Origin: Halarchaeum rubridurum
Lineage (GTDB): Archaea; Halobacteriota; Halobacteria; Halobacteriales; Halobacteriaceae
DNA: 64,000 nucleotides
Assembly (NCBI RefSeq): GCF_014647115.1
Contig: NZ_BMOO01000007.1
Location: 1-64,000 of the forward strand
Reading direction: 5' to 3'
The notes beneath the pieces were generated by a model. That model saw only the letters and a program-made list of their open reading frames with translations. It ran no database searches and was not told the DNA's origin. Within the stretch, counting starts at the first letter, position 1. Every line of letters begins with the position of its first letter. The translations under genes were made by a program, and so were the position numbers. Shown here one piece after another: positions 1 through 64,000 of this stretch.

Positions 1-115
1 TTCGTTTCTCAGGTGGACGGGATGCGGTGTCCCGGCGCAGTCTGAGAAACGGCGGTTCGTTTCTCAGGCGGACGGGACGCGAACGCGTCTCGGCAGGGTC
101 TGACGGAACGGCGGT
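1..115. repeat. Imperfect tandem repeat upstream of hemL
   Basis: Two imperfect copies of a unit of about 55-59 bases begin at 1 and 56; each opens with TTCGTTTCTCAG and carries GGCGG near its end. The first copy also holds a perfect inverted pair, GTTTCTCAG at 4-12 and CTGAGAAAC at 42-50, and GTTTCTCAG recurs at 59-67. The region may belong to the 3' end of a gene outside the window or to a control region for hemL. No gene is seen on either strand between 1 and 226. Confidence 0.55.
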
Positions 116-226
116 CCGTCCCGGCACGTTGGTGAGTGGCCGTCGCGCGCGACGGCCGCGGTCGATTGTTCGACGGGAATCGCGCGCTCAGTAAGGACTT
201 TCCCGCTGGCAGCGCTCCCCTCGCGT

Positions 227-1501
227 ATGAACCGCGACACTTCGCGCGACCTCTACGACCGGGCGCTCGGCGTGCTGCCGGGCGGCGTGAACTCCTCGGT
301 GCGCGCGGCCCCACAGCCCTATCCGACGTTCGTACGGAAGGGCGACGCGGGGCGGGTGGTCGACGCGGACGGGAACAAGTACGTCGACTGGGTGATGGGG
401 CTCGGGCCGCTGCTGCTCGGCCACGACGTCCCGGAGTCCGTGCAGTCGGCCGTCCAGCGGCGGGCGAGCGAGGGGCCGATGTACGGGATGCCAACGGAGG
501 TCGAAATCGAGCACGCGGAGTTCATCGCGCGCCACGTGCCGAGCGTCGAGATGGTGCGCTTCGTCAACTCGGGCACCGAAGCCACCGTCTCCGCGGTGCG
601 CCTCGCGCGGGGCTACACGGGCCGCGACAAGGTCGTCGTGATGGAGGGCGGCTACCACGGCGCGCAGGAGTCGACGCTCGTCGAGGGCGACGCGGAGGGG
701 ACGAGTCCGTCCTCGCCCGGCATCCCGCCGTCGTTCGCCGAGCATACCCTGACGGTGCCGTTCAACGACGAGGCGGCCGTGACGGAACTCTTCGAGGCGC
801 ACGGCGACGACATCGCGGCGGTGCTCGTCGAGCCGATACTCGCCAACAAGGGTATCGTCGAACCCCGCGAGGGCTACCACGAGACGCTGCGCGACCTCAC
901 CGACGACCACGGCGCGCTGCTCGTCTTCGACGAGGTCATCACGGGCTTTCGCGTCGGCGGGCTCTCCTGCGCGCAGGGGAAATACGGTATCACGCCGGAC
1001 CTCACGACGTTCGGGAAGGTCATCGGCGGCGGCTTCCCGGTCGGCGCTATCGGCGGCCGAACGGAGGTCATGGAGGAGTTCACGCCGGCGGGCGACGTCT
1101 TCCAGGCCGGCACCTTCTCCGGGCACCCGGTGACGATGGCGGCGGGGCTGGAGACGCTGACCTACGCCGCGGAGAACGACGTCTACGAGCACGTGAACGA
1201 CCTCGGGGAACGCCTGCGCGACGGCCTGCGCGACGTCGTCTCGGAGCGCGCCCCGGAGTACAGCGTGGTCGGGACGGACTCGCTGTTCAAGGTCGTGTTC
1301 ACGCGCGACGGCGAGGCCCCGCGGAACGGGAGCGACGTCGGGCGCGCGAACGTCCAGCGGTGGAACCGCGTCTTCCGCCCGCAGATGCTGGATCGCGGGA
1401 TCATGCTCTCGCAGAACCAGTTCGAGTCGCAGTTCGTCTCGTACGCGCACACGGCGGCGGACGTAGAGGAGACGGTCGAGGCCTATCGGGACGCGCTCTG
1501 A
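227..1501 (+). CDS. hemL: Glutamate-1-semialdehyde 2,1-aminomutase
   Basis: PLP-dependent class III aminotransferase fold enzyme (424 aa) that turns glutamate-1-semialdehyde into 5-aminolevulinate, the second step of the C5 tetrapyrrole pathway in the cytoplasm. The N-terminal [10 protein letters not shown] stretch is typical of HemL. The cofactor lysine is K264 in [14 protein letters not shown], preceded by VFDEVITGF. Length matches the family. The ATG at 227 is the only start that gives the normal N-terminus. hemC, SUMT and hemD follow on the same strand, so this is a tetrapyrrole gene cluster; hemC begins 46 bases downstream. Confidence 0.97.
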
Positions 1502-1547
1502 CCGGCGGTCCGAAGGGGGTTTCAGGGCGCGTACCGGAGGAGAGAGT

Positions 1548-2660
1548 ATGCGAGAGGAGTCCATTCGGCTGGCGACGCGGGGGTCGTCGCTGGCGCTGCG
1601 CCAAGCGGGCGAGATCGAGGCCGCCTTAGAGGAGCGACGCCACGAGGTCGACCTCGTGGAGGTCGAGACCGAGGGCGACCGGGTCACGGACGAACGCATC
1701 GCGGACCTCGGGCGGACGGGCGCGTTCGTCCGCGCGCTCGACGAGCGCGTGCTCGACGGCGACGTCGACGCCGCGGTCCACTCGATGAAGGACGTCCCGA
1801 CGGAGATGCCCGACGACCTCGTGGTCGCGGCGGTCCCGCGACGCGCGAGCGCGGGCGACGCACTCGTGACGCCGGACGGCACCGCGTTCGACGACCTCCC
1901 CGAGGGCGCGGTCGTCGGGACGTCGAGCATGCGCCGCGGCGCCCAAATTCGGGCACACCGCCCCGACCTGGAGGTCGCGGGCCTCCGCGGGAACGTCGAC
2001 ACGCGCGTCGAGAAACTGCTGGCGTCGCACCTCCAGGCGGAGCACGAGGCCAGACAGGAGGCCGAGGAGGCGTACCAGGAGGAACGCGAGCGCGCGGAGA
2101 AGGCGGCGGACGACCCCGACGAGGTCGAGCGCGAGTACGACGAGACGGTCGAGTCGTGGTTCGAGTCGCTCTCCGAGTTGGAGAAGCAGGCGCTCGGACG
2201 CGAGGTCGACACCGCGTACGACGCAATCGTGCTCGCGCGCGCCGGCCTCGAACGCTCGGGGCTGGCACACGGCGTGAACCTCGTCGACCTGCCAACGGGC
2301 GAGTTCGTCCCCGCGCCGGGACAGGGCGCGCTCGCGGTGACGGCGCGCGAGGGGACGGACGTCGCGGAGACGATCCAGTCGGCGCTCGACCACCCGCGTT
2401 CGCGCGTCGAGACGACCGTCGAGCGCGTCGTCCTCGAGGAACTGGGCGGGGGCTGTATCGCGCCCATCGGCGTCCACGCGTTCCTCCGGGGGGAGGTCGT
2501 GCGGACGGACGTGCAGGTGTACTCGGCTGACGGGACGGACGCCGTCACGGAGACCCGGGAGCTCGACCTCGACGACTACGCCCGCGAGGCGCGCGAGCTC
2601 GCCGACGACCTCGCGGACGCGGGCGGGGCGGCCCTCATCGCGGAGGCGACCGAGGAATGA
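1548..2660 (+). CDS. hemC: Hydroxymethylbilane synthase (porphobilinogen deaminase)
   Basis: Joins four porphobilinogens into hydroxymethylbilane using a covalently bound dipyrromethane cofactor. Family motifs seen are LATRGSSLALRQA at the N-terminus, VHSMKDVPT, GTSSMRRGAQ, RGNVDTRVEKLL and APGQGALAV; C303 in GGGCIAPIGVHA is the cofactor cysteine. At 370 aa it is longer than the usual 310 because of a Glu/Arg-rich, probably helical insertion of about 60 residues (roughly 160-220) between RVEKLL and YDAIVLARAGL. The stop overlaps the SUMT start (ATGA), so the two are likely translationally coupled. Confidence 0.97.
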   Translation: MREESIRLATRGSSLALRQAGEIEAALEERRHEVDLVEVETEGDRVTDERIADLGRTGAFVRALDERVLDGDVDAAVHSMKDVPTEMPDDLVVAAVPRRASAGDALVTPDGTAFDDLPEGAVVGTSSMRRGAQIRAHRPDLEVAGLRGNVDTRVEKLLASHLQAEHEARQEAEEAYQEERERAEKAADDPDEVEREYDETVESWFESLSELEKQALGREVDTAYDAIVLARAGLERSGLAHGVNLVDLPTGEFVPAPGQGALAVTAREGTDVAETIQSALDHPRSRVETTVERVVLEELGGGCIAPIGVHAFLRGEVVRTDVQVYSADGTDAVTETRELDLDDYAREARELADDLADAGGAALIAEATEE

Positions 2661-3415
2661 CGACCGCCGAGGCCGGCACCGTCTACCTCGTCGGGAGCGG
2701 GCCGGGCGACCCCGACCTGCTGACCGTGAAGGCCCGCGACCTCCTGGAGAGCGCGGACGTCGTCCTCCACGACCGGCTCCCCGGCCCGGAGGTCCTCGAC
2801 CTCATCCCGGCGGGGAACGCGGAGGACGTCGGCAAGCGCGCGCACAGCGACAAGCGCACCTCGCAGGCGGAGATAAACGAGCGCCTCGTCACGTACGCGG
2901 AGGCGGGCAAGAGCGTCGTCCGCCTGAAGGGCGGCGACCCGTTCGTCTTCGGGCGCGGCGGCGAGGAGGCGGAGTACCTCGCCGAACACGGGGTCCCCTT
3001 CGAGGTGGTGCCGGGCGTCACGTCGCCCGTGGCCGCGCCGGGCGTCGCCGGCATCCCGGTGACGCACCGCGACCACGCCTCGTCGGTGACGTTCGTCACG
3101 GGCCACGAGGACCCGACGAAACCCGAGTCGAGCGTCGACTGGGGCGCGCTCGCCGAGACGGGCGGCACCATCGTCGTCCTGATGGGCGTCACGCGCCTCC
3201 CCGAGTACACGACGGCGCTCCGGGAGGCCGGCATGGACCCGGGGACGCCGGTCGCACTCGTCGAGCGCGGGACGCGACCGAATCAGCGGGTCGTGACCGG
3301 GACCCTCGACACCATCGTCGCGGCGCGCGACGAGGCCGACATCGAACCCCCCGCGGTGACCGTCATCGGCGGCGTCGCGGGCGTCCGCGAGGAGCTGGAG
3401 GCGTTCCTGCGATGA
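2657..3415 (+). CDS. cobA: Uroporphyrinogen-III C-methyltransferase (SUMT)
   Basis: SAM-dependent methyltransferase (252 aa) that methylates uroporphyrinogen III at C2 and C7 to give precorrin-2, the branch to siroheme, cobalamin and, in archaea, heme by the alternative pathway. The N-terminal VYLVGSGPGDPDLLTVKA and the VRLKGGDPFVFGRGGEE segment are the family signatures. It is a single-domain SUMT, not a CysG fusion. It overlaps hemC at its start and hemD at its end by four bases each, consistent with one coupled transcript. Confidence 0.95.
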   Translation: MTTAEAGTVYLVGSGPGDPDLLTVKARDLLESADVVLHDRLPGPEVLDLIPAGNAEDVGKRAHSDKRTSQAEINERLVTYAEAGKSVVRLKGGDPFVFGRGGEEAEYLAEHGVPFEVVPGVTSPVAAPGVAGIPVTHRDHASSVTFVTGHEDPTKPESSVDWGALAETGGTIVVLMGVTRLPEYTTALREAGMDPGTPVALVERGTRPNQRVVTGTLDTIVAARDEADIEPPAVTVIGGVAGVREELEAFLR

Positions 3416-4158
3416 CCCAGGCGGTGCGCGCGGCGGTGTTCCGGCCGGACGACGGCCGCCTCGACGCCGCCGTCGAGTTGCTCGAATCGCTCGGCGCGAC
3501 CCCGGTGCCGGACGCGATGCTCGCCGTCGAGCCGACGCGAACGAGCGCGCGCGAGGACGGCGACTACGCGGTCTTCACGAGCAAGACCGGCGTCGAGCTC
3601 GTCGCCGAGACCGGCTGGGAGCCCGGGGCGGCGACCGTCTGCGCCATCGGCGAGCGCACGGCCGACGCCCTGCGAGAGGCGGGCTACGACGTCGACCTCG
3701 TGCCCGCGGAGTTCTCCAGTTCGGGCCTCGTGGACGCGCTCGAAGACGTCGTGGACGGCGCGCGGGTCGAGGTGGCGCGCTCGGATCACGGCTCGGCCGT
3801 CCTCACGGACGGGCTCGAAGACGCGGGCGCGTACGTCCACGAGACGGTGCTCTACCGGCTCGTCCGGCCGCCCGAGGCCGGCGTCTCCGCGGAGCGGGCG
3901 GCCGCGGGCGAGCTGGAGGCCGCGCTGTTCACGTCCTCGCTCACCGTCGAGCACTTCCTCGAAGCGGCGGCGGCGCGGGGCGTCCGCGACGACGCTCTCG
4001 CGGGGCTGAACGACGCCGTCGTCGGCTGTATCGGCGAGCCGACGGCGCGGACGGCCGAACGCCACGGGGTCGACGTGGACGTCATCCCCGGGGAGGCGTC
4101 CTTCGACGCGCTCGCGGCCGCGGTCGTCGAGGCGGCCGCGCCGAGCCGCCACGAGTAG
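3412..4158 (+). CDS. hemD: Uroporphyrinogen-III synthase
   Basis: Cyclises hydroxymethylbilane to uroporphyrinogen III with inversion of ring D (248 aa). HemD proteins share little sequence; the call rests on length, on the FTSKTGVEL and CAIGERTADALREAGYDV segments, on LFTSSLTVEHFLEAA in the second domain, and on CIGEPTARTAERHGVDVDV, all typical two-domain HemD features. The start overlaps the SUMT stop by ATGA. It closes the tetrapyrrole cluster. hemB and a glutamyl-tRNA reductase gene are not in the window. Confidence 0.92.
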   Translation: MTQAVRAAVFRPDDGRLDAAVELLESLGATPVPDAMLAVEPTRTSAREDGDYAVFTSKTGVELVAETGWEPGAATVCAIGERTADALREAGYDVDLVPAEFSSSGLVDALEDVVDGARVEVARSDHGSAVLTDGLEDAGAYVHETVLYRLVRPPEAGVSAERAAAGELEAALFTSSLTVEHFLEAAAARGVRDDALAGLNDAVVGCIGEPTARTAERHGVDVDVIPGEASFDALAAAVVEAAAPSRHE

Positions 4159-4242
4159 GGGGACGGCGGCCCGGCGCGTCCGGCGCGCGCCACCGCGCGG
4201 AGATACGGGCGTTTATCGGCGATGCCGGCGTACTCACGCGCG

Positions 4243-5673
4243 ATGGACGCGCCCGTTCCCGAACTCGCCGCGCGTGCCGCGCGGTGCGCCGAGCGGCTCC
4301 GAGCGAGCGACGACCTCCTGCTCGCCTCGCACATCGACGCGGACGGCCTGACGAGCGCCGGTATCGCCAGCACGGCGCTCGAACGCGCCGGCGTCGCCCA
4401 CGACGTCGTCTTCGAGAAACAACTCGACCGCGACGCCGTCGAGCGCTACGCCGACGCGGAGTACGACACCGTCTTCTTCACGGACTTCGGGAGCGGCCAA
4501 CTCGACGTCATCACCGAGTACGACGCCTTCACGCCGGTGGTCGCGGACCACCACCAGCCGGCGGACGCCGAGACGGCGTGCCACCTGAATCCCCTCCTGG
4601 AGGGGCTGGACGGCGGGAGCGAGCTCTCGGGGGCGGGCGCGAGCTACTGCGTCGCCCGGGCGCTCGAAGGCGAGGAGGCCGACAACCGCGACCTGGCGGC
4701 GCTGGCGGTCGTCGGCGCGGTGGGCGACATGCAGGTCGTGGAGGGAGAGCTGATCGGAGCGAACGCGGAGATCGTCGCGGAGGGCGTCGCGGCGGGCGTA
4801 CTCGACGCCTCGAAGGACCTCGCGGTGTTCGGGACGCAGACGCGCCCGCTCCCGAAGCTCCTCGCGTACGCGAGCGACGTGCCGATTCCGGGCATCACGG
4901 GCGACCGGAACGGCGCGCTCCGGTTCCTCGACGGCCTCGACGCCGACCTCAGGGCGGACGGCGAGTGGAAGACGTGGGCCGACCTCGACGTCGACGGGCG
5001 CCGAACGGTCGTGAGCGCGCTCGTCCAGCGGGCGATCAGGACCGGCGTCGACGCCGCGGAGGTGGAGGCGCTGGTCGGGACGACGTACACGCTGACCGGG
5101 GAGGAACCGGGGAGCGAACTCCGGGACGCGAGCGAGTTCTCGACGCTCCTGAACGCGACGGCGCGCTACGACCGGGCGGCGGTCGGGCTCGCGGTCTGTC
5201 GCGGCGAGCGCGGGGCCCCGCTCGACGCGGCGCGCGACCTCCTCCGGGAGCACCGACGGACGCTGGCGACCGGCGTGGGTGTGGTTCGGGACGTCGGCGT
5301 CGAGCGCGAGGCGAACGTCCAGTGGTTCCACGCGGGGGACCGCCTGCCGGAGACGGTCGTCGGAATCGTCGCGGGGATGGCGATGGGGGAAGACGGCGTC
5401 GACGCGGGCGTCCCGATAATCGCGTTCGCCGAGAAGGACGACGGGGACGCGGACGCGGACGACGAACCGGGCGTGAAGGTGTCGATGCGGGGCACGCCGC
5501 GGCTCGTCGAGCGCGGCCTCGACCTCTCGGCGGTGGCGTCGGAGGCCGCGGCGGCGGTCGGCGGCGACGGCGGCGGCCACGAGGTGGCGGCGGGCGCGAC
5601 GGTCCCCGCGGGTCGGGAGTCGGACTTCGTCGCAGCCGCCGACGCGGCGGTCGGCGACCAGCTCAGTTCATAA
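4243..5673 (+). CDS. DHH-family phosphoesterase, RecJ-like (single-strand nuclease type)
   Basis: DHH-type phosphoesterase of about 476 aa related to bacterial RecJ and archaeal GAN. The metal-binding N-terminal motif is ASHIDADGLTSAGIA, followed by FTDFGSGQ, VVADHHQP (the DHH motif) and GAVGDMQ; a C-terminal DHHA1-like region ends GGDGGGHEVAAGATVP. The family hydrolyses phosphodiester bonds in single-stranded nucleic acids, and roles in replication or RNA turnover are known for relatives. An upstream in-frame ATG exists at 4222, but TTTATC at 4211-4216 lies about 27-32 bases before 4243, the normal distance for a leaderless haloarchaeal start. Confidence 0.88.
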   Translation: MDAPVPELAARAARCAERLRASDDLLLASHIDADGLTSAGIASTALERAGVAHDVVFEKQLDRDAVERYADAEYDTVFFTDFGSGQLDVITEYDAFTPVVADHHQPADAETACHLNPLLEGLDGGSELSGAGASYCVARALEGEEADNRDLAALAVVGAVGDMQVVEGELIGANAEIVAEGVAAGVLDASKDLAVFGTQTRPLPKLLAYASDVPIPGITGDRNGALRFLDGLDADLRADGEWKTWADLDVDGRRTVVSALVQRAIRTGVDAAEVEALVGTTYTLTGEEPGSELRDASEFSTLLNATARYDRAAVGLAVCRGERGAPLDAARDLLREHRRTLATGVGVVRDVGVEREANVQWFHAGDRLPETVVGIVAGMAMGEDGVDAGVPIIAFAEKDDGDADADDEPGVKVSMRGTPRLVERGLDLSAVASEAAAAVGGDGGGHEVAAGATVPAGRESDFVAAADAAVGDQLSS

Positions 5674-5687
5674 CGAACGACCGTTAT
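5670..5687. promoter_or_regulatory. Palindrome ATAACG-N6-CGTTAT upstream of the GNAT gene
   Basis: Perfect inverted repeat ATAACG (5670-5675) and CGTTAT (5682-5687) with an inner AACG/CGTT pair, overlapping the stop of the RecJ-like gene and running into TTATAG, a possible TATA box. The AT content stands out from the flanks. It could be an operator for the acetyltransferase transcript; no regulator is identified. Confidence 0.4.
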
Positions 5688-5807
5688 AGTTTTGTGGTGC
5701 GGTGTCGTACGCCGGCGTATGACCGCACACGTAGCAGGCGCACGCCACCACACGCAGTCGACCGACCGCCGCACGGAGCGCCCACCGAGACCCGCGACAC
5801 CACCCAG

Positions 5808-6323
5808 ATGACGAGCACGACACGGACGACGACGCCGGACGAATCGCTCCGCGACCTCCCCTTCAGTTTTCGCGCGGCCGACGGGACGCGCGTCGAAATC
5901 GAGGCGGCGACCCCGCACGACGCCGACGCGCTGGCCGCGATGTACGACGCGTTCCCCCCGACCGACCGGACGCAGGGCCTCCCGCCGACGGACGACGCCG
6001 AGCGCCGCGAGTGGCTCGACACGCTCCTCGACGCGCACAGCGTCGTCGCGCGCCGCGACGGCGACGTCGTCGGACACGCGGCGCTACTCGAGGCGGGCGA
6101 CGCGCACGAGCTCGCCGTCTTCGTCGCCCCGGACGCGCGCGGCGTCGGCGTCGGGACGGGCCTCCTCCGCGGGCTCCTCGGTGCGCACCGGGCGCGCGGC
6201 GGCGGCCGCGTCTGGCTCGCCGTCGAGTCGTCGAATCGCTGTGCGCGCGCGCTCTACCGGCGCTTCGGCTTCGAGGTCGAACACCGCGGCCGCGTCGAGT
6301 TGACGATGGCCCGCGGGATTTGA
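5808..6323 (+). CDS. GNAT-family N-acetyltransferase
   Basis: Acetyl-CoA dependent acetyltransferase of 171 aa; the acceptor is unknown. GNAT motif A is clear in ELAVFVAPDARGVGVGTGLLRGLLGAH (about residues 108-133), with the Q/RxxGxG/A-type acetyl-CoA loop, and motif B in ALYRRFGFEVEHRGRVELTM near the C-terminus. The ATG at 5808 gives a normal N-terminus. A 30-codon ORF starting at 5719 ends in an ATGA overlap with this start. The gene is flanked by short AT-rich palindromes (5670-5687 and 6322-6344). Confidence 0.85.
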   Translation: MTSTTRTTTPDESLRDLPFSFRAADGTRVEIEAATPHDADALAAMYDAFPPTDRTQGLPPTDDAERREWLDTLLDAHSVVARRDGDVVGHAALLEAGDAHELAVFVAPDARGVGVGTGLLRGLLGAHRARGGGRVWLAVESSNRCARALYRRFGFEVEHRGRVELTMARGI

Positions 6324-6344
6324 TATAGCGTTATAGAATATATC
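6322..6344. promoter_or_regulatory. AT-rich inverted repeat GATATA-N11-TATATC
   Basis: GATATA at 6322-6327 and TATATC at 6339-6344 form a perfect inverted pair around GCGTTATAGAA, directly at the stop of the GNAT gene and about 47 bases before the DUF5783 gene. It may be an operator or an AT-rich promoter region. The TATA-like CTTTTGG at 6361-6367 fits the leaderless start at 6391 better. Confidence 0.35.
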
Positions 6345-6390
6345 GTCGTCGACCGCCCGGCTTTTGGCGCTCCGCGGCGGAACGTCGCGT

Positions 6391-6741
6391 ATGGCCGACT
6401 TCACGCCCGAGGAGTTCGAGACGGGGAAGTACACGGAGTACTTCCCGCAGCTCCAGACCGCGTACAAGCGCGCGTTCAACGACCTCAACGAGCGCTACGA
6501 CAGCACGCTCGTCCACTCGCTCGACCAGCAGGTGCTCAACGAGAGCGAACCCCACTACGAGGGCGACGGCGAGTTCAGCGTCGAACTCCCCGCGGACCCG
6601 CTCGACCGGCTCGACGGCGTCGTCGAGCGGGAGAAGGCGGAGACGGTGCTCGACCGGTACGTCGAGGGAATCGAACACCAGCTCCGGGTCGTCTTCGACT
6701 TCGCGGACGAGGGCGAGGACGACGGGCAACCAAAAGCCTAA
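6391..6741 (+). CDS. DUF5783 family protein
   Basis: Small acidic haloarchaeal protein of 116 aa with no assigned function. The FTPEEFETGKYTEYFPQL start, the LVHSLDQQVLNESEPHYEG centre and the FSVELPADPLDRL segment match the DUF5783 family as I remember it. No membrane segment, metal motif or signal peptide is seen. The ATG at 6391 has a TATA-like CTTTTGG about 27 bases upstream. The next gene (NifU-type) starts 25 bases downstream; whether they share a transcript is unclear. Confidence 0.75.
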   Translation: MADFTPEEFETGKYTEYFPQLQTAYKRAFNDLNERYDSTLVHSLDQQVLNESEPHYEGDGEFSVELPADPLDRLDGVVEREKAETVLDRYVEGIEHQLRVVFDFADEGEDDGQPKA

Positions 6742-6766
6742 GGCCGCGAACCACCTACTTCTGTGT

Positions 6767-7123
6767 ATGAGCACCGAGAGCCAGTCCGGCGACGAACTTG
6801 AGGAGCGCGTCACGAGCTTCCTCCGTCGGAACTTCCCGCAGATTCAGATGCACGGTGGGAGCGCCTCGATCACGAACATCGACCGTGAGAGCGGCGAGGT
6901 CGACATCCAGCTGAGCGGTGCCTGCTCGGGGTGCGGTATCTCCCCGATGACGATTCAGGCGATCAAGGCCCGGATGACCCAGGAGATTCCGGAGATCGAG
7001 ACGGTCAACGCCGACACCGGGATGGACGGCGGCGGCCACTCGGGCGGCATGTCCCCGTCGTTCCCCGGCGAGACGTCCGACGACGAGGCCGAGGACGACG
7101 AAGGCCCGCAGGCCCCCTTCTGA
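6767..7123 (+). CDS. NifU C-terminal domain iron-sulfur scaffold protein
   Basis: Protein of 118 aa that should hold and hand on Fe-S clusters. It consists of the NifU C-terminal domain: MHGGSASITNIDRESGEVDIQLSG is the usual lead-in, the CSGCGISPMT motif supplies the CxxC cluster ligands, and TIQAIKARMTQEIPEIETV follows. Family members typically have HGG followed by CxGCxxS. The tail (about residues 85-118) is Gly/Ser/Asp-rich and probably disordered. A small rubredoxin-like protein is encoded convergently downstream. Confidence 0.9.
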   Translation: MSTESQSGDELEERVTSFLRRNFPQIQMHGGSASITNIDRESGEVDIQLSGACSGCGISPMTIQAIKARMTQEIPEIETVNADTGMDGGGHSGGMSPSFPGETSDDEAEDDEGPQAPF

Positions 7124-7204
7124 ACGCGTAGTTCTTCCCGTTTTTCACGAGTCCGTAGCGACAGCGCCGGGAGCCGGCAGAATGGGGTGTCGCCGCCGGT
7201 CGGC

Positions 7205-7492
7205 TCAGTCCTCCGTCCAGTAGTAGAGGTGTTCGCGCGGCGCGCCACAGTCCGGACACTCGTCCGGGATGTCCTCGACGTCGCCGACCTCGCCGCAGTC
7301 CGAACAGCGCCAGAGGAGTTCGGCCTCACCGAGGTCGTGTGGCGTGTGTTCGTGCTCGACGGAGAGGGCGGCGACGCCCTCGCGGGTCGTGACGAAGAAG
7401 CCGTCCTCGTTGAAGCCGCGAACCGTTCCGATCTCGTTGCCGTCCGCGTCGTACACTTCCGTGCCGACCTTCACAGGTGAATCGTCGCTCAT
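7205..7492 (-). CDS. Small rubredoxin-like zinc/iron protein (DUF7130-like)
   Basis: Protein of 95 aa in two parts. The N-terminal half (VGTEVYDADGNEIGTVRGF) resembles a PRC-barrel-like beta module. The C-terminal half carries CSDCGEVG and CPDCGAPREHLYYW, the paired CxxCG knuckles of a rubredoxin-type metal site. It matches haloarchaeal proteins annotated as DUF7130 rubredoxin-like. The start at 7492 is preferred over an in-frame upstream ATG because TTTAAG lies about 25-30 bases upstream on the minus strand. Function unknown; electron transfer or regulation is possible. Confidence 0.8.
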   Translation of the reverse strand: MSDDSPVKVGTEVYDADGNEIGTVRGFNEDGFFVTTREGVAALSVEHEHTPHDLGEAELLWRCSDCGEVGDVEDIPDECPDCGAPREHLYYWTED

Positions 7493-7671
7493 GCATCGGA
7501 ACGTCGCCCGGTCTGCACTTAAAGGCAACCGCCGGACGGGATGCGGGACGGCCCCACACCACAGTAGGCAACGAGTTCGTCGGCCGATACCTTACTACCC
7601 GTAAAGTCGGTAGACGGGGGCGTGACTGGGACACCGCGACGGACGAGCGAGCGCGAACGCGAGGGCGGGCG

Positions 7672-9030
7672 ATGACGTACGAGGACGCCGGGAACGCCGG
7701 CCTGCTCGACCAGCAGGCGGCCCGGGAATCGAGCGCCCGCACCTACCCGCGTCACCTCCCGTTCGCCATCCGGGAGGCGAAGGGCGTCGAGCTGACGGAC
7801 ATGGACGGGAACACGTACTACGACTGCCTCGCGGGCGCGGGCACGCTCGCGCTCGGGCACAACCACCCCGTCGTCACCGAGGCGATGGAGACGGCGCTCG
7901 ACAACGACCGCCCGATTCACACGCTCGACATCACGACGCCGGCGAAAGAGCGCTTCGTCGACTCGCTCATGGCGAGCCTCCCCGACGACTTCGCGGAGCG
8001 CGCGAAGGTGCAGTTCTGCAGTCCGGCCGGGACGGACGCCATCGAGGCCGCGCTGAAGCTCGTGAAGACCGCGACGGGGAACGACGACGTCCTCGCGTTC
8101 CGCGGCGCGTACCACGGCATGACGAACGGCGCGCTCTCGATGATGGGCGACACGCACGCAAAGGAGGAGCTCTCGGGTCTCATGTCCGGCGTCCAGCACC
8201 TCCCCTACCCCCACACGTACCGGAGCCCGTTCGGCGACGCGGGCGACGAGGACGGCACGGCGGCCGCGCGCTACGTCGAGCGGTTCCTCGACGACCCCGG
8301 GCGGGGCTTTCGCGACCCCGCGGGGCTCTTCGTCGAGCTCGTGCAGGGCGAGGGCGGCGCGGTTCCCGCTCCCGACGAGTGGACCCGCGAGATACGGCGC
8401 ATCACCCGCGAGCGCGACATCCCGATGGTCGTCGACGAGATTCAGTCCGGCCTCGGGCGGACGGGCGAGACGTACGCCTTCGAGCACGCGGGCATCACGC
8501 CGGACGTCGTCACGCTCTCGAAAGCCGTCGGCGGCGGGCTCCCCCTCGCCGTCGTCGTCTACGACGAGTCGCTGGACGTCTGGGAACCCGGCGCGCACGC
8601 CGGCACGTTCCGGGGGAACCAGCTGGCGATGGCGGCCGGCGAGGCCACCATCGACTACGTGCTCGAACACGACCTCGACGACCACGCCGCCGAGATGGGC
8701 GCGCGCCTCCGCGGCGAACTCGACGCGCTCGACGCGCGCTTCGACGAGGTGGGTGACGTCCGGGGACGCGGGCTGATGCTCGGCGTCGAGTTCGTCGACG
8801 CGGACGCGGAGCCGAGCCAGACGGGCGCGCGGCCCGCCGACGAGGACCTCGCGGACCGCGTGCGCACCGAGTGCTTCGAGCGCGGCCTCGTCGTCGAACT
8901 CGGCGGGCGACACGGCGCGACGGCGCGCTTCCTCCCGCCGCTCGTCGTCGACGCCGACGACGTCGACGATATCGCGGCGATCTTCTCGGAGGCCGTGACG
9001 GCCGCCGTGAGCGCGGAGGGCGACGCGTGA
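7672..9030 (+). CDS. Diaminobutyrate--2-oxoglutarate aminotransferase
   Basis: Class III PLP aminotransferase of 452 aa. It resembles the Dat/RhbA/PvdH group, which makes L-2,4-diaminobutyrate from aspartate semialdehyde and glutamate: RESSARTYPRHLPFAI, DCLAGAGTLALGHNHP, LHTLDI-type segment (IHTLDITTPAKERF), FRGAYHGMTNGAL and LPYPHTYRSPFG are group signatures. VVDEIQSGLGRTG and TLSKAVGGGLPLAVV contain the PLP contacts and the lysine. The stop overlaps the GTG of the decarboxylase gene (GTGA), so the two enzymes are likely coupled. A longer in-frame start exists but lacks family similarity. Confidence 0.88.
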   Translation: MTYEDAGNAGLLDQQAARESSARTYPRHLPFAIREAKGVELTDMDGNTYYDCLAGAGTLALGHNHPVVTEAMETALDNDRPIHTLDITTPAKERFVDSLMASLPDDFAERAKVQFCSPAGTDAIEAALKLVKTATGNDDVLAFRGAYHGMTNGALSMMGDTHAKEELSGLMSGVQHLPYPHTYRSPFGDAGDEDGTAAARYVERFLDDPGRGFRDPAGLFVELVQGEGGAVPAPDEWTREIRRITRERDIPMVVDEIQSGLGRTGETYAFEHAGITPDVVTLSKAVGGGLPLAVVVYDESLDVWEPGAHAGTFRGNQLAMAAGEATIDYVLEHDLDDHAAEMGARLRGELDALDARFDEVGDVRGRGLMLGVEFVDADAEPSQTGARPADEDLADRVRTECFERGLVVELGGRHGATARFLPPLVVDADDVDDIAAIFSEAVTAAVSAEGDA

Positions 9031-10511
9031 AGCCCGACGACCTCGACGAGCGGTTCCTCGGGACCGAGGCCGGCGAGCGCGCCTACCGCGCGGCGACCGA
9101 GCGCGCCGTCGACGCCGCGGTGGACGCCACCGACACCGAAGAGCCGTTCTCGGGCGTCGAACCGGACGCGGTCCGCGCGGCGCTCCCCGACGACGTCCTC
9201 CCCGAGTCGGGCGTCGGCCTCGACGCCGCCATCGACGAGGTGGCGGACGACGTCCTCTCAAACACCGTGAACGCCTCGCATCCGCGGACGGCCGCGCACC
9301 TCCACTGCCCGCCGATGGTGCCGGGGCTCGCCGCGGAGACGATGGTCGCGGCGACGAACCAGTCGCTCGACTCCTACGACCAGAGCGGCGCGGCGACCGT
9401 CGTCGAGGAGCGCCTCGTCGGGACGCTCGGCGACCTCTTCGGGCTCGACGAGGGGGCGGACGGCGTCGTCACGAGCGGCGGCACGCAGTCGAACTTCCAG
9501 GCGCTCCTGCTCGCGCGGGACCGCTACTGCCTGGAGCGCTTCGACCACGACGTCCAGGCCGCGGGCCTCCCGTCCGAGGCCGAGGACCTTCGGCTCGTCT
9601 GTTCGGCGGAGGCGCACTTCACCGGGGAGCAGTCCGCCCACCACCTCGGTCTCGGCCACGACGCCGTCGTCACCGTCGAGACGGACGACGACCACCGGAT
9701 GGACGCGGACGCCCTCGACGAGACGCTCGCGCGCCTCGACGCGGACGGAAAGGAGGTCTTCGCGGTCGTCGGGACCGCGGGCACCACGGACTTCGGCGCT
9801 ATCGACCCGCTGGACGCGCTCGCGGAGCGCGCGGCCGCCCACGACGCGTGGTTCCACGTCGACGCCGCCTTCGGGGGCGCGCTCGCGCTCACCGACGACG
9901 CCGACCGGCTCGCGGGCGTCGAGCGCGCCGACTCCGTCTCCGTGGACTTCCACAAGCTCTTCTTCCAGCCGATCAGCTGCGGCGCGCTCCTCGTCGCCGA
10001 GCGCGGGGAGTTCGGCTACGCCGCGCGCAACGACGACTACCTCAACCCCGCGGACTCCGCGCTCCCGAACCTCGTCTGGAAGTCGACGCAGACGACGCGG
10101 CGCTTCGACGCGCTCAAACCCTATCTCGCGTTCCGCGCGCTCGGCCGCGAGGGCTTCGAGACCGTCGTCGAGACGGTGTTGACGACCGCGAACCGCGCCG
10201 CGACGTTGCTCGATTCGTCCCCGGACTTCACGCTGCTCGCCGAGCCGTCGCTCAACACCGTCCTCTTCCGCTACGAACCCCGGGAGCTGAGCGACGACGA
10301 CCTCGACGCGCTGAACACGGCCGCCCGCGAGGCGCTCTTCCGCGACGGGCGCGCCGTCCTCGCGCGCACCGAAGTCGACGGCGTCGAGGCGCTGAAGCTC
10401 ACGTTGATGAACCCGCTGACGACGCTCGACGACGTCGCGGACACGCTCGACGCGCTCCGCGACGTCGCCGAGGACATCGACGCCGGGACACTGACGGCCC
10501 GGGACGCGTAA
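9027..10511 (+). CDS. Pyridoxal-dependent decarboxylase, L-2,4-diaminobutyrate decarboxylase type
   Basis: Group II PLP decarboxylase of 494 aa. HPRTAAHLHCPPMVPGLAAE and DSYDQSGAATVVE match the DABA decarboxylase (Ddc/RhbB) group; GVVTSGGTQSNFQALLLARD and WFHVDAAFGGA are PLP-site motifs, and the cofactor lysine sits in SVDFHKLFFQPISCGALL. Together with the overlapping upstream aminotransferase it would convert aspartate semialdehyde to diaminobutyrate and then 1,3-diaminopropane, a precursor of some siderophores and of norspermidine. Glutamate or tyrosine decarboxylase activity cannot be excluded from sequence alone, but the operon partner argues for DABA. Confidence 0.88.
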   Translation: MKPDDLDERFLGTEAGERAYRAATERAVDAAVDATDTEEPFSGVEPDAVRAALPDDVLPESGVGLDAAIDEVADDVLSNTVNASHPRTAAHLHCPPMVPGLAAETMVAATNQSLDSYDQSGAATVVEERLVGTLGDLFGLDEGADGVVTSGGTQSNFQALLLARDRYCLERFDHDVQAAGLPSEAEDLRLVCSAEAHFTGEQSAHHLGLGHDAVVTVETDDDHRMDADALDETLARLDADGKEVFAVVGTAGTTDFGAIDPLDALAERAAAHDAWFHVDAAFGGALALTDDADRLAGVERADSVSVDFHKLFFQPISCGALLVAERGEFGYAARNDDYLNPADSALPNLVWKSTQTTRRFDALKPYLAFRALGREGFETVVETVLTTANRAATLLDSSPDFTLLAEPSLNTVLFRYEPRELSDDDLDALNTAAREALFRDGRAVLARTEVDGVEALKLTLMNPLTTLDDVADTLDALRDVAEDIDAGTLTARDA

Positions 10512-10559
10512 GCGTCGGCATCCGGCTTTAAGGCGCACCGCGACGACGTGCCGACACCG

Positions 10560-11084
10560 ATGCCCTCCGAACACGACGGAAGCGACGGCGGGAGTGGAAA
10601 CGACCGGCCCGACGGGAGCGGCGGTGACGGGACGGCCCACCCGACGGTGTACTGTCGGGGATGCGGCGCGGAGATACGCGAGGACGCGGATATCTGTCCC
10701 GAGTGCGGCGTCCGCCAGCGGACGGGCGGCGAGAGCGCGAGCGACGCCGAGTTCTTCGAGCAGTACTCCACGCTGACGTGGCTCGGGAGCGCGCTCGTCG
10801 CCGTGTTGACGTTCCCGGTCGGCCTCCTCGTGCCCGCGTACTTCGCGTACCGGGCGAAACAGGGGACCGGCGTCGAACAGGGCCGCTGGGAGGTGTGGGC
10901 CGTCCTCCTCGGGAACGTCATCGGTATCGCTGCGGTCGAGCTCGCCGGCGAGACGGGCGCGAAAGCCGTCGTAATCCTCGAACTCCTCTTCGGGGCCCTC
11001 GTCATCCTCGCGGGACTCATCGGCGCGTTCGTCCTCCTCGGCGCGCAGGTCGGCGGCGCGCCGCTGCTCGCGCTCGGCGTCTAA
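10560..11084 (+). CDS. Zinc-ribbon membrane protein
   Basis: Protein of 174 aa. A Gly/Ser/Asp-rich N-terminus of about 28 residues is followed by a zinc ribbon (YCRGCGAEIREDADICPECG, two CxxCG knuckles) and then by three probable membrane helices: WLGSALVAVLTFPVGLLVPAYFAY, VWAVLLGNVIGIAAVEL and VILELLFGALVILAGLIGAFVLL. Start at 10560 is chosen because CTTTAAGG at 10525-10532 sits at the leaderless promoter distance; a GTG at 10548 is the alternative. Function unknown; such proteins often anchor a metal or protein-binding domain at the membrane. Confidence 0.8.
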   Translation: MPSEHDGSDGGSGNDRPDGSGGDGTAHPTVYCRGCGAEIREDADICPECGVRQRTGGESASDAEFFEQYSTLTWLGSALVAVLTFPVGLLVPAYFAYRAKQGTGVEQGRWEVWAVLLGNVIGIAAVELAGETGAKAVVILELLFGALVILAGLIGAFVLLGAQVGGAPLLALGV

Positions 11085-11140
11085 AGACCCGAGGCAGGCA
11101 GACCGGGGGCGACACGAGGAAAGAAAACGAAACAGAGCAG

Positions 11141-11217
11141 TGCGGTGCGATACGATGCGGCGCGGTGCGGAGCGATACGACGCGGCGTGGAGCGGTACGA
11201 CGCGGCACGGTGCGGAA
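11141..11217. repeat. Short tandem repeat, CGGTGCGATACGATGCGG-like units
   Basis: Three to four imperfect units of 20-25 bases built from GCGGTGCG, GATACGA and GCGGC follow one another in the gap between the zinc-ribbon membrane protein and the PolD gene. A reading frame through it encodes a repetitive peptide, but this has no start context and looks accidental. Confidence 0.5.
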
Positions 11218-11268
11218 CCGCGCCGTACCCACCGCGCGCCGGCGGCGCGCGGGAGTTTTTAGTGGAGG

Positions 11269-11315
11269 TTTTTGCCGCGAGGGGTCGCGCAGAGCGCGAC
11301 CCCTCGCGGCAAAAA
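11269..11315. terminator. Perfect 22-bp hairpin between convergent genes
   Basis: Bases 11269-11290 and 11294-11315 are exact reverse complements with a 3-base AGA loop. The stem is flanked by T runs on the left and A runs on the right, so transcripts from either side would end in a GC hairpin plus U-run. It lies 5 bases past the PolD stop and downstream of the plus-strand membrane protein, so a bidirectional terminator is the simplest reading. Confidence 0.7.
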
Positions 11316-11319
11316 AGTC

Positions 11320-14300
11320 CTACATGAAGTCCGCGATGCCGCTCTGTTTGTTGTGGTCGTCCTCGAAGACGGATTCGAGGGAGGCCTCCAAGACCTCCAG
11401 GCGCTGTTTGGTGTACTCGCGGCAGTCGTACTCCTCCGCGACCTGGATGGCGGTGTCCATGTACTTGTTGACGGAGCCCTCGTGGACGGTGAGGTTGACC
11501 CGGCCGCCACACTCCCGGCAGTCACCCGAGAGGGGCATTCTCCTGTATTTCTCGCCGCAGTCGAGACAGCGCGTCTCCTGACGCGAGAACGCCCGGAGGT
11601 TCCCGATGAGGTCGGGGAGGAAGTGGCCCTCGATGACGCGCTCTGCGACGTCGGTCTCGTCGACGGCGCGGAGTTTTCGGGCGAGTTCGAGTTGGGCGTC
11701 CATCTTCTCCATCATCGAGCCGAGCGTCTTGTACGCCGACAGGTCGGGCCCGAGCGCGATGTCCGTGGTGTCGTGGGTGTGTCGGAAGCCCGTGTACTCG
11801 TCGTCGGTGCCGAGCGACGCCTCCGCGATGGTGATGTCGACGTCCTCGGGGTCCGCCATCTCCCGGGTCGCCTCGTAGAACTCCAGGGGGTACTGCTCGA
11901 CGACGTCCATGTTGTGCGCCTCGTCGTCGATCTCGCTCGGATCGATGCGGGAGGACATCACGAGGGGCGCGTCCATCTGACCACCGCGCTTGTCGGGGAG
12001 GTAGGACTTCGAGAAGTTCAGCAAGCCGTCCATCAGGAGCATCACGCAATCCTCGTCGCCGTCGCATTGATTTTCCGACAGGTCGTTGGCGACGAGCGAG
12101 TGCGTGTCTTCGACCGTGAGACAGTAGGTGTGTTCGGTGTCGGACTGGCGGTACTCGACGGCTGCGACTTCCTCGGCGAGGTAGTCGCCGTCGCCCCCGT
12201 CGAAGACGCGAGAGCCAGTCGGCTCGATGGTCGCAACGTGGTCGGCGAGTCGCTCGGCCTTTCGTGGTAAGTGGAAGCCTGCCCGTTCGTGGAACCGAAC
12301 GGCGTCGTCCGACGTCACGCGGATGACGTAGCTCGGGGCGGACATCGACTCGTCGGCGACGTCGTAGTGGTCTGGGAATTTCTCGGCGAGCGGAACCGGG
12401 TCCGTCGTCTCAACGCGGGCGGAGATTCCGAGACGCGTGAGCAACGCGAGGACGTCCTCCTTCAGCTCTCGACCGACCGTCGTCGCGGAGACGTTCAGAC
12501 CGTTCTTGTCGACGCCGCCGTCACCGCTGAAGTATCCGGAGAGATACGCACCGACGATAGCGTCGGGAGCGTCGAAGACGCACTGGGGAACGTGCTTCGT
12601 CTCGGCGTAGACCCCGCAGTCGAGGACGGTATCGAAGAACGCTCTGAGCAATCGGCCGGACGCCGTAACCTTCGCGTGGTTCTCACGGTAGGGGTCCGCG
12701 CCGAACTCCTCGCGGAGCACCTCGACGAAGAAGTCGCGGGCGTCGTCCTCGATGCCGCAGATCGTCGTTTGGTGGATGATCCCTTTCGGCGTCTCCTGCT
12801 CGCGTGCGAATCCTTCGGCGGCGTAGTACCCGAGGAGCGTGGCGACACGCTCGTTCAACTCGACGTGGCGGTCGATTTCGGTCGTGTCACGCTTCATCCC
12901 GAGCGTCACGTCGTCCGGAACGTGCTCGATTGTAGCCTCGGCGGAGCCGAACACTTCCACGAGGAGTGAGAACGGGACGCTCTCGCGGTAGACGTAGTTG
13001 CTCAGTGCTTTCTTCGTGAGACCGAGATACTCGGCCGTACTTTTCAAGGGGTAGAACCGTCCGTCCCAGTCGGCGGCGAGCGCGTCCTCGAACAAGTCGT
13101 AGAGGGCGTCGCGTTCGATCCCTTTGACGGTGAGTCGGTCGTTCTCGACCGCGTCACTCTGTGCGAACTCGTTGAGGAGGTCGAACGTCCGCGGTTCGTT
13201 TCCAATGTCGAGCGCGTCGAGGTGTGCGGGCTTAACGACGTGGTCGTCTTCGGACAGTTGTGCGGCCTCCTTCGACGCGATTTCACCGCCCTCGGAGACG
13301 TGGACTTCGTGGTCGGGCGTGACCGTGATTTCCCGGCCGCCGCGCGTCTCGACGTGAACCATGTGGTCGGGCGCGCAGTGTTTCGACACCGCGGTGACGG
13401 GCTTGCGGACGACGGTCCCGTTCTCGTCGACGGACGGGACGTGGACGTCGCCGTCGAGACGGTGGACGAGCGTCCCGAAGTCGTCCTCGGCGGCGGTCTC
13501 GGAGTCGAGGCGGTCCTCGACGAGCGTCTCGATGGCCTCGTAGTGCGTCTCACCGTGCTCGTCTTCGAACCAGACCTTGGTGTCGGGGTGGAAGCAGTTG
13601 CGGCGCTTGGCGGCGTGGAAGTACGGATGTGCGTACCCCACGGCCGCGCTCGTGAAGCCGACGACGCGGCCGACGACCGCGGCCGAGGTGTGGGGTGCCA
13701 TCCCGAAGACGAGTTCGCCGACGAGGTCGGCACGCTCCTCGACCTCGTAGAAGGGCTCCAACCCGTAGTACTCGTCCAGGAGGTCGTCGACGAAGTCCGC
13801 GGTCTTGAGCATGTGTTCGGCCGCGCCGTCGGGGAGGACGATGTCCTGCACGCGCAACTCGACGAGCTGGTCGTCGTGTTCGAGCGGGCGGCCCTCGACG
13901 TCCGTGTCGTAGCCGAGTTCGCGGAACTGCTCGACGGTGACGCCGAGTTCGGCGGGCCGGACGGACGTGACGGGGAGGTCCGTCATGTCGTAGCGGACGG
14001 TGCCGTCCTTGAACGTCGTGACGCCGTGTTTCGCCCGGAGAACGCCCTTCTCGATGGGTTCGGGGACTTTCTCCGTCGAGGTGAGCCCCTTGACGCCCTT
14101 GAGGATGTCGTAGGCGTTCTCGCGCTCGCCGACGTTCTGGAGGGCCTCGCGGTACGCGGAGCGGACGTCGACCGTTCGGCGCTCGACGTTGTCGAGTTCG
14201 CGCTCGCAGCGCGGGCACTCGACGCGGCCGGACTCGTCGGGATGCGCGACGACGCCGCAGTCCTCGCACTCGTAGTGGGGGTCGGTCCACGTCCCGCAGG

Positions 14301-16362
14301 ACTCACACCGGGGTTTATAGGTGTGCTCGCCGCAGTCCGGGCAGACGCGCTCGCCGAGTTGGACGTCGACGAGGCCCTGCTCGGCGCGCATGTCGGGGGC
14401 GTAGTCGGCGGCCTCGCGGAAGGAGCGCTGGCTCCCGCCGGCCTCGCCGATGGGGAAGAGCGTGTGGACGGCGGGCGAGAGGTCGCGCGACTCCGACTTC
14501 TCCGGGCGGCCCATCCGGTTGCCGATGCGCGTCGGGGCGCGCTCCTGGACGGCGAAGGGCGCGACTTCTTCGACGGCCCGCATCGCGTTCGGCCACTCGC
14601 GGGCGTCGTCGGAGAGGTCGGCCGCCGTCCAGTCGCGTTCGAGGTCGTCGTCGAAGCCGAGCGTGCGGACGAGCGGCCGCCAGTCGTCGACGGTGAGCGT
14701 CGCCTCGCCCTGCTCGTGCTCGACGAGGAGGCGTTCGAGCGCGCGGCGCGCGCCGTCGGTGTTCGGAAGTTGGAGGGCATCGTCCTGCACGGCCGCGCCG
14801 TCGACCGCGTCGGCGAGCGCCCGGAGGTCGTCCAAATCGAGGTCGTGCCAGGTGTAGGTGTACTTCGGGTGGAGCGGCGTGTCGTAGTCGCCCGCCCACG
14901 CGAGGGCCTGCTCGGCGTCCGGGTCGGCGAGGTCGACGTACGGCGAGTCGCGCAGCGCCTGGACGTCGGCGCCGTCCGCCGCGAACGCCTGCTCCCACCA
15001 CTCGACCGTCCACCCGGCGGGCGCGAGCGGGTGGTTGTTCTCCACGAACTCCCCGTAGTTCACGAGGTACTCGCCCAAATCGAGGATTTCGACGACGCCG
15101 TTCTGGACCTCGCGGGCCTCCGCGGGGTCGTCGATCCGCCGGACGTCGCCGTTGGCGAGTTTGACCGTCGGGCCCTCGATGGAGTCCACGGGGACGACGC
15201 CGCCAGCCTTCCCCGGGCGCTCCGTCTTTATTTGCGTCCCCGTGGCGAGGAAGTCGTCCACGACGTGCATCGTCGCGGGGTGGACGCCCGCCGTGGCGAA
15301 GCCGTGGTTGCGCGCGCGGCCGTAGCGCAGGCGAAATCCCCCCGCCTCGGAGGGGTGGCCGAACACCGGCCGGCCCGCGATGAGGTCGCGGAGGTACTTC
15401 GAGGCGGGCTCGACGCGCGGCGGGCCCTCGACGTCTGCGTCGTCACCCTCGCCGTCGCCGTCCCCGTCGTCGCCCGCGCCCGCGTCACCGTCGCCGACCT
15501 CGTCGCCCTCGCCGCCCCCGTCGTAGTACGTGCCGTCGATGAGGTCCTGGAGCCACGGCCACTCGACCTCGTCGAGTTGGCGCGTGTAGCGCTGAATCTT
15601 CGGGGCCTTGAGCGCGATCCCCTCCGCGAGCACGAGACACATCCCGCCGCGCGCGGAGTTCGTGTTCACGCGTTCGAGGTCGCGGAAGCCCGAGACCTCC
15701 TCGTCGCCCGTGGCCTCCCCGTCCAGCATGATGGGCATGTGCTCGGCGATGAACCTCGTCTCTGTATCCTTCGGCGAGTACTGGAGGCCCGTCTCGTCGT
15801 CGTAGAGCGAGACCTCCTCCGCGTAGCGCTCGACCTCGTCGGCGCGGGCGGCGTACTGCTCGATGCCGAGCAGGGAGCGCGCGTAGTCCGCGACGAGCAC
15901 GCTGAGGGCCTGTGCGGTGCCGCCCGCAGAGCGAATCGGTCCCGCGTAGTAGACGTTCACGAACTCCGTGCCGTCGTCGTTCGTCAGTAACTCGACGCGG
16001 TCGATGCCCTCGATGGGCGCGGCGACGACGCCCTCCGTGAGGAGTGCGACCGCGGTGCGGACCGCGCCCTCTATCTTCCCCGCGCGGGTGTCGTAGTCAC
16101 CGACGGAGCCCTCGACGAAGTCCTCGACGAGCGCGAGCGCCGCCTCCTCGCGCCCCATCTCGCCCTCCAGTTCGCGCACGCGCTCCGCGACGCCGTCGAT
16201 TCCGAGGATGTTCTCGACGCGGTCCGCCATGTCGCGCGCGACCGGGATTTCGACCTCGGGGACCGGGTCCTCCCCGCGGGTCTTCGCCGCCACCGCGACC
16301 TCGAAGGCCTCGTCCAACCGCGATTCGAGTCCCTCGAAGTAGGCGTCGTCTTCCGGGCGCAT
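11320..16362 (-). CDS. polC: DNA polymerase D large subunit (DP2) with in-frame intein
   Basis: Catalytic subunit of the archaeal replicative polymerase PolD. The precursor is 1680 aa; without the intein it is about 1170, normal for DP2. Seen in order: conserved N-terminal region, YYAGPIRSAGGTAQAL, an Asp/Gly-rich haloarchaeal insertion near 280-315, zinc knuckles near 670-730 (CPDCGEH, CESCGTW, CEDCG, CPRCE), HPYFHAAKRRN, then after the intein CDGDEDCVMLLMDGLLNFS with the catalytic aspartates, and a C-terminal zinc module (CLDCGEK, CRECGG). Start MRPEDDAYFEGLE at 16362 is preferred to an in-frame ATG at 16437, whose extra residues look non-coding. Confidence 0.97.
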   Translation of the reverse strand: MRPEDDAYFEGLESRLDEAFEVAVAAKTRGEDPVPEVEIPVARDMADRVENILGIDGVAERVRELEGEMGREEAALALVEDFVEGSVGDYDTRAGKIEGAVRTAVALLTEGVVAAPIEGIDRVELLTNDDGTEFVNVYYAGPIRSAGGTAQALSVLVADYARSLLGIEQYAARADEVERYAEEVSLYDDETGLQYSPKDTETRFIAEHMPIMLDGEATGDEEVSGFRDLERVNTNSARGGMCLVLAEGIALKAPKIQRYTRQLDEVEWPWLQDLIDGTYYDGGGEGDEVGDGDAGAGDDGDGDGEGDDADVEGPPRVEPASKYLRDLIAGRPVFGHPSEAGGFRLRYGRARNHGFATAGVHPATMHVVDDFLATGTQIKTERPGKAGGVVPVDSIEGPTVKLANGDVRRIDDPAEAREVQNGVVEILDLGEYLVNYGEFVENNHPLAPAGWTVEWWEQAFAADGADVQALRDSPYVDLADPDAEQALAWAGDYDTPLHPKYTYTWHDLDLDDLRALADAVDGAAVQDDALQLPNTDGARRALERLLVEHEQGEATLTVDDWRPLVRTLGFDDDLERDWTAADLSDDAREWPNAMRAVEEVAPFAVQERAPTRIGNRMGRPEKSESRDLSPAVHTLFPIGEAGGSQRSFREAADYAPDMRAEQGLVDVQLGERVCPDCGEHTYKPRCESCGTWTDPHYECEDCGVVAHPDESGRVECPRCERELDNVERRTVDVRSAYREALQNVGERENAYDILKGVKGLTSTEKVPEPIEKGVLRAKHGVTTFKDGTVRYDMTDLPVTSVRPAELGVTVEQFRELGYDTDVEGRPLEHDDQLVELRVQDIVLPDGAAEHMLKTADFVDDLLDEYYGLEPFYEVEERADLVGELVFGMAPHTSAAVVGRVVGFTSAAVGYAHPYFHAAKRRNCFHPDTKVWFEDEHGETHYEAIETLVEDRLDSETAAEDDFGTLVHRLDGDVHVPSVDENGTVVRKPVTAVSKHCAPDHMVHVETRGGREITVTPDHEVHVSEGGEIASKEAAQLSEDDHVVKPAHLDALDIGNEPRTFDLLNEFAQSDAVENDRLTVKGIERDALYDLFEDALAADWDGRFYPLKSTAEYLGLTKKALSNYVYRESVPFSLLVEVFGSAEATIEHVPDDVTLGMKRDTTEIDRHVELNERVATLLGYYAAEGFAREQETPKGIIHQTTICGIEDDARDFFVEVLREEFGADPYRENHAKVTASGRLLRAFFDTVLDCGVYAETKHVPQCVFDAPDAIVGAYLSGYFSGDGGVDKNGLNVSATTVGRELKEDVLALLTRLGISARVETTDPVPLAEKFPDHYDVADESMSAPSYVIRVTSDDAVRFHERAGFHLPRKAERLADHVATIEPTGSRVFDGGDGDYLAEEVAAVEYRQSDTEHTYCLTVEDTHSLVANDLSENQCDGDEDCVMLLMDGLLNFSKSYLPDKRGGQMDAPLVMSSRIDPSEIDDEAHNMDVVEQYPLEFYEATREMADPEDVDITIAEASLGTDDEYTGFRHTHDTTDIALGPDLSAYKTLGSMMEKMDAQLELARKLRAVDETDVAERVIEGHFLPDLIGNLRAFSRQETRCLDCGEKYRRMPLSGDCRECGGRVNLTVHEGSVNKYMDTAIQVAEEYDCREYTKQRLEVLEASLESVFEDDHNKQSGIADFM
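12067..13596 (-). other. Intein in PolD DP2 (LAGLIDADG endonuclease type, 510 aa)
   Basis: In-frame insertion between RRN and CDGDED, precursor residues 923-1432. It begins with Cys (CFHPDTKVWFEDEHGE), has a block-B TxxH-type segment (ITVTPDHEVHV) and a C-terminal block (EDTHSLVANDLSENQ) followed by extein Cys1433. Dodecapeptide motifs LLGYYAAEGFA (about intein residue 253) and YLSGYFSGDGGVDKNG (about 350) mark a homing endonuclease. The last intein residue is Gln, not the usual Asn; a C-terminal Gln is also known for the Pyrococcus abyssi PolII intein. By eye the base composition is less GC-rich than in the flanking exteins. Confidence 0.95.
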
Positions 16363-16544
16363 CAGTTCACGACACGTACAGCGCTGACGCTCTTGAGGAT
16401 TGTGCTCGGCGCGTCGGCGGTCGCTCGCGGGTCGCACGACACGTCACCGCGCGCTACTCGCGCCTCGCTTCGCTCAGCGCTCGTCGTTCTCGGACCCTCG
16501 CTTCGCTCTGCTCCGCGCTACTCACGGCTCCGCCGTTCGTCGTT

Positions 16545-16565
16545 CGCGGCGGCAAAGCCGCCGCG
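16545..16565. terminator. Hairpin at the 3' end of the PPC-domain gene
   Basis: CGCGGCGGC, loop AAA, GCCGCCGCG: a perfect 9-bp stem immediately beyond the stop of the minus-strand PPC gene. The rest of 16366-16544 is a GC-rich string of small repeats (CTTCGCTC, CTACTC) between that gene and the PolD start; no gene is seen in it. Confidence 0.45.
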
Positions 16566-16985
16566 CTACTCCCACAGCGCCCGGCCACCCGCCGGGTCGA
16601 CGTCACGTGTCAGGTAGTCGTCGAAGGTCCGACAGTAGAGCTCGCCGTCGAACACCGTCGCGCGTTCGAGCGCCCCCGCGACGGACTGCCCGGACGGACG
16701 CGAGAGGACGACGTGCGCGGCGACCGTCGGCTCGTCGTCGTCGAGCGCAATCGTTCCCGTGCACGACGCGACTTCGAGCGGTTCGTCGTACGTGACCGTC
16801 TCGTGGGCGAAATCGTCCTGGTCGTAGTAGGCGAGTTCGGCGTCCTCGACCGCGCCCGTCGCGTGGAACCACCCGGCCTCGACGTCCGCGGCCGCCGCGA
16901 AGGACTCGATCTCGTCGATCCACTCCGCGCCGTAGTCGAGCCGAACGGCGAACTCCCGGTCGCCCGTGACTTCCCGTGCGTCCAT
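16566..16985 (-). CDS. PPC domain (DUF296) DNA-binding-type protein
   Basis: Protein of 139 aa consisting of one PPC/DUF296 domain, a trimeric fold found in bacteria and archaea and in plant AT-hook proteins. Typical features are the early DREFAVRLDYGAEWIDEI segment, GWFHATGAVEDAELAYYD, the glycine/threonine strand ASCTGTIAL, the HVVLSRPSG turn and a C-terminal ELYCRTFDDYLTRDVDPAGG. The archaeal family's biochemical role is not established. The ATG at 16985 is about 40 bases past the stop of a small upstream gene on the same strand. Confidence 0.85.
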   Translation of the reverse strand: MDAREVTGDREFAVRLDYGAEWIDEIESFAAAADVEAGWFHATGAVEDAELAYYDQDDFAHETVTYDEPLEVASCTGTIALDDDEPTVAAHVVLSRPSGQSVAGALERATVFDGELYCRTFDDYLTRDVDPAGGRALWE

Positions 16986-17025
16986 GTGTGCGTGGGTCGC
17001 GGCGGGGCGAGAAAAAGGGGCGTGG

Positions 17026-17199
17026 TTATCGCATCTCGTGGAGCGTCGCCGCCTCCGCGGTGGGGGTGGCGAGCCAGGCCTCGTCGCGTTCGACGTCGGC
17101 GATGACGTACCGCTCCACGCCGCCGTCCTCGTCGACGGCGGCCATGACCTCACCGGCGCTGCCGTCAGCGCTCGGCACGACGGTCGTATCGGATGCCAT
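17026..17199 (-). CDS. Small DUF7556-like haloarchaeal protein
   Basis: Encodes 57 aa: MASDTTVVPSADGSAGEVMA, then a VDEDGGVERYVIADVERDEAWLA core and a short EAATLHEMR tail. The core resembles small conserved haloarchaeal proteins that I recall as DUF7556; function unknown. On the minus strand CTTAAG near 17229-17234 lies about 30 bases before the ATG, a good leaderless promoter, which supports a real gene. It precedes the PPC-domain gene by 40 bases on the same strand, so the two probably share a transcript. Confidence 0.7.
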   Translation of the reverse strand: MASDTTVVPSADGSAGEVMAAVDEDGGVERYVIADVERDEAWLATPTAEAATLHEMR

Positions 17200-17329
17200 G
17201 TCATCTGATACGAGGTGACAGCACCTACTTAAGCCCGTCGATGATTATCCACGACTGTACTACGTTTCGGCTGGAACGTGGACAGACCCGATGCGATTGG
17301 GCGAAGAAAGGACAAATCTGTCTGAATTT

Positions 17330-17349
17330 CGTTCGTAAGAGGACGAACG
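17330..17349. promoter_or_regulatory. Palindrome CGTTCGT-N6-ACGAACG in an AT-rich island
   Basis: CGTTCGT at 17330-17336 and ACGAACG at 17343-17349 are exact reverse complements, followed at once by TATAT. The arrangement looks like an operator next to a TATA box on the plus strand, but the nearest plus-strand gene starts almost 380 bases away, so its target is unclear. Confidence 0.35.
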
Positions 17350-17501
17350 TATATCGAACCTGCGCACATACCGAATGAACGACCATTTAGAATACCGGCG
17401 TCGTGTGAGGTGACACTCGCCGACGCGAGGGAGGCGCGGAGACTCCCACCGGGGAACCTACCGTCGTCCCGCGACCACCGCCGCATCCGCACCGCCGCAT
17501 T

Positions 17502-17677
17502 CGCACCGCTTCACTCCCATCGCTCCCTACCGCACCGCCACCGCGTGTCTCTCCCCGCTCACCCCCACGAGGGGGTGAGGTGAGAACGACCATACCGCAC
17601 CGCTTCACTCCCATCGCTCCTTACCGCACCGCCACCGCGTGTCTCTCCCCGCTCACCCCCACGAGGGGGGTGAGGTG
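17502..17677. repeat. Tandem direct repeat, two copies of about 81 bases
   Basis: Copies at 17502-17582 and 17596-17677 are nearly identical: one substitution (CCCTAC against CCTTAC) and one extra G in the second, 94 bases apart. Each contains the hairpin CTCACCCCC-ACGA-GGGGGTGAG. In the second copy the hairpin is extended by GTCTCTCCCC (17641-17650) and GGGGAGAGAC (17677-17686). Confidence 0.85.
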
Positions 17678-17727
17678 GGGAGAGACGGTGCGTAGCCTAC
17701 AAATGGACCGCCGTTCTAGTCGGCGTC

Positions 17728-18576
17728 ATGAAAGTCGCCGACGTGATGACGCCGCGAGCGGACGTCGTAACCGTCTCGCTCCCGGGGACCCGCGACGACG
17801 TGCTGGAGTACCTCCAAGAGCGCCACTTCTCGGCCGTCCCCGTCGTGAAGGGGGAGGGCGACGAGGAGGTCTACCGGGGGCTCATCTCCCGCGCGGACCT
17901 GATCGAGGACCCCGACGAGGACCAGCTCGCGCTCCTGCTGCGCGAGGTCCCGACCACGACCGGCGACACGTCCGTCGTCGAGGTTGGTCGCCTGATGGCC
18001 ACCGAGGGCGCACGCCGCGTCCCCGTCGTCGACGGCGACCGACTCACCGGCATCGTCACCGTCACCGACGTCGTGCGCGCCATCGCGGACGGCGACGTCG
18101 CGGGCGACGCGACCTGCGGCGACCTCGCGCGCCGCGACGTGAACACGACCTACACGGGCACGCCGCTCCCCGTCGCGGAGCGCGAAATCGCGTACGCCGA
18201 CGTCCCCTACGCCATCGTGCTAGACGACGAGGGCGAGATGGCGGGCGTCCTCACCGAACCCGACGTCATCGACGTCGCGCGCGTCGTCGAGGGCGAGGAC
18301 GACGTCGGCGCGAGCGTTGCCGGCGACGACGACGAGTGGAAGTGGGAGGCCATCAAGGCCACCGGCAATCGCTACTTCCCGACGCGGAACGTCGAGATTC
18401 CGAGCGAACCCGTCAGCGAGTTCATGACCGCGGACCCCGTGACGGTGACGAAGCGCCGGACGGCCAAGGAGGCCGCCCAGCGGCTCCTCGAACACGACAT
18501 CGAACAGCTCCCCCTCGTGGAGGGCGACGCGCTCGCCGGCATCGTCCGGGACGTCGACCTCGTCGCCTCGCTATGA
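17728..18576 (+). CDS. Four-CBS-domain protein
   Basis: Protein of 282 aa made of CBS domains, which bind adenine nucleotides or SAM and regulate partners. MKVADVMTPRADVVTVSLPGT opens CBS1; FSAVPVVKGEG and RGLISRADL complete it. RRVPVVDGDRLTGIVTVTDVVRA is CBS2, YAIVLDDEGEMAGVLTEPDV is a degenerate CBS3, and VSEFMTADPVTVTKRRTAKEAAQ with EQLPLVEGDALAGIVRDVDL is CBS4. No catalytic domain is attached. Its stop overlaps the glyS start by ATGA, so the two are coupled; a direct functional link is not established. Confidence 0.92.
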   Translation: MKVADVMTPRADVVTVSLPGTRDDVLEYLQERHFSAVPVVKGEGDEEVYRGLISRADLIEDPDEDQLALLLREVPTTTGDTSVVEVGRLMATEGARRVPVVDGDRLTGIVTVTDVVRAIADGDVAGDATCGDLARRDVNTTYTGTPLPVAEREIAYADVPYAIVLDDEGEMAGVLTEPDVIDVARVVEGEDDVGASVAGDDDEWKWEAIKATGNRYFPTRNVEIPSEPVSEFMTADPVTVTKRRTAKEAAQRLLEHDIEQLPLVEGDALAGIVRDVDLVASL

Positions 18577-20312
18577 CGGACCTCGTCGAACTCGCCAAGC
18601 GCCGCGGGTTCTTCTTCCAGTCGAGCGAGGCCTACGGCGGCGTCTCCGGCTTCTACACCTACGGCCCGCAGGGCGCGTCGCTGAAGGAGCGCGTCGAGGA
18701 GACGTGGCGCGAGCGCTTCGCCCTCGCGGAGGGCCACATGCAGATCGACGCACCGACCGTCATGCCCGAACCCGTCTTCGAGGCGTCGGGCCACCTCGAC
18801 GGCTTCGACGACATGCTCGTCGAGTGCGCGGAGTGCGGCGAGAGCCACCGCGCCGACCACCTCATCGAGGGCGCGACGGACATCGAGGAGGCCGAGAGCC
18901 TCCCGACGGACGAGGTCGCGTCGCTCCTCGACGCCCACGACATCGACTGCCCGAGCTGCGGCGCGCCGCTCGCCGGCCAGCCCGTCGACGAGTTCAACCT
19001 CATGTTCGAGACGAACATCGGGCCGGGGACGAGCCAGACCGGCTACCTCCGCCCGGAGACCGCACAGGGCATCTTCGTCGAGTTCCCGCGCCTGAAGGAG
19101 TACGCCCGGGGCCAGCTCCCCTTCGGCGTCACGCAGGTCGGGAAGTCGTACCGGAACGAGATCAGCCCGCGGAACGCGCTCGTCCGCACCCGCGAGTTCA
19201 CGCAGGCCGAACTCGAACTCTTCGTCGACCCCGACGGGGACGAGCCGGACGTCTCGTCGGTCGCGGACGTCGAGGTGACGCTCTACCCCGCCGAGAACCA
19301 ACCGGAGGGCGACTACGTCGAGACGACCGTCGGCGAGGCCGTCGCGGAGGGCGTCGTCGACCCGTGGGTCGCCTACTACCTCGGCGTCGCCACGGAGTGG
19401 TACGAGACCATCGGCGTCGACTTCGAGCGCTTCCGCTACCGGCAACACCAGCCGGGCGAGCGCGCCCACTACGCCACCGATTGCTGGGACGCGGAGGCCG
19501 ACGTCTCCGCGCCGGACGAGGCGCCCGAGTGGATCGAGATCGCGGGCTACGCCTACCGGGGCGACTACGACCTCTCGAAGCACGGCGAGCACGGCACGGA
19601 GAACTTCACCGTCTTCACGCAGTACGACGAGCCGAAGACGGTCGAGCGCGCGAGCGTCGACCCCGACATGTCGTATCTCGGCCCCGAGTTCGGCGGGGCA
19701 GCCGCCGAGATCGCGGACGCCCTCGCGGCGCTCGCCGAGCGCGACCGCGCGGCCTTCGAGGGCGACGAGGTGACCGTCGACGTCGACGGCGAGAGCTACA
19801 CGGTCCCGACGGAGAAGACGGGCTTCGAGTTCGCAGAAGAGACCGAGGCGGGCCGGCACGTCACGCCGCACGTCGTCGAGCCCTCCATCGGCATCGACCG
19901 TACCGTCTACACGGTGCTCGCGCACGCCCACGAGGAGGACGAGGTCGACGAGGGCGAACGCACCGTCCTCCGCCTCGACCCGAGCGTCGCGCCGACCGAC
20001 GTCGCCGTCTTCCCGCTCATGGACAAGGACGGGATGGGCGAACGCGCCCACGAGATAGCCACCACCCTCCGCGGTGAGGGGCTCGACGTCACCTACGACG
20101 ACTCGGGCAACATCGGGCGTCGCTACCGGCGTCAGGACGAGGTCGGGACGCCGTTCTGCGTCACCGTCGACTACGAGAGCGTCGACGAGGAGCCCGAGAC
20201 CGTGACGCTGCGCGAGCGCGACAGCACCGACCAGGTCCGCGTCCCGAGCGCCGACCTCGCGTCGGTCCTCGCGGACCTCCGCGCGGGCGAGACGACCTTC
20301 GACGACCTGTAG
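18573..20312 (+). CDS. glyS: Glycyl-tRNA synthetase
   Basis: Class II aminoacyl-tRNA synthetase of the dimeric archaeal/eukaryotic type (579 aa) that charges tRNA-Gly. LAKRRGFFFQSSEAYGGVSGFYTYGPQG is the family N-terminus; CAECGE and CPSCGAPL form an inserted zinc module; FNLMFETNIGPG, LRPETAQGIFVEF (motif 2 region), SYRNEISPRNALVRTREFTQAE and EPSIGIDRTVYTVL (motif 3) are all present, followed by an anticodon-binding domain (VAVFPLMDKDGMGERAHEIA, GNIGRRYRRQDEVGTPF). Start overlaps the CBS-protein stop; the dolichol kinase gene begins at the base after its stop. Confidence 0.97.
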   Translation: MTDLVELAKRRGFFFQSSEAYGGVSGFYTYGPQGASLKERVEETWRERFALAEGHMQIDAPTVMPEPVFEASGHLDGFDDMLVECAECGESHRADHLIEGATDIEEAESLPTDEVASLLDAHDIDCPSCGAPLAGQPVDEFNLMFETNIGPGTSQTGYLRPETAQGIFVEFPRLKEYARGQLPFGVTQVGKSYRNEISPRNALVRTREFTQAELELFVDPDGDEPDVSSVADVEVTLYPAENQPEGDYVETTVGEAVAEGVVDPWVAYYLGVATEWYETIGVDFERFRYRQHQPGERAHYATDCWDAEADVSAPDEAPEWIEIAGYAYRGDYDLSKHGEHGTENFTVFTQYDEPKTVERASVDPDMSYLGPEFGGAAAEIADALAALAERDRAAFEGDEVTVDVDGESYTVPTEKTGFEFAEETEAGRHVTPHVVEPSIGIDRTVYTVLAHAHEEDEVDEGERTVLRLDPSVAPTDVAVFPLMDKDGMGERAHEIATTLRGEGLDVTYDDSGNIGRRYRRQDEVGTPFCVTVDYESVDEEPETVTLRERDSTDQVRVPSADLASVLADLRAGETTFDDL

Positions 20313-20873
20313 ATGCCCGAGTTCGGGCGGCGCGTCGTCCACGCTTCGGGGGCCGTCGTCCCGCTCGCGTGGCTCTTCGGCCTCGCGCCGTGGCGCTGGG
20401 TCGAGTGGGGCCTCGTCGGCGGGCTCGCGCTCGGCGCCGTCCTCGAATACTGCCGGCTCTCCGGGCGCGCGGAGTGGGCGATATACGACCGGCTCACCCG
20501 CGAGTACGAGCAGGAGAACCTCGCGGGCTACTTCCTCTACGTCGTCGGGATGGCCGTCACGGGGCTCCTCTTCCCGCCGGCGGTCGCCGCGCCCGCGATG
20601 TTGCTCCTCGCGCTCGCCGACCCCCTGAGCGGCCTGCTCCACACGGGCGGCGTCGGCCGCAAGCCGCTCGCCGTGATGGCCGCGACGTTCGCGCTCTGCG
20701 TCGTCCTCGCCGTGACGTCCGGCGTGGCGCTCCTACCGGCCGCCCTCGGCGCGCTCGGCGCGACGCTCGCGGACGGCCTGTCGCCGACGGTCCGGGGCCA
20801 CGTGGTCGACGACAACCTCACCATCCCGGTCGTCGCCGCGAGCGCGATGTGGGTCGGCGCGCAGGTCGCGTGA
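20313..20873 (+). CDS. Dolichol kinase / phosphatidate cytidylyltransferase-like membrane protein
   Basis: Integral membrane protein of 186 aa with about six hydrophobic helices, resembling the dolichol kinase / DGK1 / VTE5 group that uses CTP to phosphorylate long isoprenoid alcohols. It starts FGRRVVHASGAVVPL as in that group, has EYCRLSGRAEWAIYDRLTREYE on the cytoplasmic side, and LALADPLSGLLHTGG followed by LGATLADGLSPTVRGHVVDDNLTIP, which resemble the CTP-binding segments. It abuts glyS without a gap. Substrate is inferred, probably dolichol or a related polyprenol used in lipid-linked glycan synthesis. Confidence 0.8.
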   Translation: MPEFGRRVVHASGAVVPLAWLFGLAPWRWVEWGLVGGLALGAVLEYCRLSGRAEWAIYDRLTREYEQENLAGYFLYVVGMAVTGLLFPPAVAAPAMLLLALADPLSGLLHTGGVGRKPLAVMAATFALCVVLAVTSGVALLPAALGALGATLADGLSPTVRGHVVDDNLTIPVVAASAMWVGAQVA

Positions 20874-20920
20874 GCGGCCACAAGCTGTTTGCCGGGGGCG
20901 TGCGACGGTTCCGGAACGCC

Positions 20921-21037
20921 ATGACACCGATAGAGTGGGCGCTCGTGCTCGTCGTCGCGCTCGTGATCGTCGCGGCAGTGCTCTATCTCGTGGACAACGA
21001 ACTCCTCCTGGAGCTCGTGACCGAGGTCGTGGACTGA
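20921..21037 (+). CDS. Single-span small membrane protein
   Basis: A 38-aa protein with one hydrophobic helix (WALVLVVALVIVAAVLYLV) and a short acidic tail (LVTEVVD). The ATG at 20921 has a TGTTTG element about 30 bases upstream. Small proteins of this shape are common in haloarchaea and their role is unknown. The reading frame is short, so the call depends on the membrane-helix pattern and promoter spacing. Confidence 0.5.
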   Translation: MTPIEWALVLVVALVIVAAVLYLVDNELLLELVTEVVD

Positions 21038-21127
21038 CGCGGCGGCGCGGTGTCGGGACGCCGACGGCGCGGTCGGTCGCGTACACCCGACCGCGGGACT
21101 TTATAGCGTGACGCCCGACGTACCCCC

Positions 21128-23344
21128 GTGGCAGCCAGCGACCGGGACGCGGATACGGACGCCGAGTACCTCCGGTTCTTCCCGAAGCCGTCGCCGTACG
21201 AGAACCAGCGGGAGGCGATGGACCGCATCCGGGACGCCCTCGACAACGAGCGCGACGTGCTCTTCGAGGGGGCCTGCGGGACGGGCAAGACGCTCGCGTC
21301 GCTCGCGCCCGCGCTCGATCACGCCCGGGAGGAGGACAAGACGGTCGTCATCACGACGAACGTCCACCAGCAGATGCGCCAGTTCGTCCGCGACGCCCGC
21401 GAAATCCACGCCGGCGAGCCGATTCGCGCCGTCGTCTTCCGCGGCAAGGGGTCGATGTGTCACATCGACGTCGACTACCAGGAGTGTCAGGTGTTGCGGG
21501 ACAACACCTACGAGCTCGCGGAGACGGAGCGCGACAAGCGCCAGCTCGAACGCCAGCAGGAAGAGCTCCTCGACGCGGCGCGGGAGGGCGACGACGACGC
21601 CGCCGAGGCCCGGAGCGCCATCGTGGACGAGCTCGAAGCCCTCGACGAGGAGCTCGACGACCTCCGCGAGCAGAACGTCTGCGAGCGCTACTACGAGAAC
21701 CTCACGACGGAAAACGACGAGTTCGTCTCGTGGCTCTACGACGACGTGCGGACGCCCGACGACGTCTACGACTACGCCGAGGAGAACGGCCTCTGTGGCT
21801 ACGAGCTGCTGAAGGACGCGATGGAGGGCGTCGACCTCGCCGTCTGCAACTACCACCACCTGCTCGACCCGGGCATCCGCGCGCAGTTCTTCCGGTGGCT
21901 GGACCGGGACCCGGAGGACGTCGTCGTCGTCTTCGACGAGGCGCACAACGTCGAGGACGCGGCGCGCGACCACGCCTCGCGGGCGCTCACGGAGCAGACG
22001 CTCGAAGAAGCGCTGAACGAACTCGCGGGCGAGACGGAGACGGACGCGCGCGCCGAGTACGCGGAGAACGTCCTCGGGGCGTTCCGCGACGCGCTCGTGG
22101 AGACCTACGAGGGCGGGATCGGCCCGCACGGCGACGGCCCGCGCTCGTTCGACGCGGTCGGCGAGAACTGGGCGGACGTCCCGGTGGCGAACGACGAGAA
22201 GCGCGACGACCTGACGCTCGCCTTCCTCGGGGCCTACGAGGGTCGGGGCATCGGGAAGGACCTCGACGCCGCGATCTCGCTCGGCGAGGACCTGGACGAG
22301 GCCTACGAGGACGCCTATCGGAACGGCGAGGCGACGACGCGCGAGGAGTGTCAGACGCTCCAGGCCGCGACGTTCGTGGACGCCTACCTGACCGACGGCG
22401 ACGCGCTCGGACAGTACCCGACGGCGGCGGTGCGACGGGACGCGGGGACGAACGAGGTGTACGGCCGCGCCGAGCTCTACACGTGCATCCCGCGGGACGT
22501 CACGGCGGACCTCTTCGACGCCGTCCACGCGAGCGTGCTGATGTCCGCGACGCTCCGGCCGTTCGACGTCACGGGGGAGATTCTCGGTTTGGAGGACCCG
22601 GTGACGATGGCCTACGGTCTGGAGTTCCCCGAGGAGCGCCGCCGGACGTTCGCGCTCGACACCGAACCGCTGTTCTCCTCGAACCGCGACGACCCCGAGG
22701 TGCAGGACGAGGTCGCGGGCGTGCTCGCGGACGCCGCCGCGTTCACCGCCGGGAGCAGCCTCTTCTTCTTCCCGAGCTACGGGGAGGCAGAGCGCTACCA
22801 CGGCCTCGTCGAGCGCGAGGTCGAGGGAACGTGCTATCTCGATAGGGCGGGCGAGTCCGCGGAGGAGCTCCGGGAGCGCTTCGTCGCGGACGACTCGGGC
22901 GTGCTCTTTACCTCGCTCTGGGGGACGCTCGCGGAGGGCGTGAGCTTCGACGGCGACGACGCGCGGACGGTCGCGGTCGTCGGCGTCCCCTACCCGCGCC
23001 TCGACGCCCGCGCGGAAGCCGTGCAGGACGCCTACGACGAGGCGTTCGCGAAACCGGACGCCGGGTGGCGCTACGGCGTCGAGATACCGACGATTCGGAA
23101 GACGAGACAGGCCCTCGGGCGCGTCATCCGCTCGCCCGACGACTACGGCGTCCGGATGCTCGTCGACCGGCGCTACACGGCGGCGTCGCGCACGCGGATG
23201 CGCAAGTACAGCGTCAACGACGCCTTCCCCGCCGAGGAGCGCGCGGAGATGGTCGACATCGACCCGGAGAAGCTGAAGTTCGCCGTGCTGAACTTCTACG
23301 GCGACATGGAGGCGTGGGGCCCCGAGGGGCCGCCCGCGCCGTGA
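21128..23344 (+). CDS. XPD/Rad3-like ATP-dependent DNA helicase (DEAD_2 family)
   Basis: Superfamily 2 helicase of 738 aa. The Walker A motif is EGACGTGKTL (residues 47-56), Walker B/DEAH is VVVFDEAHNVED, and LMSATLRPFD and a C-terminal RVIRSPDDYGVRMLVDRRY give motifs III and VI. C111, C120, C185 and C223 lie between motifs I and II where XPD carries its iron-sulfur cluster, which supports an XPD/DinG assignment; their spacing is wider than in Sulfolobus XPD. A likely role is 5'-3' unwinding in repair. The GTG start has CTTTATAG 27 bases upstream, a leaderless promoter. Confidence 0.93.
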   Translation: MAASDRDADTDAEYLRFFPKPSPYENQREAMDRIRDALDNERDVLFEGACGTGKTLASLAPALDHAREEDKTVVITTNVHQQMRQFVRDAREIHAGEPIRAVVFRGKGSMCHIDVDYQECQVLRDNTYELAETERDKRQLERQQEELLDAAREGDDDAAEARSAIVDELEALDEELDDLREQNVCERYYENLTTENDEFVSWLYDDVRTPDDVYDYAEENGLCGYELLKDAMEGVDLAVCNYHHLLDPGIRAQFFRWLDRDPEDVVVVFDEAHNVEDAARDHASRALTEQTLEEALNELAGETETDARAEYAENVLGAFRDALVETYEGGIGPHGDGPRSFDAVGENWADVPVANDEKRDDLTLAFLGAYEGRGIGKDLDAAISLGEDLDEAYEDAYRNGEATTREECQTLQAATFVDAYLTDGDALGQYPTAAVRRDAGTNEVYGRAELYTCIPRDVTADLFDAVHASVLMSATLRPFDVTGEILGLEDPVTMAYGLEFPEERRRTFALDTEPLFSSNRDDPEVQDEVAGVLADAAAFTAGSSLFFFPSYGEAERYHGLVEREVEGTCYLDRAGESAEELRERFVADDSGVLFTSLWGTLAEGVSFDGDDARTVAVVGVPYPRLDARAEAVQDAYDEAFAKPDAGWRYGVEIPTIRKTRQALGRVIRSPDDYGVRMLVDRRYTAASRTRMRKYSVNDAFPAEERAEMVDIDPEKLKFAVLNFYGDMEAWGPEGPPAP

Positions 23345-23388
23345 ACACCGGCCGAACGTTTTTGCGGGCGTCCGACCAACACGCGCGT

Positions 23389-23631
23389 ATGAGCATCCAC
23401 CGGGAGATACGGTTGATAGAGGAGGGTGACGGCCGGTGGGCCGCGACCGACGAGGAACGAGGAATCACGGCTCGTGGCGGTTCGCGGACGGACGCACTCG
23501 ACGCGCTGGACGAACTCGTCGAGCGAACGACGGAGCCAGCGGACGGGCTCGGCAGCCGACTCTCCGGGATGGCGGGTGACCTCGACGTGGACGCCGTCGA
23601 TGCGGTGCGTGACGTCCGGGAGCACACGTGA
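23389..23631 (+). CDS. HicB-like antitoxin of a PIN toxin pair
   Basis: An 80-aa protein. EIRLIEEGDGRWAATDEERGITARGGSRTDALDALDELVE reads like the HicB half-RNase-H-like fold (strand, DEE turn, G-S/T-R helix cap, amphipathic helix). The C-terminal 35 residues would bind DNA or the toxin. It overlaps the PIN-domain gene by GTGA, the usual antitoxin-first order, and the pair stands alone between a helicase and a dehydrogenase. HicB proteins normally pair with HicA, not PIN toxins, so the antitoxin family is a tentative call. Confidence 0.7.
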   Translation: MSIHREIRLIEEGDGRWAATDEERGITARGGSRTDALDALDELVERTTEPADGLGSRLSGMAGDLDVDAVDAVRDVREHT

Positions 23632-24023
23632 GAGTCTTCCTCGACACGAACGTCTTCGTCGCCGCGGTCACGAGCGAAGCCGAGCACGGTCCGGTAGCGG
23701 TCGAACTGCTGGACGAGGACCACGAGTTCGTGACGTCGCTGCTCAACCTGATGGAGATGCGGACGGTGCTCACGAAGAAGCGACGTCTCGAAACCGAGCG
23801 CGCCGACGGGATAGAGGACGAGGTGCGAAGCGGCGTCGAGGTCGTCGTCCCCGACGCATCCGACCTCCGGGACGCGAACGCGCTCCAGCGCGAGACGTAC
23901 CTCTACCCGATGGGCTGCGTTATCCTCGCGTGCGCGGACGGGTGCGACGCGACGCTGGCGTCGTTCGACGCCGAACTCGTCGAGAACGGTGCCGTCACGC
24001 CGCAGAGTGTAGTGGAGGACTGA
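23628..24023 (+). CDS. PIN-domain ribonuclease toxin (VapC-like)
   Basis: A 131-aa PIN domain. Acidic metal ligands are visible in RVFLDTNVFVAAV (Asp6), LLNLMEMRTVL (Glu), and CVILACADGCDATLASFDAEL (two Asp). VapC toxins are Mg-dependent endoribonucleases that cut tRNA or rRNA and are neutralised by the neighbouring antitoxin. The GTG start sits inside the antitoxin stop. Length and motif spacing match VapC. The RNA target is unknown. Confidence 0.88.
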   Translation: MRVFLDTNVFVAAVTSEAEHGPVAVELLDEDHEFVTSLLNLMEMRTVLTKKRRLETERADGIEDEVRSGVEVVVPDASDLRDANALQRETYLYPMGCVILACADGCDATLASFDAELVENGAVTPQSVVED

Positions 24024-24035
24024 CGTGGTGGCAGC

Positions 24036-24932
24036 CTACTCGGCGACGCGCGCTTCTTCGCCGGCGAGCATCTCGATCACCTGCATGACGCCGGAGTTGT
24101 CGTCGCGGCCCATCCCGTTCGCGCACATGCTCTTGTAGAGTTCGTGGGCGAGTTCGGTGAGCGGCATCGGCGCGTCGAAGGACTCGCCGGCGTCGGTGGC
24201 GATGCGGAGGTCCTTGTACTGGTAGTCGGCGAAGAAGCCGGGGTCGAAGTCGCCGCGTATCATGTCCGGTGCGCGGTTGTCGAGCGTCCAGCAGCCCGCG
24301 GCGCCCCCCGAAATTGCGTCGACGACGGCGTCGAGGTTCGCGCCGGCCTTCTGTGCGAAGACGAGCGCTTCGCTGACGCCGACCATCTGGGCGGCGACGA
24401 CGATCTGGTTGCAGGCCTTCGTCGTCTGGCCGGCCCCGCTCGGGCCGCAGTGCGTGATCGTCTCGCCCGTCGCCTCGAAGAACTCCATGCAGGCCTCGAA
24501 GACGGCGGGGTCACCGCCGACCATGATGGAGAGCGTGGCGTCGATGGCGCCCTCCTCGCCGCCGCTTATCGGCGCGTCGAGCACGTCGACGCCGGCGTCG
24601 GCGAGGTCCGCGGCGAGTTCCTCGGTGGCGACGGGGTTGATCGTGGAGTGATCGACGTAGACGTCGCCGTCGTCGAAGCCCGCGAGGAGCCCGTCCTCGC
24701 CGTATACGACCGACTCGACGGCGGGCGTGTCGGGGAGGCAGGTGAAGACGACCTCGGCGCGCTCGGCGACGGCGCGGGGGGTGTCCGCGACCGCGCCGCC
24801 GTGTGCGGCGAGTTCCTCTTCGGGGTCGTCCGAGCGGTTGTGGCCGACGACGTCGTAGCCGGCGTCGAGGAGGTTGGTCGCCATCGGGAGGCCCATGATG
24901 CCGAGACCGACGAAGCCGAGCGTTGGTGCCAT
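24036..24932 (-). CDS. NAD(P)-dependent beta-hydroxyacid dehydrogenase (2-hydroxy-3-oxopropionate reductase type)
   Basis: Enzyme of 298 aa of the 3-hydroxyisobutyrate / tartronate semialdehyde reductase family. GFVGLGIMGLPMATNLLDAGYDV is the Rossmann dinucleotide site; DVLDAPISGGEEGAIDATLSIMVGG is the substrate-binding signature; the catalytic lysine lies in GAGQTTKACNQIVVAAQ. Substrate within the family cannot be told from sequence. The ATG at 24932 follows the start pattern of the family (MAPTLGFVGLG). It runs opposite to the toxin gene, the two stops being 12 bases apart. Confidence 0.92.
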   Translation of the reverse strand: MAPTLGFVGLGIMGLPMATNLLDAGYDVVGHNRSDDPEEELAAHGGAVADTPRAVAERAEVVFTCLPDTPAVESVVYGEDGLLAGFDDGDVYVDHSTINPVATEELAADLADAGVDVLDAPISGGEEGAIDATLSIMVGGDPAVFEACMEFFEATGETITHCGPSGAGQTTKACNQIVVAAQMVGVSEALVFAQKAGANLDAVVDAISGGAAGCWTLDNRAPDMIRGDFDPGFFADYQYKDLRIATDAGESFDAPMPLTELAHELYKSMCANGMGRDDNSGVMQVIEMLAGEEARVAE

Positions 24933-24970
24933 GGGGACACGAACGGCGAGCGGGGCCGAAAAACCTCGGT

Positions 24971-25483
24971 TCAGGCCGGCAGGCTCACGGCCTCGATCCG
25001 CTCGCCGTGGCGGGCGTCGTAGAACTCGAGTTCGGAGACGGTCCACGTGACGGGGTCGAAGTCGTGGTCGCGCACGCGTTCGACGGCCGCCGTGTCGCCG
25101 TCACGGGCGAGCGTGACGTGGGGGACGTAGTCGTCGCCCTCGATGCCGTCGACCCCCCCGAGGTCGGCGACGAGTCGGCGGTGGACGCGTTCGAGGCCGG
25201 GGCTCTCGACGGCGAGGTAGACGAGCGGACCGGGGCCGCGTGCGGGGCGCTCGAAGACGCCGACGTCGGCGACGCGGGCCTCGAAGGCGGGTGCGCCGCG
25301 GAGGGCGGCCTTCGCCTCGCGGGCGGCGCGGAGGTACTCGCGGCGGTCGGCGGCGTCGAGGCGCTTGGCGACGAGCGTCGCGTCGCGGGATTCGCGAACG
25401 CGCTCGAAGCCGGTGAGGAGCGGGCGGAACTCGCGGAACAGCTCGCGAACGGGGGGCGGAAGGGGGACGCCGACGCTGTACAC
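24971..25483 (-). CDS. LigT/2'-5' RNA ligase-like (2H phosphoesterase) protein lacking one His motif
   Basis: A 170-aa protein of the 2H phosphoesterase superfamily, whose members act on 2'-5' linkages and cyclic phosphates using two HxT/S motifs. The second motif is intact (YVPHVTLARDGD, about residue 120). At the position of the first, the sequence reads RDATLVAKRL with no histidine, and the N-terminal half contains no histidine at all. The fold is otherwise recognisable (VYLAVESPGLERVHRRLV). It may be inactive or use a changed mechanism. It is followed by the dehydrogenase gene 38 bases downstream. Confidence 0.75.
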   Translation of the reverse strand: MYSVGVPLPPPVRELFREFRPLLTGFERVRESRDATLVAKRLDAADRREYLRAAREAKAALRGAPAFEARVADVGVFERPARGPGPLVYLAVESPGLERVHRRLVADLGGVDGIEGDDYVPHVTLARDGDTAAVERVRDHDFDPVTWTVSELEFYDARHGERIEAVSLPA

Positions 25484-25619
25484 GCCCCGCCGTTGGCGAC
25501 GCGCGCGTATCGGCCTTTCCGTCGGCGCGCGACGCCCGAGGCGGAACGGGACGGGACGCGGCGCGGGCCCGTCGTGCCGTGTGATGGCATACTAAACAAG
25601 TGTTGCAGAGTCGAAAGCG

Positions 25620-25626
25620 CTTAATA
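25620..25626 (+). promoter_or_regulatory. TATA box for the argG leader
   Basis: CTTAATA at 25620-25626 lies 28 bases before an ATG at 25654, the standard spacing for a leaderless haloarchaeal transcript. If used, it would make an argG mRNA with a leader of about 180 bases. A second TATA-like CCTTTAG at 25731-25737 could drive a shorter transcript. Confidence 0.45.
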
Positions 25627-25653
25627 TCGCCACCGGACAAGTGGCGCACAACG

Positions 25654-25737
25654 ATGTCGCGGCTCACCGCTCCCACGCACGTCTTCTCCGGGAGCGGCGC
25701 GGCCGGCCGACGGCGACGACGACCGGGGTCCCTTTAG
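25654..25737 (+). CDS. Candidate Arg-rich leader peptide of the argG operon
   Basis: A 27-codon ORF, MSRLTAPTHVFSGSGAAG followed by five consecutive Arg codons (CGA CGG CGA CGA CGA at codons 19-23), then PGSL and TAG. It begins 28 bases after a TATA box and its stop lies inside a GGGGTC-CCTTTA-GACCCC hairpin (25725-25742). Arg-codon runs before a hairpin upstream of an arginine operon suggest attenuation by charged tRNA-Arg. GC-rich DNA often gives Arg-rich chance frames, so this stays a hypothesis. Confidence 0.3.
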   Translation: MSRLTAPTHVFSGSGAAGRRRRRPGSL

Positions 25738-25742
25738 ACCCC
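25725..25742 (+). promoter_or_regulatory. Hairpin overlapping the leader-ORF stop upstream of argG
   Basis: GGGGTC (25725-25730), loop CCTTTA, GACCCC (25737-25742): a perfect 6-bp GC-rich stem that includes the stop codon of the Arg-rich ORF. It could act in attenuation with that ORF, or the loop could simply be a TATA element (CCTTTAG) for argG. Confidence 0.4.
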
Positions 25743-25830
25743 ACCATACCCACTCCCACGGCGTTCGAGGTTCGACCCGCGAACCCCCGCGTATCGTCCA
25801 CAACTACTCACCAACCACACCACACTACAC

Positions 25831-27042
25831 ATGTCCGACACCGAAACCGTCGCGCTCGCCTTCTCGGGCGGGCTCGACACGACCGTCTGCGTCCCGCTGC
25901 TGAAAGAGGAGTACGGCTACGACGACGTCATCGGCGTCACCGTCGACGTCGGTCAGCCCGAGGAGGAGTTCGAGGAGGCCTACGAGACCGCCGAGGCGCT
26001 CGGCCTCGAACACTACGTCGTCGACGCGCGTGATGAGTTCGCCGAGGTCTGCATGGACGCGGTCGGCGCGAACGCCGACTACGAGGGGTACCCGCTGGGC
26101 ACCGCGCTCGCGCGCCCCGTCATCGCCAACGCCATCCTCGACGTCGCCGAGGAGCACGGCTGTACGGGCCTCGCGCACGGCTGTACGGGGAAGGGGAACG
26201 ACCAGCTCCGCTTCGAGGCCGTCTGGCGCGGTACCGACATGGAGGTCATCGCGCCCGTCCGCGAGATGGGGCTCACCCGCGAGTGGGAGATCGAGTACGC
26301 CGACGAGAAGGACCTGCCCGTGGAGGCGGGCGATGGCGGCACCTGGAGCATCGACACGAACCTCTGGAGTCGCTCCATCGAGGGCGGCGAGCTGGAGGAC
26401 CCCGGCTACGTCCCGCCGGAGGACATCTACGAGTGGACGAGCCAGCCGAGCGACGAAACCGAGCTCGTCGAAATCGAGTTCGAGAGCGGCGTGCCGGTCG
26501 CCGTGGACGGCGAGGCGATGGAGCCCGTCGCGCTCATCGAGCACCTGAACGAGTTCGCGGGCTCCTACGGCGTCGGTCGCTCCGACCTGATGGAGGACCG
26601 CATCCTCGGGCTCAAAGTCCGTGAGAACTACGAGCACCCGGCGGCGACGACGCTGCTCGCGGCCCACGAGGCCCTCGAAGGGCTCGTCCTGACGAAAGAC
26701 GAGCGCGACTTCAAGGAGACGGTCGACGCGGAGTGGTCCCAGCAGGCCTACGAGGGGCTCCTCGACGCGCCGCTGATGGACTCGCTCGACGCGTTCTTGA
26801 TGCAGTCGAACGAGAAGGTCACCGGCACGGTCACCATCAAGTTCGAGGGCGGGCAGGCCCGCCCGGTCGCCCGCGAGAGCGAGTACGCGGTCTACTCGGA
26901 GGACGCGGCCTCGTTCAACACGGAGACCGTGATGGGCATCGAGCAGGCGGACGCGACGGGCGTGGCGAAGTACCACGGCTTCCAGGCGCGTCTCGCGCGC
27001 GACGCCGAGAAGAAGGCGAAGCCCGACCTGGAGGACGAGTAA
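25831..27042 (+). CDS. argG: Argininosuccinate synthase
   Basis: Joins citrulline and aspartate with ATP to argininosuccinate (403 aa), the penultimate step of arginine synthesis. LAFSGGLDTTVCVPLLKEEYGY holds the PP-loop ATP site (SGGLDT), and AHGCTGKGNDQLRFE and WSIDTNLWSRSIEGGELEDP are family signatures. First gene of the arginine cluster; argH starts two bases past its stop. The ATG follows a G-poor leader without a Shine-Dalgarno sequence. Confidence 0.98.
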   Translation: MSDTETVALAFSGGLDTTVCVPLLKEEYGYDDVIGVTVDVGQPEEEFEEAYETAEALGLEHYVVDARDEFAEVCMDAVGANADYEGYPLGTALARPVIANAILDVAEEHGCTGLAHGCTGKGNDQLRFEAVWRGTDMEVIAPVREMGLTREWEIEYADEKDLPVEAGDGGTWSIDTNLWSRSIEGGELEDPGYVPPEDIYEWTSQPSDETELVEIEFESGVPVAVDGEAMEPVALIEHLNEFAGSYGVGRSDLMEDRILGLKVRENYEHPAATTLLAAHEALEGLVLTKDERDFKETVDAEWSQQAYEGLLDAPLMDSLDAFLMQSNEKVTGTVTIKFEGGQARPVARESEYAVYSEDAASFNTETVMGIEQADATGVAKYHGFQARLARDAEKKAKPDLEDE

Positions 27043-27044
27043 CG

Positions 27045-28508
27045 ATGACCGACGGCGAGGACGAGAGCGGGGGCGAAACGGCGGTGCGCCGCGAGCGCTT
27101 CGCGGGCGGGCCCGCCCGGGAGTTCCTCTCCTCGATGGCGTTCGACGACCGGTTGTTCGCCGCCGACCTCGCCGTCGACCGCGCGCACGTCGTGATGCTC
27201 GCCGAGCGGGAAATCGTCGACGACGACGACGCGGGCGCGATCCTCGAAGCGCTGGACGACGTCGCGGACGCGGGCTTCGAAGCGCTCCCGGACGGCGAGG
27301 ACGTCCACGAGGCCATCGAGACCGCGGTCATCGACCGCGTCGGCCCCGAGGGCGGTCGGATGCACACGGCGCGTTCGCGCAACGACGAGGTGGCGACCTG
27401 CCTGCGCTACGAGTACCGCGAGACGCTCCTCGACGCGCTCGAAACGACGGTCGCGGCCCGCGAGGCGCTCTGCGAGGTCGCGGAGGCCGAGCGCGAGACG
27501 GTGATGCCGGGGTACACGCACCTCCAGCCGGCCCAGCCGACGACGGTCGCGCACTGGGCGCTCTCCTACGAGGCGGCGCTCGCGCGCGACACCGAGCGCC
27601 TGCTGGCGGCGTACGCGCGGACGAACCGCTCGCCGCTCGGCGCGGCGGCGTTCGCGGGGACGCCCTTCGAGGTCGACCGGGAGCGCGTCGCGGAGCTGCT
27701 CGGCTTCGAGTCGGTGCTCGACAACTCGATGGACGCCGTCTCGACGCGGGACTTCCTCGTCGAGGGCACCGCGGCGTTCGCGGGGCTGGCGACGACGCTC
27801 TCGGGACTCGCGGAGGACCTCGTCGTCTACGCGAACAAGGGTCTCGTCGAGCTCGACGACGACTACGCCTCGACGTCGAGCATCATGCCCCAGAAGAAGA
27901 ACCCGGACACGCTCGAACTCGTCCGCTCGACGGCGGGCGACGCCTACGGGGGCCTCCAAGGTCTACTAACGACGCTGAAGGGGCTACCAAGAGCCTACAA
28001 CCGCGACCTGCAGAACGCCTCGCCGCACGCGTGGCGCGTCGCGGACGACGTGGTGGAGGCGACGGACGTCGCGGCGGGCGCGGTGGCGACCGCGACGTGG
28101 CCGGCCGACGAGCTCGAAGCGGCGGCCGGCGAGGGGTTCTCGACGGCGACGGGCGTCGCGGACCTGCTGGCGATGTGCGGACTGCCGTTCCGGACGGCGC
28201 ACGAGGTCGTGGCCGAGGCCGCCGAGCGCGGCGCGGACTACGACGCGCTGAACGCGGCCTGCGAGGACGTCCTCGGCGAGGGAATCGATACGTACGCCGA
28301 CCGGGAGACCGTGGAGGCGACGCTCGACCCGACGGCGAGCGTGGCGTCGCGCGACTCGGCGGGCGGTCCGGCCCCCAAGGCGGTCGCGGAGACGCTCGCG
28401 GCGGCGCTCGACGGCTGTGCGACGGACACGGACCGCGTGGGCGGGCTCGCGGCCGACCTGGAGGCCGCGCGGGACGCGCTCGCGGCGGAGGTCACGACGT
28501 ATGCGTGA
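27045..28508 (+). CDS. argH: Argininosuccinate lyase
   Basis: Splits argininosuccinate to arginine and fumarate (487 aa). Fumarase/aspartase superfamily motifs: MHTARSRNDEVATCLR, MPGYTHLQPAQPTTVAHWAL, and the mobile signature loop STSSIMPQKKNPDTLELVR. Start ATG at 27045 gives an acidic N-terminus before FAGGPAREFLSSMAFD. It is followed by a short possible ORF that overlaps its stop (GTGA) and then by lysW, which has its own TATA box. Confidence 0.97.
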   Translation: MTDGEDESGGETAVRRERFAGGPAREFLSSMAFDDRLFAADLAVDRAHVVMLAEREIVDDDDAGAILEALDDVADAGFEALPDGEDVHEAIETAVIDRVGPEGGRMHTARSRNDEVATCLRYEYRETLLDALETTVAAREALCEVAEAERETVMPGYTHLQPAQPTTVAHWALSYEAALARDTERLLAAYARTNRSPLGAAAFAGTPFEVDRERVAELLGFESVLDNSMDAVSTRDFLVEGTAAFAGLATTLSGLAEDLVVYANKGLVELDDDYASTSSIMPQKKNPDTLELVRSTAGDAYGGLQGLLTTLKGLPRAYNRDLQNASPHAWRVADDVVEATDVAAGAVATATWPADELEAAAGEGFSTATGVADLLAMCGLPFRTAHEVVAEAAERGADYDALNAACEDVLGEGIDTYADRETVEATLDPTASVASRDSAGGPAPKAVAETLAAALDGCATDTDRVGGLAADLEAARDALAAEVTTYA

Positions 28509-28690
28509 GCGACGCGAGCGACGCGTGCGACGAGAACGACGGGAGGGGCCGACGCGACGGCGGGCGTCGGTCCCGATCACACCGCCCCGACGGGGGCGAC
28601 GACGAACCATACGCCAACTGGGACGTCCCGGTCCCGTTTCGACTCGACGGCGCTTCTCGCGCCGATAGAGTCGGGTCCGCGTTACTGTAA
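28505..28690 (+). CDS. Hypothetical short ORF between argH and lysW
   Basis: A 61-codon frame starting at a GTG that overlaps the argH stop in the same GTGA fashion seen elsewhere here. The first half is low-complexity Asp/Arg/Gly; the second half reads DDEPYANWDVPVPFRLDGASRADRV. I do not recognise it. A frame starting ATG at 28501 is purely Arg-rich and less likely. It may be only a spacer: the lysW promoter lies just after it. Confidence 0.3.
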   Translation: MSDASDACDENDGRGRRDGGRRSRSHRPDGGDDEPYANWDVPVPFRLDGASRADRVGSALL

Positions 28691-28711
28691 CTTTTCTGGT
28701 AAGTTCGCCAG

Positions 28712-28718
28712 CTATAAG
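28712..28718 (+). promoter_or_regulatory. TATA box of lysW
   Basis: CTATAAG at 28712-28718 is 27-33 bases upstream of the lysW ATG, so the LysW carrier and the genes behind it can be transcribed separately from argG-argH. Confidence 0.6.
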
Positions 28719-28744
28719 GTAGTGCAGGCAGAAATCGGAGTCGT

Positions 28745-28909
28745 ATGACCGAATGCATCCAGTGCGGTGCGGACCTCGACCTGCACGACGACCTGGAAGT
28801 CGGCGAGATCGTCGATTGTGGCACGTGTGGCGCGGAGCTCGAAGTGACGGACGACGACCCGGTGACGCTCGAGGAGGCGCCCGAGCTCGCCGAGGACTGG
28901 GGGGAATAA
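28745..28909 (+). CDS. lysW: Amino-group carrier protein LysW
   Basis: A 54-aa acidic carrier protein. It has the N-terminal zinc finger CIQCGADLDLHDDLEVGEIVDCGTCG and ends in EDWGE, the conserved LysW tail whose terminal Glu side chain receives the amino group of glutamate (or aminoadipate). In haloarchaea this carrier protects glutamate during ornithine synthesis in place of N-acetylation. It precedes the ligase gene lysX. It is short, but the zinc knuckles and terminal motif make it secure. Confidence 0.95.
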   Translation: MTECIQCGADLDLHDDLEVGEIVDCGTCGAELEVTDDDPVTLEEAPELAEDWGE

Positions 28910-28942
28910 GGGAATGACGACGACGCACACGGGGTGGTTCGC

Positions 28943-29818
28943 GTGAAGGTCGGCCTCCTCTACTCGCGCATCCGGAAGGACGAGAAGCTCCTCCTCGGCG
29001 AGCTCCGCGAGCGGGGCCACGACGTCGAGAAGGTCGACGTCCGCAAACAACAGTTCCGCGTGGGGACCCCGCCGGAGGCGCTCGCCGCGTGTGACGTCGT
29101 CCTCGATCGGTGTCTGGCGACCTCGCGGAGCAAGTACGCGACGACGTTCTGCGAGTCCTACGGCGTCCCCGTGGTGAACGACCCTTCGACCGCGGACGTC
29201 TGCGCCGACAAGGCGAAGACGAGCGTGAAACTCGACGCGGCGGGCGTGCCGACGCCCGCGACGACCGTCGCCTTCGACGTCGACTCCGCCATGGACGCCA
29301 TCGAGGAGTTCGGCTACCCCTGCGTCATCAAGCCCGTCGTGGGCTCGTGGGGGCGGTTGCTGGCGAAGATCGAGTCGGAGAGCGCCGCCGAGGCCGTCCT
29401 CGAACACAAGAAGACGCTCGGACACTACGAGCACTCCGTCTTCTACGTCCAGGAGTTCGTGGAGAAGCCGGGGCGGGACCTGCGCGTCCTCACGCTCGAC
29501 GGCGAACCCGTCGCGGCGATGGCGCGCTCCTCCGAACACTGGCTGACGAACGCCGCTAAGGGCGCCGAGGTCACCGAGTACGACATCCCCGAGGCGGTCG
29601 CGGAACTCGCCCGCGAGGCGAGCGACGCGGTCGGCGGCGGCCTGTTGGGCGTCGACGTCATGGAGACCGGGGACGGCTACACCGTTCCCGAGGTCAACCA
29701 CACGGTGGAGTTCAAGGCGCTGAACGACGCCGTCGAGACGGACGTCCCCGCGACGGTCGTCGACTGGTTGGAGACGAAAGCTGAGACCGAGAGCGCGGAC
29801 GCGGAGGTGTCGGCGTGA
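28943..29818 (+). CDS. lysX: Glutamate--LysW ligase (LysX/ArgX)
   Basis: ATP-grasp ligase of 291 aa that attaches the alpha-amino group of glutamate to the C-terminal Glu of LysW. Starts KVGLLYSRIRKDEKLLLGEL as in LysX; CVIKPVVGSWGRLLAKI and EVNHTVEFKAL carry ATP and metal contacts. LysX/ArgX proteins differ in a loop that sets glutamate against aminoadipate; cluster context with argG/H/F argues for arginine. GTG at 28943 fits the family N-terminus; a GTG at 28934 is an alternative. A 10-codon ORF (28914-28946) overlaps this start. Confidence 0.93.
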   Translation: MKVGLLYSRIRKDEKLLLGELRERGHDVEKVDVRKQQFRVGTPPEALAACDVVLDRCLATSRSKYATTFCESYGVPVVNDPSTADVCADKAKTSVKLDAAGVPTPATTVAFDVDSAMDAIEEFGYPCVIKPVVGSWGRLLAKIESESAAEAVLEHKKTLGHYEHSVFYVQEFVEKPGRDLRVLTLDGEPVAAMARSSEHWLTNAAKGAEVTEYDIPEAVAELAREASDAVGGGLLGVDVMETGDGYTVPEVNHTVEFKALNDAVETDVPATVVDWLETKAETESADAEVSA

Positions 29819-30849
29819 CCACCGCGAGCGTCGTCGGCGGCAGCGGGTTCACCGGCGGTGAGCTCCTCCGGCTCCTCGCGGGCCACCCGGAGTTCGAGAT
29901 TTCCCAGACGACGAGCCGCGAGTACGCGAACAAGACCGTCGGCTCCGTCCACCCGAACCTCCGGGGGCTCGACCTGCGTTTCGTCGCGCCCGACGGGCTG
30001 GAGCCCGTCGACGTCCTCTTCGTCTGCACGCCCCACGGCGTGACGATGGAGCACATCGGGGAGTACCGCGACCTCGCGGACACCGTCGTGGACCTCTCGG
30101 CGGACTTCCGCCTGCCCGAGGCGGAGCTCTACGACACGTGGTACGACGGCCACGTCGCGCCGGAACACCTCGCGGACGCGGAGTACGCGCTCCCCGAGCT
30201 GAACCGCGAGAACCTCGCCGGTGCGGACCTCATCGCCTCGGGCGGCTGTAACGCCACCTCGACGATTCTCGGCCTGAAGCCGCTCGTGGACGCCGGCATC
30301 CTCACGCCCGACGACCAGGTCGTCGTGGACGTCAAGGTGGGCTCCTCGGAGGGCGGCGCGGGCGGCGGCGCGGCGTCCAGCCACCCGGAGCGCTCCGGTG
30401 TGGTGCGCCCGTACGCGCCCACGAGCCATCGCCACGAGGCGGAGATCGAGGCCTACCTCGGCCTGCAGGTCTCCTTTACCGTCCACGCGGTCGACATGGT
30501 GCGCGGGTCGGCAGCGACCTGCCACGTCTACCCGGAGGAGATGCCGGAGACGAAGGACCTCTGGGGGGCGTATCGAGAGACGTACGACGAGGAGCCGTTC
30601 GTCCGCCTCGTCGCTGGCGGTTCGGGGGTGTATCGCTACCCCGAACCGAAGGCCGTCGCGGGGTCGAACTACGCGGAGGTCGGCTTCGAGCGCGACGCGC
30701 GCAACGACCGTATCGTCGCGTTCAGCGCCATCGACAACATGATGAAGGGGTCGGCCGGGCAGGCGGTCCACGCGGCGAACGTCGCGCTCGGCCTCACGGA
30801 AACGGCGGGGCTCGACTTCTCGGGCCTCCACCCAGTGGGGAGTCCGTAG
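29815..30849 (+). CDS. argC: LysW-gamma-glutamyl phosphate reductase
   Basis: NADPH-dependent reductase of 344 aa of the ArgC/LysY family that makes the semialdehyde from the carrier-bound acyl phosphate. VVGGSGFTGGELLRLLAGHPEFEI is the dinucleotide site; ASGGCNATSTILGLKPL contains the catalytic cysteine; HRHEAEIEAYL and FSAIDNMMKGSAGQAVHAANV are family motifs. GTG start overlaps the lysX stop. Its substrate needs a kinase (ArgB/LysZ), normally encoded next, but argD begins directly at the base after this stop. Confidence 0.95.
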   Translation: MTTASVVGGSGFTGGELLRLLAGHPEFEISQTTSREYANKTVGSVHPNLRGLDLRFVAPDGLEPVDVLFVCTPHGVTMEHIGEYRDLADTVVDLSADFRLPEAELYDTWYDGHVAPEHLADAEYALPELNRENLAGADLIASGGCNATSTILGLKPLVDAGILTPDDQVVVDVKVGSSEGGAGGGAASSHPERSGVVRPYAPTSHRHEAEIEAYLGLQVSFTVHAVDMVRGSAATCHVYPEEMPETKDLWGAYRETYDEEPFVRLVAGGSGVYRYPEPKAVAGSNYAEVGFERDARNDRIVAFSAIDNMMKGSAGQAVHAANVALGLTETAGLDFSGLHPVGSP

Positions 30850-31986
30850 ATGTCGGGCGCGGAGTTCGTCTTCGGCTCGAAGCCCATCGACATCGCGTCG
30901 GGCGACGGCGTGACGCTCACGGACGACGAGGGCAACGAGTACCTCGACTTCGGGGCCTCCTACGCCTGCGCGCCGCTCGGCCACTGCCACCCGGACGTCA
31001 CGGACGCGGTCGCCGAGCAGGCGGCCGAACTGACGTACGTCCAGGGGTCGTACCCCGTGGACGTGCGGACGGGGCTCTACGACCGGCTGGCGGCGCTCGC
31101 GCCCGGCGACTGCGAGAAGGTGTGGCTCTCGAACTCCGGGACGGAGGCGAACGAGGCCGCGCTGAAGTTCGCGCGCCACGCGACGGGTCGCTCGAAGCTC
31201 GTCGCCACGATGCAGGCCTTCCACGGCCGGACGATGGGCGCGCTCGCGTGCACGTGGAAGGACGAGTACAAGGAGGGCTTCGGCCCGCTCGCCGGCGACG
31301 TCGAGTTCGTCCCCTACGGCGACGAGGAGGCGATGAGCGAGGCCGTCGACGACGAGACGGCCGGCGTCATCGTCGAGCCGATACAGGGCGAGGGCGGCGT
31401 CAACCCCGCACCGGAGGGCTACCTCCAGCACGTCCGGGACGTCACCGCGGACGCGGGCGCGGCGATGATAGCGGACGAGATTCAGACGGGCGTCGGGCGC
31501 ACCGGCGACCTCTGGGCGGTCGAGGGCGCGGGCGTCGCGCCCGACATCGTCACGGCCGCGAAGGGCATCGCCAACGGCCTGCCGATGGGCGCGACGATGG
31601 TCAAACCGTGGGTCGCGGCGGACGCCGGGAACCACGGCTCGACGTTCTCGGGCGGGCCGGTGCCCTGCGCGGCGGCGAGCGCCACCCTCGAAACGCTCGT
31701 CGCGGAGGACGTGCCGGGGAACGCCCGCGACGTGGGCGCGTCGTTCCGCGCGGCGCTCGACGACCTCGCCGCGGAGACGGGCGCGATCCGCGACGTCCGC
31801 GGCCGCGGCCTGATGGTCGGCGTCGAGGTGAAGACGGGCGCGAACCCCGTCATCGGCCAGTTGGCGATGAGCCACGGCGTCCTCGCGCTTCCCGCGGGGC
31901 GGACCGTCGTGCGCTTCCTCCCGCCGCTGACGGTGACGGAGGAGCACACAGAACGGGTCGTCGAGGGCCTGCGCGACGTCCTATGA
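30850..31986 (+). CDS. argD: LysW-gamma-glutamyl semialdehyde (acetylornithine-type) aminotransferase
   Basis: Class III PLP aminotransferase of 378 aa producing carrier-bound ornithine. LDFGASYACAPLGHCHPDV, LSNSGTEANEAALKFARHAT, MQAFHGRTMGALACTW, MIADEIQTGVGRTG and the lysine motif VTAAKGIANGLPMG are all present, typical of ArgD/LysJ. It starts at the base after the argC stop and overlaps argE by ATGA. The gap where argB normally lies is absent. Confidence 0.95.
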   Translation: MSGAEFVFGSKPIDIASGDGVTLTDDEGNEYLDFGASYACAPLGHCHPDVTDAVAEQAAELTYVQGSYPVDVRTGLYDRLAALAPGDCEKVWLSNSGTEANEAALKFARHATGRSKLVATMQAFHGRTMGALACTWKDEYKEGFGPLAGDVEFVPYGDEEAMSEAVDDETAGVIVEPIQGEGGVNPAPEGYLQHVRDVTADAGAAMIADEIQTGVGRTGDLWAVEGAGVAPDIVTAAKGIANGLPMGATMVKPWVAADAGNHGSTFSGGPVPCAAASATLETLVAEDVPGNARDVGASFRAALDDLAAETGAIRDVRGRGLMVGVEVKTGANPVIGQLAMSHGVLALPAGRTVVRFLPPLTVTEEHTERVVEGLRDVL

Positions 31987-33041
31987 GCGCGACGGCACGC
32001 CCGCAGGACGAGGCGCGCGACCTGCTCTCCGACCTCGTGGCGACGCCCTCCGTCTCGGGCGACGAGGACGCGGTCGCCGAGCGCCTCGTGGAGTTCTTCG
32101 AATCGCACGGCCGCGAGGCGTACCGCGACGACGTCGGGAACGTCCGCGCGCCGGGCGACGACGGCGTCCTCCTCACGAGCCACATGGACACCGTCCCCGG
32201 CGACATCGAGGTGCGCGAGGCGGACGGCGAACTCTGGGGTCGCGGGGCCTGCGACGCGAAGGGACCCCTCGCCTCGATGGCGGTCGCGGCCGCGGCGACG
32301 GGCGCGAGCTACGTCGGCGTCGTCGGCGAGGAGACGACCTCGCTCGGCGCGCGCCACCTCGTGGAGACCCGCGAGGCGCCCGACGCCGTCATCAACGGCG
32401 AGCCCTCCGGCTGGGACGCCGTGACGCTCGGCTATCGCGGGTTCGTGAAGGGCGCGTTCGCGGCGGAGACGCCCTCGGCGCACACCTCGCGGCCGGGGCC
32501 GAACGCCCTCGAATACGCGATGGACTGGTGGCACGACGTTGAATCGGCCTTCGAGACGGAGGGCGAGTCGGCGGTGTTCGAGCAGGTGACGACGAAGCCC
32601 GTCGGGATGGACGGGGGCGTCACCGACGACGGCCTCGCGTTCGAGTCGGCCGTCGACGCGCAGTTCCGCGTGCCGCCGTCGTGGACCATCGACGAGGTCG
32701 CGGAGACGGCGGAGGGGTGTCTCCCGACGTACGTCGGCGAGGAGGCGTCGGTGGGCGTGGAGTGGACGGACTCCATCCCGCCCGTGATGGCGTCGCCGCG
32801 GAACGCGGTGGCGGCGGCGCTGCGCGCGGGCGTCCGCGCGGAGGGCGGCGAGACGACGCACCTCCGCAAGACCGGCACGAGCGACATGAACATCTACCAC
32901 GGGGCGTGGGACTGCCCGATGGCGACCTACGGGCCGGGCGACTCGTCGCTCGACCACGCGCCCGACGAGCGCATCGACCTCGACGAGTACGACCGCGGCG
33001 TCGCCGTCCTGACGGCGGCCGCGGAGCGGCTGACAGCATGA
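31983..33041 (+). CDS. argE: LysW-ornithine hydrolase (ArgE/LysK)
   Basis: M20-family metallopeptidase of 352 aa that releases ornithine from LysW. Metal ligands are visible in LLTSHMDTVPGDIEV and WGRGACDAKGPLASM, with GVVGEETTSLGARHL (catalytic Glu) and NGEPSGWDAVTLGYRG; KTGTSDMNIYH near the C-terminus is typical of LysK. ATG at 31983 overlaps the argD stop, and argF overlaps its own stop, so argD-argE-argF are coupled. Confidence 0.95.
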   Translation: MSATARPQDEARDLLSDLVATPSVSGDEDAVAERLVEFFESHGREAYRDDVGNVRAPGDDGVLLTSHMDTVPGDIEVREADGELWGRGACDAKGPLASMAVAAAATGASYVGVVGEETTSLGARHLVETREAPDAVINGEPSGWDAVTLGYRGFVKGAFAAETPSAHTSRPGPNALEYAMDWWHDVESAFETEGESAVFEQVTTKPVGMDGGVTDDGLAFESAVDAQFRVPPSWTIDEVAETAEGCLPTYVGEEASVGVEWTDSIPPVMASPRNAVAAALRAGVRAEGGETTHLRKTGTSDMNIYHGAWDCPMATYGPGDSSLDHAPDERIDLDEYDRGVAVLTAAAERLTA

Positions 33042-33925
33042 ACCTCATCGACATCGACGACTTCGACGTCCCGCAGTTGCATCGCGTCCTCGACACCGCC
33101 GCGGCGCTGAAGGCGGGCGAGGAGGAGCCACCGGCGAGCCTCGACGGGGCGAGTCTGGGGATGCTCTTCGAGCGTCCGAGCACCCGCACCCGGGTGTCCT
33201 TCGAGGTCGGGATGACCGAGCTCGGCGGCCACGCGGTCTTCCTCGGGAAGGACGACATCCAGCTCGGGCGCGGCGAGCCGATCAAGGACACGGCGCGCGC
33301 GCTCTCGGGCTACGTCGACGGCGTGATGGCGCGCGTGAAGACCCACGAGGACATGCTCGAACTCGCGGAGTACGCGGACGTCCCCGTGATCAACGGGCTG
33401 TCGAGCGAGGCCCACCCCGCACAGACGGTGGCGGACCTCCTCACGATCCGCGAGCACTGCGGCTTCGAGGACACGACGGTCGCGTGGGTCGGCGACGGCA
33501 ACAACGTCGGCGCGTCGTTCCTCGTCGGCGCGGCGATGGTCGGCCTCGACGTCCGCGCGGCGACGCCCGAGGGGTACGAGTTCAACCCGGACGCCGTCGA
33601 GCGCGCGAGCGAGTACGACGGCGAGATCACGGTCGGTCACGACCCGGACGCGGCCGTCGCGGACGCGGACATCGTCTACACGGACGTCTGGGTGAGCATG
33701 GGCGAGGAGGAGCGTCGCGAGGAGAAGGTCGCGGACTTCGCGGGGTTCCAGTTGAACGAGGCGCTCCTCTCGAAGACGGACGACGCCGCCGTGATGCACT
33801 GTCTGCCCGCCCATCGGGGCGAGGAGATCACGGACGACGTCATGGAGTCGGATCGCGAACTCATCTGGGCGCAGGCGGAGAACCGCCTCCACGGCCAGAA
33901 GGGCATCCTCGTCGAGATCCTGTAA
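33038..33925 (+). CDS. argF: Ornithine carbamoyltransferase
   Basis: Makes citrulline from ornithine and carbamoyl phosphate (295 aa, cytoplasmic trimer in relatives). FERPSTRTRVSFEVGMTELGG contains the SxRTR phosphate site, HPAQTVADLLTIRE and AWVGDGNNVGASFLVG are the ornithine/phosphate regions, and MHCLPAHRGEEIT is the HCLP catalytic loop. Last gene of the arginine cluster, overlapping argE by ATGA. Confidence 0.97.
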   Translation: MNLIDIDDFDVPQLHRVLDTAAALKAGEEEPPASLDGASLGMLFERPSTRTRVSFEVGMTELGGHAVFLGKDDIQLGRGEPIKDTARALSGYVDGVMARVKTHEDMLELAEYADVPVINGLSSEAHPAQTVADLLTIREHCGFEDTTVAWVGDGNNVGASFLVGAAMVGLDVRAATPEGYEFNPDAVERASEYDGEITVGHDPDAAVADADIVYTDVWVSMGEEERREEKVADFAGFQLNEALLSKTDDAAVMHCLPAHRGEEITDDVMESDRELIWAQAENRLHGQKGILVEIL

Positions 33926-33938
33926 GCCGGGTGAGTAA

Positions 33939-33945
33939 CTTATAG
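33939..33945 (+). promoter_or_regulatory. TATA box of the Bat-type regulator
   Basis: CTTATAG at 33939-33945 lies 25-31 bases before the ATG at 33970, so the regulator gene has its own leaderless promoter behind argF. Confidence 0.6.
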
Positions 33946-33969
33946 CGTTCGAGTGCGTACCCGCGCGGG

Positions 33970-36195
33970 ATGCCCACCGAAGGGGGACGCGTCCGGGACG
34001 CGCTCGTGCCGGCCGTCGAACGCCTACCAGAACTGCTGTATCGCGGACCGATGGAGCCCGAACGACCGCTGACGGCCGCGAGTAGCGGCGCGCCGCGGGT
34101 GTCCGGCTACGACCGGGCGTCGTTCGAGGACGGCGAGCTCGCGTGGGGGACGGACGTCGTCCACCCCGCCGACCGCGAGACGGCGTGGGCCGCCATCGAG
34201 GAGGCCGTCGAGGCGAACGAGTCGTACGACGTGACGTACCGTATCGTCACCGCGGCGGAGGAGACGCGGTGGGTCCGGGACCGCGGCGAGGGACTCGCCG
34301 ACGGGACGCTCTCGGGGTACGTCGAGGACGTGACGCGACTGAAGCAGCGCGAGGAGCGCCTCGCCGCCGAACTCGACGAGACCTTCGAGCGCGTCTCCGA
34401 CGCCTTCTTCGCGCTCGACGACGAGTGGCGCTTCACGTACGTCAACGAGCGCGCGGCGGCGCTGTTGGGCCGCGACGTCGACGAGCTCCACGGTGCGGAC
34501 GTCTGGACGGAGTTCGCGGACGCCGACGCCTTTCGTCGGGAGTACGAGCGCGCGATGGCGACCCAGGAGCGCGTGTCGTTCACGAGCTACTACGAGCCGC
34601 TGGACGCCCACTTCGAGGTGAGCGCCTACCCCTCCGAGACCGGCCTCTCGGTCTACTTCCGCGACGTGAGCGAGCGCATCGAGCGCGAACGCCGACTGGA
34701 GTGCCACGAGGCCATCGTCGAGACGGTGTGGGACGGCGTTTACGCGGTCGACGAGAACGAGGAGTTCACGCTCGTCAACGAGGCGTACTGCGACCTCCTC
34801 GGCGTCGAGCGCGAGGAGGTGCTCGGGAAGTCGGCGGCCGCGGTCGTCGGCGACGGGGTCGCCGGGGCGGCGCGGCGGTTCACCGAGGAGATGCGCGCGG
34901 GCGAGCGCGAGGAGGCGACGATCTCGTTCGCCATCGAGCGCGGCGACGGCGAGACGCGACAGGTCGAGGTCCGCTTCGGGCCGTTCGTCGACGGCGGTCG
35001 CGTCGGCGTCCTCCGCGACGTCACGGAGCGCCGGCAGCGCCGCCGACAACTCCGCCGGCAGCGCGAGCGCCTGCGCGGCCTGGTCGAGCTCTACGACGTG
35101 GCGAGCGACGTCTCGAACGCCGCCGTCGAGCAGACGACGCGGGCGGCCATCGAGGAGCGCGTGGCGAACGGGCTCTGCGGGGGACCGTACGCGAGCGCGT
35201 GGGTCGGGCGCTCGACCGGGACGGACGTGACGCGGGTCGCGACAGCGGGGTCGGGTGACGCGCCCGACGCCGACGACTCGCTCGTCCGGACGGCACTGGA
35301 GGAGGGCCGGGTCGTCACGACGACCGGGCCGGGCGCGGACGGGACGGGGCGGGCGAGCGCGCGGAGCGACGGCGGCGACGGGACGAGCGCGGGGGCGGTG
35401 CCGATCAGCTACGAGGGCGGGACGTACGGCGTGCTCGTGGTGCTCGCGGACCGCCCGGACGCCTTCGGGACGGCGGAGCGGACGGTGCTCGAACGCCTCG
35501 GGCAGACGGTCGGGCACGCGTTCGCGGCGCTCGACCGGCGCGCGGCGCTCGTGAGCGACCAGGTCGTGCAAGTGGAGTTCCGTTCGCGCGAGTCGGCCGA
35601 CCTCGGCGTGCAAAGCGACGCGGGGCGCTTTCGCTTCGAGCGGACGGTGACGACCGGCGACGGCGAGTACGTCCACTACGTCCGCGTCCACGGGCTGGGG
35701 CGGGCGGACGCGCTCGCGGCGTTCGCGGACGCGCCGGGGTACGACGGCGCGCGCGTCGTCGAGGACGAGGACGGCGTGTTGGTGGAGGCGCGCACGGCGG
35801 ACGCGCCGATCACGGCGGCGGTGACGGGCCACGGCGGGCGGCTCCGCACCGTCCGCTTCGGGACGGACGGGGTGCGACTCACCGCGGAGTTCCCGCAGGG
35901 CGTGGACCTCCGGACGGCGACGGAGTCGATTCGGGAGGTCCTCCCGGACGCCGAACTCGTCGCGCAGCGCTCGATGTCGCGCGACGACACCGACGCGCCG
36001 CGGGCGGACGTCCTCGGGCGGTTGACGGAACGCCAGCGCGCGGCGTTCGAGGCCGCCTACTACGGCGGCTACTTCGAGTGGCCCCGCGACAGCACCGCGG
36101 AGGAGCTCGCGGGAGCCATGGGCGTGACCGCGCCGACGTTCCACCAGCACCTGCGCGAGGCCGAGCGGAAGCTCCTCGGCGGATACGTGGAGTAG
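33970..36195 (+). CDS. Bat-type PAS/GAF sensor with HTH_10 DNA-binding domain
   Basis: Cytoplasmic one-component regulator of 741 aa. A degenerate N-terminal PAS-like region (to about 120), a PAS domain starting FERVSDAFFALDDEWRFTYVN (about 140-240), another at HEAIVETVWDGVYAVDENEEFTLVN (about 245-360), a GAF-like domain (about 370-530), a Bat-associated beta domain (about 535-660) and the C-terminal HTH_10 (LTERQRAAFEAAYYGGYFEWPRD..TAEELAGAMGVTAPTFHQHLREAE). This is the architecture of the bacterio-opsin activator family. No bop or carotenoid gene is nearby, so target and ligand are unknown. Confidence 0.9.
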   Translation: MPTEGGRVRDALVPAVERLPELLYRGPMEPERPLTAASSGAPRVSGYDRASFEDGELAWGTDVVHPADRETAWAAIEEAVEANESYDVTYRIVTAAEETRWVRDRGEGLADGTLSGYVEDVTRLKQREERLAAELDETFERVSDAFFALDDEWRFTYVNERAAALLGRDVDELHGADVWTEFADADAFRREYERAMATQERVSFTSYYEPLDAHFEVSAYPSETGLSVYFRDVSERIERERRLECHEAIVETVWDGVYAVDENEEFTLVNEAYCDLLGVEREEVLGKSAAAVVGDGVAGAARRFTEEMRAGEREEATISFAIERGDGETRQVEVRFGPFVDGGRVGVLRDVTERRQRRRQLRRQRERLRGLVELYDVASDVSNAAVEQTTRAAIEERVANGLCGGPYASAWVGRSTGTDVTRVATAGSGDAPDADDSLVRTALEEGRVVTTTGPGADGTGRASARSDGGDGTSAGAVPISYEGGTYGVLVVLADRPDAFGTAERTVLERLGQTVGHAFAALDRRAALVSDQVVQVEFRSRESADLGVQSDAGRFRFERTVTTGDGEYVHYVRVHGLGRADALAAFADAPGYDGARVVEDEDGVLVEARTADAPITAAVTGHGGRLRTVRFGTDGVRLTAEFPQGVDLRTATESIREVLPDAELVAQRSMSRDDTDAPRADVLGRLTERQRAAFEAAYYGGYFEWPRDSTAEELAGAMGVTAPTFHQHLREAERKLLGGYVE

Positions 36196-36263
36196 CGCAG
36201 AGGAGCGCGGGAGAGAGCGGGGGAGCAAAGCGGGACGCCGCGAGTGGCGAACGCCGACGTCGC

Positions 36264-36458
36264 TCACCACCCGGGTCTGCGCGATTCGGCACCGTCGGCG
36301 CGCCGGTAGAGGAGGGCGGCGACGACGAGGACCATCGCGCAGGCGGCGAGGAGGACGGGGCGGGCGAGGCCGTCGCGGAGGAGGAGCGTCGCCGCGCCGA
36401 GCGCGCCGAGGGCGGCGCAGAGCGCGGCGGCGAGGCGGACGCGCGTGGCTGTCTGCAC
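36264..36458 (-). CDS. Two-helix small membrane protein
   Basis: A 64-aa protein with two hydrophobic helices, VRLAAALCAALGALGAATLLL and PVLLAACAMVLVVAALLY, joined by a short charged loop. It starts at a GTG with CTTAGG about 27 bases upstream on the minus strand, matching leaderless start spacing. A longer in-frame start exists but would add an Arg-rich stretch. Function unknown. The divergent neighbour is thrC. Confidence 0.6.
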   Translation of the reverse strand: MQTATRVRLAAALCAALGALGAATLLLRDGLARPVLLAACAMVLVVAALLYRRADGAESRRPGW

Positions 36459-36543
36459 GGTCGACGTGTTCGGGTGCGCGCACCTAAGCGTTCGGACGGC
36501 GCGTCTCCGTCCCCTATATGGTCGTTCGGCTGCCACACCCGAT

Positions 36544-37791
36544 ATGGTCGATCTGGAACTCGGCGGCGAGACGCCCGCGGCGGCGACGGACGGCGTCTGG
36601 CTGGCGTGCGTGGAGTGTAGCGAGACGGTCGCGCCCTACGACGACGTCGTCTATCGGTGTCCGGACTGCGACGGGCTCCTCGAGGTCCGCTACGCCGACT
36701 ACCCGACGTTCGAGGACTTCGAGGGGACGGGCGTCTGGCGCTACGCGGACGCGCTCCCGCTCTCGGAGGGCGTCTCGATTCAGGAGGGGAACACCCCGCT
36801 GTACACGGTCCCGGGGATCGAGGCGGGCGTGGACGTCGCGGACGTCCGCGTGAAACACGAGGGGATGAACCCGACGGGCGCGTTCAAGGACCGCGGGATG
36901 ACGGTGGGCGTGAAGGTCGCGGAGCGCCTCGGCGTGGGCCGCCTCGCGTGCGCGTCGACGGGGAACACCTCGGCGGCGCTCGCGTGCTACGGCGCGCGCG
37001 CGGACACCGAGGTCCTCGTCCTCCTCCCCGCGGGGAAGGTCGCGGCGGGCAAGATCGCGCAGGCCGCGCTCCACGACGCGCGCATCCTCGAAGTCGACGG
37101 CAACTTCGACGCCTGCCTCGACGTCGTCGCCGAGCTCGCCGAGCGCGGCGAGGCCTACCTCCTCAACTCGATCAACCCCTTCCGCCTGGAGGGGCAGAAG
37201 ACCATCGGCCTCGAAATCCTCGAGCAGTCGCGCGAGGCGACGGGCGAGTGGCCGGACCGGATCGTCCTCCCCGTGGGGAACGCGGGCAACACCGCGGCGC
37301 TTTACAAGTGCTTCCGCGAGCTCGTGGCGGCCGGCGCGATGGACGAGTCGGAGATGCCGGCGCTCACGGGCGTGCAGGCCGAGGGCGCGGCGCCGATGGT
37401 CGAGGCCGTCCGCGAGGGCGCTGATGAGGTGCGACGCTGGGAGGACGTCGAGACGCGCGCGACGGCGATCCGCATCGGCAACCCCGTGAACGCCCCGAAG
37501 GCCCTGCCGGGCATCCGGGCGACGGGCGGCACCGCGGTCGCGGTCTCGGACGAGGAGATCACGGACGCCCAACGCTCGCTCGCGCGCGACGGCGTCGGCG
37601 TCGAGCCCGCCTCCGCGGCGTCCGTCGCCGGGCTCCGCAAGCTCAGCGCGGAGGGCGAAATCGGCTCCGACGAACGGGTCGTCTGTCTCACGACCGGCCA
37701 CCTGCTGAAGGACCCGGACGCGGCGGCCGCGGCCGGCGGCGACACGACGGACGTCCCCGCGGACGCGGACGGCGTGCTCGACGCGCTCTGA
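36544..37791 (+). CDS. thrC: Threonine synthase
   Basis: PLP-dependent lyase of 415 aa converting O-phosphohomoserine to threonine. An N-terminal zinc-ribbon-like segment (CVECSETVAPYDDVVYRCPDCDGLLEV) is typical of archaeal enzymes; the cofactor lysine is in GMNPTGAFKDRGMTVG; ACASTGNTSAALACYGARA and LPVGNAGNTAALYK are phosphate/PLP loops. The ATG at 36544 has CTATATG about 30 bases upstream; an earlier in-frame ATG gives an unlikely N-terminal tail. Confidence 0.96.
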   Translation: MVDLELGGETPAAATDGVWLACVECSETVAPYDDVVYRCPDCDGLLEVRYADYPTFEDFEGTGVWRYADALPLSEGVSIQEGNTPLYTVPGIEAGVDVADVRVKHEGMNPTGAFKDRGMTVGVKVAERLGVGRLACASTGNTSAALACYGARADTEVLVLLPAGKVAAGKIAQAALHDARILEVDGNFDACLDVVAELAERGEAYLLNSINPFRLEGQKTIGLEILEQSREATGEWPDRIVLPVGNAGNTAALYKCFRELVAAGAMDESEMPALTGVQAEGAAPMVEAVREGADEVRRWEDVETRATAIRIGNPVNAPKALPGIRATGGTAVAVSDEEITDAQRSLARDGVGVEPASAASVAGLRKLSAEGEIGSDERVVCLTTGHLLKDPDAAAAAGGDTTDVPADADGVLDAL

Positions 37792-37875
37792 GGCAAAAAG
37801 CAGCGATAGCCTCGACGGCGGTCGTCGAGGTCTGCGGTCGTCCCTCTCTCTTTCTCGGTGGGCGTCTTCGGCGGT

Positions 37876-39459
37876 CTACGCGCCGTTCAGTTCGATCTCT
37901 TTGATTTCGGTGATGCGGGTGTCGGCTTCGAGTTCCTCGCGGGCGGCCTCGGGGAGGCCCTCGTCGAGGTTGTAGACGGTGAGGGCTTCGCCGCCGTCGT
38001 TCTCGCGGGCGTTGAACATCCCGGCGATGTTGACGTCGTGCTCGCCGAGGACGGTCCCGATGAAGCCGATGACGCCGGGTTCGTCGCGGTTGCGCGCGAC
38101 GAGCATGTGGCCGTGCGGGATGGCGTCGACGCGGTAGCCGTCGATGGAGACGAGGCGCGGGTCCTCGCCGGCGAACAGCGTACCGGAGACGGAGAGCTCC
38201 TCGTCGCCGTCGCCGACGGTGACCGTGACGAGGCTCTGGAAGTCCGCGGAGGAGCGGGTCTTCGTCTCCGTGACGTCGATGCCGCGCTCCTCGGCGACGC
38301 GCGGGGCGTTGACGGCGTTGACGTTCCACTCCAGGGGCTCGAAGACGCCCTTCTGCGCGCTCGCCGTGATGAGGTCGACGTCCTCGGCGGCGATGTCGCC
38401 GGCGTAGGAGACCTCGATTCGCTCGATGCGCTCGCCGAAGAGCTGCGCGGCGACCTTCCCCGCGGTCTCGGTGAGGGCGATGTACGGCTCGATACGCGGG
38501 AAGACGGACTCGTCGACAGAGGGCGCGTTCAGCGCGTTGAGGACGGGTTCGTCGTTGAACGCGGCGACGACCTGCTCGGCCGTCGAGACGGCGACGTGCT
38601 CCTGGGCGGCCTCCGTGGAAGCGCCGAGGTGGGGCGTGACGACGATGTCGTCGACGTCGAGGAGCTTCGAGTCCTCGGGGAGGGGTTCCTCGGCGAAGAC
38701 GTCGACCGCGGCGCCCTTCATGACGCCGTCCTGGACGGCGTCGGCGAGGGCGTCCTCGTCGACGACGCCGCCGCGCGCGCAGTTGACGAGGTAGCCGCCT
38801 TCGAGGTTGGCGAGGGCGTCCTCGTCGATGAGGCCCTCCGTCTCGGGCGTGAGCGGGACGTGGACGGTGAGGAAGTCCGCGGCGGCGAGACACTCCTCCA
38901 GGTCGACGAGGTCCGCGCCGAGCTGGTCGGCGCGCTCCTCGCTGATGTAGGGGTCGTAGGCGACGAGGTCCATGCCGAGGGAGGCGAGCTTCTTCGCCAC
39001 CTCCTGGCCGACGCGGCCGAGGCCGACGACGCCGAGGGTCTTGCCGTTGACCTCGGTGCCGAGGTAGTCGCTCTTCGCCCACTCGCCGTCCTTCAGGCGG
39101 ACGTGGGCCTGCGGGATGGAGCGCGCGGCGGCGAACGCCATGGCGACGGTGTGCTCGGCGGCGGCGCGAACGTTGCCCTCGGGGGCGTTGGCGACGATGA
39201 CGCCGTGTTCGGTCGCGGCGTCGATGTCGATGTTGTCGACGCCGATGCCGGCGCGCCCGACGATGACGAGGTCGGGCGCGGCCTCGAAGACCGCCTCGTT
39301 CACGTCGGTTCCGGAGCGAACGATGAGGGCGTTCGCGTCCGAGACGGCGTCGAGGAGGGCGTCGCCCTCGACGTCGTAGGCAGTTTCGACCTCGTGACCC
39401 GCCTCGCGGAGGGTGTCGAGGCCGGCGTCCGCGATGGGGTCCGTGACGAGTACCTTCAC
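37876..39459 (-). CDS. serA: D-3-phosphoglycerate dehydrogenase
   Basis: First enzyme of serine synthesis (527 aa, long type). VGRAGIGVDNIDIDAATEHGV and the Rossmann motif GLGRVGQEVAKKLASLGMD are followed by VNCARGGVVDEDALADA and VVTPHLGASTEAAQ (catalytic His). An intervening ASB-type domain (about 320-440) precedes a C-terminal ACT domain (MLVARNRDEPGVIGFIGTVLG), where serine feedback acts in relatives. GTG start fits the family MKVLVTDPI; TTAATG about 27 bases upstream on the minus strand supports a leaderless transcript. serB is divergent. Confidence 0.96.
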   Translation of the reverse strand: MKVLVTDPIADAGLDTLREAGHEVETAYDVEGDALLDAVSDANALIVRSGTDVNEAVFEAAPDLVIVGRAGIGVDNIDIDAATEHGVIVANAPEGNVRAAAEHTVAMAFAAARSIPQAHVRLKDGEWAKSDYLGTEVNGKTLGVVGLGRVGQEVAKKLASLGMDLVAYDPYISEERADQLGADLVDLEECLAAADFLTVHVPLTPETEGLIDEDALANLEGGYLVNCARGGVVDEDALADAVQDGVMKGAAVDVFAEEPLPEDSKLLDVDDIVVTPHLGASTEAAQEHVAVSTAEQVVAAFNDEPVLNALNAPSVDESVFPRIEPYIALTETAGKVAAQLFGERIERIEVSYAGDIAAEDVDLITASAQKGVFEPLEWNVNAVNAPRVAEERGIDVTETKTRSSADFQSLVTVTVGDGDEELSVSGTLFAGEDPRLVSIDGYRVDAIPHGHMLVARNRDEPGVIGFIGTVLGEHDVNIAGMFNARENDGGEALTVYNLDEGLPEAAREELEADTRITEIKEIELNGA

Positions 39460-39676
39460 GTTCGTGGGAAACCCGCGCGGGACATTAACGCTTTTCTCAT
39501 CGGCGGCGCGTGACGCCGACGGACGCGCCCAATCTGTACACGGACGTGAGTAGTGTGCTCTATATACCGCTCGTGATACCCACGGCCACGCCCCCAACTC
39601 ATGACCCCTTCGTTTCGGGTGGAACTCGGTGCGCGAACGAAAAACCACTTGGCGGGCGGGGCGCGAACGGGGAGCC

Positions 39677-40312
39677 ATGACGCTGGTCGCGTTCGACTTC
39701 GACGGGACGCTCTCGGACTCGGAGATGATGGTGTTGCTCGGCGAGCAGTACGGCGTCGCCGAGGAGATCGAGGAGATAACGACGCGCGCGATGCGCGGCG
39801 AACTCTCCTACGCGGAATCGCTCTACGAGCGCGCCGCGCTCTTAGAGGGACTCCCCGAGGCCGAAGCGCGGGCGGCCTACGAGCAGATCTACCTCCGGCC
39901 GGGCGCGGCCGACCTCATCGCCGCGCTGAACGACGCCGGTCACACCACCGCCATCCTCACCGGCGGCTTCACGCCCGGCGTCGAGGCCGCCCTCGAACGC
40001 GACGGCGCCGAGGTCGACCACGTCGTCGCCAACGAACTCCCCGTCGAAGACGGCCACCTCACCGGCGACGCCGACGGCCCCCTCATCGAGGGGACGAAGG
40101 ACGAGGCCCTGGAGGCGCTCTGCATGGAGACGAACACCGACATGGACGACACCGTCGCGGTCGGCGACGGCGCGAACGACCTCCCCATGCTCAAGGTCGC
40201 CGGCACCGCCGTCGGCTTCGTCCCCAAGCCCGCAGTGCGCCCGCACTGCGACGTCGTCGTCGCCACGATGGACCGCCTCACGCGCGTCTTCGAGGAGGAC
40301 GGCCTGCTGTAA
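39677..40312 (+). CDS. serB: Phosphoserine phosphatase
   Basis: HAD-family hydrolase of 211 aa giving serine from phosphoserine. HAD motif I is AFDFDGTLSDSE, motif II LTGGFTPGVEAAL, and motif IV DTVAVGDGANDLPMLKVAG; FVPKPAVRPHCDVVV closes the family pattern. It is divergent from serA, so the two serine genes share the 217-base region 39460-39676, in which CTATATAC at about 39560 is a further TATA candidate. Its stop runs straight into a palindrome array. Confidence 0.94.
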   Translation: MTLVAFDFDGTLSDSEMMVLLGEQYGVAEEIEEITTRAMRGELSYAESLYERAALLEGLPEAEARAAYEQIYLRPGAADLIAALNDAGHTTAILTGGFTPGVEAALERDGAEVDHVVANELPVEDGHLTGDADGPLIEGTKDEALEALCMETNTDMDDTVAVGDGANDLPMLKVAGTAVGFVPKPAVRPHCDVVVATMDRLTRVFEEDGLL

Positions 40313-40733
40313 ACGACCTTTTGCTGCGCTCGGGCGCGCTTCGCGCGCCCGGCGCTAGCAAACGCTCGGCCAAAAGCCGTCGTCGGGTGCTTCGCACCCT
40401 CCTCGGCCTCGCCTCCGGCGAGCGAATCGGCGACCCTCCGGGCTCTTCGAGCCACTCGGTCGCCGAACGCTATACGTGTGGTTCGTTAGGCCACGGCGAA
40501 AAAACGGGACAGACTACGAAAGAGCGTCCGCGCGACGAGCGGCTCGTCAGAGCCCGGTAGTCGGGTGAGAACGTCGTTCTCACTGACCCACACTCGGGCC
40601 CGCGGCCCTCGCGTGGATCGTGCGGTTCACTCGCGGCGAAGCCGCGAGGTCCGAAGACCCCCGGGGGTCTGACGGACATTTTGGCCGACCTTTTGCCAGC
40701 GCTGACTTCGTCAGCGCGCAGCAAAAGGTCGTT
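40312..40733. repeat. Palindrome array between serB and metX with 18-bp inverted ends
   Basis: The region begins with AACGACCTTTTGCTGCGC (40312-40329) and ends with its exact reverse complement (40716-40733). TCGGCCAAAA in the left part and TTTTGGCCGA in the right part make a second inverted pair, so the two ends share one fold: GACCTTTTGC, a variable GC hairpin, then GCAAA. Between them lie at least eight short stem-loops, many with TTCG loops (GGTGC-TTC-GCACC, GTGAGAACG/CGTTCTCAC, CGCGGC/GCCGCG, GACCCC/GGGGTC). No gene is seen. Likely the two convergent genes' terminators plus a structured insert. Confidence 0.75.
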
Positions 40734-41915
40734 AGGCGTCGGGCAGCAGGCCCGTACAGACGCGCGGGTAGTCGGGCGTGGTCTGTCGGTCGGCCTCGGT
40801 GGTGACGGCGCTCGCGCCGCGTTCGAGGAGGGTGCGGACCGGCGGGCCGACGCGGTCGGGTTCGACGAGGAAGGCGTCGTGGCCGTAGTCGCTCTCGATG
40901 ACGCGGTGGACGGCGGCACCGGGCCCGCTCTCGAAGGCGTCGGCGATGGTGTCGCCGCCCTCGGGGGGGAAGTGCCAGTCGCCGGTGAAGGAGAGGACGA
41001 GCGCGTCGCCCTCGTAGTCGGCGAGCGCGGCGGCGTCCGAGTTGTAGTCCGCCGCGAGGTCGTACTCGTCGAGCGCGCGCAGGAGGTAGAGGTAGCTGTT
41101 GGCGTCGAAGCGCTCGGTGAAGCGCTCGGCGTTGTAGTCGAGGTAGGAGGCGACGTCCCGGTAGGGGAAGCCGCGCGCGCTCGGGTCGTCGAGGTCGTCG
41201 GGGCGTCGCTCGGCGACGCGGCGGTCGAAGCGGTCGGTCATGGAGGCCTTCGAGAGATACATGACGTGGCCGATGCGGCGCGCGACGGCGAGCCCCTCGT
41301 CGGGTTCGGGGCCGCCGTAGTAGTCCCCGTCGCCGTAGTTCGGGTCGCTCGTGATGGCGCGGCGCGCGGCGGTGTTGAGCCCGAGACACTGCGCGTCGAG
41401 GCGGGGGCTGGTGGCGATGGCGGCGATGCGTTCGACGCGCTCGGGGTAGCGCTTCGCCCAGTCGATGACGTTCATGCCGCCAACGCTGCCGCCGACGACG
41501 GCGTAGAGCGTGTCGACGCCGAGTTCGTCGCAGAGGCGGGCCTGCGAGCGCGTCCAGTCGCCGACGGTGACGGACGGGAAGTCGGGGCCGTAGGGCTCGC
41601 CGTCGGGGCCCTCGCTCGCGGGGCCGGTCGTGCCGTAGCAGGAGCCGGGGACGTTCGCGCAGACGACGTGGTAGGCGCGGGTGTCGATGGGTTTGCCGGG
41701 GCCGACGAGGGCGTCCCACCAGCCCGCGGCCTGGCCGCTGACGCCCTCGGGGGCGGGACCGGCGACGTACTGGCTCCCGGTGAGGGCGTGGCAGACGAGG
41801 ACGGTGGGGTCGGCGGGGTCGCCGTACTCGGCGTAGGCGACGTCGAGGTCGAGTTCGCCGCCGCGCTCGAACGCGAACGACCCGACGTTCGCGACGTCCT
41901 CGCGGCGGCCGTGGC

Positions 41916-41919
<4 letters not shown>
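40732..41919 (-). CDS. metX: Homoserine O-acetyltransferase
   Basis: Alpha/beta-hydrolase-fold acyltransferase of 395 aa activating homoserine for methionine synthesis. [14 protein letters not shown] and [17 protein letters not shown] precede the nucleophile elbow [15 protein letters not shown] (Ser); the Asp lies in [16 protein letters not shown] and the His in [12 protein letters not shown]. Acetyl or succinyl preference cannot be settled by eye, but length and motifs fit MetX. It overlaps metY by four bases and so is co-translated with it. Confidence 0.95.
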
Positions 41920-45648
<3,729 letters not shown>

Positions 45649-45684
45649 GTGCTTTAATGCGTGTGGGGCCCCTACGTGGGGCAA

Positions 45685-47085
45685 ATGGTACTCGACGACC
45701 TCGGGAGTTCGCTCAGGGGCACGCTCGACTCGCTCCGGGGGAAGTCCCGCATAGACGAGGAAGACGTCGAGGAGGTCGTCAAGGAGATTCAGCGCTCCTT
45801 GCTGCAGGCCGACGTCGACGTCTCGCTCGTGATGGAGCTCTCCGACTCCATCAAGGAGCGCGCCCTGGAGGAGGAGCCGCCGGGCGGCACGACCGCGCGC
45901 GACCACGTCCTCCGCATCGTCTACGAGGAGCTCGTCGGCCTCGTCGGGGAGAGCACCGAGCTCCCCCTCGAAGAACAGACCATCATGCTCGCCGGCCTCC
46001 AGGGGTCGGGGAAGACGACCACCGCGGCGAAGATGGCGTGGTGGTTCTCGAAGAAGGGCCTCCGGCCCGCGGTCATCCAGACCGACACCTTCCGCCCCGG
46101 CGCCTACGAGCAGGCCAAGCAGATGTGCGAGCGCGCCGAGGTCGACTTCTACGGTGACCCCGACGAGGACGACCCGGTCAAAATCGCGCGCGAGGGCCTC
46201 GCCGCGACCGAGGACGCGGACGTCCGCATCGTCGACACCGCGGGGCGACACGCCTTGGAGGCCGACCTCATCGACGAGATCGAGGAGATCGAGTCGGTGG
46301 TGGAGCCCGACCGCTCGCTGCTCGTCCTCGACGCCGCCATCGGGCAGGGCGCGAAGGACCAGGCCCAGCAGTTCGAGGACTCCGTGGGCATCTCCGGCGT
46401 CGTCATCACGAAGCTCGACGGGACGGCGAAGGGTGGCGGCGCGCTCACCGCCGTCAACGAGACGGACTCCACCATCGCCTTCCTCGGCTCCGGTGAGACC
46501 GTCCAGGACATAGAGCGCTTCGAGCCCGACGGCTTCATCAGTCGGCTCCTCGGGATGGGCGACCTCAAACAGCTCACCGAGCGCGTCGAGCGCGCGATGG
46601 AGGAGACCCAGGCCGAGGAGGACGAGGACTGGGACCCCGAGGACATGCTCGAAGGGGAGTTCACCCTCAAAGACATGCAGCGTCAGATGAGCGCGATGAG
46701 CAACATGGGGCCGCTCGACCAGGTGATGGACATGATTCCGGGGATGGGCGGCGGCCTGATGGACCAGCTCCCCGACGACGCGATGGACGTCACCCAGGAC
46801 CGGATGCGGAACTTCGAGGTCGTCATGGACTCGATGACCGACGAGGAACTGGAGAACCCCCGCTCGGTCGGGGCCTCGCAAATCCGCCGTATCGCCAAGG
46901 GCTCCGGGCAGGGCGAGGAGACCGTCCGCGAACTCTTAGAGCAGCACAAGATGATGGCCCGGACGATGAAGCAGTTCCAGGGGATGGGCGACGGCGACAT
47001 GCAGCGGATGATGCAGAAGATGCAGGGCGGCGGCGGTGGCGGTGGCGGCGGCGGTATGGGCGGCATGGGGCCGTTCGGCGACTAG
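45685..47085 (+). CDS. ffh: Signal recognition particle 54 kDa protein
   Basis: GTPase of 466 aa that with 7S RNA targets membrane and secreted proteins to SecYEG. N domain ([27 protein letters not shown]), G domain with [15 protein letters not shown] (G1, 104-), [19 protein letters not shown] and [13 protein letters not shown], then the Met-rich M domain ([36 protein letters not shown]). It ends in a glycine run and [16 protein letters not shown] about 27-30 bases before the ATG indicates a leaderless transcript. Confidence 0.98.
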
Positions 47086-47125
47086 AAGCGACGGGGTTTT
47101 TCGAGACCCCCGCCCGAGTGTCGGT

Positions 47126-48307
47126 GTGCGCCGACGCCTCCGCACGCTGGACGCCCTCGCGGCGACGGCGGCCATCTGGTTTCTCGCGAAGTTCCTCCGC
47201 TACGCGTTCCCACCGCTCTTCCCGGCGCTGAGCAGTCGCTACGGCGTCACGGACGCGACGCTCGGCCTCGCGTTCACCGCGATGTTGCTCGTCTACGCGC
47301 TGTTGCAGTTCCCCGCGGGCGCGATCGCCGACCGGGTCGGCGCGACGCGCGTCATCACCGCCGGGGCGGCCGTCGCGGGCGTCGCCGCGCTCGCGCTCGC
47401 CGTCGACGCGCCGTTCGCCGTCCTCGTCGGCGCGATGGTCCTCGTCGGTATCGGCACCGGCGTCCACAAGACCGTCGCTATCGGCCTGCTCTCGACCGTC
47501 TACACGGAGCGGACGGGCCGGGCGCTCGGCGTCCTCGACACCGCGGGGGCGCTCGCGGGCGTCGCCGCCCCCGCCGCCGTCGCGTTCTGCCTCACGAGTT
47601 CGCGCGTCACGTGGCACGCCGTCTTCCTCGCGGGCGGGTTGCTCGGGCTCTCACTCGCCGTCCTCGCCTACCGCTGGTTGGGCGCGCGGGAACCCGAGCG
47701 CGACGACGGGGACGACGAGCGCGTGCCCCTCCGGCGCTACGCCGCGCTCTTTCGTCGCCCGGCGTTCGCGGGGTTCGTCCTCGTCACCGTCGGCTTCTCC
47801 TTCGCGTACAACGGCGTCGTCGCGTTCCTCCCACGCTACCTCGAAACCGCGGGGCTCACGCCCGCGACCGCGAGCGCCGTCTACGGCAGCCTCTTCGTCG
47901 TCAGCCTCGTGCAGACCGTCACGGGCGACCTCGCGGACCGCGTCGGCCCGCTCCGCGTGATCGTCGCCACGCTCGCCGTCGCCACCGTCGGCCTCCTCGC
48001 GCTCATCGCCGTCGGTGGCGGGGCGGGAATCGTCACGCTCGTCGGGGTGGTCGTCGTCTTCGGCCTCGGGAGCCACGGCTTCCGGCCCGTCCGGGGCGCG
48101 TACCTGATGGCGCTCCTCCCCGAGGACGTCTCCGGCGGCGGCCTCGGCGTCGTCCGCACCGTCCTGATGGGCGCGGGCGCAATCGCGCCGGGCGTCGTCG
48201 GCGTCGTCTCCACCTACGCGGGCTTTCGGGTCGCCTTCGGCGTCCTCTGGGTCGCGCTCGCCGTCGCCGCCGTCACCGCCGGGGTCCTGCTCGTCGCCGA
48301 GCGCTGA
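47126..48307 (+). CDS. Major facilitator superfamily transporter
   Basis: Membrane protein of 393 aa with about twelve hydrophobic helices in two halves, separated by a polar loop (GAREPERDDGDDERVPLRRYAALF). The first-half MFS signature between helices 2 and 3 is GAIADRVGATRVITAGA; the second-half equivalent is GDLADRVGPLRVIVATL. Substrate cannot be told. GTG start at 47126 gives RRRLRTLDALAATAAIWFLAKFLRYAFPPL as the N-terminus. It lies 40 bases after the SRP54 gene. Confidence 0.9.
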   Translation: MRRRLRTLDALAATAAIWFLAKFLRYAFPPLFPALSSRYGVTDATLGLAFTAMLLVYALLQFPAGAIADRVGATRVITAGAAVAGVAALALAVDAPFAVLVGAMVLVGIGTGVHKTVAIGLLSTVYTERTGRALGVLDTAGALAGVAAPAAVAFCLTSSRVTWHAVFLAGGLLGLSLAVLAYRWLGAREPERDDGDDERVPLRRYAALFRRPAFAGFVLVTVGFSFAYNGVVAFLPRYLETAGLTPATASAVYGSLFVVSLVQTVTGDLADRVGPLRVIVATLAVATVGLLALIAVGGGAGIVTLVGVVVVFGLGSHGFRPVRGAYLMALLPEDVSGGGLGVVRTVLMGAGAIAPGVVGVVSTYAGFRVAFGVLWVALAVAAVTAGVLLVAER

Positions 48308-48364
48308 CGGAGCCGTGACCACGACGGCCGGGGTATTTTACGGGCCCCGGCGTCTGATACCGAT

Positions 48365-48934
48365 ATGAGCATCCGCGACGTCGCCGCCGACGCCTACCGG
48401 GAGGCCGCGCCGGCGCTCGTCGCGAGCACCCTCGGCGGACTCTTCGCGGGCGTCGTCCTCGGCGGGATGCGCGCCGAGTTGCGCCTCGTCCCCGGCCTCC
48501 TCGTCTGCGTCCCCGCGCTCCTCGCCACCCGCGGGAACGTCTACGGGTCGCTCGGCGCGCGCCTCGCCACCGGCCTCCACCAGGGCCTCATCCGCGCGGA
48601 GTTCGAGGCCGACGACCGCCTCGTCGCCGCCGGCGCGGCCGCGATGGCGAACGGCCTGCTCGCCTCCGCGTTCGCCGCCGGCCTCGCCTTCTGCGTCCTC
48701 CTCGCGCTCGGGCGCACCGTGGCGCCGCTCGGGACGCTCGTCGCCGTCGCGCTCGTCGCCGGCCTCCTCTCCGGGGTCGTCCTCACCGGGGCCGTCGTCG
48801 CCGTCGTCTTCGTCGGCTTCCGCCGCGGGTACAACCCGGACGCGCTCGTCGGCCCGCTCGTCACCACCATCGGCGACGTCTTCGGCCTCGCCTTCCTCGT
48901 CGTCGGCGTCGAGGTCGTCCTGGGGGTGGCCTGA
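48365..48934 (+). CDS. MgtE/SLC41-type magnesium transporter half, first copy
   Basis: Membrane protein of 189 aa with about five helices corresponding to the MgtE transmembrane domain only, without the CBS or N domains. LVCVPALLATRGNVYGSLGARLATGLHQG is the conserved pore segment (usual form P..A..GN.G...S.R...); GPLVTTIGDVFGLAFLVVGVEVVL matches the second conserved stretch (TT..D..G). The neighbouring gene encodes a second such half directly after its stop, so a heterodimeric channel for Mg2+ is likely. Confidence 0.87.
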   Translation: MSIRDVAADAYREAAPALVASTLGGLFAGVVLGGMRAELRLVPGLLVCVPALLATRGNVYGSLGARLATGLHQGLIRAEFEADDRLVAAGAAAMANGLLASAFAAGLAFCVLLALGRTVAPLGTLVAVALVAGLLSGVVLTGAVVAVVFVGFRRGYNPDALVGPLVTTIGDVFGLAFLVVGVEVVLGVA

Positions 48935-49495
48935 GTGCCCGAGGAGTGGACCGTCTCCGCGATCACGCGCGCGACGCTCCCCGTCCTCCTCGGGCTGACG
49001 GCCGTCGAAATCGGCAGCGGTCTCGTCCTCGGGACGTTCGAGGCGACGCTCTACCGACACCCGAGTCTCCTCGTGCTCGTCCCCGTCACAATCGGGACCG
49101 CGGGGAATCTGGGGAGTATCCTCGCCTCGCGGCTCTCCACCGCGATGCACCTCGGGACGCTCTCCTTCGCGCCAACCGACGACGACCTCGCCGGCAACGC
49201 GCTCGCCACCGTGACGCTCGCGCTCAGCCTCTTCCCCGTCGTCGGCGCTGGCGCGTGGGCCGCGACCAGCCTCACCGGCGCGCACCCCGACCTCGCCGTG
49301 TGGACCGTCGTCGCCGTCTCGTTCGCCTCTGGGGCGGCGCTCGCGCTCCTCGCCGTCGGCGTCACGGTCGCCGCCACCTACGCCGCCTATCGGCTCCGCC
49401 TCGACCCCGACGACGTCGTCATCCCCGTCGTCACGAACCTCTGCGACGTCCTCGGCGTCGTCGTCCTCTTCGCCGTCGTGCAGGTCCTCGTCTGA
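48935..49495 (+). CDS. MgtE/SLC41-type magnesium transporter half, second copy
   Basis: Membrane protein of 186 aa, paralogous to its upstream neighbour. LLVLVPVTIGTAGNLGSILASRLSTAMHLGTL is the pore-lining segment and VIPVVTNLCDVLGVVVLFAVVQVLV the second conserved region. GTG start at 48935 is the base after the upstream stop. It ends at 49495 against the convergent UPF0201 gene with no spacer. Confidence 0.87.
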   Translation: MPEEWTVSAITRATLPVLLGLTAVEIGSGLVLGTFEATLYRHPSLLVLVPVTIGTAGNLGSILASRLSTAMHLGTLSFAPTDDDLAGNALATVTLALSLFPVVGAGAWAATSLTGAHPDLAVWTVVAVSFASGAALALLAVGVTVAATYAAYRLRLDPDDVVIPVVTNLCDVLGVVVLFAVVQVLV

Positions 49496-49963
49496 CTACT
49501 CGACGTCCTCGACGGGTTCGCCCTCCGCCGTCTCCGGCGCGAGGTACGCGATGAACTCGTCGACCGAGGGCTCGCGCACCGTCACCTCGACGTGGACGTC
49601 GCCGAGTTCCGCCGCGCTCCCCACCGAGAAGTTGACGACGCCGCGGAAGGCCGCCTGCTTCTTCAGGTCGAAGGCGAACGTCTCACCGTTCTCGTCGTCG
49701 CTCGCACCGTCGCCTCCCGTCGCGCCGCCCGCGTCCGTCCGACCGTCGAGGAACGCCGAGCGCGCCGTGTCGAGGATGCGCTGCTCGAAGAGCGCCTCGC
49801 GGAACGCCTCCACGTCGTGCGTCGTCGCCACGACCTCGTCGGGGCCGACCTCGACCGCCGCGGTCGGAAAGAGCGTCTCGACGGCGCGCGCGACGCGGTC
49901 CGGCATCTCCGTCGGCTGGACGGGCGCGCGGATTTCGACGTCGACGCTGTAGACGACGCTCAC
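49496..49963 (-). CDS. UPF0201 (DUF54) RNA-binding-type protein
   Basis: Protein of 155 aa, archaeal UPF0201 family with unknown role, suggested to bind RNA. DVEIRAPVQPTEMPDRVARAVETLFP is the N-terminal family segment, EALFEQRILDTARSAFLDG the central helix, and FDLKKQAAFRGVVNF the conserved strand-turn; a Gly/Asp-rich loop of about 20 residues between them is typical of haloarchaea. Its ATG overlaps the stop of the UPF0200 ATPase gene, as in many archaea, so the two work or are expressed together. Confidence 0.88.
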   Translation of the reverse strand: MSVVYSVDVEIRAPVQPTEMPDRVARAVETLFPTAAVEVGPDEVVATTHDVEAFREALFEQRILDTARSAFLDGRTDAGGATGGDGASDDENGETFAFDLKKQAAFRGVVNFSVGSAAELGDVHVEVTVREPSVDEFIAYLAPETAEGEPVEDVE

Positions 49964-50511
49964 GAGCGCGCCTCCGCGATAATCTCGCGCACGCGGTCGT
50001 GGAACGCCGCCAGCGTGCCCGTGTTCTCGACCGTGACGTCCGCTTCCTCCATCGCGGCGTCCATGCCGAAGCCGCGCTCGCGCTCGTCGCGCTCTTCGAG
50101 GCTCTCGCCGCCCTCCGCCTTCGTCGCGTCACGTCCGCGCACGCCGAGGCGCTCGCGGCGCAGCTCGAAGGGCGCGTGAACCTCGACGAGCAGGAAGTCG
50201 TCGCCGAACGCCGCCTCGAAGCGCTCGACCTCCGCGTCCGAGCGGATGCCGTCGACGAGCACGACGTCGTTCCCGTCGAGGGCGTCCTCGATGATCGGGA
50301 GCGAGCGCGCCGCGATGGCGTCGACGCCGCCCTCCTCGCGGAGCGCGCGCGCCACCTCGCCGTGGTGGGTCGCCGGGTCGAGCCCGCGGTCCTCGCAGGC
50401 CGCGCGGATGACGTCGCCCATCGTCACCACGGGGACGTCGAGTTCCTCCGCGACCGCCGCCGCCTCGCTCTTCCCGCTCCCCGGGAGGCCGACGATACCG
50501 ATGACAGTCAT
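49960..50511 (-). CDS. UPF0200 P-loop ATPase (dephospho-CoA kinase-like)
   Basis: Protein of 183 aa with a Walker A motif at the N-terminus (VGLPGSGKSEAA, residues 7-18), VVTMGDVIRAACEDRGLDP and VLVDGIRSDAEVERF (Walker B region), resembling nucleotide and dephospho-CoA kinases. Family UPF0200; substrate unknown. Start ATG at 50511 gives MTVIGIVGLPGSG; upstream in-frame codons are not conserved-looking. It is coupled to the UPF0201 gene by a four-base overlap. Confidence 0.88.
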   Translation of the reverse strand: MTVIGIVGLPGSGKSEAAAVAEELDVPVVTMGDVIRAACEDRGLDPATHHGEVARALREEGGVDAIAARSLPIIEDALDGNDVVLVDGIRSDAEVERFEAAFGDDFLLVEVHAPFELRRERLGVRGRDATKAEGGESLEERDERERGFGMDAAMEEADVTVENTGTLAAFHDRVREIIAEARS

Positions 50512-50602
50512 GGGGAGGGATAGCCGCGACGGCGGTTTAAAGCCAAGCATCCGGCGGAAGGATGGCGCCGGCGTCCCCGGGACGGGGGGCGGTGACGCGC
50601 CG

Positions 50603-50971
50603 TCAGAGCCGGTAGAGCGAGGTGACGTAGGGGAGGCGGTGGAACATCCAGACGGCCGCCGGGAGGCCGACGACCGTGACCGCGAGGAACGCGGCGACGT
50701 TCGCCCAGAGGAGGCTCGCCCACCAGCCCACGAAGACGAAGTAGACGGCGCGGACGGCGAGGCCGCGCTGGCTACCGCCGTCGGCGTCGAGGTCGCGGGG
50801 TTCCTGCAGCGTCAGCGCCGTCGGGACGAGGTTGATGAGCGCGATACCGACGGGGATGCCGACGACGGTGGCGTTGCAGAGCCACGCGACGTTCACGAGG
50901 GCGGGCGTCGCCCACCAGCCGACGAAGACGAACCAGAGCGCGCGGGTGAGGAGGGAGCGTTGCTCGGCCAT
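50603..50971 (-). CDS. YccF-domain membrane protein
   Basis: Inner-membrane-type protein of 122 aa containing two copies of the YccF motif: ALWFVFVGWWATPALVNVAWLCNATVVGIPVGIALINLVP and AVYFVFVGWWASLLWANVAAFLAVTVVGLPAAVWMFHRLP. The repeated FVFVGWWA plus GIP/GLP turn is the family hallmark. Function is unknown. An acidic loop (EPRDLDADGGSQR) separates the two halves. Confidence 0.88.
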   Translation of the reverse strand: MAEQRSLLTRALWFVFVGWWATPALVNVAWLCNATVVGIPVGIALINLVPTALTLQEPRDLDADGGSQRGLAVRAVYFVFVGWWASLLWANVAAFLAVTVVGLPAAVWMFHRLPYVTSLYRL

Positions 50972-51016
50972 ACGCCACCGAGGCGCTACAGCGTCAAAAG
51001 CGTCGCCGGCGAAACG

Positions 51017-51214
51017 TCAGCCGAGTCCGAGCCAGCCGAGGAGGTCGAAGCCGACTCCGGTGGCCTCGACGATGCGGTAGCCGACGTAGATGCCGACGAT
51101 GCCGACGATGCCCGGAAGCGACGGTGGGGCGGGGAGGGGCACGCGGAGGCCCGCGAAGACGAGGCCGGTCGCGACGCCGACGAGGAGGGCGGCGACGACG
51201 AGTGTCGTGTTCAT
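51017..51214 (-). CDS. XapX-domain small membrane protein
   Basis: A 65-aa protein with two hydrophobic helices, TLVVAALLVGVATGLVFAGL and GIVGIVGIYVGYRIVEA, joined by PLPAPPSLPG. The G..G...P.P.P...G..G..G...G pattern is that of the XapX (DUF1427) family of short membrane proteins of unknown function. The ATG at 51214 gives the usual MNT start. Confidence 0.85.
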   Translation of the reverse strand: MNTTLVVAALLVGVATGLVFAGLRVPLPAPPSLPGIVGIVGIYVGYRIVEATGVGFDLLGWLGLG

Positions 51215-51365
51215 ACGCGACGGCACGGCCAGCGCGGTGAAAAGGACGCCGAAGCGCGGGACTGCGAAGAAATCGCCTCGGAAGCGAGAGTCGGAGGTGG
51301 GCGTAGCGGAGTGCGGATACGCGTACTCGCGCGCAGCGCGAGTTTCACCGGTCGCCTCCGGCGAC

Positions 51366-51421
51366 CGGGAGTTTTTCTCCCGTGTTTTTGCAAGCGGGGG
51401 TTCGCCCCGCGAACCCCCCGC
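51366..51421. repeat. Repeat module CGGGAGTTTTT-N7-GTTTTTGC plus hairpin
   Basis: CGGGAGTTTTT (51366-51376), seven bases, GTTTTTGC (51384-51391), then the hairpin GCGGGGGTTCG/CGAACCCCCCGC (51394-51421) followed by an A-run. The same module with the same seven-base spacing and a different hairpin occurs at 11250-11315. Both lie at the 3' ends of minus-strand genes. Confidence 0.7.
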
Positions 51422-51435
51422 AGTAAAAAGACGGA

Positions 51436-51457
51436 CGGGCACGAAGGGATTCGAACC
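51436..51457. repeat. Duplicated 3' end of tRNA-Arg (possible attachment-site scar)
   Basis: 22 bases beginning CGGGCACG match the tRNA-Arg 3' end (51547-51568) with one mismatch, in the same orientation, 111 bases apart. A further inverted partial copy, CGAATCCC-A-CGTGCC, lies at 51501-51515. Such tRNA 3'-end duplications are made by integration of mobile elements; here little is left between the copies. Confidence 0.65.
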
Positions 51458-51546
51458 ACGGTCGGACGTTCTCACTCCGTTGCGCGCGACCTCACTGCTC
51501 CGAATCCCACGTGCCGTTTCGTCACTCGCGGCGCTCGTGACAGAAA

Positions 51547-51621
51547 CGGGCACGGAGGGATTCGAACCCCCGCGCTTCTGGTTAGAAGCCAGACGCTCTG
51601 TCCGAACTGAGCTACGTGCCC
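51547..51621 (-). tRNA. tRNA-Arg (anticodon TCT)
   Basis: A 75-base cloverleaf without CCA: acceptor GGGCACG/CGTGCCC, D arm GCTC-AGTTCGGACA-GAGC, anticodon stem TCTGG/CCAGA around the loop CTTCTAA (anticodon TCT, reading AGA), and a T arm with GGTTCGAATCC. The discriminator base is G. A CTTTTG element on the minus strand near 51645-51655 may be its promoter. A truncated copy of its 3' end lies downstream. Confidence 0.95.
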
Positions 51622-51667
51622 CACCGTCCACTATCGCGGTGAGGGCAAAAGGCGTTCGGGACGCGGC

Positions 51668-51817
51668 TCACAGGAGCTCGGCGACGGTATCGAAGTTCCC
51701 GCGGCAGAACGGACAGCGGTAGGTGGTGCGGATGCCGTCGGGGCGGGGGACGGTTCGGGCTCGAATCTCGTCTCGCTCGATACCGCGCTCACAGTCCGGG
51801 CACGCGAGGGGCGACAT
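51668..51817 (-). CDS. Small zinc-finger protein (CPxC type)
   Basis: A 49-aa protein, MSPLACPDCERGIERDEIRA then RTVPRPDGIRTTYRCPFCRG, with two Cys-Pro-x-Cys knuckles that should bind one zinc. It belongs to the many tiny zinc-finger proteins of haloarchaea, several of which act in regulation or stress; function here is unknown. TTTAAG about 25-30 bases upstream on the minus strand supports the start at 51817. Confidence 0.72.
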   Translation of the reverse strand: MSPLACPDCERGIERDEIRARTVPRPDGIRTTYRCPFCRGNFDTVAELL

Positions 51818-51916
51818 ATGGTACACAATAACACACAAGGTCTTAAATCGTTCGCCCGTCTCGCTCGCGGGGGGCGCTGGCGAACAGTCTTAACGCCGGC
51901 TGCTAGACGTGTGTGC

Positions 51917-52867
51917 ATGGAGAGTGAGACGACCGAGCGGGTGACGGACGAACTCGTCCGTGTGTACCGCCGGTATCTCGGCGAACCGGAGCGGCTGGCG
52001 GACGTCTACGTCGGGTTCGGGCTGTTCTTTGCGGGCGTGACGCTCGGCGTCCTCGGCGCGGTCGTGTTCGGGTGGTCCTCGACGATTCCGGCGAGCGTCC
52101 ACTTCCACTGGCAACTCCGCGAGGTCGCGGGGACGCTCGCGCTCGTCGGCCTCCCGGCGTTCCTCCTCAGCATCCCCGTGTTGCTCCCGGTGGACCGCCG
52201 GGCGATGTACGCCGCGGGCCTCGGCGCGGTCGTCTGCCTCGGCGGCGTCGGCGTCTTCGTCGCGAGCTACCCCCAACACTGGAACGTCCAGGGGACCGCT
52301 GACTACAGCACGCTCGGCGTCTTCGTCTACTCGGCCGGCCTCGTCGTGCTCGTCGGCGCGGGCGGCGCGGGACTCGTCACCGACCGAATCGAGCGCGCCC
52401 GCCAGTCGGCGAGCGCCGCGGCGAACGGTGGCGGGGGCGAGGACGGAAACGACGCCACGGGCGCGACCGGCGGGAGCGGAAGCGCGGGCGCGGAGACGGT
52501 GAGCGACGAGCAGGTCGAGCGCGACATCGAGGACGCGATGTCCTCCTCGGAGCTCTCGTGGGGCGGCGTCGAGAAGACGAAGACGACGCGGCTGAACCTC
52601 AGCGCCGGCACGGACGACGAGGAGGTCGAGCGCTCGAACCTCACCCCGGACAACGCGAACGTCTCGCGGAGCACGGGCGCGGACGACCAGGTCGCCGCCC
52701 TCCAGAAGCTCCGGGGGAACGAGGAGCCAGCGGAGGAGACGGGCGAGGGCGCGGACGACCAGGTGGCCGCCCTCCAGGAGCTCCGGAAGAAACAGCAGGC
52801 GGAGGAGGTTGCGACCGCGGACGACGACGGCGTCGTCGACCGCGTCAAGTCCCTCTTCGGGCGCTGA
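51917..52867 (+). CDS. Haloarchaeal membrane protein with acidic repeat tail (DUF7139-like)
   Basis: Protein of 316 aa. Four hydrophobic helices occupy about residues 25-170 (VGFGLFFAGVTLGVLGAVVFGW, AGTLALVGLPAFLLSIPVLL, AAGLGAVVCLGGVGVFVASY, LGVFVYSAGLVVLVGAGGAGLV). The remaining 145 residues are Gly/Ser/Asp-rich and contain ADDQVAALQKLR and ADDQVAALQELR, two copies of one motif. It resembles haloarchaeal DUF7139 proteins. The salactin-type actin gene follows 66 bases downstream on the same strand, a neighbourhood that may be functional. Confidence 0.72.
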   Translation: MESETTERVTDELVRVYRRYLGEPERLADVYVGFGLFFAGVTLGVLGAVVFGWSSTIPASVHFHWQLREVAGTLALVGLPAFLLSIPVLLPVDRRAMYAAGLGAVVCLGGVGVFVASYPQHWNVQGTADYSTLGVFVYSAGLVVLVGAGGAGLVTDRIERARQSASAAANGGGGEDGNDATGATGGSGSAGAETVSDEQVERDIEDAMSSSELSWGGVEKTKTTRLNLSAGTDDEEVERSNLTPDNANVSRSTGADDQVAALQKLRGNEEPAEETGEGADDQVAALQELRKKQQAEEVATADDDGVVDRVKSLFGR

Positions 52868-52933
52868 GACGACCGGACGGGACCGGAGGCGAGCGAGCCA
52901 TACCTTTAAGACGGGCGATTTCGACCATCAACC

Positions 52934-53953
52934 ATGGCGAAAGGCCTCGACGTCGGCACGATGAACCTCATCTCCGCGCGACAGGAGGGCGCGGAGACGG
53001 TGTTCGTCCAGCAGCGCAACTCGTTCGTCGAACTCGACTACAGCGACATGGCCGACCAGATGCTCTCTCGCAGCGACGTCCTCCACATCAAAAAGGGCGA
53101 TAAGGTCTACGTGGTCGGCGACGACGCCCTGAACTTCGCGAACATCTTCAACCGCGAGACGCGACGGCCGATGAAGGCGGGCATCCTCTCCTCCGACGAG
53201 AAGTCCGCCATCCCGATGATCAAGCTCATCCTCCAGCAGGTCGTCGACGAACCCCAGCACCCCGGCGAGCGCCTCTTCTTCTCGACGCCCGCCGACCCCA
53301 TCGACTCCGACCTCTCCACGCTCTACCACCAGAAGACCCTCGAATCCATCCTCTCCGACATGGGGTACGACCCCGAACCGATCAACGAGGGAATGGCCGT
53401 CATTTACAGCGAACTCGCCGACAACGACTTCACCGGCCTCGGCATCAGCTTCGGCGCGGGGATGACGAACGTCTGTCTCTCCTACTACGCCGTCCCCGTC
53501 ATGCGCTTCTCCATCGCCCGCGGTGGCGACTGGATCGACGAGCAGGCCGCGCGCGCCACCGGCACGCCCGTCGACAAGGTCACGACCACGAAGGAGGACG
53601 ACTTCCGCCTCGACTTCACGAGCGACGTCGGCGGCATCGAGGGCGCGCTCGGCATCTACTACGAGAACCTCCTCGACTACGTCGTCGAGAACGTCGTCGA
53701 GGAAGTCGACGAGGAGGACGTCGAGGAGGGCCTCGACGTGCCCGTCGTCGTCACGGGCGGCACCGCGAGCCCCGACGGCTTCGAGGGGCTCTTCCGCGAG
53801 CGCCTCCGCGAGGCCGACATCCCCTTCTCCGTCAGCGGCGTCCGACGCGCCCGCGAACCCCTCTACAGCGTCGCCCGCGGCGCGCTCGTCGCCGCCCGCT
53901 CCGAGGAGGGCGAGCGCGAGACCGAGGAGGCCGAGGCGGCCACCGAAGAGTAA
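52934..53953 (+). CDS. Salactin/volactin-type actin homologue
   Basis: Actin-superfamily ATPase of 339 aa. The phosphate-1 loop is [14 protein letters not shown], the phosphate-2 region [18 protein letters not shown], and the adenosine motif [17 protein letters not shown]. It matches haloarchaeal salactin (Halobacterium), which forms dynamic filaments from the poles, and volactin (Haloferax), which acts in disk-cell shape. A filament-forming cytoskeletal role is therefore likely. The acidic tail ([16 protein letters not shown]) is typical. A CTTTAAG box lies about 27 bases before the ATG. Confidence 0.88.
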
Positions 53954-53964
53954 CGCAAACGCGA

Positions 53965-54255
53965 CTATCCCGGCTCGTCGCCGGTATCGTCCTCGCTCGC
54001 GGTGTTTTCGTCGTCTCCGCCGTCGGCAGAGCCGTCTCCGTCGTCGACCGTCTCACCGCCGCCACCGCGTCGATAGCGCCGCAGAATCGACGCCCACGAC
54101 TCCTCCTCGACCCGCTCGGCCGGCGAGTGGTCCGCCGGGACGTCCGCGTAGCCGCACTCCGCACAGCCGACGGCGCGCGCCGACCCGAAGACGAACGTCT
54201 CCAGCTCGCCGCCACACCGCGGACACGTCGCCGCCTCGTCGCGGGCGTCGGTCAT
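53965..54255 (-). CDS. Zinc-ribbon protein with acidic tail
   Basis: Protein of 96 aa. The first half has CPRCGGELETFVFGSARAVGCAECGYADV, a complete four-cysteine zinc ribbon, followed by a short basic stretch (SILRRYRRGGGG) and an Asp/Glu/Gly-rich tail. It resembles haloarchaeal proteins of unknown function with a transcription-factor-like ribbon. It starts one base before the stop of the upstream minus-strand gene region (54257), so the two are probably co-transcribed, and it converges on the actin gene with 11 bases between stops. Confidence 0.75.
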   Translation of the reverse strand: MTDARDEAATCPRCGGELETFVFGSARAVGCAECGYADVPADHSPAERVEEESWASILRRYRRGGGGETVDDGDGSADGGDDENTASEDDTGDEPG

Positions 54256-54256
54256 C

Positions 54257-54982
54257 TCAGCGGTAGTGCTTGAACAGGAGCGCGCGCACGTCGTCGCGGG
54301 TCCGCGCGTGCTCCGTCGACCCGTCGGGCAGCGTCACGCGGTACTTCCCGTCGCTCGAATCGACCTCCTCCCACGCGTCGTCGTGCTCTTCGAGGAGTTC
54401 CATCATCTGCCGCAGGGGACTCCCGGAGCCCGACGGTGACGGCGACGGCGACGGCGACGTCGCGGAGTCGGTATCCGTCGTCGCGTCGTCGCCGGCCGTT
54501 TCGGGGTCGCCGTCGCCATCGCCGTCGCTCGTCGTCGATACCGTCGTACTCGCCGGCTCGGTCTCGGCCTCGGTCGTCGCGTTCGCGTCGGCGGCGTCGT
54601 CGCGCACCGTCTCGACGCTCGCACTCCCGGCCGCGGCGTCGAGTGCCTCCGACTCCCCGACGACCGAGTCCTCGCTCGCGTCGGGTTCGCCCGCGTCCAG
54701 CATCGCCGCCGCCGCGTCGTCAACCGAGGGCGACGCCGGGGTCGTCGCGTCCGCAGCCGTCGAACCGGCCTCGTCCCCCGTCCCCGCGACCGCGTCGTCG
54801 CTCGACGCCGCGGCCGGCACGAGGTCGTCCGCCGGTCGCGTCGCCTCGTGGCGGTCGATGAGGTACTGGAGCGCGTCGCGCGGCCGCATCGCCCCGTAGC
54901 CGTCGAGGTACTCGTCGGCGAGCGCCTCGCGTAGCTCCTCGATGTACTCGGCCTGCGACGCCCCGATGTCGAGTTCCGGCAT
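54257..54982 (-). CDS. Haloarchaeal protein with two end domains and long low-complexity linker
   Basis: Protein of 241 aa that I do not recognise. Residues 1-48 (ASQAEYIEELREALADEYLD, LQYLIDRHEAT) look like a helical domain. About residues 49-185 are an Ala/Asp/Thr/Ser-rich, very acidic, probably disordered linker including an SPSPSPSPSGSGS run. The last 55 residues (LRQMMELLEEHDDAWEEVDS, YRVTLPDGSTEHARTRDDVRALLFKHYR) form a compact domain. Start 54982 has TTATTTG about 27 bases upstream. Confidence 0.7.
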   Translation of the reverse strand: MPELDIGASQAEYIEELREALADEYLDGYGAMRPRDALQYLIDRHEATRPADDLVPAAASSDDAVAGTGDEAGSTAADATTPASPSVDDAAAAMLDAGEPDASEDSVVGESEALDAAAGSASVETVRDDAADANATTEAETEPASTTVSTTSDGDGDGDPETAGDDATTDTDSATSPSPSPSPSGSGSPLRQMMELLEEHDDAWEEVDSSDGKYRVTLPDGSTEHARTRDDVRALLFKHYR

Positions 54983-55042
54983 ACCCGCACGGGGGCGACG
55001 CGGCTCCAAATAACTAGGCGTCACCGGGCTCCCCCGGACCCG

Positions 55043-55165
55043 CGTTTAAGTACTTCCCGTCACAAGTAGTAGCCACGAAGGGCATTCTGCGAGGCGTCAC
55101 GTGGCGAGCGGCCGCGCCGCTCGCGCTCGGCACGTCGCGGTTCCTGTGGAACCGCGTTATTCCTC
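55043..55165 (+). ncRNA. Candidate small RNA: orphan promoter and terminator-like hairpin
   Basis: A good haloarchaeal TATA box (GTTTAAGTA, about 55044-55052) on the plus strand has no protein gene behind it. About 65 bases past the expected transcript start, CGCGGTTCC-TGT-GGAACCGCG (55136-55156) forms a perfect 9-bp stem followed by TTATT. No ATG occurs in the transcript. It could be a short noncoding RNA or merely a divergent promoter remnant. Confidence 0.3.
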
Positions 55166-55275
55166 ACGGGTCGCTCACGCTCACGGCTCCGCCGTTCGCC
55201 CTCCGCAGCGCTTCGCGCCGCGCGACGCTCCCCGTTCGACTACTCCGCGGGCCCTCGCTATCGCTCGGCCCCGCG

Positions 55276-56379
55276 TTATTCCTCGAAGCCGTCCTCGAAC
55301 CGAAACGTCCCGTTCCGCTGGACGACCTCGCCGTCGACCTCGATGCGCGAGTCCTCACTCATGTCGACGATCATGTCGACGTGGACGGCGGACTCGTTCG
55401 GCTCCCGGTCGTCGGGGACGCACTCGTCGTAGGCCATCCCGACCGCGAGGTGGACCGTATCGCCCATCTTCTCGTCGAAGAGCATGTTGTAGGTGAACCG
55501 GTCGATGTCGCGGTTCATCCCGATGCCGAGCTCGCCGAGGTAGCGCGCGCCCTCGTCGGTGTCGAGGACGTCGCCGAGGACGTCGGCGTTCCGGTCGGCG
55601 TCGTAGTCGACCACGCGTCCCCCCTCGAACGTCAGGGAGGCGTTCTCGATTTCGTGGCTCTGGTGGTAGAGCGGGAGGTCGAAGCGCACCTCGCCCTCGA
55701 CGCTGTCGGGGACGGGCGCGGTGAACACCTCGCCGCCGGGGAGGTTGTGCTCGCCGTGGTCGTTGAGCGTCTTCATCCCCGCGACGCTCATCGTGAGGTC
55801 CGTCTCGTCGCCGGAGACGATACGCACCTCCTCCGCGGGGTCGAGGACCTCCACCATCTGCTGTTGGTGTTCGCGTTGGGCCTCCCAGTCCTTGTCGACG
55901 GCGTTCCACACGAAGTCCTGGTAGGCCTCGGTGCTCATGTCGGCGAGCTGCGCGTTCGCGGGCGTCGGATACTGCGTGAGACACCAGCGCGTGTCGAGGA
56001 GTTCGGCGCGGGCGGGGGCGTACGCGCGCTGGTAGGCGGCCTGGGCGTCGCCCTCGACGTCGCGCATCTCGGTGACGTTCTCGTCGCCGCGGATGCGGAT
56101 CGCGGCGTCCGTGTTCTCGTAGAGCGCGGTGAGGTGGTCGGGCTCGTCGAGGTCGTCGGTGTCGACGTTGCGGAGGTATGCGCGCTCTGCGCGCGGGCTC
56201 CCGAAGCGGCCGTTGGAGAGCATCACGGGGTGCGCGCCGCGCTCCGCGAGGAGCTCGTAGACGGCGACCGCGAAGTCCTCGGCGGCGGGCGGGGCGGTGA
56301 CGACGACGCGGTCGCCCGCCTCGATGTCCGTGGAGTGCTCGACGACGATTTCGGCGTGTCTCCGAACGCGCGGGTCCAT
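55276..56379 (-). CDS. Aminopeptidase, M29 family
   Basis: Metallo-aminopeptidase of 367 aa related to thermophilic AmpS/PepS. RVRRHAEIVVEHSTDIEAGDRVVVTAPP is the N-terminal domain; the metal-binding C-terminal domain shows NLPGGEVFTAPVPDSVEGEVRFD (Glu ligand), RYLGELGIGMNRDIDRFTYNMLFDEKMGDTVHLAVGMAYDE (Glu and His ligands) and SAVHVDMIVDMS (His, Asp). It releases N-terminal residues from peptides using two metal ions in relatives. Start 56379 gives MDPRVRRHA. The ltaE gene is divergent. Confidence 0.9.
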   Translation of the reverse strand: MDPRVRRHAEIVVEHSTDIEAGDRVVVTAPPAAEDFAVAVYELLAERGAHPVMLSNGRFGSPRAERAYLRNVDTDDLDEPDHLTALYENTDAAIRIRGDENVTEMRDVEGDAQAAYQRAYAPARAELLDTRWCLTQYPTPANAQLADMSTEAYQDFVWNAVDKDWEAQREHQQQMVEVLDPAEEVRIVSGDETDLTMSVAGMKTLNDHGEHNLPGGEVFTAPVPDSVEGEVRFDLPLYHQSHEIENASLTFEGGRVVDYDADRNADVLGDVLDTDEGARYLGELGIGMNRDIDRFTYNMLFDEKMGDTVHLAVGMAYDECVPDDREPNESAVHVDMIVDMSEDSRIEVDGEVVQRNGTFRFEDGFEE

Positions 56380-56457
56380 GTGGGAGACCACGGCGAGGCG
56401 CGCCAAACCGCTTGCGGAGGGGGCGGGGTTTTGGGCGGCGAGCGACGAGGGCAGAGT

Positions 56458-57530
<1,073 letters not shown>

Positions 57531-57534
<4 letters not shown>

Positions 57535-57659
57535 CGCTCGCGTTGGCCCTCGCGGAAGCTCAACAGCGTCCGACGGAGGAGGAGGTAGCAGAAGAAGAAG
57601 AAGCCGAGGACGAGGACGAGGAGGCCGTAGAACACCGGGTCGCCGGGGAGGCCGAACAT
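57531..57659 (-). CDS. Single-span small membrane protein
   Basis: A 42-aa protein, MFGLPGDPVFYGLLVLVLGF followed by FFFCYLLLRRTLLSFREGQRER. One strongly hydrophobic helix, positive-inside tail. The stop codons of this gene and of ltaE overlap within CTAG. A real gene is supported by the clean helix plus charged tail; its function is unknown. Confidence 0.6.
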
Positions 57660-57836
57660 ACCCGAGGTGTGCGTCCCGGGCGGCAAAGCGGTTTCGCCGC
57701 GCGGCGCGCGAGAGGGGGGGAGTGTTGGGTGGGGCGGAACGAAGCGGGGGGACGTAGCGAACGACCGCGATGAGTGAAAGGCGCGTTTGAGCCTGGGGGA
57801 GTCCCTTGGCGGGTGCCCCCGAAGGAGTGATACGGG

Positions 57837-57852
57837 CGCGACGGACGTCGCG
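57837..57852. terminator. Hairpin beyond the metallophosphoesterase stop
   Basis: CGCGAC (57837-57842), loop GGAC, GTCGCG (57847-57852), ten bases past the stop of the minus-strand phosphoesterase gene. The rest of the 202-base gap back to 57660 is GC-rich and holds no gene; an imperfect GGGGG/CCCCC stem lies near 57793-57820. Confidence 0.4.
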
Positions 57853-57861
57853 TCCGCCCCG

Positions 57862-58377
57862 CTAGTTTCGGCCCTCCACCCGGAACGACTCCAAACGGTC
57901 GCCCTCGCGGTCGCGTATCTCGCCCGCGAGGCCGCCCGCGTCGGGCGTGAGCACCGCGTGCGACGCGGGGTTCCCTCGCGGTTCCGCGTGACTCCCCGGA
58001 TTCAGTAACGTGCAGTGCTCGGTCTCGGTGACGCTCGGGCGGTGCGTGTGCCCGGAGACGACGAGGTCCGCGCCGCGCTCGCGGCCGAACATGGCGAGAC
58101 CGGTCGGTCCGCCGCGTCTGCGATGGGTGAGCGCGACGCGGACGCCCGCGAGGTCGACGGTCCGGGCGGCGGGGAGACGCTCGCGGACGGCCTCGGTGTC
58201 GCTGTTGCCGTGGACGGCGTGGAGGCGCTCGGCGGCGTCGTGGAAGGCGTCGAGCGCAGCCTCCGTGGTGAAGTCGCCAGCGTGGAGCACGGCGTCGGCG
58301 TCCGCGACGGCGTCGCGGACCGCGCCCGCGAGCTCGTGGCCGGTGTGGCTGTGCGTGTCGCTGAGGACGGCGAACAT
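57862..58377 (-). CDS. YfcE-type metallophosphoesterase
   Basis: Calcineurin-like phosphoesterase of 171 aa. All five metal motifs are visible: VLSDTHSHTG, VLHAGDFTTE, VHGNSDTE, LTHRRRGG (His) and VVSGHTHRPSVTE. Family enzymes hydrolyse phosphodiesters with two metal ions (YfcE/MJ0936 group); natural substrate unknown. Start MFAVLSDTH at 58377. It is divergent from the cation transporter gene. Confidence 0.92.
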   Translation of the reverse strand: MFAVLSDTHSHTGHELAGAVRDAVADADAVLHAGDFTTEAALDAFHDAAERLHAVHGNSDTEAVRERLPAARTVDLAGVRVALTHRRRGGPTGLAMFGRERGADLVVSGHTHRPSVTETEHCTLLNPGSHAEPRGNPASHAVLTPDAGGLAGEIRDREGDRLESFRVEGRN

Positions 58378-58463
58378 GCCCGGGGGTTCGCGCGGGAGAG
58401 AGAAAGGTGCGGCGACGCGGCGGGGGCCGTGCCTTTAGGTGGCGGCCGCTCCTTGCCCCGCCA

Positions 58464-59429
58464 ATGGCGAGTTCGAAGCGCGTCGTGGTCGCGGCCGGGA
58501 TAGCCAACGGCGCTATCGCGGTCCTGAAGTTCCTCGGCTTTCTCCTGACCGGGAGCCCCGCGATGCTCTCGGAGACGTATCACTCCATCTCCGACACGGG
58601 CAATCAGGTGTTCTTGCTCATCGGCCTCCGGTACAGCGGCCGGGAGGCCGACCGCACCCACCCCTTCGGCTACGGGAAGGCGCAGTTCTTCTACAGCTTC
58701 CTCGTGAGCGTCCTCCTCTTCGGCATCGCGGGCTGGATGTCCCTGACGCACGGCTACGAGGCCATCGTCCACGGCCACGGCGGCGGGCTCCACGGGACGG
58801 TCGAGTTCCTCGGCGCGAGCTTCCGCGCCGTCTACGTGAACTACGCCGTGCTCATCGGCGCGTTCGGCTTCGAGGGGTACGCGCTCGTCACGGCCTACCG
58901 GGGGATGCGAGTCGACATGGAAGCGCACGGCTGGACGAGCTTCGTCGAGGCGTTCAAGAAGACGAGCAACATCACGACGCTCACGGCGTTCACCGAGGAC
59001 ACCGTCGCCGTCTGCGGTATCGTGCTCGCGTTCGTCGGCGTCCTCCTCACGGACGTCACCGGGAACCCGCTGTGGGACGGCCTCGCCGCGCTCTGCATCG
59101 GCCTCCTCCTCATGGGGTTCGCGCTCGCGCTCGCGTGGGAGAACAAGCGCCTCCTGCTCGGCGAGTCGCTGCCGAAGAACGAGGAGGACGAACTGCGCGC
59201 GACCGTCGCGGGCTGGGAGGGCGTCGCCGACGTCGTCGACTTCCGCACGGTCTACTTCGGGCCGAACCGCGTGCTCGTCGCGACCGACGTCGCGTTCGCG
59301 GACGACCTCGATACCGGCGAGGTCGACGAGCGCATCACCGCCATCGAGGACGCGCTCATCGAGCAGGACCCCGGGGTCCGCAAGGTCTACATCGAGCCCG
59401 AGACGGCGACGAGCGCGGGCGGACACTGA
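58464..59429 (+). CDS. Cation diffusion facilitator family transporter
   Basis: Membrane protein of 321 aa that exports divalent metals in exchange for protons in relatives. Six helices are present; the helix-2 metal site is SETYHSISDTGNQVFLL, the cytoplasmic link is RTHPFGYGKAQFFYS, and the helix-5 site is LTAFTEDTVAVCGIVLAF, where the first ligand is not His (TEDTV). The C-terminal cytoplasmic domain ends in VRKVYIEPETA. Zn, Fe or Mn cannot be told apart. CTTTAGG lies about 27 bases before the ATG. Confidence 0.92.
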   Translation: MASSKRVVVAAGIANGAIAVLKFLGFLLTGSPAMLSETYHSISDTGNQVFLLIGLRYSGREADRTHPFGYGKAQFFYSFLVSVLLFGIAGWMSLTHGYEAIVHGHGGGLHGTVEFLGASFRAVYVNYAVLIGAFGFEGYALVTAYRGMRVDMEAHGWTSFVEAFKKTSNITTLTAFTEDTVAVCGIVLAFVGVLLTDVTGNPLWDGLAALCIGLLLMGFALALAWENKRLLLGESLPKNEEDELRATVAGWEGVADVVDFRTVYFGPNRVLVATDVAFADDLDTGEVDERITAIEDALIEQDPGVRKVYIEPETATSAGGH

Positions 59430-59507
59430 CGGGACACGCGCGCCGTCCCGCGACCGAGCGGGCTCGCGGAAACCCTTAACCGAGCGAGCGACCAACTACG
59501 GACGACT

Positions 59508-62000
59508 ATGGCGGCCACCGACGCGGACGCGGGGGAGTCGTACGTCGAGCACCCGCTGCTCGCCGAGGGGTTCCTCGAGGACCGGCGCTACCAGAGCGAC
59601 CTCGTCGAGACCGCCGTTGCCGACCACACGCTCGTCTGTCTCCCGACCGGGCTCGGGAAGACGACCGTCAGCCTCCGCGTCACCGCCGAGCGCCTGCGGG
59701 GCGACGTGGGCGCGAAGAGCCTCCTCCTCGCGCCGACGAAACCGCTCGTCGAGCAGCACGCGGCCTTCTACCGCGAGGCGCTCGAAATCCCCGAGGACGA
59801 GATCGTCGTCTTCACGGGCGACGTCCGCCCGGACGACCGCGCGGCGCTGTGGAACTCGGCGCGCGTCGTCGTCGCCACGCCCCAGGTCGTCGAGAACGAC
59901 CTCGTGGGCGGTCGAATCGACCTCCGCGACGTCGTCCACGTCACCTTCGACGAGTGCCACCGAGCGAGCGGCGACTACGCCTACGTCTACATCGCCGAGC
60001 GCTACCACGCGGACGCCGCCGACCCGCTCGTGACGGGAATGAGCGCCTCCCCCGGCGGTGACGAGGAGGAAATCCTCTCCGTCTGCGCGAACCTCGGCGT
60101 CCGCGAGGTCGCCGTGATGACGGAGGACGACGCCGACGTCGCCGACTACACCCACGACACCGACGTCGAGTGGGAGCGCATCGACCTCCCCGAGGAGGTC
60201 CTCGAAATCCGGGACTCGCTGAACGACGTCATCACCGAGCGGCTGGAGAAGCTGAAGGAGCTCGGCGTGACGCGCTCGACGCAGCCCGACATGTCGCAGA
60301 CGGACCTCAACCGGATGCGCGGGGAGCTCCGCGAGCTCATCGACAACGACCAGTCGGAGGGGTACGAGGGGATGAGCCTCCACGCGGAGGTGATGAAGCT
60401 CCGGCGCGCCGTCGAGCTCGTCGAGACCCAGAGCGTCGAGTCGGTGCGCAGGTACTTCGAGCGCCAGCGGAACGCCGCGCGCTCCTCGGGGGCGTCGAAG
60501 GCCTCCCAGCGCCTCGTGAGCGAGCCGCGCGTGAAGGAGGCGATGCGGCGCGCCGAGGAGTTCGACGGCCTCCACCCGAAGTTCCGCCGGGTGCGGATGC
60601 TCCTCGCGGAGACGCTCGGCATCGAGGAGGGCGAGCGCGTCATCGTCTTCACGGAGTCGCGCGACACCGCCGAGGCGCTCACGGAGTTCCTCGGCAACCA
60701 CTTCGACGCGCGGCGCTTCGTCGGGCAGGGCGACAAGGAGGGGTCGGACGGCATGTCCCAGAAAGAGCAGGGCGAGGTGCTCGACGCGTTCAAGGCCGGG
60801 GAGTTCGAGGTGCTCGTCTCGACGAGCGTCGCCGAGGAGGGCCTCGACGTCCCCGAGGTCGACCTCGTCTGCTTCTTCGAGCCCGTCCCGACCGCGATTC
60901 GCTCCGTCCAGCGCAAGGGCCGGACCGGCCGGCAGGCCGAGGGCCGCGTCGTCGTGCTGATGGCGGAGGACACCCGCGACGAGGCGTTCTTCTGGATATC
61001 GCGACGCCGCGAACAGGAGATGGAGGAGGAACTGCGGAGCCTCCAGTCGCTCGCGGACGACTTCGCGGCGGAACTCGGCGACCAGGGGACGCTCGACGAG
61101 TACGCGGACGGCGACGCGCCGGCGACGGGGAGCGCGAACGGCGTGAACGACGCGGACGGCGGGGCGGACGGCGGACGCGACGGTCCGAGCTCCGCGGACG
61201 GGCAGGCGGGGCTCGCGGACTTCGAAGACGGGTCGGGCGGAAGCGAGGGCGAAACCGACGACGCCGACGAAGCGGGCGAGGGGGCGAGTGCCGACGCCGA
61301 AAGTGAGGACGAGAGCACCGTCGCGCGCGCCGACCCGCCCGAGGACGAGGACCACGTCGAGGTCGTCGTCGACCAGCGCGAGTTGGAGTCGACCATCGCG
61401 CGCGACCTCTCGAAGCGCGAGCACGTCGAGACGCGTCTGGAGACGCTCGCGGTCGGCGACTACGTCCTCTCGGACCGGGTCGCGCTCGAACGCAAGAGCG
61501 TCGCGGACTTCCTCGACACCCTGCTCGGCGGGGACCGGGACCTCTTCGAGCAGGCCCGCGACCTCGCGCGCCACTACGACCGCCCCGTGCTCGTCCTCGA
61601 AGGCGGCGACCTCTACGGCGCGCGGAACGTCCACCCGAACGCCATCCGGGGGGCGCTCGCGTCGCTCGCCGTCGACTACGGTCTCAGCGTCCTCCGGACC
61701 GAGGACGAGGACGACACCGCGGACATGCTCGACGTCATCGCGGGCCGCGAGCAACTGACGCGGGACCGCGAGGTGTCCGTCCACGGCGAGAAGGGCGCGA
61801 AGACGCTCGCGGAACAACAGGAGTACGTCGTCTCGTCCATCGCAGACGTCGGCCCCGTGACGGCGCGCGCGCTCCTCACGCACTTCGGGAGCGTCGAGGC
61901 CGTCATGACCGCGGACGAGGAGACGCTGATGGAGGCCGACGGCGTCGGCGAAGTGACCGCCGAGCGCGTCCGCGAGGTCGTCGCGAGCGACTACGAGTAA
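59508..62000 (+). CDS. hef: Hef-type helicase/ERCC4 nuclease
   Basis: Archaeal XPF/FANCM homologue of 830 aa acting on stalled forks. Helicase part: Walker A LPTGLGKTT (45-53), DECH box (148-151), GMSASPGGDEEE, IVFTESRDTAEALTEFL and QRKGRTGRQAEGRVVVL (motif VI). A low-complexity acidic linker (about 535-620) leads to the ERCC4 nuclease with ERKSVAD at 661-667, then tandem HhH (ADVGPVTARALLTHFGS, EADGVGEVTAERVREVV). Both activities look intact. CTTAACC about 30 bases upstream of the ATG supports a leaderless start. Confidence 0.97.
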   Translation: MAATDADAGESYVEHPLLAEGFLEDRRYQSDLVETAVADHTLVCLPTGLGKTTVSLRVTAERLRGDVGAKSLLLAPTKPLVEQHAAFYREALEIPEDEIVVFTGDVRPDDRAALWNSARVVVATPQVVENDLVGGRIDLRDVVHVTFDECHRASGDYAYVYIAERYHADAADPLVTGMSASPGGDEEEILSVCANLGVREVAVMTEDDADVADYTHDTDVEWERIDLPEEVLEIRDSLNDVITERLEKLKELGVTRSTQPDMSQTDLNRMRGELRELIDNDQSEGYEGMSLHAEVMKLRRAVELVETQSVESVRRYFERQRNAARSSGASKASQRLVSEPRVKEAMRRAEEFDGLHPKFRRVRMLLAETLGIEEGERVIVFTESRDTAEALTEFLGNHFDARRFVGQGDKEGSDGMSQKEQGEVLDAFKAGEFEVLVSTSVAEEGLDVPEVDLVCFFEPVPTAIRSVQRKGRTGRQAEGRVVVLMAEDTRDEAFFWISRRREQEMEEELRSLQSLADDFAAELGDQGTLDEYADGDAPATGSANGVNDADGGADGGRDGPSSADGQAGLADFEDGSGGSEGETDDADEAGEGASADAESEDESTVARADPPEDEDHVEVVVDQRELESTIARDLSKREHVETRLETLAVGDYVLSDRVALERKSVADFLDTLLGGDRDLFEQARDLARHYDRPVLVLEGGDLYGARNVHPNAIRGALASLAVDYGLSVLRTEDEDDTADMLDVIAGREQLTRDREVSVHGEKGAKTLAEQQEYVVSSIADVGPVTARALLTHFGSVEAVMTADEETLMEADGVGEVTAERVREVVASDYE

Positions 62001-62022
62001 GAGCGGGAGGAGGGGACGACGG

Positions 62023-62415
62023 TCACGGGACGACGGTCACGGGGACGCGTTCCGCGTCCATCACCGTCTCGGTCGCGCTCCCGAGGATGGCGCGCTCGAC
62101 CGTCCCCGCGCCGTGGTGGCCCATCACGACGTGGTCGTACCCCTCGTCCGCGACGAGCGTCAGGACGTCCTCGCCGATGCGATTCGACGGCCGGAAGTCG
62201 AGGCTGACGTCGGTGCGGACGGCCGGGTCGTCCTCGACGTCGTGGGCGTCGAGGACGTCGCGGGCGCGACGGACTATCTCCTCGGTCGCCTCGTCGCGCG
62301 AATCCGTGATGTGGACGACGTGGAGCGCCGCGTCGTAGTTGGTCGCCATCTCCGCGGCGAACTCGAGGGCGCGGAAGCTACAGTCGGAGCCATCGACGGG
62401 GACGAGAATCTTCAC
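62023..62415 (-). CDS. Universal stress protein (UspA family)
   Basis: Single-domain UspA protein of 130 aa. KILVPVDGSDCSFRALEFAAEMA is the N-terminal strand-loop and VVMGHHGAGTVERAILGSATETV the ATP-binding GxxG-9-GS/T motif, with VPVTVVP at the end, so it is an ATP-binding type. Role in stress response is inferred from the family. Convergent with hef. Confidence 0.93.
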   Translation of the reverse strand: MKILVPVDGSDCSFRALEFAAEMATNYDAALHVVHITDSRDEATEEIVRRARDVLDAHDVEDDPAVRTDVSLDFRPSNRIGEDVLTLVADEGYDHVVMGHHGAGTVERAILGSATETVMDAERVPVTVVP

Positions 62416-62447
62416 ACCCGACTCTCGTCTCGCGGCGTGTTAAAGCT

Positions 62448-63242
62448 TCAGCGGAGCGCGTCGAGTGCCTCGGCGGCCTCGCGGGCGGCCTCCGCGAGTT
62501 CGCGGGCGCTCCGCGGGTCCTCGGCGGCCGCGGCGCGCTCGGCGAGGCGGGCCACGCTCCGCGAGAGGGCGGCGCGAGCGTCCGAGACGTCGCCGGACGC
62601 CTCCGCGGACGGCGAGGTGTCGGGGGCCGCCGGTGCGGCCGGCCCGTGCTCGTGTACGGACTCGGCGGCCGCGGACTCGGCCGTCCCCTCACCGCGGGGG
62701 TCCGCACGGACGTCGTGCGTGTGCTCCTCGGGCGCGTCGGCGTCGACGTCGGCGACGTTCGTCACGGACGTCGTGGGCGCGCCGGTCGACGGCTGTGATG
62801 CGTCGGCGCTCTCCTTCGGCGTCCCCTCGGGTGTCGCGGCGTCGCCACCCGTCGCGGCCGTGCGCGGACGCGGTTCGCCCGAGTCGCCACCCGTCACGGC
62901 CGTCGACGACGCTCCCGCGCCGGCCTCGGCGCCAGCAGACGTGTCGGCGTTCCCCGCGGCCGTCGCACCGGTGTCGGCGTCCGCCGTCGCGCGCTCGCCG
63001 GCCGCGTCGGGTTCGGGTTCGCCCTCGGCCTGACAGGTCGGGCAGAACTCCCGCCCCTCGTAGCGAAAGAGCGGGTTCCCGCAACGGTCGCAGTGCTTGT
63101 TCGTCATCGTCGCCCCCTGGAGGAGGAGTTCGCTCATCCGGCCGGTGCGCTCGCGGTCCTCCGCGTCGCGGGCGTACTTCTCGCGGAGTTCGCGTTTCTG
63201 CGCCTCCCGGTCGAACCCCTCGGGGTCGTCGCGCTCGCTCAT
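62448..63242 (-). CDS. Autoantigen p27-type zinc-ribbon protein
   Basis: Protein of 264 aa of the Sjogren's syndrome/scleroderma autoantigen 1 family. A charged N-terminus (RELREKYARDAEDRERTGRM, MSELLLQGATMTN) is followed by the zinc ribbon HCDRCGNPLFRYEGREFCPTC. About residues 75-215 form an Ala/Thr/Asp/Gly-rich linker, and the last 45 residues are helical (RAALSRSVARLAERAAAAED). Function in archaea unknown. Start 63242 (MSERDDPEG) is preferred to a GTG two codons earlier. Confidence 0.87.
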   Translation of the reverse strand: MSERDDPEGFDREAQKRELREKYARDAEDRERTGRMSELLLQGATMTNKHCDRCGNPLFRYEGREFCPTCQAEGEPEPDAAGERATADADTGATAAGNADTSAGAEAGAGASSTAVTGGDSGEPRPRTAATGGDAATPEGTPKESADASQPSTGAPTTSVTNVADVDADAPEEHTHDVRADPRGEGTAESAAAESVHEHGPAAPAAPDTSPSAEASGDVSDARAALSRSVARLAERAAAAEDPRSARELAEAAREAAEALDALR

Positions 63243-63344
63243 ACCCACGGTGAGGGCGCGCGCGCCGAAAAGGATTGGTGACGCCGCGAGGCGGCCCCGG
63301 TGGCGGTACGCTTAACGGACTCCTCCGCCACCGATACAGGTGTC

Positions 63345-64000
63345 ATGACGAAAGTGAGCATCGTCGGTGCGGCGGGGACGGTCGGCGCGGCGGCGGGCTA
63401 CAGCCTCGCGCTACGGGACGTCGTGGACGAACTCGTGTTCGTCGACATCCCTGACCAGGCGGACGTCACGGTCGGACAGGCGGCGGACGCGAACCACGGC
63501 ATCGCGTACGACTCGAACACCGAGGTGTACCAGGGCGACTACGCGGACACCGCGGGCTCCGACGTCGTCGTCATCACCGCCGGCATCCCGCGCGAACCCG
63601 GCCAGTCGCGCCTCGACCTCGCGGGCGACAACGCGCCGATCATGGCGGACATCGGCGACTCGCTCGCCGAGTACAGCGACGACTTCGTCACCGTCACCAC
63701 CTCGAACCCGGTCGACCTGCTCAACCGCCACCTCTACGAGACGGGCGAGCGCGAACGCTCGAAGGTGATCGGCTTCGGCGGCCGCCTCGACTCCGCGCGC
63801 TTTCGCTACGTGCTCAGCGAGCGCTTCGACACCCCGGTGCAGAACGTCGAGGCGACCATCCTCGGGGAGCACGGCGACGCCCAGGTCCCCGTCTTCTCGA
63901 AGGTCCGCGTCGACGGCCGCGACCCGCGCTTCAGCGACGACCAGAAGGTGGCCATCCTCGACGAACTCCAGCGCTCCGCGATGGACGTCATCGAACGCAA
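63345..64000 (+). CDS. mdh: Malate dehydrogenase, 5' part (truncated by window end)
   Basis: LDH-like malate dehydrogenase of the haloarchaeal type; the first 218 codons are visible and the frame is still open at the end. [21 protein letters not shown] is the NAD-binding GxxGxx[22 protein letters not shown] contains the substrate arginine loop that sets malate against lactate; [16 protein letters not shown] has the catalytic His. CTTAACG at 63311-63317 lies about 30 bases before the ATG. It oxidises malate to oxaloacetate in the citric acid cycle. Confidence 0.95.

Follow-up and report, generated by a model that had tools for sequence, protein, structure and literature searches.

The window analyzed here is a 64,000-nucleotide stretch of Halarchaeum rubridurum DNA (contig NZ_BMOO01000007.1, positions 1 to 64,000). 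On its forward strand lies an arginine operon that begins with argG, encoding argininosuccinate synthase (25831..27042; family match to NF010392 and TIGR00032), and continues with argH, encoding argininosuccinate lyase (27045..28508), argW (28745..28909), whose 54-aa product was assigned to the LysW-type carrier proteins from its position and sequence, argX, encoding a LysX-type ligase (28934..29818), and argC, argD, argE and argF (29815..33925). An earlier note on this DNA had placed a possible leader in front of the arginine operon, and all of these genes do follow it. argB is missing between argC and argD (29815-31986); it was located on another contig (C4:172054-172803), where its neighbor looks like a second copy of argX. 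A very Arg-rich ORF on the forward strand (28417-28668; MRERRERRVRRERREGPTRRR...) overlaps the argH stop and precedes argW, and could be a chance product of GC-rich DNA. The sole tRNA gene of the window, on the reverse strand (51547-51621), encodes a tRNA-Arg with anticodon TCT, which does not decode CGA.

Upstream of argG, direct reading gives an upstream ORF (uORF) of 27 codons plus a TAG stop on the forward strand (MSRLTAPTHVFSGSGAAGRRRRRPGSL*; 25654..25737, with the ATG at 25654-25656 and the TAG at 25735-25737), a frame also seen in relatives. It is preceded by the TATA-like sequence TTAATA (25621..25626, +), the putative promoter of the uORF and argG. Codons 19-23 of the frame (25708..25722, +), the putative regulatory codons, are five consecutive Arg codons, CGA CGG CGA CGA CGA, four of them CGA. 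The earlier note had described the TATA box, the 27-codon frame and the Arg run; the box was found as stated, and the frame and the run proved exact. The uORF probably has a leaderless-type start, with transcription beginning at or within a few bases of its ATG. A dRNA-seq study of Haloferax volcanii gives 72% of transcripts as leaderless (PMC4983044), and a transcription start at or beside the uORF ATG is therefore probable.

Three hairpins were recognized in the region, all on the forward strand. Hairpin H1 lies within the uORF (25667..25697) and has a predicted 8-bp stem, formed by CCGCTCCC (25667-25674) and GGGAGCGG (25690-25697), around a 15-nt loop. Hairpin H2 (25725..25742), read directly as GGGGTC-CCTTTA-GACCCC, has its 5' arm at 25725-25730, its loop at 25731-25736 and its 3' arm at 25737-25742, so that the uORF stop codon falls at the junction of the loop and the 3' arm; its predicted fold is −11.6 kcal/mol (z of −2.1 against dinucleotide shuffles). 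H2 had been noted as a perfect GC hairpin containing the stop codon, and its six pairs are indeed perfect, but "GC" was a loose description, as one of the pairs is T-A. Hairpin H3 (25769..25785), GGTTCG-ACCCG-CGAACC, was identified in the spacer by folding and comparison within the genus; it is kept in Halarchaeum, and Halospeciosus has a similar repeat. The 88-nt spacer between H2 and argG (25743..25830, +) is C-rich and G-poor (47% C, 14% G), and direct reading revealed no second TATA box in it. The argG start lies 96 nt past the first base of the uORF stop codon. The leader region gave no Rfam match at gathering score or at E<=1.

We scanned the H. rubridurum genome on both strands, over about 2.05 Mb, with strict criteria: a TATA box, an ATG ORF of 12-60 codons and a stop codon within a GC hairpin of at least 5 bp. 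Only five hits were obtained, one being the argG leader and another a sequence upstream of ilvB; two of the five thus stand before amino-acid operons and carry codons for the operon's own product, which is not expected by chance. The conjunction of promoter, position and hairpin at argG had been singled out beforehand as the notable feature, and its place among so few hits bears this out. A relaxed scan of the genome returned mostly chance hits, and for this reason the strict scan alone was used. The relaxed scan does make clear that chance Arg-rich ORFs are common in this genome, as a chance frame in GC-rich DNA would require. However, CGA is a rare codon that GC content does not favor, the strict architecture arises only five times in about 2 Mb, and the leader is kept in 35 of 35 loci anchored on ArgG (see below). 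We regard a chance ORF as ruled out by this conservation and by the strict scan, with a negligible residual probability.

The conservation of the leader was assessed in a first set of 35 haloarchaeal argG loci (L014-L048), gathered by ArgG protein similarity alone; the genus relatives H. nitratireducens and H. acidiphilum have 97% and 94% ArgG identity, respectively. A small ORF, in frame with an Arg run that lies against H2, precedes argG at every one of the 35 loci. An automatic finder recovered 34 of them with an ATG or GTG start, and at the remaining locus, L027, the frame VTHVTTAVDVAVRQPRVAFRPRAI runs from a GTG, H2 is present and the adjacent codons are CGG rather than CGA. The stop codon begins 1-3 nt before the H2 3' arm in 32 of the 35 and lies just beyond that position in L025, L037 and L040. 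Halobacterium salinarum (L025) has lost 1 nt ahead of H2. The resulting frameshift carries the uORF across H2 to a stop codon 9 nt past the beginning of the 3' arm, with the Arg run still in frame with the ATG.

The set was enlarged by motif, covariance-model and further ArgG searches to 109 non-redundant loci. Among these, the uORF is 21-57 codons long, starts with ATG (107 loci) or GTG (2 loci), ends with TAG (90 loci), TGA (17 loci) or TAA (2 loci), and always has the Arg run in frame. A TATA-like box was recognized in 107 of the 109 and begins 29-35 nt before the uORF start codon. The stop codon stands 1-3 nt ahead of the H2 3' arm in 100 loci, with loops of 4-9 nt, and one-base changes in loop length accompany stop-codon swaps (TTAGACCCC vs. 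TGACCCC), indicating that the stop is held in frame at the same place. Comparison of relatives had been proposed as a check on the leader, and frame, Arg run and hairpin are all kept across the core families sampled despite diverged sequence and length. Nothing is conserved among the uORF amino acids except the Arg end. Short leaderless genes exist in haloarchaea (PMC4983044), and the leader could instead encode an independent, trans-acting small protein or small RNA that lies upstream of argG by coincidence; we consider this very improbable, as the element is always upstream of argG, only its Arg end is conserved and its length varies from 21 to 57 codons.

The H2 arms differ widely in sequence (GGGGTC/GACCCC, GGGCC/GGCCC, CGGGCC/GGCCCG, GGCCC/GGGCC, GGGGCT/AGCCCC, GGGCCT/AGGCCC and CGGCC/GGCCG, among others), and in L176 they are inverted (GACCCC/GGGGTC). 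In a model-based alignment of 86 hits, which was fitted to the structure and includes a few hits that are not argG leaders, 96.6% of cells were paired and the covariation score of 0.063 was unreached in 500 shuffles, which ignore relatedness. Slid controls in the same alignment paired less than H2. These observations bear on whether H2, a perfect inverted repeat downstream of the promoter, could be a DNA operator for an arginine repressor with the ORF merely incidental. We rejected this candidate as highly improbable: the arms change, and even invert, with pairing kept, and the loops vary from 4 to 9 nt, unlike the fixed palindrome expected of an operator, and an operator would also leave the frame, the rare codons and the placement of the stop unexplained. 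Close to the start of the uORF, about 55% of loci have a perfect stem of 7 bp or more, corresponding to H1, compared with about 18% after codon shuffling, and its arms differ between families. Possible alternative pairings of the H1 3' arm or the spacer with H2 were noticed by eye in single families, and none of these was general.

The Arg run shows a strong synonymous bias. Of the 447 Arg codons found among the nine final codons of the 109 uORFs, 319 (71%) are CGA. Its share of Arg codons is 1.3% in the argG genes at these loci, 1.7% in eight genes of the window and 8.2% in the genome's long ORFs of high GC3. Because the larger set was collected with a finder that required CGAC close to H2, the counts at positions −4 and −5 are biased; the enrichment extends, however, to −6 and −7, and the ArgG-anchored loci show it too. 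Since the CGA codons lie outside the stem, H2 pairing does not need them. In most of the 109 loci, 7-10 nt separate the start of the H2 5' arm from the stop; in 79 of the 109, the last Arg codon ends 1-2 nt ahead of that arm, so that a ribosome stalled there would cover it. Bacterial attenuators are known to favor the synonymous codon that is most sensitive to limitation (PMC1183508).

The peptide, rather than the codons, could also be the sensor. The fungal arginine attenuator peptide (arg-2/CPA1) is encoded by a uORF before an arginine gene and has a conserved nascent peptide. A comparable Arg-Arg-Pro-Gly end might, at high levels of free arginine, halt the ribosome at the stop codon; the ending R-R-P-G-x-stop is frequent, and arrest at the stop would put the ribosome on H2. 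However, Pro-Gly is not kept, the final position is free to vary (R, L, F, P or A), the choice among PG, RG and RA is dictated by the H2 stem, it is the CGA codon and not only Arg that is conserved, and the ilvB leader described below has the same RNA layout with a different peptide end. Residues −1 to −3 change along with the hairpin, the CGA codons do not, and no conserved peptide was found near the supposed arrest point; we therefore judge a nascent-peptide mechanism improbable. Unlike the fungal peptide, the haloarchaeal leader conserves a codon rather than a peptide.

The same design stands before another amino-acid operon of the organism. Upstream of ilvB, on the minus strand of contig C1 with its ATG at 168298, the H. 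rubridurum genome has a leader reading MRRPTARTDRLSGSVVAAVPTFIVGA-stop, with a stop-codon hairpin of GGGGC/GTAA/GCCCC and a uORF that ends in Ile-Val-Gly-Ala-stop. The ilvB leader was also noted in L273 and L254. Sampling of 24 ilvB loci from across the order showed that most carry a uORF ending in Ile-(Ile)-Val-Gly-Ala/Val or a close variant (Leu-Val or Val-Val), and most a TATA-like box at leaderless spacing. The codons are ATC or ATT followed by GTA, with Leu or Val replacing Ile in a few loci; GTA accounts for 1.5% of the Val codons in the H. rubridurum genome. The codon run directly precedes GGGG(C)...(G)CCCC, with the stop in the loop or at the 3' arm. At pheS, most of the loci sampled have a uORF that ends in a Phe run, typically GFGFFFA-stop (Phe-rich leaders were seen in L370, L371, L373, L376, L380, L386, L387, L391 and L392), and the stop hairpin is inconsistent among them. 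We found no Phe-run leader at pheS in the H. rubridurum genome itself, and no consistent leader at the trpC (IGPS) loci. The pheS leader recalls the bacterial pheM, and it is of the same kind as the 26-aa uORF listed in the long pheS 5'-UTR of H. volcanii (PMC4983044, Table 2). No other observation argues as strongly for amino-acid sensing as this match of codon identity to pathway across separate operons.

The argG leader is present in most of the core haloarchaeal families sampled, including genera that were picked for weak covariance-model scores and read by eye. In two genera (L159 and L160), H2 is decayed or unrecognizable and the Arg-rich frame remains, making them candidates for loss of the mechanism. 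No leader was seen in the argG upstream regions of three deep haloarchaeal families (L177-L179), and the regions examined upstream of ArgG genes from outside the class contained no equivalent. Covariance-model E-values have a high background in GC-rich genomes, and matches above about 1e-6 were distrusted. One weak hit, in the argH-argW gap of genome G104, was considered as a second leader copy from the resemblance of CGACGACCG plus a hairpin, and was rejected; it stands just past the end of argH and is not an argG-type leader.

The spacer between the uORF and argG bears on how a leader might act. It spans 78-217 nt in the 109 loci and is C-rich. No U-tract follows H2 in the window, and the 40 nt past H2 are 28% T across the 109 loci. 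A second TATA-like box is visible near argG in 47 of the 109, suggesting that part of argG expression there would bypass the leader; none is visible in the other 62. In loci with the second promoter (e.g., L021, L030, L037, L040, L136 and L154), argG is preceded by a conserved element like GGTAGCGTGC..GTC, followed by ATTAATTTTC and GAATTTAT, which is perhaps a candidate operator of the second, leaderless argG promoter. The spacers of L024, L028, L036 and L038 contain a candidate pseudoknot, found in some families only, with CCGCC...GGGCGG around a TCGGGT that can pair with an ACCCGA just before argG.

The main rival to transcriptional attenuation is that the same leader controls translation or mRNA stability, acting through re-initiation at argG or through decay with no premature termination. 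This is compatible with the sensing part of the attenuator reading. The absence of a U-tract and the long, C-rich spacer would suit it, as would the 62 loci lacking a visible second promoter, where argG would be translated from the long transcript. Read-through control better fits the 47 loci that have an apparent leaderless argG promoter of their own and yet keep the uORF and H2, and we consider control of translation or stability unlikely, though the most serious of the rivals.

Alongside the observed anatomy (the uORF, its frame, the rare-codon run, and H1 and H2), its conservation and the codon-pathway match at a second operon, the reading that we favor, with a probability of roughly 0.78, is that the argG leader acts in cis as a ribosome-mediated amino-acid attenuator, controlling the arginine operon. 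An arginine-sensing leader peptide had been suggested in the earlier note, and sequence comparison supports the suggestion through the conserved frame, run and hairpin, the rare CGA codons, and the parallels at ilvB and pheS. The leader has several hallmarks of attenuators: a short ORF before the cognate operon (argG-H-W-X-C-D-E-F; 35/35 loci), a run of codons for the end product with a synonymous bias, and conserved hairpins overlapping the ORF (H2 by covariation and H1 by its excess over the control). It lacks a further one, a Rho-independent terminator with a U-tract. Besides this, the second TATA-like boxes near argG, the displaced stop of H. salinarum and the haloarchaeal lineages in which the leader is absent or H2 has decayed count against the attenuator reading.

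In the mechanism that we infer, a ribosome would start translating at the leaderless 5' end, directly behind RNA polymerase, open H1 and arrive at the CGA run. With ample arginine, it would read to the stop codon and leave, allowing H2 to form, and transcription would then end, or the transcript be lost, in the C-rich spacer before argG. When charged Arg-tRNA for CGA is scarce, the ribosome would instead stall with its leading part on the H2 5' arm, blocking the hairpin, and transcription would proceed into argGHWXCDEF. Judged by a ribosome's general footprint, a stall at the end of the Arg run would keep the H2 5' arm inside the mRNA channel. We hold the specific occlusion-and-termination step only tentatively, at somewhat less than even odds. 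In H. volcanii, a hairpin that lacked a T-stretch brought about termination of 59% of transcripts in vivo (PMC7237163), suggesting that H2 could terminate or pause transcription without a U-tract.

Like the bacterial attenuators of the trp, his, leu, ilv, thr and pheST (pheM) operons, the haloarchaeal leaders combine a short ORF, cognate codons that are often rare or sensitive, hairpins that overlap the leader, and a codon identity that tracks the pathway (arg, ilv and phe). Unlike them, the archaeal leader has leaderless promoter spacing, a single hairpin that contains the stop codon, no U-tract terminator and no generally conserved antiterminator pairing that we could see. With no U-tract after H2 and no general alternative pairing noticed by eye, the sequences do not show a classical antiterminator/U-tract-terminator mechanism. 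Another parallel is pyrBI (pyrL) of enteric bacteria, where the leader ribosome is thought to sit on the terminator hairpin with no antiterminator, much as the proposed argG-leader ribosome would block its hairpin by occupying it; pyrL senses UTP through polymerase pausing and not through codons. In Corynebacterium, a conserved uORF precedes ilvB-II and an attenuator controls ilvBNC (PMC10272879, PMC11857589); for this bacterial system a three-hairpin model was given.

In the H. volcanii study, in the parts considered here, argG and ilvB are absent from the uORF list (PMC4983044, Table 2), the uORFs listed all have a low pI, long structured leaders are read as untypical of haloarchaea, and the passages propose no attenuation for the uORFs. 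Our search of the open literature turned up no leader-peptide attenuator at argG or ilvB in archaea, and an earlier description is possible.

In bacteria, the attenuation of amino-acid operons by leader ribosomes is textbook knowledge; the open literature searched here yielded no archaeal report of it. The sequences compared here make it probable that haloarchaea sense amino acids through the ribosome, in a way so far known chiefly in bacteria. Whether the leaders form a general haloarchaeal class is, in our estimate, evenly poised; such a class would consist of a leaderless uORF, rare cognate codons and a single stop-containing hairpin that a stalled ribosome occludes, and would control at least arg and ilv, with the Phe leader of pheS as a relative. 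If the attenuator reading is correct, archaea would sense amino acids by translating leader peptides, which would imply that transcription is tightly coupled to translation where 5' ends are leaderless. The haloarchaeal leaders would then offer a simple, testable one-hairpin variant of attenuation in genetically tractable organisms, and a rule by which further leaders may be found.

Follow-up and report, generated by a model that had tools for sequence, protein, structure and literature searches.

The element and its surroundings

The window, that is, the whole stretch of 64,000 nucleotides of Halarchaeum rubridurum DNA analyzed here, contains two minus-strand genes whose 3' ends are faced by copies of the same short sequence module. 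One is a tRNA-Arg (TCT) gene at 51547-51621 (- strand), detected as an Rfam tRNA match and separated from the copy that we call the first by a 111-bp insertion. The other is a 1705-residue ORF at 11320-16437 (- strand), which on its translation we take to be a polC-type gene (DNA polymerase II large subunit type); the A-run of the second copy ends 3 nt from its stop codon. The translation of this ORF also shows an apparent insert (CFHPDTKVW...HSLVANDLSENQC) that is presumably intein-like.

The initial annotation had described the module as two words separated by exactly seven bases, with a GC hairpin and then an A-run behind them, and had placed it at the 3' ends of minus-strand transcription units. 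The words and their spacing are indeed exact at 11250-11275 and 51366-51391 on the + strand, the hairpin and the A-run (A6 at 11311-11316 and A5 at 51425-51429) follow in both cases, and the placement behind minus-strand units holds. Even with up to three mismatches allowed, these are the only matches to the spaced box in the window. A chance origin of the box can be rejected, as none of 100 dinucleotide shuffles of the window had even one match and the reversed-pattern control likewise gave none. Two parts of the earlier description need revision: the CGGGAG word is not part of a constant core but the end of an upstream hairpin (51348-51368 and 11232-11252), and the seven-base gap cannot be regarded as neutral, since some of its bases pair with those 3' of the A-run.

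Dissection of the first copy begins on the + strand with an optional hairpin, H1 (CTCGCGC-GCA-GCGCGAG, 51326-51342), for which a counterpart at the same position was seen by eye in many of the copies that we printed. It is followed by H2 (51348-51368), a hairpin with a 9-bp stem and then GAG and T5, which resembles an intrinsic terminator on this strand. The core (51372-51434, +; 69.9 bits, E 1.4e-10 with a covariance model) comprises a T5 tract (51372-51376), the spacer CTCCCGTG (51377-51384), a further T5 tract (51385-51389), hairpin H3 (51390-51424), an A5 tract (51425-51429) and the partner GACGG (51430-51434), with CCGT of the spacer pairing with ACGG of the partner. Folded as DNA, its + strand reaches -22.1 kcal/mol (z -6.0) and its - strand -18.1 (z -4.0). 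The second copy has its own H2 (11232-11252, +) and a core at 11256-11320 (+; 69.7 bits by the covariance model) made of T5 (11256-11260), the spacer AGTGGAGG (11261-11268), T5 (11269-11273), H3 (11274-11310), A6 (11311-11316) and the partner GTCC (11317-11320), which overlaps the polC stop codon (11320-11322, -) by one base. Here the two strands fold almost equally well (-34.3 kcal/mol on + and -33.9 on -).

Two weaker candidates lie elsewhere in the window: one at 40309-40383 on the - strand (E 0.051), with tracts TTTT, GTTT and AAAA, the spacer GGCCGAGC and the partner GGTCG, and another at 40671-40736 on the + strand (L088 1863-1928; 27.3 bits), with tracts T4, T4 and A4. They are oppositely oriented, about 290 bp apart, and each is 5-6 nt from a called gene end.

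A structured repeat family of haloarchaea

Side-by-side comparison of copies yielded a common core, which on the + strand reads T5, an 8-nt spacer, T5, GC, a variable hairpin, A5 and a partner of about 5 nt, and is frequently preceded by a GC hairpin. The fuller layout is an optional H1, TTCAC/C, H2, about 3 nt, T5, the 8-nt spacer, T5, GC, H3, A5 and the partner, giving an element of about 60-100 nt. With a covariance model built from 25 copies and a threshold of E<=0.01, matches were recovered in 33 of 40 genomes, including that of H. rubridurum. The initial annotation had offered a dispersed repeat family as one of two explanations and had named the lack of further copies as evidence to the contrary; the family is supported, the genome itself containing 22 matches at 21 places, one match being the reverse-strand reflection of the 11256 copy. 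The highest count was 51, in the genome G028, and all such counts are lower bounds, with 38-150 candidates scored per genome. We gathered 209 distinct copies, of which 201 could be parsed. For the first T, second T and A tracts, the lengths 5/5/5 were found in 130, 5/5/6 in 20 and 4/4/4 in 15 of the 201. Simple words tell the same story on a smaller scale: the H. rubridurum genome (2.81 Mb) has six occurrences of the gapped word GAGTTTTT-N(4-12)-TTTTT, and 13 of 40 genomes, this one included, contain GAGTTTTT-N(4-10)-TTTTTGC, the reversed control being zero for each. The spacer AGCGTAG frequently accompanies the latter word in one genus (g4), and 8-nt spacer words such as AGCGTAGC recur at many loci in many genera. 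The sequences of H3 vary freely between copies while their complementarity is kept.

Model R1 matched 13 of 19 genomes of the same order (H. rubridurum included) versus 6 of 101 others, 81 of the latter being unlisted genomes taken as lying outside the order; the six matching genomes have one or two weak matches each. An exact subtype word was found in at least 120 stretches among GTDB contigs, and 76 of 80 among the matches listed bear haloarchaeal names. As for the other four, L353, from a metagenome-assembled genome named Thermoplasmata, matches R1, and L341, L345 and L383 do not; ten of ten haloarchaeal loci tried beside them do. The family is present across the order and hardly outside it. 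A known Rfam family was rejected as its identity, since among the Rfam covariance models only the tRNA model matched the window, leaving the element without a family, and on five element loci the sole match was to mir-598, far below its gathering score. Literature searches, which cover subscription journals thinly, returned no description of the family among the matches listed, and the longer words of the box were absent from the papers among those matches. From these results we conclude that the two window copies are members of a real, order-wide, structured haloarchaeal repeat family.

Covariation and strand asymmetry

Pairing links the spacer to the bases that directly follow the A-tract: the longest Watson-Crick run between spacer and partner averages 3.10 over 58 distinct spacers, as opposed to 1.66 with permuted partners, and none of 5000 permutations reaches 3.10. 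The first three pairs below the tracts display a G.G opposition in 184 of 201 copies (49 of 58 distinct spacers) and never a C.C; immediately inside the tracts, the pair was counted as G.T in 89, G-C in 47, G.G in 45, C-G in 10 and A-T in 10. H3 is closed by a triloop in 156 of 193 distinct hairpins, with GNA (105) and TNC (23) among them; GNA triloops are very stable DNA mini-hairpins. When segments were folded, the + strand was the more stable in 103 of 119 and the - strand in 8 of 119. The G.G mismatch, the G.T pair and the GNA triloops favor folding of the + strand. A contrary count comes from the stems, which when read on the + strand contain more A.C than G.T (H3, 55 vs 25; H2, 49 vs 43; 124 copies); we give it less weight because many of the counted cells may sit in shared modules. 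The polC copy of the window, with its nearly equal folds on the two strands, likewise departs from the asymmetry. Counts on smaller sets or with another score pointed in the same direction as those reported. On balance, the constrained form seems to be the single-stranded + strand, whether as RNA or as DNA.

The length of the first T-tract also tracks that of the second (Fisher p 2e-4, 58 distinct spacers). This correlation, together with the G.U and G.G pairs and the GNA loops of the + strand, could be taken to mean that the two U-tracts and the A-tract of a + transcript form a U.A-U triple helix that protects the 3' end of the RNA. We consider this improbable to the point of being the least likely of the readings weighed here: the gene to the left lies on the - strand nearly as often as on the + strand (see below), so that a + transcript is not assured, and the link between tract lengths may reflect the history of subfamilies.

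Placement relative to genes

By our own gene calls, made with a codon-score script rather than a published caller, each of the 201 parsed copies falls between genes. In 124 of them a - strand gene on the right has its stop codon 2-15 nt from the A-tract (at most 11 nt in 123), a pattern at odds with the random placement that had been named as counter-evidence. The word typical of a tRNA 3' end occurs within 40 nt after the copy in 19 of 201; a further 24 copies outside the stop-codon and tRNA classes have a flanking repeat, and 34 fall outside all three placements. The left-hand neighbor among the 124 is on the + strand in 62, on the - strand in 59 and not called in 3; this evenness indicates that the right-hand gene is the one with which the element is associated in the largest class.

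Read on the - strand, the order is stop codon, a few nucleotides and T5, as in a T-stretch terminator, and on the + strand of both window copies it is the GC hairpin H2, GAG and T5, as in an intrinsic terminator. A T5 within 20 nt of the stop codon is found at 4 of the 44 called genes of the window, polC being one of them, and is hence not general there.

Signatures of insertion

Local alignment identified a direct repeat across the element in 29 of 201 copies versus 2 of 201 when a random partner was used. The start of the repeat falls 4-12 nt past the A-tract in 26 of the 29, with 11 of these starting at +5 exactly, and the lengths of the 26 range from 24 to 166 nt. Such right-end repeats accompany about 13% of copies (26/201), and most copies are without them. 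For 22 of the 26, the left repeat copy corresponds to the 3' tail of the left-hand gene, often including the stop codon, and two of the remaining four look tRNA-like; no clear case of a duplicated tail of the right-hand protein gene was encountered among the traced part of the 29 repeats. Several repeats are then followed by a second, partial element. Nested arrays were observed at L075 (G000 C1, about 221500-221900) and L221, with two different elements, each followed by the same gene tail again. Comparison of first and second tails by codon position (22 comparisons) gave 70 differences, 46 of them at third positions and 41 synonymous, a pattern that fits both target duplication and a tail acquired from another strain. 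To our knowledge, repeats of 24-166 nt match no transposase family.

Related genomes were also seen to differ in whether a given site carries a copy. At the ETF-alpha locus of 13 g4 genomes, inspected by eye, the element with a second tail is found in G012, G006, G020 and G016, remnants in G018, G022, G023 and G041, and no trace in G015, G017, G019, G021 and G040; the DNA past the second tail in G012 continues like that past the stop codon in the empty G019. A survey by eye of about 150 nt downstream of polC (31 loci inspected, 58 genomes having a match) located the element in G000, G002, G009 and G028; G003 has it in decayed form, G010 in reversed orientation together with a tail repeat, and G030 and G048 in a divergent form. 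In this divergent form (L170 and L169, respectively), which reads T-tract-GC-hairpin-GCAAAA, the spacer is new but its pairing with bases beyond the stop codon is retained, and R1 had no match at E<=0.01 at either locus. We count the flanking repeats, the gene tails and the ETF-alpha and polC sites in favor of insertion, and insertion as a unit appears supported for a minority of copies.

Between the first window copy and tRNA-Arg, the 111-bp insertion (51436-51546), absent from the congener G002, holds a 22-bp direct repeat of the tRNA-Arg 3' end (21/22 identical). By eye, it looks like a decayed tRNA-like sequence with a hairpin and is itself no element copy; Rfam made no tRNA call on it.

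Candidate mobilizing enzymes

Guide and cleavage pairing is a feature of the ends of IS200/IS605-type transposons, and the element would resemble such an end in one respect, namely the guide-like pairing across the hairpin. Among 32 genomes that are at least 90% complete, copy number shows no relation to the counts of Y1_Tnp (rho -0.03) or TnpB (rho -0.02); of the 21 of these with at least 10 matches, 9 are without Y1_Tnp, and G028, with its 51 matches, has none. The element was found at 0 of 30 fetched TnpB loci, out of far more TnpB matches, and in the fetched flanks of 2 of 30 Y1 loci. IS200/IS605, RAYT and TnpB were accordingly rejected as the mover, given the lack of correlation and of shared ends in the fetched loci, and the element fails those membership tests for an IS200/IS605 end that gave an answer.

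Interpretation

We place at about even chances the reading that the box is the left half of an element of about 60-100 nt, which was inserted or copied as a unit at gene 3' ends and has been kept there as a very short two-way terminator. The proposal of a two-way stop stems from the inward T-tracts on both strands, namely the T5 past the - strand stop codon and the T5-N8-T5 on the + strand. RNA polymerase coming from either side would be released at its own T-tract, and neither RNA would then enter the neighboring gene. As for the spread of the element, an enzyme may recognize the single-stranded + fold, with the spacer-partner duplex acting like the guide and cleavage pairing described above, and the insertion would duplicate the gene tail. 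The termination or processing signal that the initial annotation had offered as its other explanation gains support from placement, and a two-way T-tract terminator is the role that we infer as best supported when placement is combined with the activity of T5C, which stopped 95% of transcripts in Haloferax volcanii in the published data accessible to us (PMC7237163). Some observations count against it: on the - strand the T5 precedes the hairpin, so that the element is not a bacterial-type terminator on that side, and the + fold lies antisense to the right-hand gene, a feature left unexplained by termination alone. The reading of an inserted two-way terminator is further weakened by the excess of A.C over G.T in the stems, the nearly equal strand folds of the polC copy, the small share of copies with flanking repeats and the unusual lengths of these, the 34 copies that fit none of the three placements and the scarcity of T5 near stop codons in the window.

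An alternative, which we hold to be unlikely if still the strongest of the rivals, is that the terminator evolved in place by selection and is not mobile, the likeness between copies coming from shared constraints (T-tracts, hairpins) and lineage history, and the tail repeats from replication slippage or tandem duplication at palindromes. Such a history has in its favor the free divergence of the hairpins with retained complementarity, some tail repeats that, as in tandem duplication, lead into another element in partial or decayed form (L068, L073, L249), and the occurrence of the element behind polC in several families. It sits poorly with the recurrence of the same 8-nt spacer words at many loci and in many genera, with the 5 of 13 ETF-alpha sites that lack any trace of the element and with the confinement of right-hand repeat starts to a narrow range. 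Considerably less probable is that the element is a PATE- or REP-like relic, namely the solo end of a transposon of the IS200/IS605 or IS1341 type, with a Y1 transposase as its mover. The guide-like spacer 5' of the hairpin foot, its pairing 3' of the hairpin and the signs of one-strand folding all agree with this, and PATEs have been described in Haloquadratum (PMC3119063); these, however, are reported there, as far as the portion of that paper at hand extends, without target duplication, and the absence of any link to Y1_Tnp or TnpB has already weakened this explanation.

Returning to the inserted two-way terminator, we read the element as a transposase-free, REP/PATE-like insertion. A more elaborate version, which is speculative and clearly less probable than the general one, would have it as an enzyme-less haloarchaeal mobile "terminator cassette" that folds as a single strand, has a sharp right end near A5 plus 5 nt, lands behind genes, duplicates their 3' tail and supplies a new two-way stop. 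In such a cassette the spacer-partner duplex would be the recognition code, and the three tracts (T1-T2-A) might form a triplex (T.A-T, or U.A-U) that withstands multimolar salt.

Signals for the end of archaeal transcription have been described mainly as T-stretches, in the parts of the literature examined. A structured, order-wide element lying bases away from stop codons would, if the reading is correct, add a testable two-way stop signal to these. The insertion signature, a long tail duplication for which none of the transposases tested is a match, suggests a route of spreading not yet described, and the family could account for many haloarchaeal intergenic palindromes and gene-tail duplications.

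Comparison with known systems

The closest bacterial parallel in genomic habit is with the REP/BIME sequences, which are dispersed intergenic palindromes behind genes, asymmetric between strands and devoid of coding capacity, with a GTAG/GGAG tetranucleotide at the 5' foot. The present element shares the numerous dispersed intergenic palindromic copies (up to 51 matches per genome; 201/201 intergenic). It differs in that its hairpin sequences are not conserved, it lacks a Y1_Tnp (RAYT) link and it has long tail repeats; GTAG occurs in the AGCGTAG subtype and GGAG in some copies, with many of the 119 tabulated having neither. As regards MITEs, no terminal inverted repeats were noticed by eye in 126 printed copies, and in place of short target duplications the element has repeats of 24-166 nt in a minority of copies. 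It also resembles the bidirectional intrinsic terminators of bacteria in its proposed role as a two-way stop between genes, but these are ordered A-tract, hairpin, T-tract, and the element T-tract, hairpin, A-tract. The intrinsic order of a GC hairpin followed by a T-tract is present on the + strand of both window copies and reversed on the - strand.

Among haloarchaeal systems, the PATE and SMR repeats of Haloquadratum are likewise transposase-free and mobile; in the text available to us, PATEs have near-terminal palindromes and are related to IS605 ends, SMR-A is about 110 bp, SMRs have terminal inverted repeats, and both kinds are reported without target duplication (PMC3119063). By comparison, the palindromes of the element were not shared with an IS605/IS1341 transposon at any of the 30 fetched TnpB loci, and the repeats at the right end of 26 of 201 copies, absent from most, are compatible with both target and tandem duplication. 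Its spacer/partner covariation has the form of IS605 guide pairing, cleavage aside. Placement at stop codons, where the element mostly lies, is not mentioned for PATE and SMR in that same text (PMC3119063). The account of the Haloferax volcanii T5C terminators, in the part accessible to us, mentions no repeat family, covarying spacer and partner or two-way element (PMC7237163); the likeness to them lies in the T5 at intergenic 3' ends, the hairpins upstream of some and the haloarchaeal hosts.
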